From Tanypteryx hageni (taxonomy: Eukaryota > Arthropoda > Insecta > Odonata > Petaluridae), in the NCBI GenBank assembly GCA_028673005.1, contig CM054114.1, forward strand, positions 128,121,307-128,185,306: a stretch of DNA of 64,000 nucleotides, given 5' to 3'. Made by a program: the position numbers and the translations under genes. The stretch's first letter is position 1. The number at the start of each line of letters is the position of its first letter. The notes beneath the pieces are model-generated. The model saw only the letters and a program-made list of their open reading frames with translations. It was not told where the DNA came from and searched no databases. Positions 1 through 64,000 of this stretch are shown piece by piece.

Positions 1-250
1 TCGGACAATAATTAGGACTACTTTACATGAAGACCTACATGTACTTTACAACGTACTTCGCTTGCTTCTCGTTAAATTCTCATCTGAGCGAAAAATATTG
101 AGAAAATTGCGAAATCTCAAAGAACGCATTTGGAAACTCCGTGTACTCCGACATGGAGTACACCTTTCCAGTCTTGGTCTTATTGCTCATGTAGAGCGAT
201 CTGACTCACGAAACTTGATATACGAAAACTTGGACACAAATTGATTGCCA
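1..250. repeat. Dispersed repeat, copy 1 (cut by window edge)
   Basis: This stretch shares long blocks with 9,225-9,660, including TCGGACAATAAT, the ACTTTACATGAAGA block, a 'gaaatctcaaagaac' block and the motif TCCGACATG-AGTACACCTTTCCA. Positions 141-163 form a hairpin with 9-bp arms (GTGTACTCC / GGAGTACAC) around GACAT. The hairpin is weaker but still recognisable in the second copy. No coding potential is seen, and the element class is unknown. Confidence 0.6.
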
Positions 251-462
251 GAGAATTTGAAAATTACGGATAGTTGATTTAATTTCGCGGAAAATTATAA
301 ATATTCTGCTATTATTCATGGAATTTATTGTCTAATACATATAGGCTCCACGTGGCTGAAGTGCTGTTGCCCTGGAGATCACGTTGGTTTATTTACGAGT
401 TTATACCTTGGTGTATGGTGATTTTTTAAGCGCTTGCAGTATGCAAGCACCGACAACTCGTA

Positions 463-988
463 TTACCGTATTGACCCGAATATAGTGCGATGTTTTTTTC
501 CTCAATGTGTACCTTTGAAAGTCGCATTCGCACTATATTCGAGTACTTGTTGCATTCGTACTATATTCGAATACTTGTATCTTTAAAAAATAACTGCGTA
601 TCGGCGCGTTTCATGACGCGTGTTTCAGCGCATATTTTTATAATTGCTACATTGTAAGTGAATTGGACGTTTATGTTACGATGCTACATTGTACAAATAT
701 ACTCGGTAAGGGTCTGAGGAGACTTAAAAATAGATCAAGGTCAAATTGCAGCAACCACAGCACCAGCACAGCTTCACGCAGGGTCGCGACACAACGTTAG
801 AAAACGAGGACCGTCTAAACGTGGCGTCACATTACCCCCCTTTAGTACATAATTCATGAGTTTACAGATAATTTAAATGTGCAAAAGAGAGAAAATTAAA
901 TGTTTTTCGTCTTTTTCTAAAATTCCTTTCAAAATACTTGGGATCGCACTATATTCGGGGTCGCATTATATTCGGGCTATTACTGTAA
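463..988. mobile_element. Miniature inverted-repeat element with TA target duplication
   Basis: The left end TTACCGTATTGACCCGAATA and the reverse complement of the right end, TTACAGTAATAGCCCGAATA, match at most positions. Each end is flanked by TA (461-462 and 989-990). Additional copies of 'CACTATATTCG' lie inside both ends (near 531, 560 and 947), in both orientations. A TA target duplication and short TIRs fit a non-autonomous Tc1/mariner or pogo-type element. No transposase is encoded. Confidence 0.65.
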
Positions 989-2942
989 TATATAATACAA
1001 CGCTTCTTCTATCACACTGCGTAACCCTTTTTAAACGTGATTTTAAAGAACACCCCGACTAGATAGAAGATATAAATTTTGGCAAGAATGCTATATTTAA
1101 GTACGTATTAAAATTCAATGACGAAAAAAGCTCCGTAAAAACAACCGTGTTTGATTCCAGGATATAAATTATGTTTCCCGTGAGATAAAACTTAAAAAGC
1201 GTTTTTTCGACTTGCAAGCTTTCATTCTTCGGCAAATTAATATTAGAAAAAATGAATTTAGATCTTTATACTGAGACTATAATTTTAACTAATAAAGCTT
1301 CCTATTATTATCGTTGAATTTGTACATCAGTTCAAAATCGATAAAATGTATCGTTTAAATCACGTTTTGTAAAAAATTGTCTTTTAGCCGTTTGCTGCAT
1401 TGGCATCCATATTATTTTCAGAATTCGATTTTCTAATATCGTCTCAATCCTAATATACGTACAAAAGAGTACATCATGATTTAACTCTAGAGATTTAAAT
1501 TCATGTTCCGTCATTTTTGGCGGGCACTTGAGTATTATTATAATGCGATCTCCCAGTAACGCTCAACCGATATAGACAGGCCATACCTGTCCCATTGCAA
1601 TCAAATTATCTCCAGCGATAAACCCACCCCTTGTAATATTAGTTCTCGAAATAACTCACCGAGTGACAATACATCCAATTTACACCCATCCTAAAAACAG
1701 ACAAAAAATGCCATCTCCACCCACTAAGACACATCTTTTCATTCAAAAATTCTCCTCGACGCCGCCGAGCCCCTCACTCTCTTCCCCATTTCGCCCCCGA
1801 CTACTCTCCCACCCCCACACTCTTTTATCCCTGCCTTACGTCCCCTAAACTGTCGAATACCGAATCCCCCATCCCTCGGCTACACTCCAACTCCATCGGA
1901 AACGTCAATCAATCGAGGGAAAAACTATCGCCAGCCGCACGAAAGGGGGAAAGGAGGTTTGAGAGAGGAGGAGGATTCGCTTCGACGGATCGTATTTCCC
2001 GCTCTGGCGACTCCTTCGATATTTTTATATCGACCTGGACGGGTCGGTGGGAGGATGTGGGGGAGGGTGGTTTGGGTCGGTAAGGGTAAGAAAAGGACGT
2101 TGTAAGGAAGAAGAAGATGTCCTCTGGGATGGAAAATTGCGGGGTATGTGGAAAGGGTCAGAGAGAATTGGTAGGGCGTTACGGGCGTCGGTGGAGAAAT
2201 AGGAAGGGTTGCAAAGAGAAAGGTTCTCTCTTTTTTATTTCGAGGTCCTGGGATGGCATGGGTGTATCGGAGAATGCGGGGGCGAGTTTTTGCGTCCGTC
2301 CTATAAGAGGAAAAAAATATAAAAAAAGGATTGGCGGAGAGGAGGTTGCGTAAACCTTTGCTTCTAATTTTGCAGAATGAAACGGATTTTCCCCTCGGGA
2401 CGAAGCTATCCCTCCCTGGGGACTAATGCGGGGGACATTGGGCGAACACGTGACGATGTACCGTATCGTTGTTATATAGCCGAGAGAAAATCTTGGAAGA
2501 TTCGGGCGTGGTTAAGTGGGAAGGGAGGATTTAGAGCGATTAACATGTTGGTTTGTGCCACCATTTGGGAGGAGCGTTTATTTCCTCCATCGTCCTTCGA
2601 TGGAATACCTAACATTCCTGTTTGAATTTTTAAAATACACCCAAACCAGGATAAGCCGAAAGTCTATAATTCGGACTTAGGTTATTTTTCTCTTACGTAT
2701 TCTTTTGCGTTTAAATAAGGTTCTGCTATTCGAGCATTATATGTATCCATTTAATATCAGTGACATATGTTATAATATAATTTTGTATTGTACGAGACCT
2801 AAAAAGAATAAGTATGACATTATATTATCTATTTTTTAAGTATTTTATCCCCTACTATTTATGAGCCTAAAATAAAACTACTATACCACAATACAAGTAA
2901 ATAATAATTATATACAATAAAGTATTGCATTACATAATAAAG
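989..2942. other. Intergenic or intronic stretch, no gene seen
   Basis: AT-rich DNA with a pyrimidine-rich patch (about 1,680-1,850) followed by a purine-rich patch (about 1,930-2,360). The open frames here come from compositional bias and show no recognisable domain. Confidence 0.5.
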
Positions 2943-3243
2943 CAGGGGACGGTAAACCTATCTGCATGGCGGATCACATTCTTAGTGTAAATGCTTCGGG
3001 AGGCCGCATTTAAAGTCAAGAGATCTTCGGCGGTTTCACATCAAAAGTTACCTAGAGATTCTGCGGTCTCCTAATAGTGAAAATGATGACTAAATATTTT
3101 ACTAGCGTTAAAACTTCACCAAAAAGGTGTTGAAACCAAAATTTTATTTAAAAAATGAAATTGTCTCTATTAAATTTTACCAACCACTTTTTAATCATCG
3201 CTTCGCGAGCCGTATGCGGCCTTCGGGACGTATGTAACCTCTG
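2943..3243. mobile_element. hAT-like miniature element, copy 1
   Basis: It begins CAGGGGACGGTAAACC and ends ...GTAACCTCTG. It shares internal blocks ('aggccgcattTaaagtca', 'gaaaatgatgactaaat', 'catcgcttcgcgagcc') with 56,877-57,199, and more weakly with 59,085-59,390. The flanking octamers taataaag and ttacaaag match at 6 of 8 positions, consistent with an aged 8-bp target duplication. It is non-coding. Confidence 0.6.
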
Positions 3244-3765
3244 TTACAAAGAATCGCATGATGAAATGAATACGTCTATATTTGAAATCCTACTGCTCTA
3301 ATAACCTTTATATCTATCAATTATATGTAGCGGAGATTAGTTGCTTATAGAAATGAACAATATGCGAACGCCCAAAAAAGAAGTTTTGTTGATTCCAAGT
3401 AACGGAGATGCTTCTGTTTTATAAAGTTCCAACTATTAAAATACTAAATCCTCAAGATTTCAAACTTATTAGTACTTAGCAATTAAAGAAACTTTTTCGC
3501 GAGATGATATAAGTATATTATTTTCAGTAGTAAATTCCGTCACCAAAAAAAAGCAAACATTTAACTCCGGGGACAATACGCAGAACCCCGCAAACTGAAC
3601 AACGGAAAACTGGATTCCCTGAAACAAATTCCATTCGCTCGAATGCAGACGTCACCAATTATCTAACGCTCTATTATCGCCGACGATACGCAACCCAATT
3701 TCCAAAGGTTACATTCAGAGATAATGGGATATAACTCCAAATACTGACATAATTGTCATCGGCAG

Positions 3766-3810
<45 letters not shown>

Positions 3811-6190
3811 CCTATATCGAAGATAGGAAGTAGCATGGCGGGTGGCTTGGAAAGAGGAAGCAGGATGGAGAGCTGAATAGTTTCTGCTTCAGCAGCGTGT
3901 ATCTTCGTAGGAGGGTTTCAACAATTCCTAAACTCGCGGAATGGAACTTGTAACGCTCAGGCCACCTCCGTTTCGTTTTCAAATCTTTTGCGACAACATC
4001 CACCATTCTCTGAAGTAGAGAAAGAGAGAATAGAATAGAGAGAGAGAGGAGGATTTCCTTGCTTTAGTAACCTGGGGTAAACTTCCCTCAGTGGGATTAC
4101 CGGGGAGTGGAGGAAAAAGGAGGAGGCTTTCCGAGTGTGGGGGAGGAGGTAGGAGACTAAAGGAGACAAGAAGAAGGAAAAGGGCGGACAAAAGAGGAGG
4201 GGAAGGGGGAGGTGTATACCGGGAAGAGGGATTTAGTTAATGGAGCAACAGAGATTTCCTCAAAGCTTCGAGAATCCATTAAGTAAGAGAGAGAGAGGGA
4301 GAGAGAAAGGCAATGCGATTTCATAGTAAAGAAGGATTAATACTACGTGCACTTGCCATTCTAACGGAATTGGTTCTGACAGTATTAAAAGGGGGGAGAG
4401 AGGAAGGGTGAAAGACGTGAAGTGATGAGTGGATGGGAAGGAAAAAAGATGTAGAAGAAAGTCCTCTGGAGATTATCTGTTGAATTGTTTGACGGGAACG
4501 GAAGGCTGAGACTAATTTTCGAGTGAATCGGATTAGGAGGAGCCATCGATAGCGCACTTGAGCGCATCACGATTCACCTCTGACGTCCTCTCTTAAAGCA
4601 AAAAACACGTGAAAGCAAAAAGCTCTGAAAAAGAGTCGGCAAAAATCTCCAAATAAAAATTACTTAGGAACCAGGCTTTAATAATGAAATCAAAATTTTC
4701 TACAGTATATAATCGATGTTTAAAAAATTATTGGTTAATAAACTTATGAAAGTTTTAACACACAAACACGGGAATGCAACATAAGCATATTTTTCTAAGG
4801 TATGATAAGCATAGGAGAATTACCACTAAACTCGCAGAAAACAGAATCGAGTTTTTTAAACCAATGAAGATTATAAAATTCTTAAAGAAAAATAATCTTC
4901 TGAAGCATCTTGAAAATACCGCATTGGCCCTACCATAAGACAACTCTGTGCAAACCAGAGACTCGATGCCTTACGATTCCGGTTGAGAATATCTACTAGG
5001 TGCTTACTAGTGAATTATAAAATTCTACACATTATCAAAAAGACAATATTGAATCGTTTTTACCTAGTTGCATTTAAACTTTAACACAAGAGCGACCTTT
5101 CCGATATTTCGAAGTGACCTTTCTGATATTTCGAATTGAAATAAGGAATTCGTCTCTCCTACTTTTTTCCTTAACCCAGTTTTTGAATTTCAGTCGCCTT
5201 TTGCTTGAGGTCAAGTAATAATAGATAGCACCAACGCGGTGTATATTTTTTGAGGAGAGAGCACATTAAGATTCTGAAAATGAAAGGTAAGAAAAGACGA
5301 CATGGAGAAGAATGACATTCACACTGAAGGCTGAATAAAAGAATATAGAAGCAAATCTAAAATTTTGATGCGGGGGACGCCTTCCGAAAAAAAGGAACAT
5401 ATGAAAGACAGAGGGCAAAGATACGCAAAGAAAGAATCTTTGAGGAATTTATCTGTTTCAATGGATACTTATGTATGTATGGCAAAAGGGATGTTAGTAT
5501 GGAACAAGAGAAGAAAGAAGTAATGCATGTTACATAAATAATAGATAAGAGAAAGGATACGGGTAAGTTTGTGGGGAAAACACATATGCGTAGATACACA
5601 ATGGAGCAAAAAAATGGATTTGGAAAATAAATTTCCCAGGGCTGAGTGATTTCACGCCTCTTCTAGAAAGGATCTTTTGGGGCAATGTAAGAACTCCGCT
5701 CTACCAAAAACGTCAAAGAGATAAAGCGTAAATAAAAGACAGCGGGTCTATGACAATGAAATTGCATTTCCTGTGCGCGTGTGTGAGAGAGAGAGAGCGA
5801 GAGATAAAGAAAGTGAGTCGAGACTTCACCAGGTTTTACTGAGTAAAACTTCATTCCAGTCGTATTTAAGGCAGACGATTTAATGAAGAAAAACAATCTT
5901 TGCCGTTCTCTTCCCTAGCCATAGTCAGTTCATAAAATCATGCAGTATTTTGTAAAGTTACTGAATTTTTAGCTAATAATTTACACTGAAGCACTTGACC
6001 TAAAATAAAGATAAATTAAGTACTAGGCGTCCCTATCTTAATATGCACAGAAAAAATACTTCGATTGCAAAACATTTAAAAATAAAATTTAACTGCAATG
6101 CAACTACTAAAAGCCATTGAGGAGATTTAGAGATTTTTCGTTAATCTTAGTATTAAATTATCCCAATCCTTCAATTACAGCATTATTGAT
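3244..6190. other. Non-coding stretch with microsatellite and GA-rich tracts
   Basis: Contains a (TA)n run at 3,769-3,807, a GA-rich block at about 4,010-4,560 and a GA dinucleotide patch near 5,785-5,815. I see no gene. Confidence 0.5.
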
Positions 6191-6733
6191 GGTTTAGACT
6201 GTAACCCTTTTTCGTATAATTGTTGGGTTCTCGCGTTCTAACCCCAATTGGAGAATATTTTTTGTTTATTATTATTAAATACGTATTATTATTATAAAAT
6301 GTATCATTACACCACATTATATTGTTTATAATATTTATTTAATGATAAATTTTAAAATGATATTTATAAAATATTATTATACCAAAATTATTGTTGTTAT
6401 AATTTTGGTTTCCACGTACATTTTCTATTCGTAGAAACAACTATTATTAAGGACGGGAAATCATTTTATTAATTCACACCTGCTTCATATACTATATAAA
6501 GAAGTGCAAATTATAACGGTAATAATTTAGGTATAATAATATTTTATAAATAATATTTTTTAATTATTATTAATTAAATAATATTATAAACAACATAATT
6601 TGGTATAATGATATATTTTTATAATCATAATAATAATACGTATTTAATAATAATAAATATAAAAAATATTCTCCCAACGGGGTTCGAACGCGAGAACCCA
6701 AATATTATACGGAAAATGGTTATAGATTAAACC
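6191..6733. mobile_element. Foldback (long inverted repeat) element
   Basis: The arms (about 6,191-6,420 and 6,500-6,733) are reverse complements over roughly 230 bp, with scattered mismatches and a short AT-rich centre. The outer arm reads GGTTTAGACTGTAACC... on the left. The right arm reverse-complemented reads GGTTTAATCTATAACC.... Each arm carries a 'GGGTTCTCGCGTTC' block that, read on the + strand of the right arm (6,681-6,691), is GGTTCGAACGC, resembling a tRNA T-arm or Pol III B-box. No open frame is present. It is best described as a MITE or foldback element. Confidence 0.75.
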
Positions 6734-8031
6734 GAAAACATTTCAACAAGAAATGGCCTTTTATCGCTTTTGATCATTTGGAACGGTTATTGCCCTGAAG
6801 CAAAGAGCCAATATAAAGAATTTTGGTACAAGGGATCTCATATTTCATGCATACTTTCTGCTCTCCAAATTTCGTCCGAATTCCTAAGGGGCTGGGCGTA
6901 ACCTCTCCTTGTTAGATAATGTTTGCATATTTTATATTCCGTTATAATGCCGCTTAGTAAATCCATTTTTAAACGTTTTTTTTAAATTGGATGATAATTT
7001 GCTCCCATTGAATTTGCGTTAGTTGTGGTTTTTTTGTATAGCATAAACACCTAATGAGGAATGCCGTAGCCAATGTTAAATAACAAGAGAGCAAAGTTAA
7101 TGAAGAAAACCTAGGAAATTTTTAAATATAGAGGCCTGAAATTACAACAAGGGAAGTAAACTTTAGACAGAGTAAGATAGAGAAAAGAGGAAGGACAGAG
7201 AGGAATATTGTATATATATAATGAGAATTAAGGGGTGAAACATAGATAAAAGTTCAAGGTAAAAATGAGAGAGGACGCAGTAAAATTGAGTACGAGATAG
7301 AGAAGTGGGGAGAGGTGAGGGGATTACAAAGTGTAAGAGATAAGGACAAGGAGACGTAGGCAGAGAGAGGAGAGAGGGAAGACAGAGGGAGGAAAAAGAT
7401 GAGGGATAGCCACGGATTTGGAAAAAATTGGATAGAAGGTAACAGCCTCCGCTTCCACTTCATCCCTCTTCCTTCCTCCCTTCATCCCTCTCTCTCCCTC
7501 TCCCACCATCTCTCTCCACGCCCCTTTCCCAACTCCTCGGGAGTTTCGTGGTATAAAATAGTTTGGCAAGTGAGTAGATTAGGTGAGTAGGAGAATACCG
7601 GGCGAAGAATTGAGGGGGCGGAGAGAGGCGGGGGCAATGAAGGTGGAAGAAAGTCGTGAAGGGAGGTAATTGTCAGGAGAAGAAGAAAAAATCAAGCCAT
7701 TTGGGTAAAATGTGTAGCGCGGAGCGAGTGTTAGAAGTCGCTCGGTGACTTTTGAGCTATCTTCGACAGAGAATAGAGAGCAGAAAAACAGAATAGACGT
7801 TATATTAACGAGTATTTACTAAGGAGAAGTTTCAAAATATCGAGTTATTTTTTAATTTAAATTTATATCTCATGCAATAACATACGCCTTCACGGCAAGA
7901 TTCAAATCTTTATCCTTAGTATTCGATAAAAGGTACCCTCTGCTTACAACTTACATTACTACCTTAGTAAACAACAAACTACAGTGAGATAAGGCGGTAG
8001 ACACGTTTAATAAAGGCGGATATTAAAATAC
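6734..8031. other. Non-coding stretch with a GA-rich block
   Basis: AT-rich DNA. At about 7,140-7,440 one strand is nearly all purine, followed by a CT-rich patch (7,440-7,535) and more purine-rich sequence to about 7,700. The open frames here are compositional. Confidence 0.45.
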
Positions 8032-8333
8032 ATAAAACTATATCAAAATTACTTTTTAACTTAACTACTTTTGTATAAAGAACACTAAAAAGTAAAAATA
8101 AGAACTAGAAAATAATTACAGTTTTCGTGTAAAATTTGGGTGGCACACATTGCAAAAATTTCGTTTTCTCCTTATATTATATCAAGTACCGGCATAAGAG
8201 CTCACTGTACGTTTATATTTAGCTGAAAATTCACCCAATTTTTATACGAAAATTGTAATTATTTTCTTGCTTTTAGTGCATTTAAACGTACATAAAAGTT
8301 GGTAGGTAAAACTTAATTTTTATATAGTTTTAT
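8032..8333. mobile_element. Inverted-repeat miniature element
   Basis: The left arm beginning ATAAAACTATATCAAAATTA is the imperfect reverse complement of the right arm ending TAATTTTTATATAGTTTTAT. The inner parts also match ('gaaaataattacagttttcgt' region against its complement near 8,245-8,270). Arms are about 105-115 bp around a centre of about 80 bp. No coding sequence and no clear target duplication are seen. Confidence 0.55.
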
Positions 8334-9224
8334 TTTAAACTATTTCGTCATCATTCATGTATACAGTAGCAGCGATATCAATAAATATTATCATCATAAA
8401 TTTGTTTTAAATAAATTATAAATGAATTGATTTTTTAATATTTGCATGATTTCGCATTAATTATTATTAGAATACATAGTAATAAAAACGACATAATTTA
8501 AAAATCATACAGAAAACCATTAAGCCTTTACCGTGATCTTCACACGTGTAACTTATTATTAGCGAATCCCTTAGAAAGATTACCTTTCCTACCGTTCTTC
8601 TGAGGCTTTAATTTTTATTTTTTCCTGCTTTATTATGAGTCTGTAGAAAGATTTCATAGAGCGTACAAAAACAGGCAACTGAACTATTCCAACAAATAAA
8701 TTTGTTTCATACGGATTTTCATCGTTGAAATATTTACAAAAGATCGCATTAATTAATAATTGAATAGTAATTAGACATCTGAATTATTCTAAAGAATTGA
8801 ATTAAAATGAATAGCAACAATATAAAGTAATCGTAAGGTCATAAATTAGTTTCAAATGAGTCATTTTTTTTAAATCGCCTTAATTAACTTCAGAAGAGCA
8901 ATTCAAATGAAATAATAATTAAACATTCATAAAGAAAGTCGCTAACACTTATCCAGTAAATTATAATGACCTATTAGCGGGCTGCGAGCTTGCTCAATCA
9001 GTGGCGTATTTGTCTACATCAGCAATTTTAAACGCGAGTAAAGCTGTTTAGAATCCTGCCGAGGAAAGGTTTTTTCTCATGTCGCAGAGGTTGAAAAGAT
9101 AAATATACTACTTTCAAAGTTAATATAGAAGTTGGTAAATATAAATACACTTACGTGTAAAAACCGTGATGCTCTTATTGGATTATTATGCGTTTTTTGC
9201 ACGAAGTGAACGCTTATAGGGGAG
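8334..9224. other. Non-coding AT-rich stretch
   Basis: No gene is recognised. A weak tRNA-like segment occurs near 8,985-9,070 (A-box-like text followed by GTTTAGAATCC), too degenerate to call as a SINE. Confidence 0.4.
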
Positions 9225-9660
9225 GTCGTTTCCGTCCGTCGTTAAAATTTGGAAACCGCTGGACGTATTATGATGAAATTTGGTATTGGGAAGTTGAGCT
9301 AAAATTTATTGACCGATTTCAATTTTGGTCAAACTCGGACAATAATGATGACCACTTTACATGAAGACGTACAATGTTCCTTTGTTTCAACTCGGGAACC
9401 GTTGGGTGTATTTGGCTGAAATTTGGTATTGGAGAGTTTTGCTAAAATTGGTCGACCGATTCCAATTTTGGTTACAATCGGACAACAATGACGACCACTT
9501 TACATGAAGATCAACATGTAGTTTACAATGTTCCTTTGTTTCAACTCGGGAACCGCTTGACATATAAAATATTAAGAGCATTGTGAAATCTCAAAGAACA
9601 CATTTGGATATGTACTCCGACATGAAGTACACCTTTCCAATCTTGTTAGTATTTGAATGA
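9225..9660. repeat. Tandem/dispersed repeat, copy 2
   Basis: At least two units in tandem. GAAATTTGGTATT recurs at 9,275 and 9,418 (143 bp apart). CCTTTGTTTCAACTCGGGAACCG recurs 154 bp apart, the second unit carrying a short insertion. The same family lies at 1-250. The GAAATTTGGTA core recalls the periodic array at 55,440-56,350. Non-coding. Confidence 0.65.
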
Positions 9661-10389
9661 ATGACATGCCTCGTCGTTACATGCTCATCAACTTTCACCA
9701 TCGCACTTTAAAACTAAGTATTGGACGCTCACTATCGACTCAAATTAGACGTAATGTTTTACTACATAAGTTTAAACGTTAACCTATACGGCATGTTTTT
9801 GTTTCATTACCTTCTAAAAAAATATTATGATTAACAATGAGCAATTACGTTTGTGTATTAATAAATCCGAGTAAATAATGCAGGAAATGAAAGTAAATAA
9901 TTTAAAAAGTGCCATATGTTTACAATTTTAGCAAATTAATAGTTAAAGACAGCAAATGACCGAAAGTGGCTACATCCATATATAATAAATAGATTATTGG
10001 AAACGTACTCTGAGTAATAACACTGGTAAATAAATTAAGTCTAACCTGCTAGTAAAACGCAAATGTTTTTACATAATGGAATGTTGATTACAAATCATTT
10101 ACAAAAAATACAATTTATTTAGCCTGCTTAATCGGTTATAAAAAAATCTACCAAAAAATAATCACAATTGAATAATTGGAAAACCAAAGTAAAATGCACA
10201 CCGCTATTTGACCCCACGGGGCCTAAAGTAAACAAACAATTATTTATTGGACAAATGTGAATGCATCAATATCTCTAAGGATTAATCTTATTCCTTTTAG
10301 CTAAATTTTTCATCAGAAACATTTATAAATGATTAAACCTGAGGTACACATTTAACAAAAAATAGCGTTCTTTTAAGAAATTTTCGGAG
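9661..10389. other. Non-coding AT-rich stretch
   Basis: No gene, RNA gene or clear repeat is recognised. Confidence 0.4.
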
Positions 10390-11240
10390 ATAAGCAAGTT
10401 AGAGAACTAATCAGCATTAAGGAGACGAGGAACGGAAAAAAGATAGATTGATGAAGATTTTTCCGATTAGCGAGAATGTAACAGAGGTGGAAAGGAGGCT
10501 CAGATGAGAGAGGAATGAAAGTAAGAGAAAGTGAACTAGAGAAAGGTAGAATATGAGAGGGAAAGAGGTGAATGAACTTAATTAGGGTTTCTGAGGAATG
10601 AAACCTGCAAGTCAGATTGGCAATGCAAATGAGAGAGAATTTTAAATTAAAAGAAAAGTGAGGGTTAGAGGAGAATATAGGGGAGGAATGGGAGTGGGTG
10701 GAGAGGAGAGGGCAGAAGAGAGGAGAGAGGAGATGGGAGAGGAGAGGGAGGAGGAGACGCGGGAAGGAGGAGGAGACGGGAGAGGGAGGAGGAGACGTGA
10801 TAGAAAAGAGACGGGGGAGAGAAGAGGAGAGGGGGAAATGGAGAGAGGGGAAGGGAGAGGGGTAAGGACGAGGGGGGAAGGACGAGGGGGAAAGGACGAG
10901 GGGGGAACGACGAGGGGGGGAACGACGAGGGGGGAACGACGAGGGGGGAATGACGAGGGGGGAACGACGAGGGGGGAATGGACAGGGAGGATGGGTGAGG
11001 GGAGAAGGATGAGGGAGGAAGGATGAGGGGGGAAGGAGAGGAGGAAGGATGAGGGGGATGGGCAGGGGAGAGGGGAAGGGGAGGGAGAGGGGGAGATGGG
11101 GAGGGGAGGGAGAGGGGAGATGGGGAGGGGGGAGATGGGGAGGGGAGGGAGAGGGGGTGGGGAGGGGTGAAGGGGCGAGAGGAGGGGAGATAAGGAAGTG
11201 GAGAGGGGAAGTGGAGAGGGGGAGGGGAAACAGAATGTCA
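10390..11240 (+). repeat. Polypurine tract with G-rich minisatellite
   Basis: The + strand is almost entirely G and A. At 10,867-10,980 about eight units of a 14-15 bp repeat (GACGAGGGGGGAAC and close variants) stand in tandem. From 11,050 to 11,230 a looser GGGGAGATGGGGAGG-type repeat follows. Long open frames run through both strands here (for example about 300 codons on the - strand), but they encode only Ser/Pro/Leu or Arg/Gly/Glu repeats, the expected product of a two-letter sequence. Confidence 0.85.
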
Positions 11241-14099
11241 AAGAGGATAAAATAGATAGCGTTAGAATAATTCAAATACATCGAATTAGGAACTATTCTG
11301 TTATACTAAAACATGCTAGTTAATAGCTAAATGCAAGCAGAGCTGATTTAGAAACGTTTTATTGAGAACTTCCTCAAACAAAATTTTTTAGAAACACGGC
11401 ATGAAGGGAACAAATTCTGCAAATATCGCTAAAGTTTGCGGAATGAAATACGTTATTCTGGGCAGAAATCTTATGAGCTTAACCGCCTAATCTTTGAGGA
11501 GCGATTAATTCAACCGACGTCAAAATCTTATTCGCGTAGCGCAAGTTTTCCCTTAAACATAATTTTACCTTGAAACCTTACTGCCAATATAACTAACAAT
11601 TTATGTTGGAAAAAAGTTTATTGGACTGAATAACATGATTTTCTCGCAAAATATGATTCTTTTTGCGTATTATTTCCGTTTGAGCTAGAAGTGTGTTTGA
11701 GAACGCACCCAGCGTCTGATAATTTTCTTGGAGTTGGTTTAAACTCAAAGGGAAACCTTATTTCGGCAGCTTTCGTCTGATCCTTGAAGTTTCGGAGATT
11801 AAAAGCTCAAGTTGATGACTTAGAAGGTTGGATACGCCTGCTAGTCAAATTCAAAACTTTTCGTTACTGACATGCGCGTGGACCTGAACACGGGTGTAGT
11901 TGGTGGCAAAGAATAAAGAAGCAACAAAATCTTTGATACTTTTCAAAAGTTAAATATAACAATTTATTTCATACACATTCGCATTCAGGTTAGTCTAATA
12001 AACCCGCAGCGGCAATAATAATTCCTTGCTGAATGTTCGGAAAAGGCAATTAATTATCTGTAATTTCAAAGTGTCTTCATTTAGGAAATGTTTAAGCAAT
12101 CCCGCAATGAAAATACTAATACACAGCTGTAATAGCTCGGAATCTTAAACATTTTATTGCTGATTCTTATTCTGTGGCATAAAAAATTATTTTTAACAGA
12201 AAAATCTGATGTAGCCACCGCATGACTTTCTCCATACCTATAATATTTCTAAAATTTCCAAATAGGTTAAACGATAATACATATTTTAAGGAACTGCGAG
12301 AAAAATTAAGACTACAAAGAACAGAAATAAACTCAAACCATAGCCTTCTGATATTGGATATAGCCAAGAAGCTCCAACATTTAAGAAAATGAATAGCAGC
12401 GTTACTAAGACGTAACCAAGCGTCAAGTGTTTACAATAGTCGTCGGTATGAAGTGGCAGCTAAAAAATTAGTTTTAAAAATATCTCTTAAGTAATGAATG
12501 ATAAGGAAAAATGTTTCAAACAAAGAATGTAGAAAGTTAAATTTCCGTCAAATTTTACTCCAGTACTCTTTTACATTCATCAAATAAAGCAAATATTAAA
12601 AAACGAATGTGACAAGTGTAAACACCCACTTCCGGTTGTCTAATTTTCACCAAAAACTAATCAATTCTTGTTCCTTTAACAAACATGTCAAATATAAATT
12701 TTCGCATTGACCCGATTAATACTTTTTGAGTTAGAGCATCCACAAAATTCCTACCTCATACACACACATCATCGATAAAATGATTAAAACTTGTTCAATC
12801 GACCTCAAAACGTGTATTTCTGTTGAAATCTCTAAATCGATTTTTTTTCATGAAAACAATACTTTCCCCTATACGACGTATGGGTAGTGTCGATGCATTA
12901 CAAACAATGTCTGGCTAAAGAATTTCTAAATCTTGATTCCCACAAATGATTGTGATCCTATTTGCATTTATCAATAATTATACATCTCACGAATTAGAAT
13001 TATTTTCAAATTAATAATAAATATTTCAACATACGATATTTTCAATATGAAATAGTCCATTTAAAAGGTTCAGGTGATTATTCATAATCGTCATAACCCG
13101 TATTGTAAATTTATAAATTAAATTCATAAACCTTAAAGGTTTGCATCAATATGGGGAAAGTTTTATATATATTTTCCAAACTTATACAAACTACCTAGTG
13201 GTTAAATACTACACCTATTTTTAAAAAGAAATGAGCCAGAAAAAAAACAAATCGAATAGCATCGAAAAAAAGCTAAAATTTTCCGAGTTTTTATTTCATA
13301 CCATGCTAGTTCCTCGAACGATTTCATCCTTTTGTAAAAAAACGCAGTAAAATTTTACATTTTAGACAAAATAAAATCATTTGACCCCACCAAACTGTTC
13401 TCTTTCTTCAAATAAAAGACTTCGTAAAGCCAAATCACGTAGATTCCATTGCAAAGGGGTAATTAAAACATTCGGTAGGAACCTACGGTTGCAAAATATA
13501 AACAAAAACACACAGCTAATACCGAATTCGAGGCACGACTCGGGGTAAACTTAATCGTTCATGCTGCGGCAACGATAAAAAACACAAACTTCTTCCATCA
13601 CGATCACAAATGATGCGAAATTAGATTAAATAAAATATACGCGACAGTGCTCGCGGTGAGGGAAGCAGAGGAGAAAGAGGTAAAAACGATGGGAGACCGG
13701 CGCAAATAGGAAGTGATTAAAATTCAAATGAGATTTACCAAGATACATTTTCCGTTTAAATTCCCTTCTCGTTTCAGAAATAAATAACGAGAGATGAAAA
13801 AACCGCCTAAGAAATAGGAAAAATGACTGCGCGCGAGAGAGGAAAGACCAGAGGGAGATTTAAAAAAGTATTTTTGAGAAAATAAGAGCAACAAAATATG
13901 TACAAAGGAGAATATATATATGAAAGTAAAAACAGAAGAGCAAAAATACAGAAGAGAGCAGCAAAGGGATGGCATTTGCTGAGGAGCTAAGTAAGAAAAA
14001 TAATTATACAAAGAGAATAAATTTAAAACGAGAAGATTAGCAATGGTAAATTTTTTTGCCGAGAGAAATTATTTATTCCTTTTACTTTGCTATTAATCC
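11241..14099. other. Non-coding AT-rich stretch
   Basis: No gene is recognised over about 2.9 kb. GA-rich sequence begins to appear after about 13,660. Confidence 0.45.
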
Positions 14100-15370
14100 A
14101 TAAAATTTTAAGGCAGACAAAGAGAGAGTTAAAGCGAGGTGAAATGAGACGGAATAGAGGGAGGGAAAGAAGATAAGGGTGGGAGAAAGCATTGAGAATG
14201 AGGGAGACTTTGGAAGGGAGAATGTGGAGAGGTCTATTGGAGATAGAGATGAAGAAAAGAGCGAGAGAAGCAGGTTGAGCGGAAGGATGAAAGGATAGTT
14301 ATGCAGGAGGTTGGCTGGGAGGAAAGAGAGAGAGGGGTTAAAACGACGAGAAAGGAGAGAAGGGAAAAAGAAACAAGAAGGAAGATGGGAAGAAGCGAAA
14401 TGGGAAGATGCGAGAGGGGAGCGAATATGGAGAGGTGATGGAGAGAGAAAGAGAGGATAGAGAGAGGGAAGAGACAGAAGATGAATGGGGGAGTAGAGAG
14501 AGGAGATGGAGGGGGTAGGGTGGATAGAGGAAGGGGGAGGGTGGATAGAGAGAGGGAAAAGAGAGAGGGAGGGACGAGAGAGATGGACGATAGGAAAGAG
14601 AGAGGAGGAAGGAAAGAGAGGAGGGAGGAACGAGTAAGGTGAGATATAGGAACGAGAGGGGGAGTAGAAGAGGGAGGGATGAGTGAGAGAAGAGATTGGA
14701 AAGAGAGATGAGGGAGGAGTGAGAGGAGGGAGGAGAGGAGAGGAGGGGGCGGAGAGAGAGGGAGGAGAGAAAGCAGGGAGGAGAGAGAGAGGAGGGAGGA
14801 AAGAGAAGAGAGACAGAAGGGAGGAGAGGAGGGAGGAGAGAGAGGAGGGGGGAGAGAGAGGAGGGAGGAGAGAGAGGAGGGAGAAGAGAGGAGAGATGGT
14901 AAGGAGGGAGAAAGAGAGGGGAGTAAGAGAGGAGGGAGGGAGGAAAGATAGTAAGGAGGGAGAAAGAGAGGGGAGGGAAAGAGAAGTGGGGAAAGAGAGA
15001 TAGAAGGAATACGAGAAAGAGAGGAGAAATTTGAGAAAAATAAGTAAAAAGAGAAGGGAAAGATTAGTGAGAGAGAGAGGAAATGCGAAAGTTGGGGAAA
15101 ATTAAAGAAAGAGGAAGATAGTTGATAAGATTGGCAGAGAGAGAAAAGTTGAAGGGATAAAGGATAGAGAGAAAATAGTGATGGGAAAAAGAGAAGAGAG
15201 ACAGAAAGGCAAGTTTGGAAGGAAAATAGAAAGGGGAAAAAAGCAGAAAGGAGAGAGGCGTTGGGAAAGAAGAGAGGATAGATTTGACTGATATAAGTGA
15301 AGAGAGAAATGAAAGAGAGAAAGAGAGGAGGTAGAGAGAGAGGGATAGATCAAAAAGGAGAAAGGAATGA
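14100..15370 (+). repeat. Long polypurine (GA-rich) tract
   Basis: About 1.27 kb in which the + strand is overwhelmingly purine, composed of GAGAGAGG, GGAGGGAGGA and GGGAAAGAGAGA variants without a fixed period. All open frames here are compositional. The tract ends immediately before the family A LINE fragment. Confidence 0.85.
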
Positions 15371-15394
15371 GGTTTGAGTTTGAGGTTTGGAAAT

Positions 15395-16199
15395 TAGTGG
15401 TCCTAGCGACCATCGTCAGCTTCAGGATGATCTGGATGCGTTATCTGTTTAGTGCAAGGAATGGCAGCTAGAAATCAATCAGAAAAAGAGTAACGTTCTA
15501 AACTTTTGGAAATCTAGAGGCCCATCGTCCGTGTTTACCTACTCGATAGATGGTGAGAGCATTCCTGTTTCGGAATCCGTTAAATACCTCGGGGTAACCT
15601 TGAATCGTGACCTGTCTTGGGACACCCACATAAGACGAGTGATAGGTGCGGCAAATAAGAAGTTGGCTTTTGTGCGTAGAATGGTCAGGAAAAGCACGGA
15701 AAAGGTGAGAGAATCCTGTTATTTATCGTTGGTTAGACCTCAAATGGAATACGCAGCAGCGGTTTGGGATCCATATCAGAGGGGACTCATAAAAGATTTA
15801 GAAAAAATACAGCGCGAGCAGCTAGATTCGTGAAAAAGAATTACGATAAAAAACAGAGCGTTACGTTACTCATTGAAGAGTTGAGTTGGCCATCGTTGAA
15901 AGATCGTAGATTACAGGCGAGACTTAAACTTCTAGATAAATATAGGTCGGAGATATTCCTAAATGAAATGAAGGATATTATTCGACAACCAACGTATATC
16001 GGACGGAGGGATAATGAGGACAAGATTCGCAAAATAGATAGTAGGACGGAGAGGTATAAGGAGTCATTTTTCCCTAGGACAATACGTGACCACAATAGAT
16101 AAGTGAATAATAAGTAGTAAGGAACTTGGTGCGCGGCACCCCCTGCCATCCACCGTCAAGGTGACTTGCAGGGTAATATGTAGATGTAGATGTACAGTC
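15395..16199 (+). mobile_element. Family A LINE, 3' fragment (copy A1)
   Basis: A 5'-truncated non-LTR retrotransposon. The frame opening near 15,400 encodes the region just after the reverse transcriptase motif C ('WCKEW' equivalent, 'VKYLGVTLNRDLSW', 'CYLSLVRPQMEYAAAVWDPY'). It shifts frame near 15,813 through loss of one base and continues from about 15,820 to a stop at 16,100-16,102 after 'FFPRTIRDHNR'. The protein matches the C-terminal third of the intact frame at 17,124-19,202. A short 3' UTR (GGTGCGCGGCACCCCCTGCC...) ends in TAGATG repeats near 16,180-16,199. An in-frame stop near 15,450 also breaks it. Confidence 0.85.
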
Positions 16200-16204
16200 T
16201 TAGT

Positions 16205-16287
16205 CTAATGCTCGTGGTAGCATGACGTGCCTTCAGGTCGCTCCGTCCCCTTTCACTTTCCATTTTTAGCAATCCTGACCGCTGAAT
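16205..16287 (+). other. Probable 5' leader of the LINE ORF1 copy
   Basis: Short sequence between the A1 tail and the ORF1 start codon. It begins around ACAGTCTTAGTCTAATGCTC and has no open frame. It is inferred to be LINE 5' UTR from its position only. Confidence 0.3.
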
Positions 16288-17034
16288 ATGCCGCCCAAGG
16301 CTTTAAAGAAGGACGTTGAGTCCGATAGCACGGAGTTCCGTGCTATGATGGAAACGGTTATGAAGACTATGTCTTCATTTCAAGATGAACTAAGCCAAAT
16401 CCATAAGGAAGATACTTCTAAGAGAAAAGAATCCCTTTCATCCTTAGAGGAAAGATTCAACAGCTTCCGAACAAAAGTGATGGAAGACTTCCGCCGTCTC
16501 TCTGAGCGCCTTAGTGATCTAGAGAAGAAATGCGTGGAATTGGATGAGAGACAAGACGCCTTAGAGTAGTATTCCCGACGCAACTGTCTTCTCATTCATG
16601 GTGTAACGGAGAAGGAGAATGAAGATTGCTTACTTCTAGTGACTAAATTCTTCAAGGACGAAGTAAAAGAAGAGATCGACATGCAGCGTCTTTCCAGAGC
16701 TCACAGAATCGGTGTTCCCAGAAGCTCCAATCCTAACCCTAGAGCTATTATCGTCAGGTTTTTATCCTATCAGGAAAGAGACAAGGTGTGGGGAAACAAG
16801 AGACGCCTCAAAGGTACCAATTTTCTTGTCACCGAGTCGCTTACCTCTACGCGTAAAAAGTTATTGCAAGAGGTAAAAATGTTGACAGGACCACGTGGGG
16901 TCTGGACGCAAGACGGGAAAATAGTTGTCCTGCATGACGGCAGCAGACGGTTTATCTCCACCATGAGAGATGTAGAGGCATTGAAGCGGGCCTGGCCCTC
17001 TCAGAAATCAACTCCGGGGGACGGACGTCGCTAA
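16288..17034 (+). pseudogene. LINE ORF1 (L1-ORF1p-like), single nonsense codon
   Basis: The frame starts MPPKALKKDVES and runs to TAA at 17,032-17,034, interrupted by one TAG at 16,567-16,569. The N-terminal part (about residues 10-93) is a charged heptad-like coiled coil. After the stop comes YSRRNCLLIHGV, then RAHRIG, PRAIIVRF and a C-terminal segment with VWTQDGKIVV. This order (coiled coil, RRM-like core, C-terminal domain) is that of L1-type ORF1 RNA-binding proteins, the family annotated as Transposase_22. Such proteins coat the element RNA. The stop falls where related proteins usually have Q before YSRRN, so a single C-to-T change would explain it. Which LINE family it belongs to is not settled, because no ORF2 follows directly. 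Confidence 0.75.
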
Positions 17035-17043
17035 GTAACATCT
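17035..17043. repeat. Target-site duplication, left copy (GTAACATCT)
   Basis: The same nine bases recur at 19,255-19,263, on the other side of the - strand LINE copy. The ACATCT end overlaps in sequence with the element tail, so the exact length is uncertain. Confidence 0.6.
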
Positions 17044-19254
17044 ACATCTACATCTACATCTACAAGTTACCCTGCAATTCACCAAGTTGGTGGGTGGCAG
17101 GGGGTGCAATGCACCAATCCTACCTAAAGATTGTCTAACGCAATTCGAAATTTCCTATTGTGATCTCTTATTGTCCTCGGAAAGAACGAGCCTAGATAAC
17201 GTTCCGTCCTACAATCGATCTCACGTATTTTATCGTCTCGATCATTTCTACCTATATACGTCGGTGCCACAATTATTCCCACTACCTCCTCTTTTAGACA
17301 TTCTGACCTATATTTCTCTAGAAGTTTCAACCTTGAGTGCAATCTACGCTCCTCCAGTGATACCCAGTTCAAATCGCTCAATAAAGAGGTGACGCTTTCC
17401 TTATGTTCGTACTTTTGTTTTACAAATCTGGCTGCTCTGCGCTGTACTCTTTCTAGTTGAATTATGTGTCCCTTCTCGTACGGATCCCATATGCTCGCTG
17501 CGTATTCCACTTGTGGTCTTACCAGTGATAAGTAGCATGTTTCGCGTACTTTCTCTGTAGTGTTCCGTACTATTCTACCTATGAATGCCAGTTTCTTGTT
17601 GGCCGCGCCTATAACTCGACGAATGTGCATGTCCCACGAAAGATCTCGACAAATGGTTACTCCTAAATATTTTACATACTCAGCTTGTCGAATACTCATT
17701 TCATCTATTTTATATTCGAAACCTAAATCTTTGTTCTTACTTTTCCAGAACGTGACTGCGGCACATTTAGTATAATTAATTTCGATTTGCCATTCTTTGC
17801 ACCACGCTGAAATGGCTCTTAAGTCTTCACACAGAGACTGATGGTCCTCCTGATTTTTTATTTCATTATATAGAACGGTGTCATCGGCGAAAAGCCTAAT
17901 TTTACTACGAACAACCGAGCACATATCATTTACATAGATTAAGAAGAGCAGAGGGCCTAATACACTTCCCTGAGGAACACCCGAAGCAACTTTAACGGGG
18001 GACGAGTATTTCCCATCGATGACAACTATCTGTTCCCTATTCGAGAGGAAGTCTCTCACCCAACCGACAACTTTCGAATTGATACCACATTGTCCTAACT
18101 TCGCAATTAATTTCCTATGAGATACTTTATCGAACGCCTTCCTGAAATCAATGAATATGGCATTGACCTGAGTATTTTTCTCTCCGCATCGCAACAAATC
18201 GTCCACGAACAGGCCGAGCTGCGTTACGCATGATCTACCTCTCCGGAATCCGTGTTGGCATCCGCTAAGCAATGAATGGCTATCTAAATAGCGCATTACA
18301 GAGCTAAAGACTATGTGCTCAAGTATCTTGCACGATAATGAAGTTAAGGATATCGGCCTATAATTTTCGGGGTTCTCTCTGTCGCCACTCTTATGGATGG
18401 GCGTAACATGTGCCACCTTCCAATCTTTAGGAACTACTCCTTCTCTAATGGATTTCTCGAATATAATTTTCAAATACGGCGCGATTTCAGCAGCTAATTC
18501 TTTCATTACACGCGCGGGAATTTCCTCCGGTCCAGGAGATTTATTTGGCTTAATTGAATGAAGTTGGAGCGCGATGCCATTTTCCGAAAATACCAAATCT
18601 TCCATCGAATCGCCCTGACGCATAGGAATAGGGGTTTCACATTCATCGTCATCACGAGTAAAAGCTTTCTGAAAGTGATGATTTAATAGGTTTGCTTTAT
18701 CCATACTATCGTGAACTACGTTTCCCGTTTCCGACCGCAGTGACGCAATAGTGGGGCCCCTACCTTGAACTTCCCTGACGTAAGACCAAAATGCTTTTGG
18801 GTTCTCTTTCAAGTTTTCCTGTAAAACCTTCTTTTTATAATTGTTAAACGCATTACGCATTGCTACTCTGGCTATGGAGCGCGCCTCCTTGTATTGATGC
18901 CTTATTATTGCATTCTGTTCGACCGTAGCTGTTGAGGATGTGTTATTTACGCGAGAGTGGAGTTTTCTTTGACGTCGGAGAGCGCTTCTTACTTCCTGAT
19001 TGTACCATCTAGGTTCTGCACTATCACGCTTCTGTTTGCTCGGAATAAATTTATCTGTACACTCTCGCATCATATCTCTGAACATGCACCAGGATTCCTC
19101 CACGTCTGCACTATCGGTTAAATTGCAGAAATTAGTATATTTATTTCGCAGAAAAGACCTAAATCTTGTGAAATCGGCTTTGGCGAATAACCTTACGAGC
19201 AAGACTTCGGATTTTCTTAGAAACTGACAAAGACCACTACGGCATAATCATTAG
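17044..19254 (-). mobile_element. Family A LINE, 5'-truncated copy (A2)
   Basis: About 2.2 kb on the - strand. The 3' end is at 17,044 (TACATC repeats, then the conserved block CCCTGCAATTCACC...GGGTGGCAGGGGGTGC). The element lacks the endonuclease and is truncated just before the region that joins endonuclease to reverse transcriptase. It is flanked by GTAACATCT on both sides. The reverse transcriptase frame is uninterrupted, suggesting a recent insertion. Confidence 0.85.
17124..19202 (-). CDS. Reverse transcriptase of family A LINE (ORF2 C-terminal part)
   Basis: An uninterrupted frame of about 692 codons. It stays open upstream to a TGA in the element's first bases, so the given start (TTG) is only nominal. 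Reverse transcriptase landmarks are all present: NYRPISL (about residue 280), QHGFRRGRSC (316-325), motif A IDFRKAFD (351-358, catalytic Asp kept), SGVPQGSVLGPLLF (407-420) and motif C FADD (438-441). After these come the thumb and the typical C-terminal block with CYLSLVRPQVEYA, ending FFPRTIRDHNRKFRIALDNL. The protein copies element RNA into DNA at the target site. It falls in the CR1/Jockey group by motif style, clade unresolved. It lacks the endonuclease and so is not a complete ORF2, but the catalytic core looks intact. Confidence 0.85.
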   Translation of the reverse strand: MLVRLFAKADFTRFRSFLRNKYTNFCNLTDSADVEESWCMFRDMMRECTDKFIPSKQKRDSAEPRWYNQEVRSALRRQRKLHSRVNNTSSTATVEQNAIIRHQYKEARSIARVAMRNAFNNYKKKVLQENLKENPKAFWSYVREVQGRGPTIASLRSETGNVVHDSMDKANLLNHHFQKAFTRDDDECETPIPMRQGDSMEDLVFSENGIALQLHSIKPNKSPGPEEIPARVMKELAAEIAPYLKIIFEKSIREGVVPKDWKVAHVTPIHKSGDRENPENYRPISLTSLSCKILEHIVFSSVMRYLDSHSLLSGCQHGFRRGRSCVTQLGLFVDDLLRCGEKNTQVNAIFIDFRKAFDKVSHRKLIAKLGQCGINSKVVGWVRDFLSNREQIVVIDGKYSSPVKVASGVPQGSVLGPLLFLIYVNDMCSVVRSKIRLFADDTVLYNEIKNQEDHQSLCEDLRAISAWCKEWQIEINYTKCAAVTFWKSKNKDLGFEYKIDEMSIRQAEYVKYLGVTICRDLSWDMHIRRVIGAANKKLAFIGRIVRNTTEKVRETCYLSLVRPQVEYAASIWDPYEKGHIIQLERVQRRAARFVKQKYEHKESVTSLLSDLNWVSLEERRLHSRLKLLEKYRSECLKEEVVGIIVAPTYIGRNDRDDKIREIDCRTERYLGSFFPRTIRDHNRKFRIALDNL

Positions 19255-19263
19255 GTAACATCT
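19255..19263. repeat. Target-site duplication, right copy (GTAACATCT)
   Basis: Partner of 17,035-17,043. It marks the 5' end of the - strand LINE copy. Confidence 0.6.
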
Positions 19264-20111
19264 GTCGTGCGTACTGCATTGTGCTACTTGAGTTCTTGTT
19301 TTCCACTTACTCCGTTTTTGTCATCGCCTGGCATCTCCGTTCCTGCATTTGCTGATTCTCGGCTGTTTTCCGTGTTCCTGAGAGAAGAAAGAAGCTCCCT
19401 GTGCGTTTCCGTTCCCCCTTCTTCAGCAGCGACTTTCTTTTCTTTCTTTCTTTCCCTCCCTTACGTGGCGTCCCAAGTGAAAATTAGTGCCTGTGTATAT
19501 TAGTGTCTGTGTATATTAGTGTCTGTGTATATTAGTGCCTGTGTTTATTAGTGCCTGTGTATATTAGTGCCTGTATTTATCTGTCTCCCCTACATCCCTA
19601 GTTCTCCCAAATTAATTCATTCATAGCCCCTCATTTCTCTAGTGTCAGTTCTCCCCACAGTGTTTTCATTTTCGGTTCTCTCTAGTGTAATTGCTCCCAA
19701 AATCTAATCCAAAGAGCCCCTATTTCCCAGTGCTAGTGCTCCACGTAGTGTTTTATTTCAATCATCTCACCAGTGAAAATAAGTGTCTGTAGTTATCTCT
19801 GTCTCCCTTCCACCCTTAGTGCTCCCAAAGCCGTTTCCCAATAGCTCTTACTCCACAGTGTTAGTGCTCCACTAAGTGTTTTATTCCACTCACTCGATAA
19901 GTTCCTTTAGCTCTCTAGGGCAGTTCTCATATTCCTACAGTGCAGTGCTCGCGCCTTCCTGTGCTCCTCTGTTTTCCTTTGCAATTAGTTTATAACTTAT
20001 CCTTTACTTGACCTGTGTGTATTTTCCTGCTTTTTCATTATACATTGCAATATTGTATTGTGTATTGTATTCCTAACTTTGCGCATCCTACTCTATAAAA
20101 TATCCTCACCT
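19264..20111 (+). promoter_or_regulatory. Probable LINE family B 5' region with nested tandem repeats
   Basis: This stretch leads into the proline-rich ORF1. It contains six tandem units of 16 bp (TAGTGCCTGTGTATAT and variants) at 19,485-19,580. Three degenerate longer units follow (about 110 bp each, from about 19,571 to 19,910), recognisable by 'gctcccaaa', 'cccagtgctagtgctccac' and 'agtgttttatt'. Repeated 5' monomers act as promoters in some LINEs. That this is the family B promoter is inference from position. No open frame of interest is present. Confidence 0.5.
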
Positions 20112-20648
20112 ATGTTTAATTCTTCCCCTGGAATCTTGCCCACTAATAGCACTTCTTTCCCGTTCGTACCTCCCATCAGTAGACCCTCCCAGCAGGACGT
20201 TATGACGCCCATTAGCTCTTCTGACTTTCCACCCCCCGCTGACCACCCTTTCCCCCGCTTTTCCCATTGCACTCAAAATAACAACACATGCCCTCTCTCG
20301 CGCATCACCTCTTCCCCTGTCCCACCATATAACCTTAATACGCATGGTCCTCACACTCTCAACCCAGAGGCAGCAGAATTCGTACCCCCCTCCATTCCAC
20401 TCCCGTCCCCACCCCCCTCACTACCTGCTATACATCCAGGCACAATCCGTACCTACTTTAACCCACATGCTCCTGATTTCATTCCTTCCCTAACTCAACC
20501 GCGTCCTTCCTTAGACCCAAATGCCTCTGAATTCTACCCATACGTATCTCCTGGTTCCCCATTTTCTAATCTTCTCCCTATCCCTATCCCTTCTGGTCTA
20601 AATTTCGCCCGAATAAAGACGATTATCTATCTATCTATCTATCACTAA
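20112..20648 (+). CDS. Proline-rich LINE ORF1-like protein with three PAM2-like motifs
   Basis: The frame is open from 20,058. The ATG at 20,112 (MFNSSPGIL) is preferred because upstream residues are hydrophobic and unlike the rest. The protein is low-complexity, rich in Pro and Ser, with no zinc knuckle, RRM or coiled coil. It carries three short motifs fitting the PAM2 pattern (L/F-N/D-P-x-A-x-E/D-F-x-P): LNPEAAEFVP (20,358-20,387), FNPHAPDFIP (20,457-20,486) and LDPNASEFYP (20,511-20,540). PAM2 peptides bind the MLLE domain of cytoplasmic poly(A)-binding protein. The final residues are encoded by the LINE 3' tail (20,594 on), so the native C-terminus may be missing. Its place between a repetitive leader and an ORF2 makes a LINE ORF1 role likely. 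RNA-particle assembly through poly(A)-binding protein is inference. Confidence 0.65.
   Translation: MFNSSPGILPTNSTSFPFVPPISRPSQQDVMTPISSSDFPPPADHPFPRFSHCTQNNNTCPLSRITSSPVPPYNLNTHGPHTLNPEAAEFVPPSIPLPSPPPSLPAIHPGTIRTYFNPHAPDFIPSLTQPRPSLDPNASEFYPYVSPGSPFSNLLPIPIPSGLNFARIKTIIYLSIYH
20594..20643 (+). repeat. LINE family B 3' tail embedded after ORF1
   Basis: TGGTCTAAATTTCGCCCGAA, an AATAAA and CTAT repeats, identical in order to the true 3' end of family B at 24,711-24,755. Its presence directly after ORF1 means either that one copy ends here and a second begins, or that the element was rearranged. Confidence 0.8.
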
Positions 20649-21295
20649 TAAAAGCTTATCCTCATATTCCAATTCAAAGGCCATTCTATCTGAACAGTTT
20701 AAGCTCTTTCCACGCTCCCTCCAGATCTTATATTTAAATGCTCAAAGCTTAACAGCACATATCGAAGAACTCCGTGGCATCCTACCTAACAATAAAGTAC
20801 ACATCATCGCTATTGCTGAGACCTGGTTGAAACCATCTATGTCTTCCTCTACTGTTAACATTGACGGTTTTAAACTTTGCCGCAACGATCGCGTTGGCAA
20901 AGGCGGCAGCGGTGTCGGAATATATGTAAGAAACGATATTTCAACTAAATTTATTGAAAGTAGCGAATGTAATTACAGCAAAAGACCCGAATTTTTCATT
21001 CCTGAATTGAAAATCTATTCACAGAAAATACTTTTCGGTATTGTCTACCGTCCACCCAAAATTGGCCATCTATCCGATATTGATTAAGTCATCTCTAATC
21101 ACATTAACGATTAAAATCATTTAATAATTACTGGCGATTTTAATGCCAATATACTCGCACCAAACCCTGATTCGGCATATTTATATAACTCCTTCAACTC
21201 TCTAGGCCTTAGTATTCTACCGCTAAATGCTACTCACCATACTCCTACTTCCTCTACCCTAATTGATTTAGCCGTTACCGCCAATCCTGACAAGG
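20644..21295 (+). pseudogene. LINE family B endonuclease domain (broken)
   Basis: An apurinic-type endonuclease of a CR1/Jockey-group ORF2. The frame runs through LQILYLNAQSLTAHIEELRG (20,719 on), IIAIAETWL (about 20,800), then GVGIYVRND and FGIVYRPP. It is stopped by TAA at 21,085-21,087 and again near 21,113. The following GDFNAN block (about 21,133-21,150) and the IDLAVT block (about 21,260) are in recognisable order. The domain is then cut by a family A insertion at about 21,296. Its role would have been to nick the target DNA for reverse transcription. Nonsense changes and the insertion make it inactive. Confidence 0.8.
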
Positions 21296-21660
21296 TTCTA
21301 CATCTACATCTACATCTACATATTACCCTGCAAGTCACCTTGACGGTGGATGGCAGGGGGTGCCGCGCACCAAGTTCCTAACTAATTATTATTCACTGTT
21401 ATCTATTGTGGTCACGTATTGTCCTAGGGAAAAAGGACTCCTTATACCTCTCCGTCCTACTATCTATTTCGCGAATCTTGTCGTCATTATCCCTCCGTCC
21501 GATATACGTTGGTTGTCGAATAATATCCTTCATTTCATTTACGAATATCTCCGACCTATATTTATCTAGAAGTTTAAGTCTCGCCTGTAATCTACGATCT
21601 TTCAACGATGGCCAACTCAACTCATCAATGAGTAACGTAACGCTCTGTTTTTTATCGCGC
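21296..21660 (-). mobile_element. Family A LINE, short 3' fragment (copy A3)
   Basis: The 3' tail (TACATC repeats) is at 21,296-21,322, followed by the conserved 3' UTR (ACCCTGCAAGTCACC..., GGCAGGGGGTGCCGCGCACC) and, on the - strand, the C-terminal coding block ending FFPRTIRDHNR. It is closest to copy A1 (shared KKQSVTLLI, LSWPSLKDRRLQARL). It is inserted in the family B endonuclease. I could not resolve a target duplication. Confidence 0.85.
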
Positions 21661-21967
21661 ATGGCCAACTCTCTGCTCCTGGAATCTCCGCACATGACAT
21701 AATATACATTGCATATTCAATAAGGTGCCCAACTCACAAGCAGAAATATATCACCTATAGGGACTTCAAAAACATTAACAATGAAAAGTTAATTGCTGAC
21801 GCGTCTGCCATGCCTTGGTATTCTATTGAGTATATGGACGGCATTAACGAAGGTTGAGGCTTTCAACAATTTTGCACAGTCATTAATAAACACTCACGCT
21901 CCACTAAAGACTAAAGGGAGTCTCTAAGCCCCATGCACCATGGCTCACAACCGACATCAAACTGATA
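21661..21967 (+). pseudogene. LINE family B, end of endonuclease and linker (broken)
   Basis: Resumes family B after the insertion: GQLSAPGISAHDIIYIAYSI near 21,665-21,725, then KYITYRDFKNIN. A stop and frameshift occur near 21,850-21,860, and another one-base shift near 21,918, before PHAPWLTTDIKLI, which joins in frame to the reverse transcriptase. Confidence 0.75.
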
Positions 21968-23890
21968 ATGAAGAGACGTGATAATGCCTTCCGCATTTTC
22001 AAAAATACAAAAACACAGATCTCATTCAACCAATTTAAAAAACTAAGAAATAAAACTAAGCAACTTATCAGAAACTCTAAAACTCGGTACATTCATTCAC
22101 TGACCCGTCCAAATTCTTCACAATCTGCTCTATGGAGTAACTTAAAATTATTTGGTATTGGAAAATCTAAGGATACACAACTTCCTCCTCATATTTGCCT
22201 TGATACACTTAACACTCTATTCACCACTCCCCCAACTCCTGATGACAACGAAATGAAACAGAATCACATACACCACCTACTCCAACACACTCCTCCCACC
22301 ACAGCATCACCACCACTCCAATTTTCTCCTGTAACTCAGCTGGAAGTACTGAATTGTTTACGTAAAATCAAGTCCAGAGCACAAGGTGCTGACGAAATTC
22401 CAATAGTTTTCCTTCATAAGATTATTCATCTAGTTCTACCCATCATCACTCATACATTCAATTGGTCGCTTATGCAAAACAAATTCCCATCGCAATGGAA
22501 ACTCGCCATAGTCCGTCCCATACCTAAGAAAAGTCTTACTTCTGACATAACCGACTTTCGGCCCATCAGTTTACTTCCTGTATTATCAAAGGCATTTGAA
22601 AAGGTTTTACATGAACAAATCACATATTTTCTAATTAGTAATAATATCCTCGATTCTCTACAATCAGGATTCCGAAAATCACACAGCACTACCACAGCAC
22701 TCCTCAAAATCACTGACGATATCAGATTAGCAATGGACAAAAGAGACGTCACTATCATGACTCTTCTTGAATTTAGTAAAGCTTTTGACTCTGTAGATGT
22801 AAACATACTTCTAACCAAACTGCGCCTCATGAACTTCTCCTCAGATTCCCTAAACTTCATTAGTTCTTACCTGAATGATCGCCATCAAAAGGTCGTAACT
22901 GACAATCATTCCTCAAGATGGATTAAAGTGACACGTGGCGTACCACAAGGTTCCACCCTCGGGCCACTTCTCTTCTCTCTGTACATTAATGATATATCTT
23001 CTCAGCTTGCTCACTGTAAATACCACCTTTATGCTGATCATCTCCAAATCTATATGCACTCTCGCTCTATTGATCTCCCTCTTATCATTGATAAAATGAA
23101 CCATGACCTCACTTCTTTATCCAAATGGAGCAATGTAAATTTCCTCAAAATTAATCCTTTAAAAAGTCAGTCTATTATTATTGGGTATCCCAAACTTCTC
23201 TCGTCACTAAACTTCTCAGAACTTCCCCCAATTCTGCTCAATAACTCTGTCATTTGTTTCCAAAAAACTGCAACCAATCTCGGGTTAGTATTCAATGACA
23301 CATTGACCTGGACTAATCATATAACTAAAATATGTAATACTGTTAACAGTTCACTTCACTCACTTAAAAGAATTAAAAGCATTACCCATTTCTCCCTTCG
23401 CAAGCGACTTATCACCGCTCTTGTCCTTCCTCACCTCGATTACTGCGATACGGTCTATCAAGATCTATCTAACGAGCTGTCTCTAAAATTGCAGCGTGCC
23501 CAAAATTCCTGCGTAAGATTCATCTGTGATCTCCAAAAGAGAGACCATGTCACTCAACCTCTATATACGTTAGGCTGGCTTCGCACTGAAGCTCGTAGAC
23601 GTCTTCACCTCCTCTTGTTATTTTACCGAATTATAACTCTTCAAAACCCGCAGTATCTGAACTCCAAATTTTTCCAAATGAACTCTGTACACAACGCCAA
23701 CACTAGGGGCACCAATCTCTTCCAGATCCCACATCACAGGACGGAAATTTATAATAAATTCTTCCATGTTACAGCTTGTAGACTTTGGAACGCCCTACCT
23801 ACTGACCTCCAAAACGCAACATCTCTCCACATATTCAAACATAAATACTTTAAATTGCTGTTCTTTGCCCAAAATTCAGGTCAGCTTTAA
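21968..23890 (+). CDS. Reverse transcriptase of family B LINE, catalytic residues altered
   Basis: A 640-codon frame, open slightly upstream to about 21,920. Reverse transcriptase landmarks: DFRPISLLPVLSKAFEKVL (about 196-214), QSGFRKSHSTTTALL (232-246), GVPQGSTLGPLLFSLYINDI (324-343) and a C-terminal block with LITALVLPHLDYCD. It belongs to the CR1/Jockey group. Motif A reads LLEFSKAFD, with Glu (residue 268, codon 22,769-22,771) where catalytic Asp is expected. Motif C reads YADH (355-358, His codon 23,039-23,041) instead of YADD. With two of the three catalytic carboxylates changed, the enzyme is very likely dead although the frame is intact. Its endonuclease half is also broken. Confidence 0.85.
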   Translation: MKRRDNAFRIFKNTKTQISFNQFKKLRNKTKQLIRNSKTRYIHSLTRPNSSQSALWSNLKLFGIGKSKDTQLPPHICLDTLNTLFTTPPTPDDNEMKQNHIHHLLQHTPPTTASPPLQFSPVTQLEVLNCLRKIKSRAQGADEIPIVFLHKIIHLVLPIITHTFNWSLMQNKFPSQWKLAIVRPIPKKSLTSDITDFRPISLLPVLSKAFEKVLHEQITYFLISNNILDSLQSGFRKSHSTTTALLKITDDIRLAMDKRDVTIMTLLEFSKAFDSVDVNILLTKLRLMNFSSDSLNFISSYLNDRHQKVVTDNHSSRWIKVTRGVPQGSTLGPLLFSLYINDISSQLAHCKYHLYADHLQIYMHSRSIDLPLIIDKMNHDLTSLSKWSNVNFLKINPLKSQSIIIGYPKLLSSLNFSELPPILLNNSVICFQKTATNLGLVFNDTLTWTNHITKICNTVNSSLHSLKRIKSITHFSLRKRLITALVLPHLDYCDTVYQDLSNELSLKLQRAQNSCVRFICDLQKRDHVTQPLYTLGWLRTEARRRLHLLLLFYRIITLQNPQYLNSKFFQMNSVHNANTRGTNLFQIPHHRTEIYNKFFHVTACRLWNALPTDLQNATSLHIFKHKYFKLLFFAQNSGQL

Positions 23891-24755
23891 CATTTTCTTC
23901 TTACCTATTGCAAGACGGCTTCCTTCACTCTTCCTTACTTAATGAACATTAATTAATTTCTTCGCAGGTTATCGAGTTCTCAAAATGTACGCCTCCTTCG
24001 ACTGTTACCTTTTCATTGTCTAGTGTCTACTAAGTTATAGTGTTTATACTAATTCTCATTGTTTTATATCAATCTGTATTGTTTCATATTATTTTATACT
24101 GATTTATATCATTTTGTATTGTTTTATACTATTTTATACTGATTTATATCAGTTTGTATTGTTTAATACTATTTCGTATTATTTTATTTTATTATGTATT
24201 GTTTTATATCATATGTGTAATTTTATATCATTTCCTTCTTTCTTATGTTATGCATGATCCAACAACAATCTCCATATTCATTGTATATATTTCAAGTATA
24301 TTTCATCTTATTCTGCCAAATTATTGTATTATATTTCTTGGTTTGCATTACGTTAATATCTATATGACGGTATACAACGATGCTGTATATACGAACACTC
24401 CTCACTCCTTTCTATTTAATGTTGTATTACTATATTATAATATGTACACTATCCAGGGTTTTCGCAGGTTTTTCACACACCCCTTCTCAGTGGGTGTTTT
24501 CCTGCGTGGGTTTTACTAGGGAGGACATGCCTGTTTTACTTAGGTTTTCCCCACAATCTCTAATCTGTCTTCAATTTTATATATATATATTTTTTTTACT
24601 CTGTATGATTTAGGTATATACTGTTTATGTTATGCGTAATGTAATATCTTACTTTACCATTTTTTATATTTATTATATTGACGAAGGTTTAAATGTAAGA
24701 ATGGACCATATGGTCTAAATTTCGCCCGAATAAAGACGATTATCTATCTATCTAT
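23891..24755 (+). mobile_element. LINE family B 3' UTR and tail
   Basis: Contains a 40-bp tandem repeat (24,061-24,200, units of the type GATTTATATCATTTTGTATT...), a two-helix hairpin at 24,463-24,506, and the conserved terminus TGGTCTAAATTTCGCCCGAA with AATAAA and CTAT repeats (24,711-24,755). Short open frames here are compositional. Confidence 0.75.
24463..24506 (+). other. Hairpin in LINE 3' UTR
   Basis: The outer helix CGCAGG (24,463-24,468) pairs with CCTGCG (24,501-24,506). The inner helix ACACCC (24,477-24,482) pairs with GGGTGT (24,492-24,497). 3' UTR hairpins serve as reverse transcriptase recognition sites in some LINEs, which is suggested here but not shown. Confidence 0.5.
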
Positions 24756-26533
24756 TTATTCCTTCCAAAAAGGCAGAGCAAATTAAGCCGGCGCTATTGC
24801 TCCCGCGATCCTAATTAAGAAGGCGATGTTTAATTATGAATACGGAAGAATAAAATTTGGTCAAATTATTCTGATTAGCTTCGTGGCAACCAAGACTTGC
24901 TTCGGATATACTATAATTTTTCACCTAAATAATAAATCGCGTAGAACTCGAGCAAAACTGCGACAGAATTAGTTACTTATTCCATCCGAGAAAATGTCTT
25001 CTGAATTGAATTAATTAACGTGAATACGCAATGAGTACTCTTACTCAAAAATTAATAATTTGGATTCTATATCAATACACATTTCTTGTAGTATTATTAA
25101 TGTAATAAAAACTTTTATATTTTAAATGGAATTGTGATAATGATTCACTTACTATGCCTATATACCTTTTTTGTCTTTTCCATCACTTAACCTGTTGATC
25201 AGACATTATAAGGAGATTTAATACTTCACTTAGGTTGTTACGGTTTATGCTGACAAATGCAATCGAAAAATGTTAGGTCAAAAAATAAATGTATTTTTTA
25301 AGTAAACCAAAATTGAACTAAATTAATAAAGAGAAGAAAGCTTACTTTAAATTAATCAATATTTCTGGTTATTGAATATTAAGAAATCATAAACAATATG
25401 AAAGAGTGAATTCTATTGGAAATGTAAATTTAACTTAACTTGACAGAAATGTATTCACAGTGTCTTGAGTTATCCCAGATCGAATGTGCATAAAATTCGT
25501 TCGATACTTGAACTCAAAAACAAGGTTATAAATGACCCGGATAATTTTATAGCCAGTGCTACTACTGCATTTTATGTCGCGTACGTTGCATTGTAGGAAA
25601 GATGACGATTTTATGACCTAGATATTTTTATATCATCTCGTAGTCGGAAGGGAGGAGAAAATGCGATGAGAAAATTTTTATCGAGTAAATAGGTTACCCA
25701 TACAGGTTTATTAATTCCAAATACGCGCAAGATTTCAGAGGCAAATATCTTGTCACGTAAATACGGAAGCGTAAAGAAACAAATGCCACCTCAATCTAAG
25801 GGTTCCGCTGCGCGATGATCAAGCCGATAACATTTTTAAACGAGAATCACGACCCAGATAAACTGTAGCGGGTAAGAGCGGGAAGAGATAAAAAGAAAAA
25901 TTGGCCGACAGGTATAAAAGGATACGAAAGATCAAGCGAGAAAACTAGAGAGAGAGAAATACGAGGAATAGGCAGAGATAAGGATAGAAATAGAGCATAA
26001 AAAGGCGTTCGGAAAGAGGCAATAGCCGCGAACTCAATTCCGTAAAGAGAGAGAGAGAGGGAGGGATGGGAAAATTAGCAACGGCTGAGGTAACAAAAGG
26101 GATCCCCTTGAAATTTACGGACCCTTCCCCATTTCGACTCGGCGGGTTACAGTCGATAAGGAATAAAAAACACGGAATAATACGGATCGGACGAAAGGAA
26201 GGACGTAAAGGAGAGTATTCGTTCTTTTTTATCTCATTCTCCACCTAGGGTCGGTTTCCAAAGAGCGAGTGTTAAGGTTATCGTCAAAGAGACGCGGTGA
26301 AAGAGAACAGTGTGAAGGAGGTGGGACATACTCCAAAGAAATGTATGTTCCTGGAGATAATAATGTTAGAGAGGGTGGTATATGGAGTGGGTTGTGTTCC
26401 ATATGCAACAAAGCGTGTCGTTGAGTATATGTGTGCTACGAGTAGCTTCGTGTGTGGAGCTATTCGTTTCTGACGCACATTATTGTAACACCGGAGGTGC
26501 TACAAGGAAAAACAATGAAAGAATTTATATATT
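24756..26533. other. Non-coding stretch, no gene seen
   Basis: AT-rich DNA, with GA-rich patches near 25,930-26,070. No domain-bearing frame is present. Confidence 0.4.
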
Positions 26534-26706
26534 CAAGAGGATATGTAATGTAGGATGAGATGTACACACTCCAGGGGCAACTATTGTAAGAAGGGAGGCA
26601 GGTGTATCAAGGGGGAAACTTGCGTGTTGGGTAACATACAATTTAGGGGCAAAGACCTGTACGAAGGGAAGTATATATTTTAGGGGAAATATCTGAAACA
26701 CTAAAG
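26534..26706 (+). repeat. Degenerate minisatellite, unit about 37 bp
   Basis: Successive units start AGGGGCAACTATTGTAAGAA, AGGGGGAAACTTGCGTG, AGGGGCAAAGACCTGTACGA and AGGGGAAATATCTG, spaced 35-37 bp. An earlier, weaker unit begins AAGAGGATATGTAATG. Confidence 0.45.
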
Positions 26707-26922
26707 AGAATAGATATGAACTAAAAAGCAATTTTTCGTACCTGAGTGTTTTTTTCTACTTAAACAATTATAGTTATCAATATTAAATCTAAGTTGGTTA
26801 TTAAAATCATTTTTATAAAGTTACGTTGTTTTATTTAGCGCAAAATTACCTCACATTTTAGCTTTAACAATTGTTCGCAAAAAACATTTGAAAGACTTCA
26901 ATCAATATAACGTATGCATATA

Positions 26923-29524
26923 TTGGAGTCCCCGCACTTACGAGGCCAATTTATTGTGGACCAGTACGTGAAAATTCCCCGCACTTACGAGGATTTGCTC
27001 GGATGATCCGTTGAGTGCGCGTTCCCGACAGAAAATGCCTCGTTGCCGCGTTTCAACTTCTTCGAAATTTAAACTTCTTGCAACGTTGCCGCGTTTCGGC
27101 GAGCTCTACAAGGATCCTTGCTTCCCATTGGTCGAGCTCTACGCGTGCTGCGCCAACCACGTATATGAAAACTTATCGCTTCTGGTCCTGGGCGATTCCA
27201 TTCTTGCTACGAAAGCCCAAATAGGGGTGTGCCTACCCCATTCACTTTCCTCTTCCCTTATCTTATGCGTATCCACGCACCTTCTTAGAGTGAAACTACT
27301 ATACCCACAACCACTCACCTCCAGTAACCCCCTCCCGTACATCTCTCAACTTGCATTTGCTCTACCCAGCAAACACAGCCTGAACCGCCAGCAACTTTCG
27401 TAGTGGTTCTCGGATCATTCGTTGATTTTACCTGCAATTTTTGCTATCTATGAGTCCTAAACGTAGTGCTAGTGGTGCCGTGCCCAAGAGGAAGCGTAGC
27501 AACTATTGACTGGATGTGAAGTTGGATATTATTCGTCGTAGGAGGAGTGGTAAACGTGTGGCAGACATCCCCGAATCAACCATTCATACCATCATCAGCA
27601 ATGCTTCCGAAAACGAAGAAAAGGCTAGGAACTTGTTGAAACACTCTGGGGTGAAGATAACCCGTCTTAGGAGTGATGTGATGGAGATTATGGAGAGGTA
27701 CCTTGCAACTTGAATGGGGGATCTGTACCAACAGAGTACGCCCGAAAACTTAACCCTCATTCAAGTAAAAGCTTTAAGCTTGTACGAGAATCTACGGAAG
27801 AAAGCAAGAGAGGAGGAAGCGGCTAAAGTAAAGGAGTTTTTACCGCTTCCAAAATAGGTTTGACTTACAAAATCTCAGAATTCATGACGAGGCTGCCAGC
27901 ACAGAACTAGAGGCAGCTGAGGAGTTTTCCAAAGAGCTAAAAAAGATTATCAACGAAGGTGGTTACAGTCCCAAGCTGATACTCAACGTTGATGAGAGAG
28001 GTCTCTACTGGAAACGGATGCGATGTCGGACCTACCTTTTCAAGAAAGAAAAGTCTGCTCCTTGTTTTAAGGCTTCAAAAGACCGTGCAACTCTGCTTGT
28101 GGGTGGTAACGCTGCTGGCTATATGAAGCATAAGCCGTTACTTGTGTTTCGGAGTGAGAATCCGAGGGCGTCAAAGAACGTTGCCAATGCTTCACTACAC
28201 GTGATTTGGAAGTGACATAAGAAGGCATGGATTACGAGGAAGATCTTCCATGACTGGTTTGTGGAGTATTTTTTGCCGATGTTGAAGAAATACTGTGAAG
28301 ATCAATCTTGATTTCATGATTTTTTTTATTTTGGGCAATGCCAATGCTCATGTGCTTGATTTCGTAAGTTTGTCTCCGAATGTCACTATCGTCTTTTCGC
28401 CAAAGAGAACAACAGCTGTGATTCAACCCATAGACCAGAGGGTATCACCGTTTTGAAGGCTAACTATCTTTAGCTTACATTTTTTAAAAATGACAAAAGA
28501 AAGCGATGGCACCGAAGTGGCTATGCAAACGTTTTGGAAAGATTTTTATATTTTGCATTGTGTTGAATTACTCGGCAAATCTTCGAATAAAATTTCGATT
28601 TGACTGATCAATGGGTTTTGGAAAAATTGTATCCGGCTGCTGTTAATAACTCTTTTGAAGTATTCGACGTTGTCAAGATTAACAAGGAAACTACAGCTCT
28701 AGAGAAGGATGCAGGCTTCGACGATTATGTTGAAGACGACATTAAAGAGCTACTAGAATCTCATTCTTTGCCCTTATCAAATGAGGGTTTGTCGGAGTTA
28801 GACAAGCAAACCTGCAAAGAAGAAGTGAGATATGATAATGATGACGACATTACTGCTATTTCAGAAGGAAAAGATCTAACGAAAAAGACTGAGAGAAATA
28901 TTTGATAAAGCGGAAGAAATTATAAGTTATTTGAAGAATAATTATCGTGCTGCCAAAGCTGAACGCGAAATAAAAGATTTTAGCCTGCTACAGAGTAATT
29001 TTGAAGGAAAAATTACGTGATGGAAAACAAACGACTCTTGATTCATACTTTCATCAATCCAAACCAGTCACGGTAGTATCTGATCCTCAGCCAGGTTCCT
29101 CTGGTGTAAAGATGAGGAGATGGTAGACGATGCACATTCCTCACCCTCCGCCTAATCCTCTCCAAGCATTCACCTACATCCGTCCAATCAGGGCTCAAAA
29201 CATTTATTTTTAGTTAAAATAATGTACACCAATTCATATTTTAAAATGTTTAAAAATTATGTTTAAATGAGAATGGGAAATGAGTGAAAAAATCTTTAAA
29301 TTAATGTGTAATCACATGTGCAAAGTAATGTTTAACAAATATTTATAAGGTATAAATGTTAAAAGATATTAAAATAAGCTTGTTGAGGGTTATTTACAAA
29401 TTAATGGTCCCAATCAGAAGCTATTCCCATTATTTCTTATGGGAAGAAATTCCCCGATATCCGAGTTTCGCTATCCGAGTAGGTTTTCCAGTCCCCATTA
29501 TCCTCGGATTACGGGGACCCCCTG
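26923..29524 (+). mobile_element. Tigger-type (pogo) DNA transposon, degraded
   Basis: About 2.6 kb. The left end TTGGAGTCCCCGCACTTACG and the reverse complement of the right end (CAGGGGGTCCCCGTAATCCG) match, with TA on both outer sides (26,921-26,922 and 29,525-29,526). Inside the left end, CCCCGCACTTACGAGG occurs twice (26,930-26,945 and 26,977-26,992). The length and ends fit a full-size Tigger whose transposase has decayed. Confidence 0.85.
27450..29130 (+). pseudogene. Tigger-like transposase, multiply broken
   Basis: Begins MSPKRSASG at 27,450, with an early TGA (about 27,507). The N-terminal DNA-binding part (LDVKLDIIRRRRSGKRVADI) runs to 27,713. The centre (RIHDEAASTELEAAEEF, LNVDERGLYWKRM, KEKSAPCFKASKDRATLLVG) covers about 27,880-28,215. 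The second catalytic Asp is replaced by Gly (LGNANAH, codon 28,334-28,336). IQPIDQRV keeps the third. The acidic C-terminal tail continues in an open stretch at 28,600-28,905, then decays. Several stops and shifts occur. The family is a cut-and-paste DDE transposase of the pogo branch (domains annotated CENPB-type HTH and DDE_1). It is non-functional. Confidence 0.85.
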
Positions 29525-29526
29525 TA

Positions 29527-32521
29527 TGCCCATTCTCTTGGCGACCCTAAACCACAGCAATTGAAGCAAAAGTGAAATCGGTTTCTCTAGCAAGGACGGC
29601 CATACCAGTTAAATAAGCATAAAAATCACCCTTAGAGAACATTTATAATAATCGAGTCTTTTAAAGAGCACTCTCCAGAATTCCAATCCCAATATTACAA
29701 AACATGTCCTCTTTGCCATCAAATAATTTCAACTATTCACCAAATAGCTGAACTTTCCTTAATTTAGGAGCAAAAAAGCCATTTTTCGTATTTCTTTCGA
29801 GAGATTTCGAGCTTATGAACGTAAATCAGTATGTATTCGATAGCCTCTCATCCCGATTTATTTCACGTTAGTATGACTGAAAAGGTTACTCAAGAGCTCA
29901 AATAGCAAATTATCCAACCTATAATGACTTATTCATACTCTTACTCGCAGCGTGGCACTAACTACTACTTCGAAGAACGTGACTCGCTAAAATAAAATGG
30001 CTGATATCATTGCGGCGGATGAAAATGAATCGTGATATTGGGAAAAATAATATTACGCTCGATCGCGTCCAAACTTTTACGTTCCTCGGCCTATGTTTGC
30101 TGTGTGGCATTTCATCATCCCATCAAATTCTTTTCCGGAAGTTTCCGTCGTTGCTGCAATCACGACATTGTTGAAGAAGCACTCCATTTTCCCCCGAAGA
30201 CATGAATAATCGAGACCCTTGTTAAAACGTGAATTCATCAGAGAAAGATTTTTCACTTAGACATTTTCTTTGACCTTTTGATCTTTTAGTTTATTTCCTA
30301 AAATAATTGTACTGATTAATAACACGTGTTATTTAAAAATTTCGCGATTTAATTGTTACATTTCGGAAATGTTTTGTCTTTCCGTCAATTTAATTTGTTA
30401 GAAGAGTTTTAACCGAGAATATTTAGCAATAAAAATCATTTCGCATATAATAATACTCGCTGAAAGATTTTTTGCGTGAAAACTTATGAAGTTCATCTAT
30501 ATCATTACCATGAAAATTAAATCCTCCAAAGTTGATCCTTACTTAGGAGATTACGCATGGATGTTTATTTAAAATTTTATCAATCATCACTCCGAAAATT
30601 TACGACCACAGTGTATGTCCAAGAAGCAATTTATTTTGAAAGACCAATAACTTCGAAAACACTCGTTTTGACGGCAATAACCCTCAAAAATTTCTTTCAT
30701 TTCCCTATATGAGAAGTTCCGAGTTCTGATTCCAGATTGGAATTGGCAGCAGACTGCGGATTAGGAATTAATATCTAGCGGGGAAAAAATCTGACGATAA
30801 AAAAGAAAAAATTCGTCGCCCGATTCCTTCTCCGAGGGCTCTAATCGAAATCAACTTCTTTCAAATATTCTACCTCCTACCCTTTGATCCGCGAACCGGG
30901 AAATAAACGAGAATATGAGTTTTAGTCTTTTTGTCAATTACATGTATGTAAACAAATTTTCTGACCCTTGAATATGACCAAGAAAGATATAGAACATAAC
31001 TTAGCACATTCAACAATATGTTCACAAAATTATTAAATAATTGTCTGGAAATTAATGGGAACAATTTTTTTTAGGATCACGATTAAGACGTTTCAATTGC
31101 AAAAGTATGAAAGACTAATAAAAGAAAACACGATGTCACAAAAAAGTCCTTCAATAAACCGGGACAGTGCATAAAACCGTCACATCTGGTCTTCATGCAT
31201 ATAAACGACCCGCCGACAAACGTAACAAGAAAAGTAAAGTGCAAATAGGATTTACCGAAGAAGGAAATTTTTCAGCCGCGGGAATTTGAGCGAATTATTC
31301 TTTCAAAGAGACCACTATTTGAGAGTATCATCACGCTCTTCCACTCCTCTCCTCCACCCTCTCTCTCACTCCACCCTCTCACTCCCTCCCCCTATCTCTC
31401 CCTCCATCCTCCCTCTCTCCCTCAACCCCCGCAAAGAAGAAGATATAGAGTGTGGGCGTCTCATACACCGAATTTTCTTTTTTATCCCTCTCTTCTTATC
31501 CATTTACCCCTCAGGATTCCTCCCCCCTCCCCTTCCTCTTCCCCCTTTTGGGTCATCTCTTCCAATTTGACGCCTTTGCCCTCGTCAAAGAGGGGGACTG
31601 CGTCTTCAAATCTTTTTTAAGTGCTCTCCCTGGTGGCAGAGAAGGAAAAAGTAACCTTTCTTTTTGCTACGTCTAATCTTCTCTCTCACACACACACACT
31701 ACTCCTCCAGTTTCTCCGTTACCTCTAACCGGAAACATCTCGTCCGTTCCTTCTTTTCCTTCTCAACCCCATTACCGACTCCATCTCGCGGCTCAAAGAT
31801 AAAATAAAATGCATTAAACCGGACCCATCCAGTCCCTCTTTTTCTCGCTCTTACTCCGTATCTCCGTGATCAAATCTTCCGAGTCTTCCTCTCTCTTTTT
31901 TAAGCCTGTTAGTTTTTTGTAATGGGATTCCGAAACGACCTTCAGATCGGGCATTTTGAAGTTTCTCGGCAACGGATATAAGTCGAACTAATTTCGCACT
32001 GATCTATTAATGCGCCGAGTTTTTTTTAACATTTCCACACTGGTTTATTTGCAAAATATCATTAATTCTCTCATATAAGGCCTATGTCAAATTTCAAGTT
32101 TTTTGTTTATATTATTTACTCTACTCTGCTCTACTCGAAAAGACAGTTTATGGTTTCAAACGCTAACTTTCATTATTTCAAATTGCACGCACTTTTGATG
32201 CAATACGATTTTAATATGAGCAGAGAACCTGTTCAATTTCGATAGAATAATTAGGTAATAATTATCAGAACAGATGACCTAGACTCGAGATTGGATAAAT
32301 ATTAATGAGGCTATTTTTAATTATTTCCAGAAAATCAGTTATCATTTCAAAGTTAATCAGTAATTAGAGGTGGCCAATTTTATTTTTAGAATTCAGTAAT
32401 TATTTTTTAATTCCATTATGGTGTTTTGAATTGAAAATATAATGCCAAGCGCTAAAAATCATGTTTATTTTTAAATACACCACAAAATACACAATAATGA
32501 AAAACATTAGTTTTACAAATA
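29527..32521. other. Non-coding stretch, no gene seen
   Basis: AT-rich. A CT-rich block at about 31,330-31,640 and a short CA run near 31,686-31,700 are the only marked features. Confidence 0.45.
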
Positions 32522-35158
32522 TTGTGGAGCTATTTGGATCGCATATTTTCTTGTAAAAAAGCACTGAAAATTAGTCTTATAAAAGTTAGAAACTATATAT
32601 AAACAACGCACTACATTTTCTGACCATAGTCATTCGTATTAATTGCAGGTTAAACATATTTTCCACAGTTAAATCGTTCATGTCCAGCAACCCCTACACA
32701 CAGCTCGTGGGACCAAATTTTGCACGTTTCGCAGCTTATCCAGTCACCTTTTGTGAGAGATTTCAGATCAAAATACTTTATTCCGCATTAACCACAGGGT
32801 AGGCCTTCATCTTTCGATGATTTGTATGAAGATTCTTCACATAAACTGCTTGAGTCCATTAGTTTTCTTCGCACACATGTTTTCTTACTTTTGATTTATT
32901 TCTAAGTTTTTTAGCTATTGTCTTTTCTCCAAATGTAACTTTCTCTTTACTCTTGTGTTTTCAGCGTTTTCAGAAGATGTCAGATGACAGGCAGAATGCT
33001 TTGCTTTGTTGGCATTTTTCTTTGGATTGATTTTGGTAGAAGTAGGTAAAACAACTGAAAAGTTTGTTCCAAAACACTGTGCTTCTGTAAGAACTTGACT
33101 ATTTTTAGGGTGAGAGTTATTTAATTCAGCATTTTGGTTTAGGGAAAGAGGCATTTCGTTTGATGAATCTGTAGTTACATTTGATGGTCGGGCAGATGAA
33201 TTTGATGATCGGCTATTTGCATTTGACGATCGGGGATTCTCACTTGAATGTCCGGGATTTACACTTGAGAGTTCAGGAAATTCATTGAAAAGAATAGGAG
33301 TTAAATCGGAATATTCACAGTCTGAGAGGGTCATTCTCAGCACACGGGTCAGAGAAAAAGGTGTGTGCTAGCAGGAATTTGTGTTAAGTAATCTTATTTG
33401 AGTTTAAAGGATAAATTACGGTGAATTCAAATCCTTTCCCTGCGGTGGCACCCTTTCTCCAGGCCCTATTAAAAACAACAACAAATACAAATTTTGTTAT
33501 TGAACTAGCTGGATTTACTGCGAACAAAGAAAGTGACCTCTTCCTAGTAAAATGCTTTTAGAGGTAGAAACACAATCCTGTCAAGAGGCTGCAAAACGTG
33601 GGTGGTGTGAGGTGGTAGGCACACTAGCTCAATCTGATGTTCTAGGTAAGAATCAAGACATTATAGGGAATGGTGGGATATATGACCATCTAAAATTAAC
33701 AAACTCCTTCCTTAAACACCAATTTTGTCAAAATGTTGAAGCCAAACCAAGAACAGATCTTCATTGATGTAACCTGTTTCGGACATTAGAACCGTGGTAC
33801 CGGAAGGCATTCCCTGTTTGTATTCTTCTAGCATCCATTGCCCTTTAAAATTACTAAAGGAGGAATGAATACTCCGCTAGCACTACAACATGCAACAACA
33901 GTTACATCTCCCTTACCCTTTTCACCAACAACTTCTGAAGACTTGTTGTTCATAATAAATCCACTCTCTTCCACATTATAAATACATTGAGGATGGCATT
34001 GAAGGCCAAATTCAATTGTCACTTGTTTTAACAATACATAAAAATCGTCAACTGCCAGATAATTCATCCCCATAGCACGTGCCTTTGAAAGCCCTTCCAG
34101 TTTTCGCAAAGAAATATCTTTGTGCCGATTCATAAAAGTAATTAACCACTCTTTGCCTGCCATATTTATTCAATCGCCCCAAGAAACTTTAATTTTATTA
34201 ATTTTAGTATAATGGTAAACTGCTTTTCGTACACTTGTTGATGTATGGCCAAAACCGCGGTTACTCAAAGATTTTAGTCTTTCTACAAGGTTTCTTTCTT
34301 GTTCAAATGAAAACATTGTTGGGTGATCTATAGACTTGGGCTTACAAATTGGTTGATGGACTTCCTCCCTTGCAATTTATCTACTGTATCTAACATCCTG
34401 AACTCGTCTCTGAAGAGTTGTAAATGGAACTTTGAAATGATCTGCAGCTCCAAGTATACTTAAATGTCCATTGAGTATGCTGAATAAGACCAGGCACATA
34501 TCTTCCTTCTTCCACTGCAAATAAGCTTCCTTCCGCATATATTTTCTCACCATCAGAAAAATGAAACGCAAATTGGAGGGTGTTTAAAATTTAATTTATA
34601 GTGTTTCAATATTTTTGTAAGATGTTTTACTTTTATTTGTACTAAAAAGATTATCCCGCAAACATTCTCAAATTCACAAGCCTCTAGACCTATTAGATAC
34701 TACTGCAAGTGCAATGGGTTGACCGATCCAAATAGCCCCACTAAAATTGATTCATATAGCTCCACTTTTGTCGACTTCAGATAAAAGGAATTAGTTCCAG
34801 TAGTTATGAACATAATGCGCTATTTGTACCATAGGACAGCGCAGAAGGTAGTAACGTTGTGAGACAGAAATAAAGAACAAAGCGAGAATAATTTTAACAC
34901 TAGATCTTAAATTCTAATGCTGTAATGTTACATACCCTTAAAATCAGAGCTAGTAACCACTTACCTCGATCCCTTTAATTGCGTTTTGAAGGCATGTACA
35001 AATGTAAAACTAAATAAATTCACTTCAAGAGCATAAACAACCGTATTCTACAATCGTTCATTAGAAAATGACTGCCGGAATGCGCAAGACATTATGCGCA
35101 GTAGGTCAAATGCTTATTTTGATCCAAATAGCTACATGATCCCACCATGATCCCAACC
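32522..35158 (-). mobile_element. Second pogo-type DNA transposon, degraded
   Basis: About 2.6 kb, bounded on the left by TTGTGGAGCTATTTGGATC and on the right by a block whose reverse complement contains GTAGCTATTTGGATC. TA is found at both proposed borders (32,520-32,521 and 35,159-35,160). An internal copy of GATCCAAATAGC lies at about 34,727. The ends are unlike those of the element at 26,923, so it is a separate family. The right border is less certain than the left. Confidence 0.7.
32660..34571 (-). pseudogene. Pogo-like transposase with psq-type HTH and C-terminal zinc motif, broken
   Basis: Read on the - strand, it starts MVRKYMRKEAYLQWKKED near 34,550. GAADHFKVPFTTLQRRV is a pipsqueak-type helix-turn-helix. 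After frame breaks comes SNRGFGHTSTSVRKAVYHYT (about 34,200-34,270). An open stretch at 33,828-34,163 has AGKEWLITFMNRH and YNVEESGF. Next are LILDGHISHHSL and LVCLPPHTTHVLQPLDR (about 33,590-33,700), which keep the second and third catalytic Asp. The first Asp is Glu (codon 33,969-33,971). A Ser/Asn-rich stretch (32,915-33,343) leads to a Cys/His motif (CETCKIWSHELCVGVAG, about 32,680-32,740), like the zinc finger seen at the end of many arthropod pogo-like proteins. It is non-functional. Confidence 0.8.
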
Positions 35159-35160
35159 TA

Positions 35161-37426
35161 CCCTACTGAAAGAAAATTATAAATAGTTTAGAGAAATTAA
35201 AACCAACTTTTATCATAATTCTAACAGTAGCTGCGTCTGTATCAACGTCCTCAGGTAGGGCATAACGTTTTCACCGACTACAAACGGATTATTCATGGTG
35301 CAGATGAAAAAGATCATAAATCTTTCATGTTGTTTAACATATGAGAGAGATTGGAAGTAGAGAAATACTTTTCTGTTTTAAAATGTTTAAAAAACACATT
35401 ACTTTGACAAAAAAGCTTTCATCAAATATTAACAAAGCATTGCTTAGTCGATTTGGTGAACAATATATTTAGACTGGATACCAAAATAATTTACTTTATG
35501 GTCCCAATACTATTCTTCCTTCACATCCAGTAAAATCTTTCACTAAAAATAATTACTAGATTTTCCCTGCATCTCTATACCCTTTTTAATAAGAAAATGA
35601 GCAAATTCGAAGAGCCCTAAAAAGTCGGCTTAGCGCGAAAAACCAATCCCAGAGAAGATAAAACGCGGAAATATTTTTTTTGCTAAAATCGAATCTACCT
35701 CTCTCTCATTGCTTTTATCCGGGCCCTGCCAACACTTAACTATCCCTCCCACTCTTCCTTCCTCACTATTGTAACTCTTCAGCAATTTCTCCTCGCCCAG
35801 CTTTCGAATTTATTTTTTCGCTGATGAAGACGTCTGTCCTTCCGTTCCTTCTCCCCCTCCCCTGCCCGATATGCTTCCTCTTTCTCTTCCCCCCCCTTTA
35901 CTTTGCCTCCTGTCCGAACTAGGTCGAGAAGGCTCGGGTACGGAATGTTGGCGGTTACGGTGTTGAGACAGAAAGAGATGGAGAGAGAGAAGTGAATTGA
36001 AATAGGACAAGAAAAGAAAGGGAGGAGGTAAAGAGAGAGAAAGGAATGGTGACATTCGAATGGGAGGTTATGGAAGAGGACAGCGCGGAATAAATTGATA
36101 ATAGAACAGGATAGAAAGAAAATCGGATTATAAAATGGCGGAAGAAGAGAGGAAAAATCGGCGAAGATAACGAATGAGCCGTCTCTTTATAGGAATGCAT
36201 TCGGGAAATATTTCATTATAAATTGAAATGATATTTTTCAATATTTTTTAGGATCCGCTTATCCAAATATAACATTAGTGGGTGCTTAAAATCATAATAT
36301 TGTTTTATTTTACAGAATGTAGTATAAAATATAGCAAAAATCGGCTTCAAAAGAATAACAGAATCTAAAATTAAATGCGGCATGAAAGTAAATGATAAAA
36401 AGAAAAATGGATGCAAGATGAAAGTGAACGAGCAATGTCGTAGGTTAGATAAATGATTTGGCTACATATATAGTATAAACTTGAATGAAAATACTCCAAA
36501 ATAATTTGAGTTATTTAGTATAAGACAATATATCACATGAATAGTATGAGAAATTTGTAATACTACGCAAAAAAGACATGAAATAGTTGAAGAAGGTTTA
36601 CTTACGGCAAAAAATATTTTAACGTGACGATAGAAAGCGAAAGTAAAAGCGGATTAATCGGAAGCAAATAACGAATATATTACGTATAAGGAAACGGAAC
36701 GGCACCGTGTTTTCACGTGGGACTAAGGGAATAGATGAAGACGCCGGGAGAAGTTGGAGGAGCAGGAAGAGGAGGAAAGTAGGCTAGTGCCGATAGATAG
36801 ATAGAGGGAGAGGGGAACGAATTCCTTGCCTATCTCCCGAGAGTCGTCTTTACGACCGCTGAACCCAAAATCCAATTCGAACGCGAGGCCTCTTCAAGAA
36901 GGGTGAGTCGATGACATGGAAAGGGAAAACGAGATGGAGAAAGGAGAGAGAGAAAAGAGCATGGAGGGACAGATGAGATGGGAATATAAGAAAAACAAGG
37001 AACGATTGGGAACGGAATTAGGAGTATGCCGAGAGGGAGAGGGGAAGGCAAAGAGTGAAGCGAGAAATGCTTGGTATGAAATCAATTTCGACCTGGAGCA
37101 TTGCCATGAGACGATGAACATTAACCCATTCATTTTAATCGGAGATAATCTTTATTACTGACATAATAGTGATCGCAGGACATGATGCAATGTGAGACAT
37201 TATCACAAACTCCGATAAGGTTAGAAATCCTATGTCGCTTATGGTGATGGATCCTAATGCGCAAATTGATGGCAAACCTTATCTCATGATTTATTGTAAT
37301 ATAGTAAAAATACGAGTTCTTCTTCAATTTTGCAAGATTTTTCATAAAAATATAACACGCAATATCCACTATGCCCTACTCAACTTCAAGATATTGTGGG
37401 AAACGCTATTAACAATGATTACAAGG

Positions 37427-37460
<34 letters not shown>

Positions 37461-39110
37461 CTATTCTGAGAAAAATAGCTATCAACTCTATACATCCATA
37501 TACGAAATCATAAGTCCAGCTAGCTGGAACTTTTCTTGTTTTTTATCATTTTATTGTTTAAATCTCAAACTGAATGAATGCCGCCCGACTTTGGAGTTGA
37601 TCTAACATATTTTGCTACTGAAACATTTTCCGCAGTTCCCTATTTTTAAGAATGAGAATTATTCAAATTTTATTATATTTTTTAAAGGAATGAAGAAACA
37701 TAACTGCATGAATTTTTTCCACAATTATGAAAATATACCTAATTTGGAATTCATTATGCAAGGAACTACATTAAAGCGTACAGCTGTTATATTAAATTCT
37801 ATATTAAATTGCTTAAATACTCGTCATAATTTTCAATATTAAATATTTAAAAATATACAATTAATTATCAAAGATCTCAACAAAAATCATTTGTATTCAT
37901 TTAACTACCCTTACGTATTATTTGAAATTTTTTACTTTTACAATACTTTTTCGATGGTTTATAAATTTATTCATATTAAATAAGCATTACCTGTGAATTT
38001 TATTTAAATGTTTTAATTATTTTCTAATCGATCATATTACAGACATCCCAGTTGAGTTAAATTAAAGCATTAAACTTATTGTTTCTTATAAAGTATCAAA
38101 ATTATTGTTTCTTAGAATCCATTAATATTGTACATAATACCTCTTTGTAATATAATTGTTACATATACAAAATTGAATCCTATTACGCGATCAAAAGATG
38201 TCAAATCACATATAAGGTAATTTTGTGCTTAAATATTCTCTTTCTCTCTATAAAAATTAAATTCATTTCACTCGTATGAAGCATCTCCGCACATGTCTTT
38301 ATCTTAGACAGATAAATATATTTAATTCATAAAATATTGAATCGTAGTAAATCATTCACCTTCGGAGATCCATTTCAACAATTCCAAAAATACGAGAATT
38401 TGAATGAACCTTAAACCGCAAACGGGATCCAAAAAAAAAACAACAACAAAACCGATGAAATAAAATCTCTCTTGCAACTGCTTCGCCATAATCCGATATA
38501 TTAGCAATAACGGAAACGCAATAACATATTTCAAACATACCTATCCACTTGTAATTCCCATTCCAATACGTTCGTGCTTCGGGAGGAGGCTTTCTCCAAT
38601 TATTTCCACGGATATCTGGCCGAAAAAATTTTTATTGGGTAGATAAAAATACGAATACTACAAAAAAACGGGGGAGGAAAATTATCTTGAGAAATCTGAA
38701 TCGGACGAAATATTTTTTTACGGGAGAAAATAAAATTTTAAAAATAACGCCCGAATGCGAAGATGAAAAAAATAAAGACAAAGAGAGAGAGACCTTTCAC
38801 TTGAGCGGACAGCTACCATATCTCCCCTCCTCCACTACTCCACTTATTTCTCCCTCGATTTTTAGCGTTTCCCCGGAGACGGAGATCGTTTTGCATAAAC
38901 GTCAGCGACAGCTGCACCTTATTTATTGCGCCTCCAGTTATACGCCCCCTATTTCCCTCCCTCCCTCAGCCTCTTCTCTCTCTCTGCCCCCCCCCCTCTA
39001 TCTCTCTCTTTATCTATCTCTCTTCTATCCGCGGAATACAAGACCATTTAAGCGTGCGGAAGATCCTTTCCGGAGGACCATTTTTTTCTCTTTTTGAGTG
39101 GAACACTCAC
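35161..39110. other. Non-coding stretch, no gene seen
   Basis: CT-rich at about 35,700-35,910, then GA-rich at about 35,960-36,180. There are further GA patches at 36,720-37,060, a (TA)n run at 37,429-37,457 and a CT-rich patch at about 38,815-39,025. No convincing coding frame is present. Confidence 0.4.
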
Positions 39111-39304
39111 CGAACTGCCGGATGCAGAGGATGACGAGCCAGAGGAGAATGCGGCACTTCCGTAGTTGTTGGGCGGACGGGCGACTGCTCCTCTTCCCGG
39201 CATCCATTTGGTCTGATGAGAGGGAAAGAGAGACGGACCGGAACCGCTTTGGAGGTCAAAGCTCACAAGTTCGACCCCACGTGCCGAAGATGGAGCATCG
39301 TCGC
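39111..39304 (-). CDS. Candidate host exon: start codon and signal-peptide-like sequence
   Basis: On the - strand this 194-bp segment is preceded by a pyrimidine-rich acceptor (TTTGTATTCTCTTAG) and followed by a strong donor (GTGAGTGTT, intron from 39,110). An ATG at 39,205-39,207 (CAAATGG context) opens a frame of 32 codons plus one base. It has a basic N-region (residues 5-19), a hydrophobic core ILLWLVILCI (20-29) and a phase-1 exon end. About four fifths of its codons end in G or C, against AT-rich surroundings. This is what the first coding exon of a secreted or membrane protein looks like. Phase-1 introns just after signal peptides are common in extracellular-module genes. A second frame is open across the whole exon (GDDAPSSARGVELVSFDLQ at its start, Ser/Gly-rich at its end) and cannot be excluded. 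I do not recognise the protein, and no partner exon was found. Confidence 0.5.
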
Positions 39305-41294
39305 CTAAGAGAATACAAAGGGAAAAATACGGATTAGAGCCCAAAGTAAAAAAAAATGTTAGGCCAATTGAAATTCTTAAACAATCATTTAATATTTTAC
39401 GCTGCCACTTTCTCGAATTAACAATCATGTTCAAACCTCTATAGCTCGCACTTCAAGTGAGCATAAAAGTTCCGTTACCAAATATTCGAGCAGCGATCTT
39501 AGCGTCTATAAATACGAAGGGGAAATATACCTACCTATCTACTCAGAAAAATAAATATTCGTCTAATCCGATACGTTTATGGAAGATCTAATTTAATTGC
39601 AATACATATTACGATAACAATATTATCGTGAGCAAAGATAAACAGAGGAAAGTGGTCTATAGCAAAGGAGGCAGTATCCACTTTTGACTTTAAACGTTAA
39701 TTCCTATATGTTACTCAGAGCCACATATTTGAGGCTATAAATGAGATTTCACCCAATTCGATAAAAACACTTAAATTTCTTATATCTTATGGGGAAGCCG
39801 GAATACATCCTAGATTTTCATAAAATATTGCTAAACACATAGGCTAATGAGAAAATTGTTCGAAATTTGTGAAATATCTCCAAACTAGCCCTATCATATA
39901 ACTCAATTCTTACAATGTTCTGCTTTCTTAATATACATTCCCTGTTCTATCTGATTTATTATTTTTTAAACAAATAACTAGTTTATAAGGAGAAATGTCA
40001 CTCGAAGTCATGAGATATAAGACAGTTAAAAGTAATTTCACCACTGGCCTAAATGTTATACTATATTTAATTAATAAATCTTTCTCTCTAAGTGAAAAAG
40101 AAAGTTCCAAAAGTTTTGAAGATGGTAGATTAAAAAATTATATTTTTTAAAGATCGTTGATGCTTCGATACTCGACTGAAAATTAATATGAGTCGATATA
40201 ATTTTCGTATAACTGAAAGAGCAGAAAGCAAAATCTCATCAACCAAGTTCATTTCGTGAATAAAATATATCGGAAGACATCCTCAGACTTAATATCTAAA
40301 TTCTCCTTAAGGATCTGAAGCTTTGTTGGTTAATTTCTAAGGAATCCGCGAAACTTTATTCCATCGCACTTCTGAAGAAAAAATAAGGAGGTAGTATTTT
40401 TATATAAGTAGCGTCTCCAGTTAGACGATCGAAACATCGATCCCCAATAAAAAACCGAGAGCAATTCACGGGAACTCAATACTCGCGTTCATCTAATTAA
40501 ACCTGAAAATATGATGATCGAGTTCGGTATTATAAATATTTCGGTGAGGATTGCAAAAAGATACTAGACTTTTTTTACTAGTTGTATTTGTTATACATTC
40601 CCAAAAAATAAAACTATCCTCCGTTTATTCAACTATACCCTCGTCAGATAGTAATATTAATTAAAAATCCATTTACGCTATAAGCCTATTCATAATATTA
40701 TTGAGAAATCCTTAGATTTCTTTAGAATAAAATTCGCAAAGTGAAGGTTACACTGAAGAATATCATTTTCATATTTTTATCCCAGTTGTGCTGAAGATAC
40801 TCATATTTAAAATAAAATAACAAAAACTAATATTTATTTTTTTTATTAGCAAATTTATTCATTTTCATCCACTATTACTTTTACGCCACGATATCCATTA
40901 ATTCAATTTTTCTGGTAAACAACAAAAATGCTTCCGTAAGGTTAAAGTTTCGTATTTATGAAAGAAGAGCTTTCATTTTATAGCAGATAATAAAAGGTAA
41001 AATGGCACTTCGATTTAAAATAACGTTTGAATTTTCGAGAATCATATTCATCTACTGCTTGAATTAAATTGAGTATATCGTCAACTTATAAGTACCAACT
41101 TCTTTAATTAAAAAGTAAATAAAAAATGTCTCCATTGCTTCCTTGCCACAATGACGCCATTGAAAATCGATTTTTCCCTAAAATTGTTCTGACTGCTCTA
41201 TTTGCGTAAAAAAATTAAACCTTTACAAATCTTCACATTTTTACGTATCCAAATTTTTTAAATTTTCAATTACAATTCATAAAAACTAAGTATT

Positions 41295-41344
<50 letters not shown>

Positions 41345-44300
41345 CCAGTACTTGACAATTTTGCAACAAAAGTTGACACGAGGAGTAACGCAGCTCTTTA
41401 ATAAACTCTTCGGAATTTCGTAAAAAAAACTCCCAATCGTTGAAAGGCTCTAAAGGAGCTCTACCCGAAGAGATCAGTTGTTTGGGACCATTCCATCTAG
41501 GATAGGGCCGGATGTAAGAGAGAGACAGTCTCAGGAATTAATGCTCCGTAATAGCCCAAGTCGATTTGGGCAATGAGAGAGGGAGAGAGGGAAAAATGGG
41601 TCCCATACGCGACAGGGAGTAAGGTCGGAAAGGGAAAATGAGAGAGGGAGGGAAAGGAAGAGCGATAGGAGGAGGATAAGGGAAGGGGAAGAGCGAAGGC
41701 GGAAAAGGGAACCATCCGTCACTCCTCAACGGAATCATCTCAGATCCAAGGACACTCCGGAGGATAAGGCGGAAAAAGCGAAAAGACCATCATTCCCCTC
41801 TTCAGAAGTCGATTGTCTCTTTGAAGACAATTATTGGCTCGGAGGAGGATGAAAAAATGAAAAAGAGACCCTTTCCCAAAACCTACAAAAAACTAAAGAG
41901 AAGTAGGGGATTTGGAGAGAGAAAGAGAGAAAAAAATGCGAAGCGTCGGCCGTGACGAATGAGAATTACGAGAAAGTTCCGAGAGAGAGAGAAAGGGAAA
42001 GGAGTGATAGAGTAAGAGATAGGCCGAGAGGAAAGGAGTGAAAAGTAAGTCTGTGAGAGCGAGGAAAGAATTAAACGAAGTGGAAGCATTTTTTCCGAAA
42101 AAAAGGAAGGAAGCGAAATTAGGGGCAGGAGAGTGGCGAAAAGAGGAGAAATGGGAATAAGTAGCAAGTCGAGAAAATGAGATGAGATTTCCTGAATCCA
42201 TGTTTTGAGAGAAAATGTTTTTAAATTTCATCTCCGCTTTCCTTCAGAAAATCCATTGCTCCCATTCTGCGATTTATGGCGAGTTATTTCATGAATAGGA
42301 AAAATTAAAACGACAATGACCCGCGCCATTTTTTTGCGATGCTTGTTCTATAGAAGGTATCCAAATAAAGCATTTGTAAGCGAGTTAATTTGCAGAGTAG
42401 CGACCAATTATGTTTCGAAACGGCTAGATTGAATAAAAGACATTGAATTTCCAAGGAGAGTTGGCGAGCTAAAAAATAGTTGTTAGTTTTCCTTGCTACA
42501 ATAATTGCCATGTATTATATTTCGATAGAAAATAAAAATTAATTTAAAATTTGAAACATTATTCTTTTGTTTTACCAATGAAAATATCAGTCTTTTAAAA
42601 GGGTCGGTTTATTTCCTTCGTAAAATATCTGAAATGAAGACCGAAGTTACGATACAGTATTTAAAAAACGGCAATTTTAAATATTAAATGTGAACAATTA
42701 TCGTTCGACCGAATTATTCGACGCTTTAGAATTCACCAATTCCAAAGGAATTATCAAGCTTTTATCAAGATAGCAAGAAAATAACTATTATCTTAATTAC
42801 ATATAAACAAACGTGTAATTCTTGTTTATTAGGGACGATTTTCTTTTTAACTTTTAAATTTCATCAAACGAAAAAGAAAACATTGAATATTAAAAGCAAT
42901 GAAAACTTTCCCACAACATCACAATAAAATTAATTACACCCATTTGATTTAAGAAATCACAATTAATATATCCGGCTAAATATTTCTAAATTAAAACTCG
43001 AACGAAATTAACGATAAAAAATTAATTTTTTTATTCGTAGCGAAAATTTCACCAACCCAGACGGATAACCCGATACAATCCGAAAATACCGTGATAACTG
43101 GATTACTCTCCGAATCGACGGCAAAAACGCAGTAGCTCGTTCGCTTATTAGTTTCAGGATTCTTGAGTTGGTCTTTCAAGCTTACCAGCCTGTGACCTAC
43201 AGTCCAGGAATTTATTTTCTTTAGAATTCAAATACTTGTCAATGCCACACGTTCTCCCTTTCGCAAAAATGAGAGCACGAGTGAGAAAAGAAAAAAAAAC
43301 GAGAATCGAGTTTCGACATTCATTTGTCTACCGTTCCGGAATGATGACGATGGCAAAAACTTGGATCGAATGCTCGAGGAGGGTTTCGGGAACTTTGGTG
43401 AGATTGGTTATATCGAAAGAGTGAAGGGATGGTCGAAAACGAGGGAAAAGAGGAATGCAAGATAGGAGGTGAATGGGAAAGGAGTGCGAATGGACGGATG
43501 GACTCACGGTGTGAGTTTTTAGGTTGGTTTCCAAAGGAAACATAGCCTTATGAAATGGTCCTGTCTGTGTGTGTTTCTGTGTGTATGTGTGTCCCCTGCT
43601 AACAACTTTTGCACCAATGAATCTTGGTATGAGGCTTATGCTGCCAGGGCCCACCTCCGGACTATATTTTCATTGGCGAAGATTCAAGTCCCGGGTTTGA
43701 TTCCATGAACGTTTTTATCCTATTTGTTTTCTATAGGAAAACTCAAATCCATCGTGCAGAGATGTTTTCTTTAGTACTTTAAAATATCTTAAAATTGTGA
43801 TATCGGAGCGAGGTTTGTACCATTGTAAGGGGACAAGAGTGTAAATTATAATTCTTATCACCGAATATTGATAATTGATCGTATTTTCTTGAATTTCTAC
43901 TGAAACATAGCCTTTTTGCGCTTTAAATCGCATTTTATCGGATTGTTGCCATGGAGACGATTATTACCGAACTCGTCTTGAACATAGCCGTATGAACAAA
44001 TGGGTTCTTTTCTTTTCCGTTCGACTACTCTTCAGCAAAGTCCAGTTGATCCAGGCATATTTGCGTGTGAACAGTAACATTTAATTAATTTGTTTATTTA
44101 AAAAAATACATGCAAAATATGTCAGAAAGAGATTTTGACATTTCTTTTATTATTTTAAACCTGATAAAGCTCTATTAATATGTTTTCCAATTTTTCTCTA
44201 TCATTGATAAACTATTAACTACAAGTGGTACTTACGACATGAGAATTCCTTGGAATGACTTACACATACTGAAACGTTTCCTGTCAATATAAGTAATCAA

Positions 44301-46449
44301 TTCGGGGACGTCAACTTTGGGAAACTAGTCTACATTAGTCCTGGTTTGGACTTCTTGTATTCACAGTAAAATACAGCAGCGGCATACGGATGAATCGGGA
44401 GAGCGTGCGTCAGGTAGTACATTAGAATTTTCCCTTATAAAATATTTTTATACTCATCCTTTTAATGCGAAAATTTTCTGATATTTTTGCATATGTATAT
44501 ATTCATCATTAGCTGATCAACTGCACTATTATGCCAAATACGATAATCACGATTATTTTACGCTTACGAATTTGTTTCACGTAAAATGAATCTCCATACT
44601 GAATGACCTAATAACTTTCTTTGCATAGATATCGTCTCCATTCGGATGGATGCGTTATCTGACTTGTCTTTTTGCATAAATAAATTCGTAAAGAATATTT
44701 AACAGATATTTTAAAGAGTCAATAAAATATCATATTTTGGACCAATCGTGTTTCCCTTTTATACATGCTCACCTGTCTAAACTGACACGGATAATGAGTT
44801 TTACAGCACTTTCACGAAAAAAAGAAATAGAGATAAGAAGATAAAAAGCAAGGGGAGGAAAGAGGTGGTGCAAAATAGCGCTAGACTGTGAGGAGAGAGA
44901 TAAGGATTGGAAGAAATTACCGAGGTGTACACAAAAGTGAAAAGTTAAGATAAAATAGAAAGAATAATGTGAAAGTATGGCAAGTGAAAAATGGAATAGA
45001 GGGAAAAAATATTGGAAAGAATAATAATGAGGATGAAATAGGAATAAAATACAGTCTAGTTTTAGTGCCTCCCTGTCCATATTTCTATTCAAATTAATTT
45101 TATTTCGTTAACCTATTTGTCACTATGCTTTTGTTTTCATTATTTATAAATTTTAATGCCTGTTGCATATCCCATTGCAAAGACCTTTGTGATTCTGATG
45201 GTTTAAATAAATAAGTAGTAACTAAAAGACGTAGAGAGAGAAGGAGAAAACGACATTTTTAAGTGAGAAACAAGACGCGTCTAAATCAGGAAAAATAAAT
45301 AAACGAGAAGAGTAAAGGAGCAAGTAAGAAAAAATAAAGGCATAAGGGAAGGAGAAAGCATAAAGAAAACAGTAGATAAATGTTGGCTAGAAAGACGAGA
45401 AAGGGACAGAGGTCCTCAGGGATGGCGAGAGAAAGAGAGAGATGGGAGAGAAAATACCTCTCGGAAATCTTTTCAGAAAAAATGATCCACTGTGTAAGAA
45501 CATATTTGCGGTGTTTTTTCCTATTGAAAGGATGGGTATAACAAACGAACAATAAAGGTAGATTATACGAAAAAGTTTTGAAAGGTTTTTTAAGACTGAA
45601 ATTGGTCCAATTAAGGAGGATGGGCCGACATAATAGGATTATCCATAAAAAATAATTGGCCACATTGTGATCTGAAATGCTGTTTTGAATTTAAATACCG
45701 CAGAATGAAGTTCGTATAAAACGTCTTTTTCTTATGAAAAAGACAATAAATAATGAGAATTTCCTGAAAGATTAACCACTCATTTTTCTTTGGTAAATTT
45801 GCTACTAATGGCAACAATACATTCAAACCATTTTTATATGACCAGAAAGAAATTGCAAGTCCTACACAAAATGTACATTTACTTTTTCAAGTTTACCTTG
45901 CATATACAAAAACATTAATCAATTAATATACATCAAGTTTGTAAGCAAATTATGAAGAACTCAGGGCAGAGATTACGGAAACAATCTTAATCCCTTTATG
46001 CTTGAATTTTTTTCAGGATGACAACAACTATGTCACGTAAAAATAAATGAAATATCATTCATGTCGTCTTAAACAACTTTTTACCATATTTAATATTCTG
46101 AAAAAATAAACAACCGCGACCCGTATTCCTGTTTAACATGTACCACCAACTGCGCTAAGTACTTGTAGATGGAACTTCTGCGGCTAAAACAGCGGAAGGA
46201 GTTTACTACAAATAGCCAATTAGATTGGGCGCCCTTCTAAACAGGATTTTATATCTGCAGATATATTTGCATGTGTGTATTTCATATTATATATTACGTA
46301 AAAAGAGGTTAAAAGTTATTAATATACTAGCGCAATTGCCCGTCAAAAATTATGGGTTTAAATTAAAAAAAAAACGGAATTAAAAAATTTAACTTTAAAT
46401 TAATTATTTTAACAATCATTATTTATGTTGATTTTGTTTCTCACAGCTG
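39305..46449. other. Non-coding stretch, no gene seen
   Basis: About 7 kb of AT-rich DNA. It holds a long (TA)n run (41,299-41,341), a GA-rich block (41,510-42,180), GT-rich sequence (43,555-43,592), a lone B-box-like text CCCGGGTTTGATTCC (43,690-43,704) and GA-rich stretches (44,800-45,060 and 45,220-45,450). If the exon at 39,111 is real, this could be its upstream intron. Confidence 0.4.
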
Positions 46450-47980
46450 TCGGTTGTCAAGATAAACAAATAAGCGATTTCGGGGGTAGATGAATAGAAT
46501 AAGTGACTTTATTAATTTTTCTTTTGAATAATTCAAATCGGATGACCGTAGGTCAGGTTTTTCCAATTTTAATTCCCAAAAGAAGTAAAGTCTGCATGAC
46601 AAAATGTCGATTTTTGAGTTTTATATTACGTAGAGTTACCCTGGAGTCGAACTCGGGAATTTTTCGTGCAAATAATTTTTATATTTAAATAGATTACTTC
46701 TGCCAGTTTTAAATTTTTTTTATCTACATCCTTGATTGAGTTATTCGCGTTTTAATAGCTTGACACTCAGATCAACGGACTGACAACATAGCCTTTTATT
46801 GTTATCTTTGTGATTCATTGATTCTTTTCAACCTATCTTTCTCTCCCTATTTCCAAAACCGCCCTCAAGTCCTCCATTCTTCTGCTTAACTCCCGTAACC
46901 TATCGCACAATCCTTTACCCCAAAAAATGCTTACATGCTCGGTTTGTTTATTAGAACGTTAACCACGTTCCTCAGATTTTCATACCGTTTATATTTTAAT
47001 TATATTGAATTTAGCTCATTATTATGATTTTTAATCTCTTTCAATAATATTTCAGATATTTAGGTATTCCTTCTCGTAAATAACGCAACGAATGTTGTTT
47101 ACATTGATTGCTATGAAAATAGTTTCACTTTCCTCTCTCTCGTACTAATTGTAAGAGCATTCAAAGACGCTTTCGCCCGTAAGGATCAAAAGAAAAATAG
47201 GATTTTGAGGTTTAACAATGTAATGGGTTGGCATAGCAACATCCCGTTAAAATGGCAAGATTTTCTCAAAATGTAAATGTGAATTAAACATTTAACATGA
47301 GGAATTTCGAACTGTAGACGGAAATAAATGAACGGAATAATAAACTGCATAGTTTTTCTTTAAAATAGGCTAGATCCGAAGATCATAGGCGATTTTTTTT
47401 CTAATTTAGATCTCAAAAAGAATAAAAGTCTGCAAGTCAAAAAGTCGATTTTTACGTGTTATCATAGGGGAAATGAAATGGCCTACCTTGGAGTCGAACG
47501 TAGGATTTTTTCGAGATTTCTTTTCGTCAACATCTTACAATATGTAAGTCAATCATTCCTGCCAAATATCAAAAATGAATTTTGTTTCATTATCGAGTTA
47601 TTCGCATTTTTATAGCGTGACAGAGGTAGCCACAAAGGAACAAAGGGACAGAAGTAGCTCTTTATTATTGTTAGATTAAAATGTACTCCTTCTCGTAAAG
47701 AACGTAACAAATGTTGTTTACATTGGTTGCTATGAAAATAATTTCTCTCTCTCGTACTAATTGTAAAAGCATTCAAAGAACGCTTTCATCCATAAGGATT
47801 GAAATGACAATAGAATTTCGAGGTTTAACAATGTAATGGGTTGGCATGGCAACATCCTGTTAAAATGACAAGATTTCCCCAAAATAGGTGAATTAAACAT
47901 TTAACATGAGGAATTTCGAACTGTAGGCGGGCATAGATGAACGGAATAATAAACTTCATAGTTTTTTCTTTAAAATTATT
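46450..47980. repeat. Tandem duplication, units about 840 and 610 bp
   Basis: Landmarks recur in the same order. 'GTCGATTTTT' is at 46,604 and 47,443. 'GAGTTATTCGC' is at 46,738 and 47,597. 'AATGTTGTTTACATTG' is near 47,091 and 47,709. 'CTCGTACTAATTGT' is near 47,140 and 47,751. 'TAATGGGTTGGCAT' is at 47,221 and 47,834. 'AACGGAATAATAAACT' is at 47,331 and 47,940, and in a weaker form near 46,493. The first unit has about 230 bp near 46,800-47,050 that the second lacks. Each unit contains, on the - strand, a B-box-like sequence (GAGTTCGACTCC at about 46,643-46,654) downstream of TGGCAG. Non-coding. Confidence 0.7.
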
Positions 47981-50094
47981 AATATAACCTGTACGAATAT
48001 TTTTCAAAAGTTTATCAAAAACTTCATAAATTTCACCTCTTAATTATTACCATCTGATCCGGAAGTCTAGCATGAATAAGTCACGCATAAAAGAGAAAAT
48101 GAGAACGATGAATCCGGACAAACAAGCCGGAAACTTTCAATTCGAAACAAAAACAAACATACCAGTTACTTCACCAAGTAAAATACCTCTCGTGAGGAAA
48201 CTTACGTAAGAAACAAAACCTTTAAAGATAAAAAACGACGACCAATAAAGTAGGAGAAAAAGAATGGAAAAATCGAAGAGTGCCGCACGGGCGCATAATG
48301 GGGCCTTTAAGGTTTCCAATCGTTTTTTTTCCCTACCGCTTCCATCACACACACACAGAGCTTGAATAGAAAAGCGTTCTCGGTATCGCCTCACGTCTCG
48401 CTCCCCGCAACGCCCACCAGATAGATTTGTCCGCGATCGGAATTAAAGTCGATTCTCCGTTTAGAGATGGGAGAACGAAGTCAAAAAGGAACGAAAAAAT
48501 AAGAAAACCGGTCGAAAGGAGTCGGAATAAATTAGAGAAAGAAATCTTTTTCATCCGATCTTTCCTCTCTCATCTTTCTCCCTTTTACCTCACCATCCCA
48601 CTCCGCCTCCGAAACAGAAAATAAAAAGAAAACGATTGAAGATCGCCAGGCGTTGACGAAAGGAATAAAAAAAAAGGCAAGCCGTCGAGAGTAAGGTCAT
48701 GAGATAGAGAATGGAGGGGAAAAAGAAGGAGGCGTTATAACTTAGGTAGGAGGGAGGATGGGGTCTAAGGTTACAATAGGTAGATAGGGTCGATGGAGCA
48801 ATTTTGATATCTTAGCCATTGAAAGGCTTACAAAAGGGAAGGAAAGCAGGAAGAGGGCGGATGGAAGGAAACTTTCGCAAAAACAAAAGACGGGAAAGCA
48901 TGTGAATTTATGGCTTTAAGGCGCGGACTTAAAAGAATGAAAGACAGAAACCGATTAGAAATGGATGGTCTACTTTTTGAAAATGAGAACGAGAAAGAGT
49001 AAGGAAAAAATAAGGAAGATGGGAGGATGAAAAGGAAGCGGAGAGAAATTGTGTCCGAAGTCGTAGGGAAGGAAAGCATAAACCACATTTCGGCATTTCC
49101 ATTTTTTAATTGGAGAATAAGCGAGAAGAGAGAAAGTAAAAGATAGTTGATTCGTAATGATAGAAAATTTATCCTTCCCCTTTCGAAGCAGCCTCTGATC
49201 AATGAGTCTTGCGTTACAATGACATAAGTCTCTAAACGCCCCAACTGTACCACGCAACCGTACGCGTGGGAGTACCGCCTAATCATCGGCTCTCATATTC
49301 AAACTTTACTGATGAACAAAATCGAGTTCATTCCTAAATTGATACAGATAAGTCTCTTTCACTATGAACAAAATTAAAATAAAATTTTCTCTGTATAGAC
49401 TTATCTCTTGTACATTTCATCCAACAACAAAGTAGTTGTTCGGACAAGTTGTTACGGAATAAATTAGGCATAGTCGAAATGAAATTCAGTTGTTTCGTTA
49501 AATATAGCCCTGTGCATAGTTATGCAAATGTTAGAAGCAATTAATCCTTTAATAAAAATTCTCTAGTGTATTCTTTAAATAAAATTAAGTTAAAGTTGCA
49601 ATTTATGACATATAAGAAAAATGTAGCCTTGTCAACTTAAATAATACATGGAGGAAAAAACAAAATAATTCGCTGATAGAAATTGTTCCTATGAAAAGAG
49701 AAACAGTATATAAAGAGCGTTAATGACAAAACTGAAAAGGAAAACACAAATTTAGGTCAACACCAAGTGATATTACGCCAATTAAAAGCAGCTTCATTTT
49801 CAAATGGTGTACAAATAACACACTCAATCAGAATAAATCTCTTTTGCAAACTTTCAATCACACATAAATTGCAAAAACTTCTTTAAGAAGTGGATTTCAT
49901 TTACAGATGAAAATTGCATAGATGTCACATGTAACAATGAACAAACGGAAAAACACAATAACCTATTTTTGTTTGGCAGATTTAAAGTACTCTCAACTTA
50001 CTCCAAACTTCGCGTCAAACACCTACCGACCATTTTTTCGAGGGAAACAAGACCCTATCGACAACAAACGAAACAAAACAAAATCAAGAGATCT
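47981..50094. other. Non-coding stretch, no gene seen
   Basis: Mixed AT-rich DNA with a GA-rich block (about 48,640-49,140). Short frames with hydrophobic translations occur, but without splice context or domains. Confidence 0.35.
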
Positions 50095-50375
50095 GCGGGC
50101 TTTCCGTCCGCCGCCATTCCTTCTCACTTCCGTAATAATTTGCAACCGCGGCGACCTTTCCCTCCTTTATCTCACACCCACGCCGCCGCCACGTCTCCCC
50201 ACCTTTCTCTCCATTTTCCGCTCCAATAATAGCGCCGCGCGAGACGACCGAGATTGGAAATTCCACCGAGTCTGAAGCCAGCACCTTTTTATTCCCAATA
50301 CCAGGTGGCGCTGGAGAGGAAACGTGGCGAAACGCCCAGACGAGATTCGTGGAAATGAGCCCCGACGGATGATCA
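50095..50375. promoter_or_regulatory. CpG-rich block, possible promoter or first exon
   Basis: A local concentration of CpG (for example CCGTCCGCCGCC, CACGCCGCCGCCACG, GCGCCGCGCGAGACGACCG) in otherwise CpG-poor AT-rich DNA. Open frames cross it on both strands without a recognisable domain. It lies upstream of the candidate - strand exon at 39,111-39,304, which would suit a promoter or untranslated first exon. That link is inference. Confidence 0.3.
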
Positions 50376-53300
50376 CAAAGAAAGGGGACAAAAGCGTCGA
50401 AAAAGAAAGGGAACGAAGATAAGGGGAAGGGAGACGGAGAAGATGAAAGCAAAGCGAGAGGACAGGATCCAAAGTATAGAAATGGGAATTATGTATTTGA
50501 GTTTTTGTATACATAATCCCGATTATTATGTGGACAGCACAGAACGTACAGTACAAAAGATGGAGAAGGTCCTGGTCTTATGGTCATGAATAGTAATCTA
50601 ACCCGGCTCTTCCATTAGCTGGATTGATGCTATACAATTTATCTGCAATGGAAGATAGAATTCCACTCTAAGAGAATTTCTGGTCAGAAAGGTGAAAGCC
50701 TTACCAAACAGAGCCCCTTCATTGCTCTACAGAAAACATAATAGAGTAACTCCATCTGAAATAAGCTCTATATCTAAGCTTACAAAATAAAAAGTAAATT
50801 TGACTGAATGTCGAATAACCGGAATTTCTATTATCCCTAATTATAAAAACTTGTCGCTAATTACTCGTACTGCTCTACGCACGGTGTTTATTTGTTTTAT
50901 ATACTAAAATAAAGGCACTAATATATGTAGTAAATTATTACTTGACAAGTTAAGCTAAGTTTATACATTAACATCAAATTCGACTTTTCCTAAAATGTTT
51001 TCCTCGCTTTCCTAATATTTACTTATTTTTTAAATAGACTGCACGGTAACACGCGTAAATACGTATGTGCATCGATCTGCCGGAATTAATCGATTAATCG
51101 AAATAGGTATCCGGTAAATCGGGAGTTTAATGTATTTATATTTGTATTCATGGGAGCATATACCATACTATAGAAATCTATAAGAGAGAAAGAAGCAAAA
51201 GAGTCCCGTTAGAATATGCCTTTTTCCTAGTCAGCTATCTTCCACCCATACCTCCAATACGGGCAATTTTTCAACATCCCATTCTTCTCCACTCCTATTC
51301 CTCTTTCCGTCCCCTCTCCTTCTCTTGTCCCCTCCTCTTTCCTTTCCTTCCATAGAAGAAAGTTCTCCAATAACTCAACCTCTCTCTCTCTCTCTCTTCT
51401 TCGTGATTTACCTTCTTGGCCCGCATCCACTCCGGGAGCAGAAGACGTTGAGGATCATGAGGGATGCTGACAGCACTATTTTTCCCAATCTCCCAGTGCC
51501 CATGGATGATGTATCGTTCCGTCCAAGTCATCAAAATGTATTAGGGGGTTCGTTACAGGTTTTTAGCCTTTCTTTTCGTTATTTATGGTCCCTTTTGTTG
51601 GGAAGAGTTTTTTTATTTCCGATCTGAGAGATAAAAAAATAAAGGGGGAGGGTTTTATCGAGGAGAGACTATGAATTTGTAGAGGGAGGATGGGAAGTTA
51701 TTAGGCGACAAAGAAGGTAATATTCATCATCCGGAAGGGATATTTTTACGCGGCGATGAGACGAAGAAAACATGACAATACATTGCTTATGCCAAAGTAT
51801 TGGCATTTACACGCCATCGAATTTGAAGCATAGTTTTATAATGCGTTTATTGATGATAGATCTAGCAATCCGCTATGTATATTAAAGTAGGTTTTTAAAA
51901 CTTTAAGCCATCGTCTATGCAAAAATTCATTATGGTTTCCTAACGAAGTATTCAAATATAATGAATCAAATACAAAGCAAATAGGTTTATACTTAATAAG
52001 TTCAAATTTTTCACGACAGTAAAAGTATTACCAGCAAAAATTAACATCTCTCCATTAATTTCATTTAAACATTTTTATTATAACTGTATAATTGCCTTGT
52101 ATTCGTGTGCGCAAACATTTCTGTGTTTCCTGTTTTTGATATAAATCTAATTAAAGTTCTCTCTAATATTTTATTTTTATTACTTTTATCAGTCTAAAAT
52201 TGCTTTGTGATAGTGTTGGTATTCTTTTGCGCAATATTTTTCGAACCAAATTTAATTTATATGCATTAACATTTCCTTACAAGCATGTTTAGCTCAATCT
52301 GTATATTTTACACAGTATGTGTGCAGTGCCAAAATTAATTTTAGTTTGTGCGAAATCTTATTATTCATACCTCATGAATATGCGCACTCGCACGCCGCGG
52401 CGCGCCGTTAGTGGCAGGCTACAATTTGCGGGTTCAAATGTTATGGAGAGAAGGAATAATGTGCTAGACGTTTTTATCATTGATAAGTTCATTTTTAATT
52501 TCCCCAGGGCTCCTTATAGCCTAGTTATAAATAAGTGCATCCTTTGTCTCTGACAATGTACTGTCCAAAACGTTTCCATCACATCTCTAGTCTAACGCCA
52601 GTGACTCCTCTTCCACAGAGAAAGTTTGCACTGGATCTCCTTCCATTCCTACTCTTATTATTACCGTTCCTCTTCCTTAAGACCCGTGCATGCACTCACA
52701 CGCGCACATATTCACGCAGACATTCTCTAATGACCTTGATGACATTTCGAGCACTCTTGATTCACATATGACGCTCCAGGTGACGCTCCAGATGACGCTC
52801 CTAAGCCCTAACCAGATTCCGTGGATCCGATTGACCCATGACCCAGGCAAAGGGACGGATCCTGGTACGAATTAAAATGGCGCCCGCGGCAGGTGGCCGT
52901 TGTGTGACCCTTCCCCGTGGAATTCCACACCTTCCTCCGCTTAACACAATTCACCTCACGCGCCAACGCCACGCCAACGGTCGAAAATTCAATATAAAAT
53001 ATAATTTCTTTTTTCCCAGCGCTAACTGCCTACATTCTCCTATTTTACTCCCTCCTCCTTTCTCCTTTGCTGATTCATTTACATTCAATGGCATCCTCCG
53101 CATTCATTAAGTGCTTTTTATTCCACCTTGACTTGAAGAGCCTCCGCCACATATTTCTCGACGAAACGGCGCATTAACTTCCCCGCGTGATAAAATTATA
53201 AGGAAGGATATTATTGCAATAAAAAGGTTATGGTAAAAGATACCTTGACAATCGTGTATGAACTCTCTGTACTTCGAAAATAATTGAATTTATTTTCGAG

Positions 53301-54329
53301 GTTGAAGCATATCCATGAACTGTAATTCGTTATAATATGATAATCGTCGAAAAATTACTTTTTTTATATAGAAACTTTTTCTAAGTACATAATTTCATAA
53401 ATATAACTTTTCGACAGTTGGTCTCGCGAATGTTAGAGAAAATAGTTAAACATCTTCTTGACATAACAAATGATAATTATGAAATTTACGAGTAATATTA
53501 TTATAGGAGATGTCAGGTGCATTGTAGAATAGGAAACAAATAAAATATGACGTGAACTTAATTCGTCGTCATCATATTGCACATTGAAAAACTTTAACAC
53601 ATATGCTATGATCTACAAGTGTTTTTCCTTCAGAAAAAGTATTACAGAAACATCCATTTCCAACCTGATTCCAATTTTACTGACATTACTCGGGTCCTAA
53701 AAAGATTTGCAAATAGACCAACTTAAATTATTCATTGAAATACAGCCGTAAGGTTAGACCGATATTTCCTTTGTTGTATTATTACGTTACAAGGCAAACA
53801 GAAAAACATGGCAACCTTACTTTTATCTAATGACAACAAATATATTAATCCACTTAAACTTGCTTATGAAAAGCATATATGCTGGTAAGAATAACATAGC
53901 TAGCAGGCTCGAACTTAGCAATTAAGTTCCAAGTGCTTAAAACATTTCTTTCTTTTATTATATTTTCTTATTATTATTCTTTTTTAAAGTTTTAAAGTCA
54001 ACATTGCTTTAATTTCATATAGTTCACATTGAATGAATTTAAAATATCAAAACCAGAGTGGACAAATGTAGCTAAATATTTTCATGCCCGATTCGGCGAC
54101 AAATGGCGTCTATTTGAAATTCAATTACTGGTTAAGCTATGCTTTCTGTGTAAAACATCAAATACTGTAAGTCATACAAAATTATCACGTGACGTACATA
54201 TGTTCTGAGGCATTTCTTGCAACGGCCGGAATTATTCCTCTTCCGTCATATCATTTTTCTGATTGTTTTTTTTTAACCTTCGTATAAAGTCACATTTGTC
54301 ATACTGCAATCTCACTTCCTGATACATCT
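50376..54329. other. Non-coding stretch, no gene seen
   Basis: Contains a CT-rich patch with CT repeats (51,260-51,400) and a short CpG-rich run near 52,385-52,415 (CGCACGCCGCGGCGCGCCG). TGACGCTCC is repeated three times at about 52,768-52,800. No frame with convincing splice sites and a domain was found. Confidence 0.35.
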
Positions 54330-55212
54330 GTCACGGTAAATGTGCGTAGTCCGTTAAATGTGTACATACCCCGGTTAATGTGCACCTTTACCACCAACTT
54401 CGGTAAATGCAAGTAGTATAACATACTTTTACCGATTGGATTGGGGAAATGTACACATTTAACTAGAGTCACTGGTAAATGTGGATAAACGTCGCAACAC
54501 AGGCCACAACATGGCGGCGCACAGTGATCGATTTTCTCAATTTGTGGGGGCAAAACTACCTTCGATTTTAAAATGACGATTTTTGATAAAACATTTATGC
54601 CTTTTATTTAAATATTAACTCGCTAAGGATTGCAAAATCACAGAAAAGCGTAGTATTATTAGATTTTCGTCGATGCCTGTTATTTCAGCAGCCTTCTTTG
54701 GGGATTTAAAAAATCGGCGAGACATATATCCGTCATTTGTCGTACCACTACTCTGTTTCGTTATGTCTACCAGTAAACCCATTTCAGAGCGAAACTTTTC
54801 TATCGTATTTTGTTTCTTAGCGTGGAATTTCTCTTTTTCTTCTGGTTTTCCTCGAACCTGCCACTTCTTGATTTCTAGTCTATAAGATATATGAAGCAAG
54901 CACTCAAAAAATCTTATATGCGCATGAAGTCTTGATAAGCCAAAACTAAATGCCGTTCTATCACATGGGTGCTTCATCACTTGTAAGTCATTTGCAATGA
55001 ATTTTCGCCACTGTTTGTCAATGTCTGCATAAAAACTTCCTGCTGAACTTTGGCAAGACGTGCAGAAGTGTGATAATGAAATTATGGTTTTGTCCCATCA
55101 AAACCCAAAAATCGACCACTGTGCGGCGTCGCGAACATCTGTTGCAGGTTAGAAGTATGGTAAATGTGCGTTGTCCGGTAAATGTGTATATTTACTGGTA
55201 AATGTGGACACC
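54330..55212 (-). mobile_element. Transposon fragment bracketed by GGTAAATGTG direct repeats
   Basis: A block of about 55 bp, GGTAAATGTGCGTAGTCCGT... at 54,332, recurs in the same orientation at 55,159 (GGTAAATGTGCGTTGTCCGG...). Further copies of GGTAAATGTG and its complement lie between 54,360 and 54,490. The enclosed - strand frame (54,615-55,090) is transposon-like. The element class and true ends are unresolved. Confidence 0.55.
54615..55090 (-). pseudogene. Partial protein of an uncharacterised arthropod/cnidarian transposon family
   Basis: The - strand frame is open from just after a TGA near 55,093 (upstream of the first Met at 54,980) to 54,615. It contains DKQWRKFIANDLQ, HPCDRTAFSFGLSRLHAHIR, HISYRLEIKKWQVRG, GLLVDITKQSSGTTNDG, RRFFKSP and AEITGIDENLI. 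I recognise this order of motifs from a widespread family of large uncharacterised repeat-encoded proteins. I am not sure which transposon superfamily they belong to. The frame is only part of such a protein and ends early after VILQSLAS. No catalytic triad can be identified. Confidence 0.55.
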
Positions 55213-55439
55213 TAACTAAACTAAATTTTAATTTGAAGGAAAATTTTACTCGGCCCCACCGGGTTGGGTAGGTTAGTCGAAGTGTTTTTGGTTCCTTCTC
55301 GGGTTGGGAAGCGTTCATCTTAATATATACCAGTGGAGCCGAACACTCGATGATATTTAGTGCTTTTCGTCATTGCTGAAAATCACTATTATCTTCGTGA
55401 TGTCCGTCCGTCCGTACGCATATATCAGGGAAGAATTTG

Positions 55440-56350
55440 CTAAACCGATTTCAACAAAATTTGGTACATAGAATACTCATATAAATTAATGACCAAGATG
55501 ACATATTTCGACCGGATCCATTCAGTAGGGGTGCCACAATTGCAAAGTTGAACTTTTCGGTAATTGTGAATTTGGAAGGAATTGGCGAAACCGATTTCAA
55601 CGAAATTTTGTATGAAGGAAGTGTTCAACATAAAAAAACTAAATCAATATTTTTAGTGAAGATATAGAAATCAGTGCTACCACAATAAAAGTAAAAAAAG
55701 TTCTTTTTCACGTGTTTGTGTTGAATTTTCCTGATCAATTTTAACGAAATTTAATATTTATAATGTACATATATATACAAAACCATAATAGCATATTTGG
55801 ACCGCATCAGCCGAACAGAGGAGCCACAATTACAAATTAAAGTCTTTCAGTAATAATGGTTTTAGAGATAATTGGCTGGATGGATTTCAACTAACTTTTT
55901 TCATCTAAGGTTTGTACAACATATTATATGGAAATGAAGATGTTTAAAGCGGAGTTAAAGAGCAAGGCAACCACACTAAAAAGTGAAATAATATTTTTTA
56001 ATCGTATTCCTAGAGAACTGACCCCATGGCTTTTAACCAAAGATAGAATATATAACCATCATATAAATATATAACCAAAATATTAATTATCAACTGGTTC
56101 GATTAACACAATATCAAGGTTAATATTTTCTATAACTATGAATTTGGAAGGTATTGGCCCAACGCATTTTAAAGAAATATCGTTTGTAGGAAGAGTATAG
56201 AATGGGAAAACGAAATGAATATGTTTATAACGAATCTAAAAAGCAGGAGTACCACGATAAAAGGAAAATTAATTTTCTGATTTCAAAGCAAATACATTAT
56301 ACTGCGGCGAATTTGACGAAAAGCACTTCTGTACCACGGGAAACCCGTGT
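55440..56350. repeat. Degenerate tandem array, unit about 146 bp
   Basis: The core 'CGATTTCAACGAAATTT' and variants recurs at about 55,446, 55,592, 55,737 and 55,884. More weakly it recurs near 56,031, 56,166 and 56,310. Alternate units agree better: 'gccacaattgcaaa' at 55,532 and 'gccacaattacaaa' at 55,823 are 291 bp apart. 'accacaataaaag', 'accacactaaaaag' and 'accacgataaaag' recur at about 55,679, 55,970 and 56,251. This gives a two-unit higher-order period. The array ends at CCACGGGAAACCCGTGTGCATCC. It is non-coding. Confidence 0.65.
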
Positions 56351-56435
56351 GCATCCCTACTTGTTGTTATAAATTAACGTAATTATTAAAGTGTACCATT
56401 TCTAATTCTTACTTATTTCCACATTTCCCAAGGTA

Positions 56436-56575
56436 CATCGGCAAAAGTGCACATTTACCGGGAAATGTACGGATAATAAGTATTTCTGGAAACTTAAACT
56501 TACATTTACCGAACTTGGTGGTAAATGAGCATATTTACCGGTAAATGCACACAATTCCCGATTACGTACCTTTAT
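56436..56575. repeat. Cluster of ACCGGTAAATG iterons
   Basis: Several copies of TTTACCGG / CCGGTAAA and CATTTACC in both orientations, including the 14-bp palindrome ATTTACCGGTAAAT near 56,536. The same motif is clustered around the transposon fragment at 54,330-55,212, so this is probably an end or relic of the same family. Confidence 0.5.
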
Positions 56576-56876
56576 CGTAACACAGCCATTGAATTCAAAA
56601 ATTAACAAATCTTTGTTCTTAGGTACTACTGTGACACTTCAAAATATCCACGGTCGCCTCTGCGTAGTTTTAACCTTATCCGCCAGCGTATTGCGTAAGC
56701 TTTGTTAATCGAGCATTCCATAGTTGGTCTTTGTTCCTCGTGAACGGCTTTCCTCAGTGTACCGCAGACACACCAGACTTCCCTCTTCAATCCCATAGGA
56801 AAAATGCAAATGTTTGAATAAGTCCCACATAAATGCAAGTATCCGCACCTCACCAGAGTACACAACAGTTTAGATT

Positions 56877-57199
56877 AGGGGTCGGCAACCTATTTTGAAT
56901 GGCGAGCCACATTCGGAGGGCCGCATTCAAAGTCACGAGCACTTTGGAGGGCCGGATTAGCATTTACATCGAATGTTTCGTAGATATTCTGTGGTTTCAT
57001 ATATGTGAAAATCAAGTCTAAATAATTGATTAGCTTTAAAACTTCGACAGAACAGGTTTTGAGTCTTCAATTTTACTGAAAAATATTGAACTGCCGATAT
57101 TATATTTACCGAACACTTCTTCATCATAGCTTTGCGAGCCACATGAAGTACTCTGGGAGGCCGCATAGGGCCCGCAGGTCGAAAGTTGCCTACCCATAA
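56877..57199. mobile_element. hAT-like miniature element, copy 2, with 8-bp target duplication
   Basis: Flanked by TTTAGATT on both sides (56,869-56,876 and 57,200-57,207). The left end is AGGGGTCGGCAACCT, and the right end read on the other strand is GGGTAGGCAACTT. Inside are 'gagggccgcattcaaagtca', 'gtgaaaatcaagtctaaat' and 'catagctttgcgagcc', shared with 2,943-3,243. An 8-bp duplication and this terminal sequence fit a non-autonomous hAT element. Confidence 0.8.
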
Positions 57200-57207
57200 T
57201 TTAGATT

Positions 57208-57754
57208 GAAATATTATTCCTCTAGGAAGCAAGCGAACACGTTTATGAAAGATCTTAAACATCATCGACTACAATCACAATTAACGAATCACGCGTAACG
57301 AGAGGATCAATTATTAAACTAAACGAGACGCTCGCCTTTTTTATAGATGTGAAGTGTCATCGGTGTTTTCTGACACACTGACAAAACGCACCTAATATAA
57401 AGATAAAGATATACCAAACTATTTTAGGAATAAAGTAAAAAATATATTCCAAATGAAACTGTTCGATAAGGCTTTAACTACCTGCAACCAATTTTATATC
57501 AATAATTGGCAAAAACTTCTTCATAAACTCTACTTAATCATCTACACTTAAGCAATAATTGGATTTCCAACGTATAACTATATCATCCGACTAAAAGATT
57601 ACTTAATATTGAGTGGATCGTTGGCAAAATTTCACGGTAATTTGCTATATTGATCTGTCCCAAGCTGCAATAGCATAAAAATTTCTGTCGGTTGTAAACG
57701 ATGGCATATTCCACGAGAAACTATACAATTCCATAAAAGTCATCGTCTTTTCCC
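57208..57754. other. Non-coding stretch, no gene seen
   Basis: AT-rich spacer without recognisable coding or repeat structure. Confidence 0.4.
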
Positions 57755-58087
57755 TTAGAATTTCTCCATAGACAGGTCCGTGATAAGCGGGTTTCTACAA
57801 TCACAATCTTCTTGAAACTTCAATTCAGGATAAGGATCTTTCCTCATTATTTCGTCAAACAGCTGAATACTTTTTTCCTCTCTCTTTTTTATGCATATTT
57901 TCCTCAAATTACAACTTTTATCAAAGATTCTCAGGAAATTTCCGAGCTCGTTAATCTTTCTCTTTCTTATCAAATATATCATATTTCTTCTCCTCTCTGC
58001 AATTCTTCTCAATTTTTCCTCTTTTATTACTTTATCCGTCCATTTTATTTTGTCAATTCTTCTCTTCCTCCAGCAAAACTTATTCAT
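57755..58087 (-). pseudogene. LINE-type reverse transcriptase C-terminal fragment
   Basis: A - strand frame of 110 codons with KIKWTDKVIKEEKLRRIAER and RRNMIYLIRKRKINELGNFLR. This resembles the segment after the reverse transcriptase domain of many arthropod endonuclease-reverse transcriptases, which reads roughly W-x-D-x-V-x-N/E-E-x-L-x-R-x-x-E-x-R, then I-R-K-R-K followed by G-H-x-L-R. Here GH is GN. The rest is Lys/Arg/Ile-rich and poorly conserved. It is a short degraded fragment, and family assignment is tentative. Confidence 0.45.
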
Positions 58088-58156
58088 AAGTGTGCGAGCT
58101 AGAATTCCCTACAAGAAGGGCCTGATCGATTGTAATTTTGTAAATTCTTACCTTAC

Positions 58157-58205
58157 CTGAACTATCGTAGCAAAACACTTAAAGTGTTCTGCTACGATAG
58201 TTCAG
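58157..58205. repeat. Near-perfect palindrome overlapping the tRNA-like 5' half
   Basis: The 24-bp arms 58,157-58,180 and 58,182-58,205 are reverse complements with one mismatch (58,189) and a one-base centre. The right arm contains the first 15 bases of the tRNA-like sequence (GCTACGATAGTTCAG). The left arm therefore holds an inverted copy of the tRNA 5' part. Confidence 0.85.
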
Positions 58206-58294
58206 AGGTAGAATAACCGCCCGGCAAGTGGAAGACCCGGGTTCGATTCCCGGTCATAGCAGACTTTTTTCTCGTTTCAAAATTATTCCCACCT
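58185..58294 (+). repeat. 110-bp duplicated module, copy 1
   Basis: Identical to 58,492-58,601 except for two substitutions in the anticodon arm. It includes the tRNA-like sequence, a T6 run and 33 bp of 3' flank. Confidence 0.85.
58191..58261 (+). tRNA. tRNA-like sequence, copy 1 (Gly-like body, GGC in anticodon position)
   Basis: 71 nt. Acceptor GCTACGA pairs with TCATAGC (one C-A mismatch), and the discriminator is A. The D-arm is GTTC/GAAT around AGAGGTA. The T-arm CCGGG-TTCGATT-CCCGG is perfect. The body resembles tRNA-Gly. The anticodon loop is CCGGCAA, giving GGC at positions 34-36 and C instead of the near-universal U at 33. In this copy the first anticodon-stem pair is A-A. A T6 terminator begins four bases after the 3' end, so Pol III transcription is plausible. 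It is probably a pseudogene or tRNA-derived repeat rather than a decoding tRNA. Confidence 0.6.
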
Positions 58295-58491
58295 TTACAG
58301 CTTATGCCTGTCTGCATAGGATCTTCGGATCATATTATTCCATCAATTTCTTGTTTGGCAATTTCACCATTTGAGAGGGAGGAGTTTTCTTCGATGTATC
58401 TCTTAGAGGAAATCTGTTGGGGCAGTTTGATACTAGCTTGGCTAGTTCCGTCCCAACCAAGGAAACATCCGTGTTCAGAAACGAGAAAAAT

Positions 58492-58601
58492 TGTTCTGCT
58501 ACGATAGTTCAGAGGTAGAATATCTGCCCGGCAAGTGGAAGACCCGGGTTCGATTCCCGGTCATAGCAGACTTTTTTCTCGTTTCAAAATTATTCCCACC
58601 T
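58492..58601 (+). repeat. 110-bp duplicated module, copy 2
   Basis: Partner of 58,185-58,294. It is further enclosed by a 13-bp exact inverted repeat, GAAACGAGAAAAA (58,478-58,490) against TTTTTCTCGTTTC (58,573-58,585). Confidence 0.85.
58498..58568 (+). tRNA. tRNA-like sequence, copy 2 (Gly-like body, GGC in anticodon position)
   Basis: As copy 1, but the anticodon stem TCTGC/GTGGA closes fully when G-U pairs are allowed. The loop is again CCGGCAA, with C33. T6 starts at 58,572. The shared odd loop means the duplication happened after the loop had changed. Confidence 0.65.
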
Positions 58602-58739
58602 AAATTTATTGTGATAATGGCTTTTAAATTGACACAGTATATCCATCTGAAAGGAATAAAAACGTTACGAAAACCAGACGTGCATTTCGGCACCAAAGAA
58701 GGCGTCATCAAATGTGACTCACCGATAGTAGATTTCTAA

Positions 58740-59084
58740 GCTTTTCATGGTTATTGGCCAAATATGTTGTGTCAATTGGATTTTATCGACAAAATGAGGT
58801 CGATATTTTTATTCAATTAAGACTTTTCATAAAGTCACGCTGACATCAACAAAATTTATACTGAACTGTGATTTCCGATCCATATCATTCCCTCTTCCAC
58901 GTATCTTTATCGTTTGAATATAAGTATATCCTAAACCTGCAAAATCCCTCTTAGTTATTCACAATTCCTCTCAACCCATTATCTTAATTAGAAATTGAAC
59001 TCGGATGCCTCCAAATCATAGATAAAAATGCTAGTCAGTTTGTTCTCTGAGAGAATTCATTAACAACTTTAATCGCAGCACCAA
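58740..59084. other. Non-coding stretch, no gene seen
   Basis: AT-rich spacer with nothing recognisable. Confidence 0.4.
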
Positions 59085-59390
59085 AGCCAGGGATGGGGCA
59101 ACCTTTTCCACATGATGAACTGCTTTGGTGCTAGCGAATCCTTCAGCGGGAAGATGCCAATGCATAGTGGGCTTCTATTAGAGTTAAAATCGGAAGTTAC
59201 CGAGAGATCTTGAGGAATAATATAAATGAAAATCAAATTTAAATTAGATTTTGAAGGCTAATATTTCAATATTAAATGTTTAATTATCTTCATTTGAATT
59301 TAAATAGTATGAACTTATGTGTTAAAATTAACGGATCTCTTTTTCACTATGAGTCCGCGGGACGCATAAAGCGCCTGATCTAAGCATTAG
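59085..59390. mobile_element. hAT-like miniature element, copy 3 (diverged)
   Basis: The left end CAGGGATGGGGCAACCTTTT resembles the other two copies. Inside, 'gaaaatcaaatttaaattagattttgaaggctaatattt' and the right-hand 'gagtccgcgggacgcataaagcg' follow the same order. The right end is too diverged to fix, and I see no target duplication. Confidence 0.45.
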
Positions 59391-59508
59391 AACCCATTTC
59401 TGACACGCAGTAAAATGAAAAGATTTCGGATGCCGAATGTATGTTTGAATAGAGCGGAACTCGCCTTACTTTCTTCCACCTCTTTATCCCTCTCTTCCAG
59501 TGTATGTA

Positions 59509-59511
<3 letters not shown>

Positions 59512-59557
<46 letters not shown>
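59512..59557. repeat. (TA)n microsatellite
   Basis: 46 bp of alternating A and T. Similar runs are at 3,769-3,807, 37,429-37,457 and 41,299-41,341. Confidence 0.95.
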
Positions 59558-59559
<2 letters not shown>

Positions 59560-62500
59560 ACGGTAACTATGTGTTGCGGAAAGGAAGCCTTTCTCTTGTG
59601 CTGACGAGGGGAACTCCTCGAAATCTCCAATCTACGTATGTAAATGTGTCTCATTGACACACCGGCGGATCTCCTATTGGTGTCTGTTGGACTTCCTTCC
59701 CTCAATACCTGGTTGCCATTTATATATATAGCAATTTAATAGCGCCTGAAAACATTTGCCGCGAAATAGCTATTGGGGATTAATCACTAGGAGTTCATGA
59801 AGTTGGATAGAGCGTTTTGAGAATTTAATAATTTGAGAAAAATCTTCTTTCTCATTAGAGAAACACTGTGGAGGATTGCAGTTGATATATTAAATTGACT
59901 AGAGTTGTCAATTAGTACGTCGAATGTATAATCACTTAGTTCAGTGTAGTAAAAACAAAAACGCATATTTATACCAAAAACATTGCGCAAATATCCAATA
60001 TGTGAGTTACAGACGTTAAGCATCATAAAATTGGAGATGCATTGAAAGTCTGAAAAAATTTAAAAAGTTTGAATAATCCATTTCGAGTTCAAGAGACACC
60101 TTTCGGGATATCTATAACGGTGTTATAAGGCACTTGTCCATGAACAATAAGTGACCTATGATCTTAAAAAATGCTCAACAAAATCGATAGCGAATGATAA
60201 TGACTTTGCATAAAAGAACCCTTCAGTCTATTTGTTTGCATGCATTTCGCTCCGCGTGCTTGCCAAAAAATCTCAAGAATGAGCATAAAACATTCTCCCC
60301 AAACGTAAACAGAAAATGTGTACACCCTATGGATAATTTTGAGAACAACTTTTTACTTGAATACATTGTTTTAGCATTTATTGATAATAACACTTCGTTT
60401 CTTTCCTAGTTTTGTGTAAATGTCTACATAATAAATCTTCATTTAACTATTTCTCGAAATATTAGCAAATATAACATATTAGTGAAAGAAGTAAAATTCC
60501 AAACCCTAACAACTTGAAGAGAATAACCTTTGCTCTCAAGCATAAAAATGGTTCGTTCCTTAATGGCACTTACATACATTATTAATGAAATAAATCCGTC
60601 GCCTATATACTATCAACAATTTAAGTGAGGCGTGTATTTTGGAATAAGTATATCCTTAGGCGTCGTTTTGAAAATTTTTCTAAAAATCTGTTTTAAAATT
60701 TCTTTGCAATACATATTATAAATTTCATGAAAAATCTTTTTATTTAATAAATCATTTGTATCGTTCCACTGTCGCCTCTAAAATCATTTCATTAACTCTT
60801 ACAAATATTTCAAATAGTTCAAATTGACAAATATACCAAACCATCCTTATTTTTCGCGAAAAATAAGCAGAGGTAAGAATATTCCTATAGATATAAAATA
60901 TAATTAAAATACCAAGTAAAAGTATCAACTATTGAAAGGATAAATTAACGTTTTATTCCAACCTTAACTTTAATCAACCTTGTCGTGTAATTTTTAATAA
61001 ACTTAATTCTCAAATAATCTAATTCCTAAAACTTATGAATCACAGCAAATTTTTTTAAACATAAAATATTTTACCTTTGCCAGAGTATTACCTCGACTTT
61101 TCTTGTGGTCAGCATGTATATATATTGTATACAAAAACTTTTTCATATAACCCACGTCTTAGAATCGTATTAGACAATTTCACGACTATAAGAGCTGCTA
61201 AACGCCAAGAATAAATCGAGCAGTAACACGTTCCAGGTAACTAAATTCAGCTAAAACCAAATCCTCTCCCGCAAGGTTTCCCACGCTCACGCTTCTTTCC
61301 GCCTGAATTCCTCCCACACCTTATTATAGCATTACGGAAAATAATCACGAACACAGAACATTAACCTTATCAGAAAACGATTCGGAAAAAAATAAAACAA
61401 GGATTCCATTCACCACCGACCTCCGAACAATCTCCAATCTCCATCTCTCCGCAAAAAAAGAAAAAATATACAAGCCAACTATTTTCAGAACTCCACTCAA
61501 CCCATACCCTCCCCTCCCTCTTCTTCCACGTCTGATGTAGAAAAGATAAAGGGAAGTGAATGAAAAGCCGAGTGTTTTTTTCTTCAACCCTGCACGGAGT
61601 TTGGAATCTGCTCTATATAGGTGGAGCAGGTGGAAAAGGAAAGATGCCAGAGAGAGAAAGAGAGGCTACGAGAAGGAAACCAGTCCGTTATAAAAGAAAG
61701 GAAAGAAAGATGGCGTATAAAAGCAGAGAAAGAGTCGTAGAGTAAGCTTTTGAGGAAGGTGTTGAGAAAAGGGTGTTAAGGGCGAAATGAAAAGTCTCGG
61801 TTGTGGGAAGGAAAAAGAGAAGAGATAACGTGATGTAGGCTCCGGTCGAGGGGATCGGTTGCTAGGCACGTAGACAGGAAACAGAGGGAGAATGAGAGAG
61901 GATGAGGAGGGAGCTAGGGGAATGGGATCCGGAGATTGGAGGAAGAAAACGCGGCGAGGAAGAGGATTTTCTCTGGTAGCTCCGCTTTAGCCGTTACACA
62001 GATTGGAGGGACGTTACGTCTAAATCCTACGAGACCGGTTTCTCTCTTCGGAGAATTTATTGGGCGCGATATATGTCGAGAGCATAATATTTCGGGAGAC
62101 GTGAGGAAAGATCGCTCTTTCCCCATGTTTCGAAGGGCCTTCTATCCCGTTAAAGAGTGAGGTGTTCCTGTTTTTTTATATTTTACGCGAGTTGTGTTTT
62201 TATTTAAGTAGCAGGAGATGATGGGTCGGTGAGACCCCGAGGGCTGGTACAATATGCCAAAATAGGCGGGGAGATTGTTTTTTGGCGGCGTGGATGAAAT
62301 GCTGTTTAGCGATGTCAAATAACTAGGAGAAATCATGGCATATATAAGAGATGGCGAACTTATCGCGAACAACCAAAGGCAACGCAGGAGAGACCTGTAT
62401 CAACGCAGTAAAGCATGATTGCATTTTTATTTGGCATTTTATAATTTAGCAATCTTATTAAATCTTAAACCTCTTCAAGGAGATTGGCACATATGCGGGC

Positions 62501-64000
62501 ATCAAGGTCTAATATTAGTTGATGATAATTGGAATTTTCAACTTACAGTTTATCGGTGTGTGGCAATCTTATTTTTAGGTCTTTGAATCCCTAAAAACTA
62601 AAAAATAGCAGTTTAATGTCTAAATCTCGAGAATATCTTCAACAAGATTAAATAAAAGATAAAAAAACATTGTCTTTGAAGAGGTTAACCACCATAAATA
62701 AATGTGGCAGCTGAAGTACTCGCAACAACAATTCATGTACATACTAAATAACATAGAAAACAGAGATTCGGTAAAAATAATTGTTGTTTACATAAGATTG
62801 AAGAATCTCAAACGATTTCAAACAAGAGAGTTACTACATTTTAATTTTTCGAACACAGAGAAAATACAATTCAATAATCTCTATTCTATTATGTGGTAAT
62901 CTCTCGATATTCGAGAGTTTTATGCTAGCATTTTCATTTACTCGCGCAGAAATTATTGTAGCAATTTTCAATGTTCGCAGAAGGTGAATTACACTTATTC
63001 GCACACGCCAACCATAGCACACACCCCGTGTTTGGTGAATCCAGGGTCGGATTAAGGCACTCTGATATTCTAGCCAATTTTAAGACCCCATAAAGTAAGA
63101 GATTATTATATTATTTTCATACAAAAAATTGTTTCTTGAAACTACGTGGGTTTGTATTTTTTAATCGTAGTTGAATAAAAGTGTCTACATTTGAGGGAAT
63201 CTTACTTCACATATCTCCTTTATTTGTCAACCGACCTTGAAAAAATGTAAATAGCAGTCATTCTGATTTAGAGGTCCCTATTATTGCGAAGTCTTATGCT
63301 GTAGCTTATGCCTTGATCCGTCCCGCAAACCATGGAATTATGGAATTTAATCTCAAGAGCAAAAATGGTACCTATTGTATATGACGACTAGGAAACTGGT
63401 AAGCGAGATCCTCACACGATACTATACTATCAGTGTTTGTCTACCTGTCCGTTCGCACGCGTGTAATCAACCGCAGTTCCTAAAATATTTCTGCACTTAC
63501 TTACGACTCTGCCATTAAATTGTCTTTTATATATATATCCTGTGATGCTGACAAACTTTTTGTGTTTATACTTCTATGATAATAAGCATGTGAAAGTGTT
63601 AATGAAAGATCTTTAGAATTAAAATAACTAAATTTCATACAGGATATTCTTAATCAAATACTGTTTATGATTCTCCTAAGACATAAACAAACGAAAAAGA
63701 TCATTTTCAATACAATTCGATGCAAAACATGAAACCTTAATTTTTGACAAACATTAGTAAAATAAAATGAAAAACCTCGTGTTATCCTCTCCATTTAAAA
63801 TAATTTTCAAATTCATACTTTTCAGACTGCCGACAGAATGCCTGGAAAATTGTCCCATATGAAGAGACTTCGCCATTATACGAAATCCGGCTCAAACCCA
63901 TCCTCACTCTAACCCAGCTTCCACTTAAAGGTTTTCCCAGCAAAACCACTACTAACCCCCAAAACGTACTTTAATTTGTATTAAAGCATCAAAAAGATAC
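59558..64000. other. Non-coding stretch to the window end, no gene seen
   Basis: AT-rich DNA with a GA-rich block at about 61,540-61,970. Near 63,045 the text CAGGGTCGGATTAAGGCA resembles the start of a hAT-type element, but no matching right end was found. No coding exon is recognised. Confidence 0.4.

What the first reader, a model, noticed from the sequence alone, without database searches (positions are those of the whole stretch)
20358..20540. Three PAM2-like motifs in a LINE-associated ORF1
Seen: within about 60 residues, a proline-rich ORF1 contains LNPEAAEFVP, FNPHAPDFIP and LDPNASEFYP. Known: PAM2 peptides (L-N-x-x-A-x-E-F-x-P, with the Leu/Phe and Phe anchors critical) bind the MLLE domain of cytoplasmic poly(A)-binding protein, as in Paip2, eRF3 and ataxin-2. 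Inference: this retrotransposon uses tandem PAM2 peptides to recruit poly(A)-binding protein to its RNA. Its own 3' end is a CTAT microsatellite rather than poly(A), so this could replace a poly(A) tail or hijack translation or granule localisation. I do not know of a described LINE ORF1 with this arrangement.
Basis: partly seen in the sequence, partly recalled or inferred. Interest (0 to 1): 0.86.

Follow-up and report, generated by a model that had tools for sequence, protein, structure and literature searches.

The report
Reverse transcriptase with PABP-binding peptides
A jumping gene (LINE) in this genome carries two or three copies of a short peptide, PAM2, at the front of its copying enzyme; PAM2 is predicted to bind the host's poly(A)-tail-binding protein, which would likely help the enzyme stay on its own RNA.

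Summary
They are not in ORF1. They lie in the N-terminal arm of ORF2, the endonuclease-reverse transcriptase (EN-RT). The window copy is dead: a 61-bp insertion, mostly a piece of the family's own 3' end, splits ORF2 and made the short frame look like ORF1. The real ORF1 (predicted L1-type fold) is at 16288-17034. Of 20 other copies read in the same genome, none has that insertion and 5 carry one intact 1123-aa frame: 3xPAM2-EN-RT. Two further LINE families here, 54-56% identical, carry 3 and 2 PAM2 motifs in the same place, in diverged linkers and often with different codons. The three families group with full support together with two partial proteins of unknown N-terminus; 0 of 63 other relatives with a visible ORF2 N-terminus have the strict motif. 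The host has a PABPC MLLE exon matching human PABPC1. AATAAA precedes the microsatellite tail. Most likely mechanism (untested): nascent ORF2p is tethered to PABPC on its own poly(A) tail, a different solution to the PABPC contact recently proposed for human L1 ORF2p. The paper searches run listed no precedent.

The parts
16288..17034 (+). true ORF1 of the element (L1-type coiled coil + RRM + C-terminal domain, predicted), with one in-frame stop at 16567-16569 in this copy
   Evidence: continuity with ORF1 of other copies; predicted fold of the family-3 ORF1 matches human LINE-1 ORF1p
17040..19187 (.). later insertion between ORF1 and ORF2, holding most of a minus-strand LINE of another family (its open frame is 17124-19247, so the boundary is approximate)
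   Evidence: absent from the L051 copy; RVT_1 in the minus-strand frame
19188..20111 (+). ORF1-ORF2 spacer with a 16-bp tandem repeat (19483-19574)
20112..20582 (+). N-terminal arm of ORF2 with the three PAM2 motifs
20358..20387 (+). PAM2-1 LNPEAAEFVP
20457..20486 (+). PAM2-2 FNPHAPDFIP
20511..20540 (+). PAM2-3 LDPNASEFYP
20583..20643 (+). 61-bp insertion relative to other copies (edges uncertain by a few bases); 20594-20642 is a copy of the family's own 3' end; it shifts the frame and creates the false end of 'ORF1'
   Evidence: absent from L010 and from 20 of 20 copies
20644..21087 (+). start of ORF2 endonuclease (APE type), stop at 21085-21087 in this copy
21300..21651 (.). insertion of an (ACATCT)n-associated repeat inside the endonuclease
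21908..23890 (+). ORF2 reverse transcriptase and C-terminus
   Evidence: RVT_1 E=1.1e-34
24711..24759 (+). element 3' end: block with AATAAA followed by (ATCT)n

Best explanation
The three PAM2 motifs form the N-terminal arm of ORF2, the endonuclease-reverse transcriptase of a two-ORF LINE, and likely tether the newly made enzyme to poly(A)-binding protein on the predicted poly(A) tail of its own mRNA. Shown here: motif identity, the ORF2 location, intact 3xPAM2-EN-RT frames, recurrence in three families, a host PABPC MLLE exon, and an AATAAA before the tail repeats. Inferred: PAM2 leaves the ribosome first, binds the MLLE domain of PABPC on the same mRNA and so raises the chance that the enzyme copies its own RNA (cis-preference) and sits near its 3' end. 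Two or three motifs would raise avidity or bridge several PABPC molecules. The L1-type ORF1 would still coat the RNA.
For: PAM2 Pfam hits above cut-off in the window frame and in families 1 and 3. Single 1123-aa frame in 5 of 20 copies. Family 2: 21 of 132 listed matches lie in uninterrupted 1154-codon frames. Three families, 54-56% identical over aligned ORF2, have 3, 3 and 2 strict motifs at the ORF2 N-terminus, against 0 of 200,000 shuffles each. Since the motifs were taken by a pattern that asks for L/F, N/D, P, A and F, their presence in all eight is by construction; but at these five positions of seven matched motif pairs 17 codons are identical, 14 synonymous and 4 nonsynonymous, so the DNA has changed while the residues stayed. 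Among 31 family-1 copies, 41 distinct codon variants: 40 in 134 linker codons (30 nonsynonymous, 10 synonymous), 1 in 24 motif codons, 0 in the 15 core ones; simple binomial 0.0097. A C tract just after PAM2-1 has a multiple-of-three length in 19 of 31 copies, which points to translation through it. PABPC MLLE exon in the host. AATAAA before the tail. PABPC1 is described as required for efficient human L1 retrotransposition by promoting RNP formation, and L1 ORF2p is proposed to contact PABPC1 for cis-preference (PMC7617806, passages read).
Against: No binding, expression or 3'-end data. Family 2 scores just under the Pfam cut-off (19.3 vs 20 bits), and its motifs 2 and 3 lack the final proline. 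The cross-species protein search for the PAM2 arm found nothing at E<=10 (28 candidates), so no genome other than this one is shown to have it. In the tree the PAM2 label needs 2 changes, because two partial proteins with unseen N-termini fall in the same group. The within-family depletion is modest and copies share ancestry. In the automatic alignment of the three arms, motif identity exceeds the rest (10/16 vs 51/133, 10/16 vs 22/79, 12/16 vs 28/80), but few motif columns could be paired. Inserted copies show no poly(A), so a poly(A) tail is inferred from AATAAA only.
Confidence: 0.6

Rival explanations
1. The motifs bind PABPC but act in translation or mRNA fate rather than in cis-preference: they would boost translation of the LINE mRNA, block deadenylation, or send the RNP to stress-granule-like bodies.
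For: Host PAM2 proteins act this way: eRF3 in termination and PAN3 and Tob in deadenylation use PAM2-MLLE contacts (PMC2854688, passages read). Multiple motifs suit competition with host PAM2 proteins (inference).
Against: Fusion to EN-RT, rather than to ORF1, fits a role in aiming the enzyme at RNA better than a bulk effect (inference).
Confidence: 0.25
2. The motifs target the MLLE domain of UBR5/hyd, the other MLLE protein found in this genome, to change ubiquitin-dependent turnover of the LINE protein.
For: A UBR5-type MLLE is present.
Against: No obvious gain for the element; PABPC is far more abundant in general (background knowledge).
Confidence: 0.07
3. The motifs are chance or relics in a proline-rich disordered arm without function.
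For: Pro-rich arm; no strict motif in 63 of 63 relatives with a visible N-terminus.
Against: 0 of 200,000 shuffles per family; 2-3 motifs in each of three families while the arms diverge; motif codons poor in variants.
Confidence: 0.05
4. One reading: PAM2 motifs sit in a stand-alone ORF1.
For: The window copy reads as a separate 178-aa frame.
Against: That frame ends inside a 61-bp insertion that is mostly a 3'-end fragment; 20 of 20 other copies lack it and 5 have one uninterrupted frame; the real ORF1 is upstream.
Confidence: 0.02

Closest known systems
Human LINE-1 ORF2p 'PIE' contact with PABPC1 (PMC7617806; passages read)
   Same: EN-RT protein of a LINE with an L1-type ORF1 is proposed to bind PABPC directly, favouring its own poly(A) RNA
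   Different: PIE is a segment of the linker domain (residues 272-297; after the endonuclease, recalled) predicted to bind RRM1; here it is tandem PAM2 before the endonuclease, expected to bind the C-terminal MLLE domain
Host PAM2 proteins (eRF3, Paip2, ataxin-2, PAN3, Tob; named in PMC2854688)
   Same: Same motif type; eRF3 has two motifs
   Different: These are host regulators; here the motif is in a mobile element's polymerase, as 2-3 separate, non-overlapping motifs
Related APE-type LINEs in insects and metagenomes (for example P0077, Megalurothrips usitatus)
   Same: EN-RT layout; the 120 listed relatives are 35-52% identical to the window RT
   Different: In the 63 with a visible ORF2 N-terminus it is mostly 15-75 aa (one 232) and none has the strict PAM2 motif

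Membership tests
LINE (APE-type, two-ORF non-LTR retrotransposon) | APE endonuclease + reverse transcriptase in one ORF2 | tested here: met
   Exo_endo_phos 1.1e-9 and RVT_1 7.1e-38 in L050 ORF2; 4.3e-7 and 4.1e-35 in family 3
LINE (APE-type, two-ORF non-LTR retrotransposon) | L1-type ORF1 (coiled coil, RRM, CTD) | tested here: met
   AF2 model of the family-3 ORF1, pLDDT 82.5; top 7 PDB fold hits are human LINE-1 ORF1p, best E 1.1e-7; profile search ranks LINE-1 ORF1p first, E 0.0041; Pfam gave no ORF1 family above its cut-off. Family-2 ORF1 was not looked for
LINE (APE-type, two-ORF non-LTR retrotransposon) | 5'-truncated copies, shared 3' end with simple-repeat tail | tested here: met
   copies start at varied points; 1818 exact 3'-end matches in the genome
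Named LINE clade (CR1, L2, Jockey and others) | RT phylogeny with named reference elements | not tested
   no named reference elements were at hand; the tree uses relatives
PAM2-motif proteins | Pfam PF07145 above gathering score | tested here: met
   window 39.7, family 1 29.8, family 3 23.0 bits vs 20; family 2 (L067) 19.3, just below
PAM2-motif proteins | Leu (or Phe), Ala and Phe anchors | tested here: met
   present in 3, 3 and 2 motifs of the three families; the pattern used asks for them
PAM2-motif proteins | binding to MLLE | not testable with these tools
   host PABPC MLLE exon present; no complex prediction or assay available

The most novel reading that the evidence does not exclude
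A LINE clade captured PAM2 peptides at the front of its reverse transcriptase as a built-in co-translational device for cis-preference: as the N-terminus emerges, it grips PABPC on the very mRNA being translated. It arose independently of the L1 ORF2p-RRM1 contact, so direct PABPC capture by ORF2p would be a general requirement of LINEs that has been met by different interfaces.
Probability: 0.4. Interest if true: 0.88.

Novelty: new variant of a known kind. Interest (0 to 1): 0.77.

Why it matters
How a LINE enzyme picks its own RNA is a long-standing question. In human L1 a direct ORF2p-PABPC1 contact has only recently been proposed. Here a separate LINE lineage appears to have reached the same partner by a short linear motif with well-known structure, affinity and point mutants. 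That makes the role of PABPC in cis-preference directly testable by single-residue changes in peptides and fragments.

Tried and rejected
Separate ORF1 reading: rejected. An intermediate reading, that the family has a single ORF and no ORF1, was held after and dropped when the upstream ORF1 appeared. Family 2 seemed to lack an AUG before the motifs: L067 carries ATT there, but 10 of 12 further places have ATG (L079-L088). The protein search with the 178-aa window frame (113 candidates, none at E<=0.001) could only reach proteins of about 98-311 aa by the tool's length rule; the one with the family-3 arm (28 candidates, none at E<=10) gave no relatives in other species. Viral contigs (1 partial locus), prokaryotic contigs (7 loci, 23-38% identical) and plasmids (none) gave nothing used. 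Genome-wide PF07145 at E<=0.001 gave one match, in a 70-aa open frame; at E<=10 all 150 scored of 835 candidates passed the cut-off. Sixteen of those 150 rows lie in open frames of 979-1117 aa; two rows in longer frames (1187 and 1415 aa) were left out of the 16, and the 1187 one reads as an apparent host gene (L093). Five places of the sixteen rows were read (L069, L070, L071, L091, L094) and are family 3; so is L092, from a row with an 875-aa frame. The rest of the 150 rows were not read.

Full report
Observation. The three motifs are in one + strand frame from ATG 20112, at 20358-20387, 20457-20486 and 20511-20540. Pfam calls PAM2 with E=2.6e-10. Shuffling the N-terminal residues of three related proteins never reached the observed number of strict motifs in 200,000 tries each (for family 2 the shuffled stretch was the stop-to-stop frame of L067, which includes residues before the usual ATG).

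What the frame is. With flanks joined, the PAM2 frame reads straight into the endonuclease. A second copy, L010, lacks the stretch; the alignment puts the insertion at 61 bp, which also shifts the frame by one. The own-genome search with the PAM2 region gave 41 matches (40 of 234 candidates scored, one with an extra piece); apart from the window itself they are 97-98% identical and leave the query where the insertion starts. I fetched 20 of these places at 6.5 kb each. All 20 have the ATG and 0 of 20 have the insertion; all show the same uninterrupted junction. Five (L050, L051, L062, L063, L065) carry one uninterrupted 1123-aa frame; in the other 15 the frame from that ATG stops after 116-615 aa. 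The five differ pairwise by 7-23 nucleotides over the frame, so the family is young. Pfam finds PAM2, APE endonuclease and RVT_1 in that frame (L050).

The real ORF1. Many copies share sequence far upstream of the PAM2 ATG. There a frame of about 248 aa begins MPPKALKKDVESD and ends about 0.95 kb before ORF2. The window holds the same ORF1 at 16288-17034 with one stop, cut off from ORF2 by the insertion at about 17040-19187. Family 3 has an ORF1 that is 51-55% identical. Its predicted structure (pLDDT 82.5 for the best of five models, 65.5-73.4 for the others) finds human LINE-1 ORF1p as the top seven PDB matches, and a profile search ranks LINE-1 ORF1p first (E=0.0041). The window element is therefore a two-ORF LINE with an L1-type ORF1, and PAM2 is on ORF2. 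The element's outer 5' end was not determined.

Other families. Upstream of two 3' ends that belong to a more diverged family I fetched L067 and L068. L067 has an ORF2 54% identical to family 1, with LNPKASEF, LNPHAPEF and LNPEASEF. A protein search with its N-terminus listed 132 matches (15,375 candidates, 132 scored); 21 lie in uninterrupted 1154-codon frames. Of 12 further family-2 places read, nine (L079-L087) have the ATG and three motifs in one frame as far as read (L081 ends inside motif 3); L088 has the ATG but shifts frame; L089 and L090 are frame-broken, with one motif altered in each. Weaker matches led to family 3 (L069-L071, L075), with LNPNAPAF and LNPNAPEF in a 98-aa arm before the endonuclease. 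Identities over aligned ORF2 are 55.6% (families 1-3, 1011 aa), 53.6% (1-2, 896 aa) and 54.1% (2-3, 824 aa).

Relatives. In a 54-row tree (3 families and 51 of the 120 listed relatives) the three families and two partial metagenome proteins, P0002 and P0012, form a group with SH-aLRT 100. Those two lack the N-terminal part, so their PAM2 state is unknown; as labelled, PAM2 needs 2 changes (25 of 500 shuffles as low). Of the 120 relatives listed (4088 scored E<=0.001), 63 show an ORF2 N-terminus by my criterion; 0 have the strict motif and 4 have a relaxed match, P0044 LRPTAPSF being the closest. Their start sites are gene-model predictions, so longer arms could be missed.

Constraint. The eight motifs were taken by a pattern that demands L/F, N/D, P, A and F, so those residues are present by construction; the evidence is that 2-3 such motifs recur at the same place in three diverged families, and that their codons differ: at the five positions of seven matched motif pairs 17 codons are the same, 14 synonymous, 4 nonsynonymous (L/F or N/D). 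In the automatic alignment the motif columns that could be paired are 10/16, 10/16 and 12/16 identical, the rest 51/133, 22/79 and 28/80. Among 31 family-1 copies (window, L010, L018-L046) there are 41 distinct codon variants: 40 in linkers (30 nonsynonymous, 10 synonymous, 134 codons) and 1 in the 24 motif codons, none in the 15 core ones; a simple binomial gives 0.0097, ignoring shared ancestry. The C tract after PAM2-1 varies from 6 to 12 and is a multiple of three in 19 of 31 copies; sequencing error cannot be excluded for some of the rest.

Partner and RNA end. The genome search found two MLLE places. One is UBR5. The other is a PABPC exon of 35 residues that matches human PABPC1 MLLE chains (E 6.2e-12); that several of those entries hold PAM2 peptides is recalled. 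AATAAA lies 7 nt before the tail repeats in 19 of 20 fetched family-1 copies (not seen in the stretch of L059), in family 2 (L011, L014, both chosen by an exact pattern that contains it) and, independently, in family 3 (L078).

Mechanism. In PMC7617806 (passages) PABPC1 is described as required for efficient L1 retrotransposition by promoting RNP formation, and an ORF2p segment is predicted to bind PABPC1 RRM1, with substitutions that disrupt activity and co-localisation; the authors suggest that it would set cis-preference during translation. In PMC2854688 (passages) mutating the PAM2 leucine in Paip2 costs three orders of magnitude in affinity, and the paired motifs of eRF3 bind better than one. 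By analogy the ORF2 PAM2 arm would catch PABPC on the same mRNA as it leaves the ribosome. This step is inferred.

Literature. Searches joining PAM2 with retrotransposon, non-LTR retrotransposon, MLLE, PABP or transposition, and one joining PABP with non-LTR retrotransposon, ORF1 and single ORF (63), showed, in the rows listed (20 of 1156, 0 of 0, 20 of 56, 23 of 24, 15 of 86; 12 of 49), no title or abstract start that describes PAM2 in a LINE protein. Only listings were seen, apart from passages of the two papers named. The library lacks most subscription papers.

Limits. The clade name within LINEs was not tested. Only this one genome shows the trait so far.

Noticed in passing
L018-L046; window 20385-20390: C tract right after PAM2-1 varies from C6 to C12 between copies; lengths off a multiple of three truncate ORF2 after the first motif. 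Replication slippage, sequencing error or a real switch.
   Followed up: partly
L068:1-900, L072:1-900: Family-2 copies whose ORF2 frame runs upstream into long tandem-repeat or pyrimidine-rich open frames in place of the PAM2 arm, giving chimeric N-termini.
   Followed up: no
G000:C9:37.16-37.27 Mb and C1:74.19-74.38 Mb: PAM2 LINE copies recur at regular spacing (about 43 kb and 62.4 kb), suggesting large tandem segmental duplications carrying them.
   Followed up: no
L010:1480-1560; window 20583-20643: LINE insertions next to or inside other copies' 3' microsatellite blocks: a family-1 copy directly after another copy's tail, and a 3'-end fragment inside ORF2.
   Followed up: partly
L093 (G000:C2:119997960-119998420): Apparent host gene (1187-codon frame) with a PAM2 motif, LNPDAAEFVP, nearly identical to the LINE's LNPEAAEFVP.
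   Followed up: no
window 15844-16194 and 21305-21657: Two 97% identical copies of an (ACATCT)n-associated repeat in opposite orientation, one inside the PAM2 LINE's endonuclease.
   Followed up: no
window 10373-11305 and 14082-15349: Purine/pyrimidine-biased repeats that give large low-complexity open frames in several phases, probably not genes.
   Followed up: no
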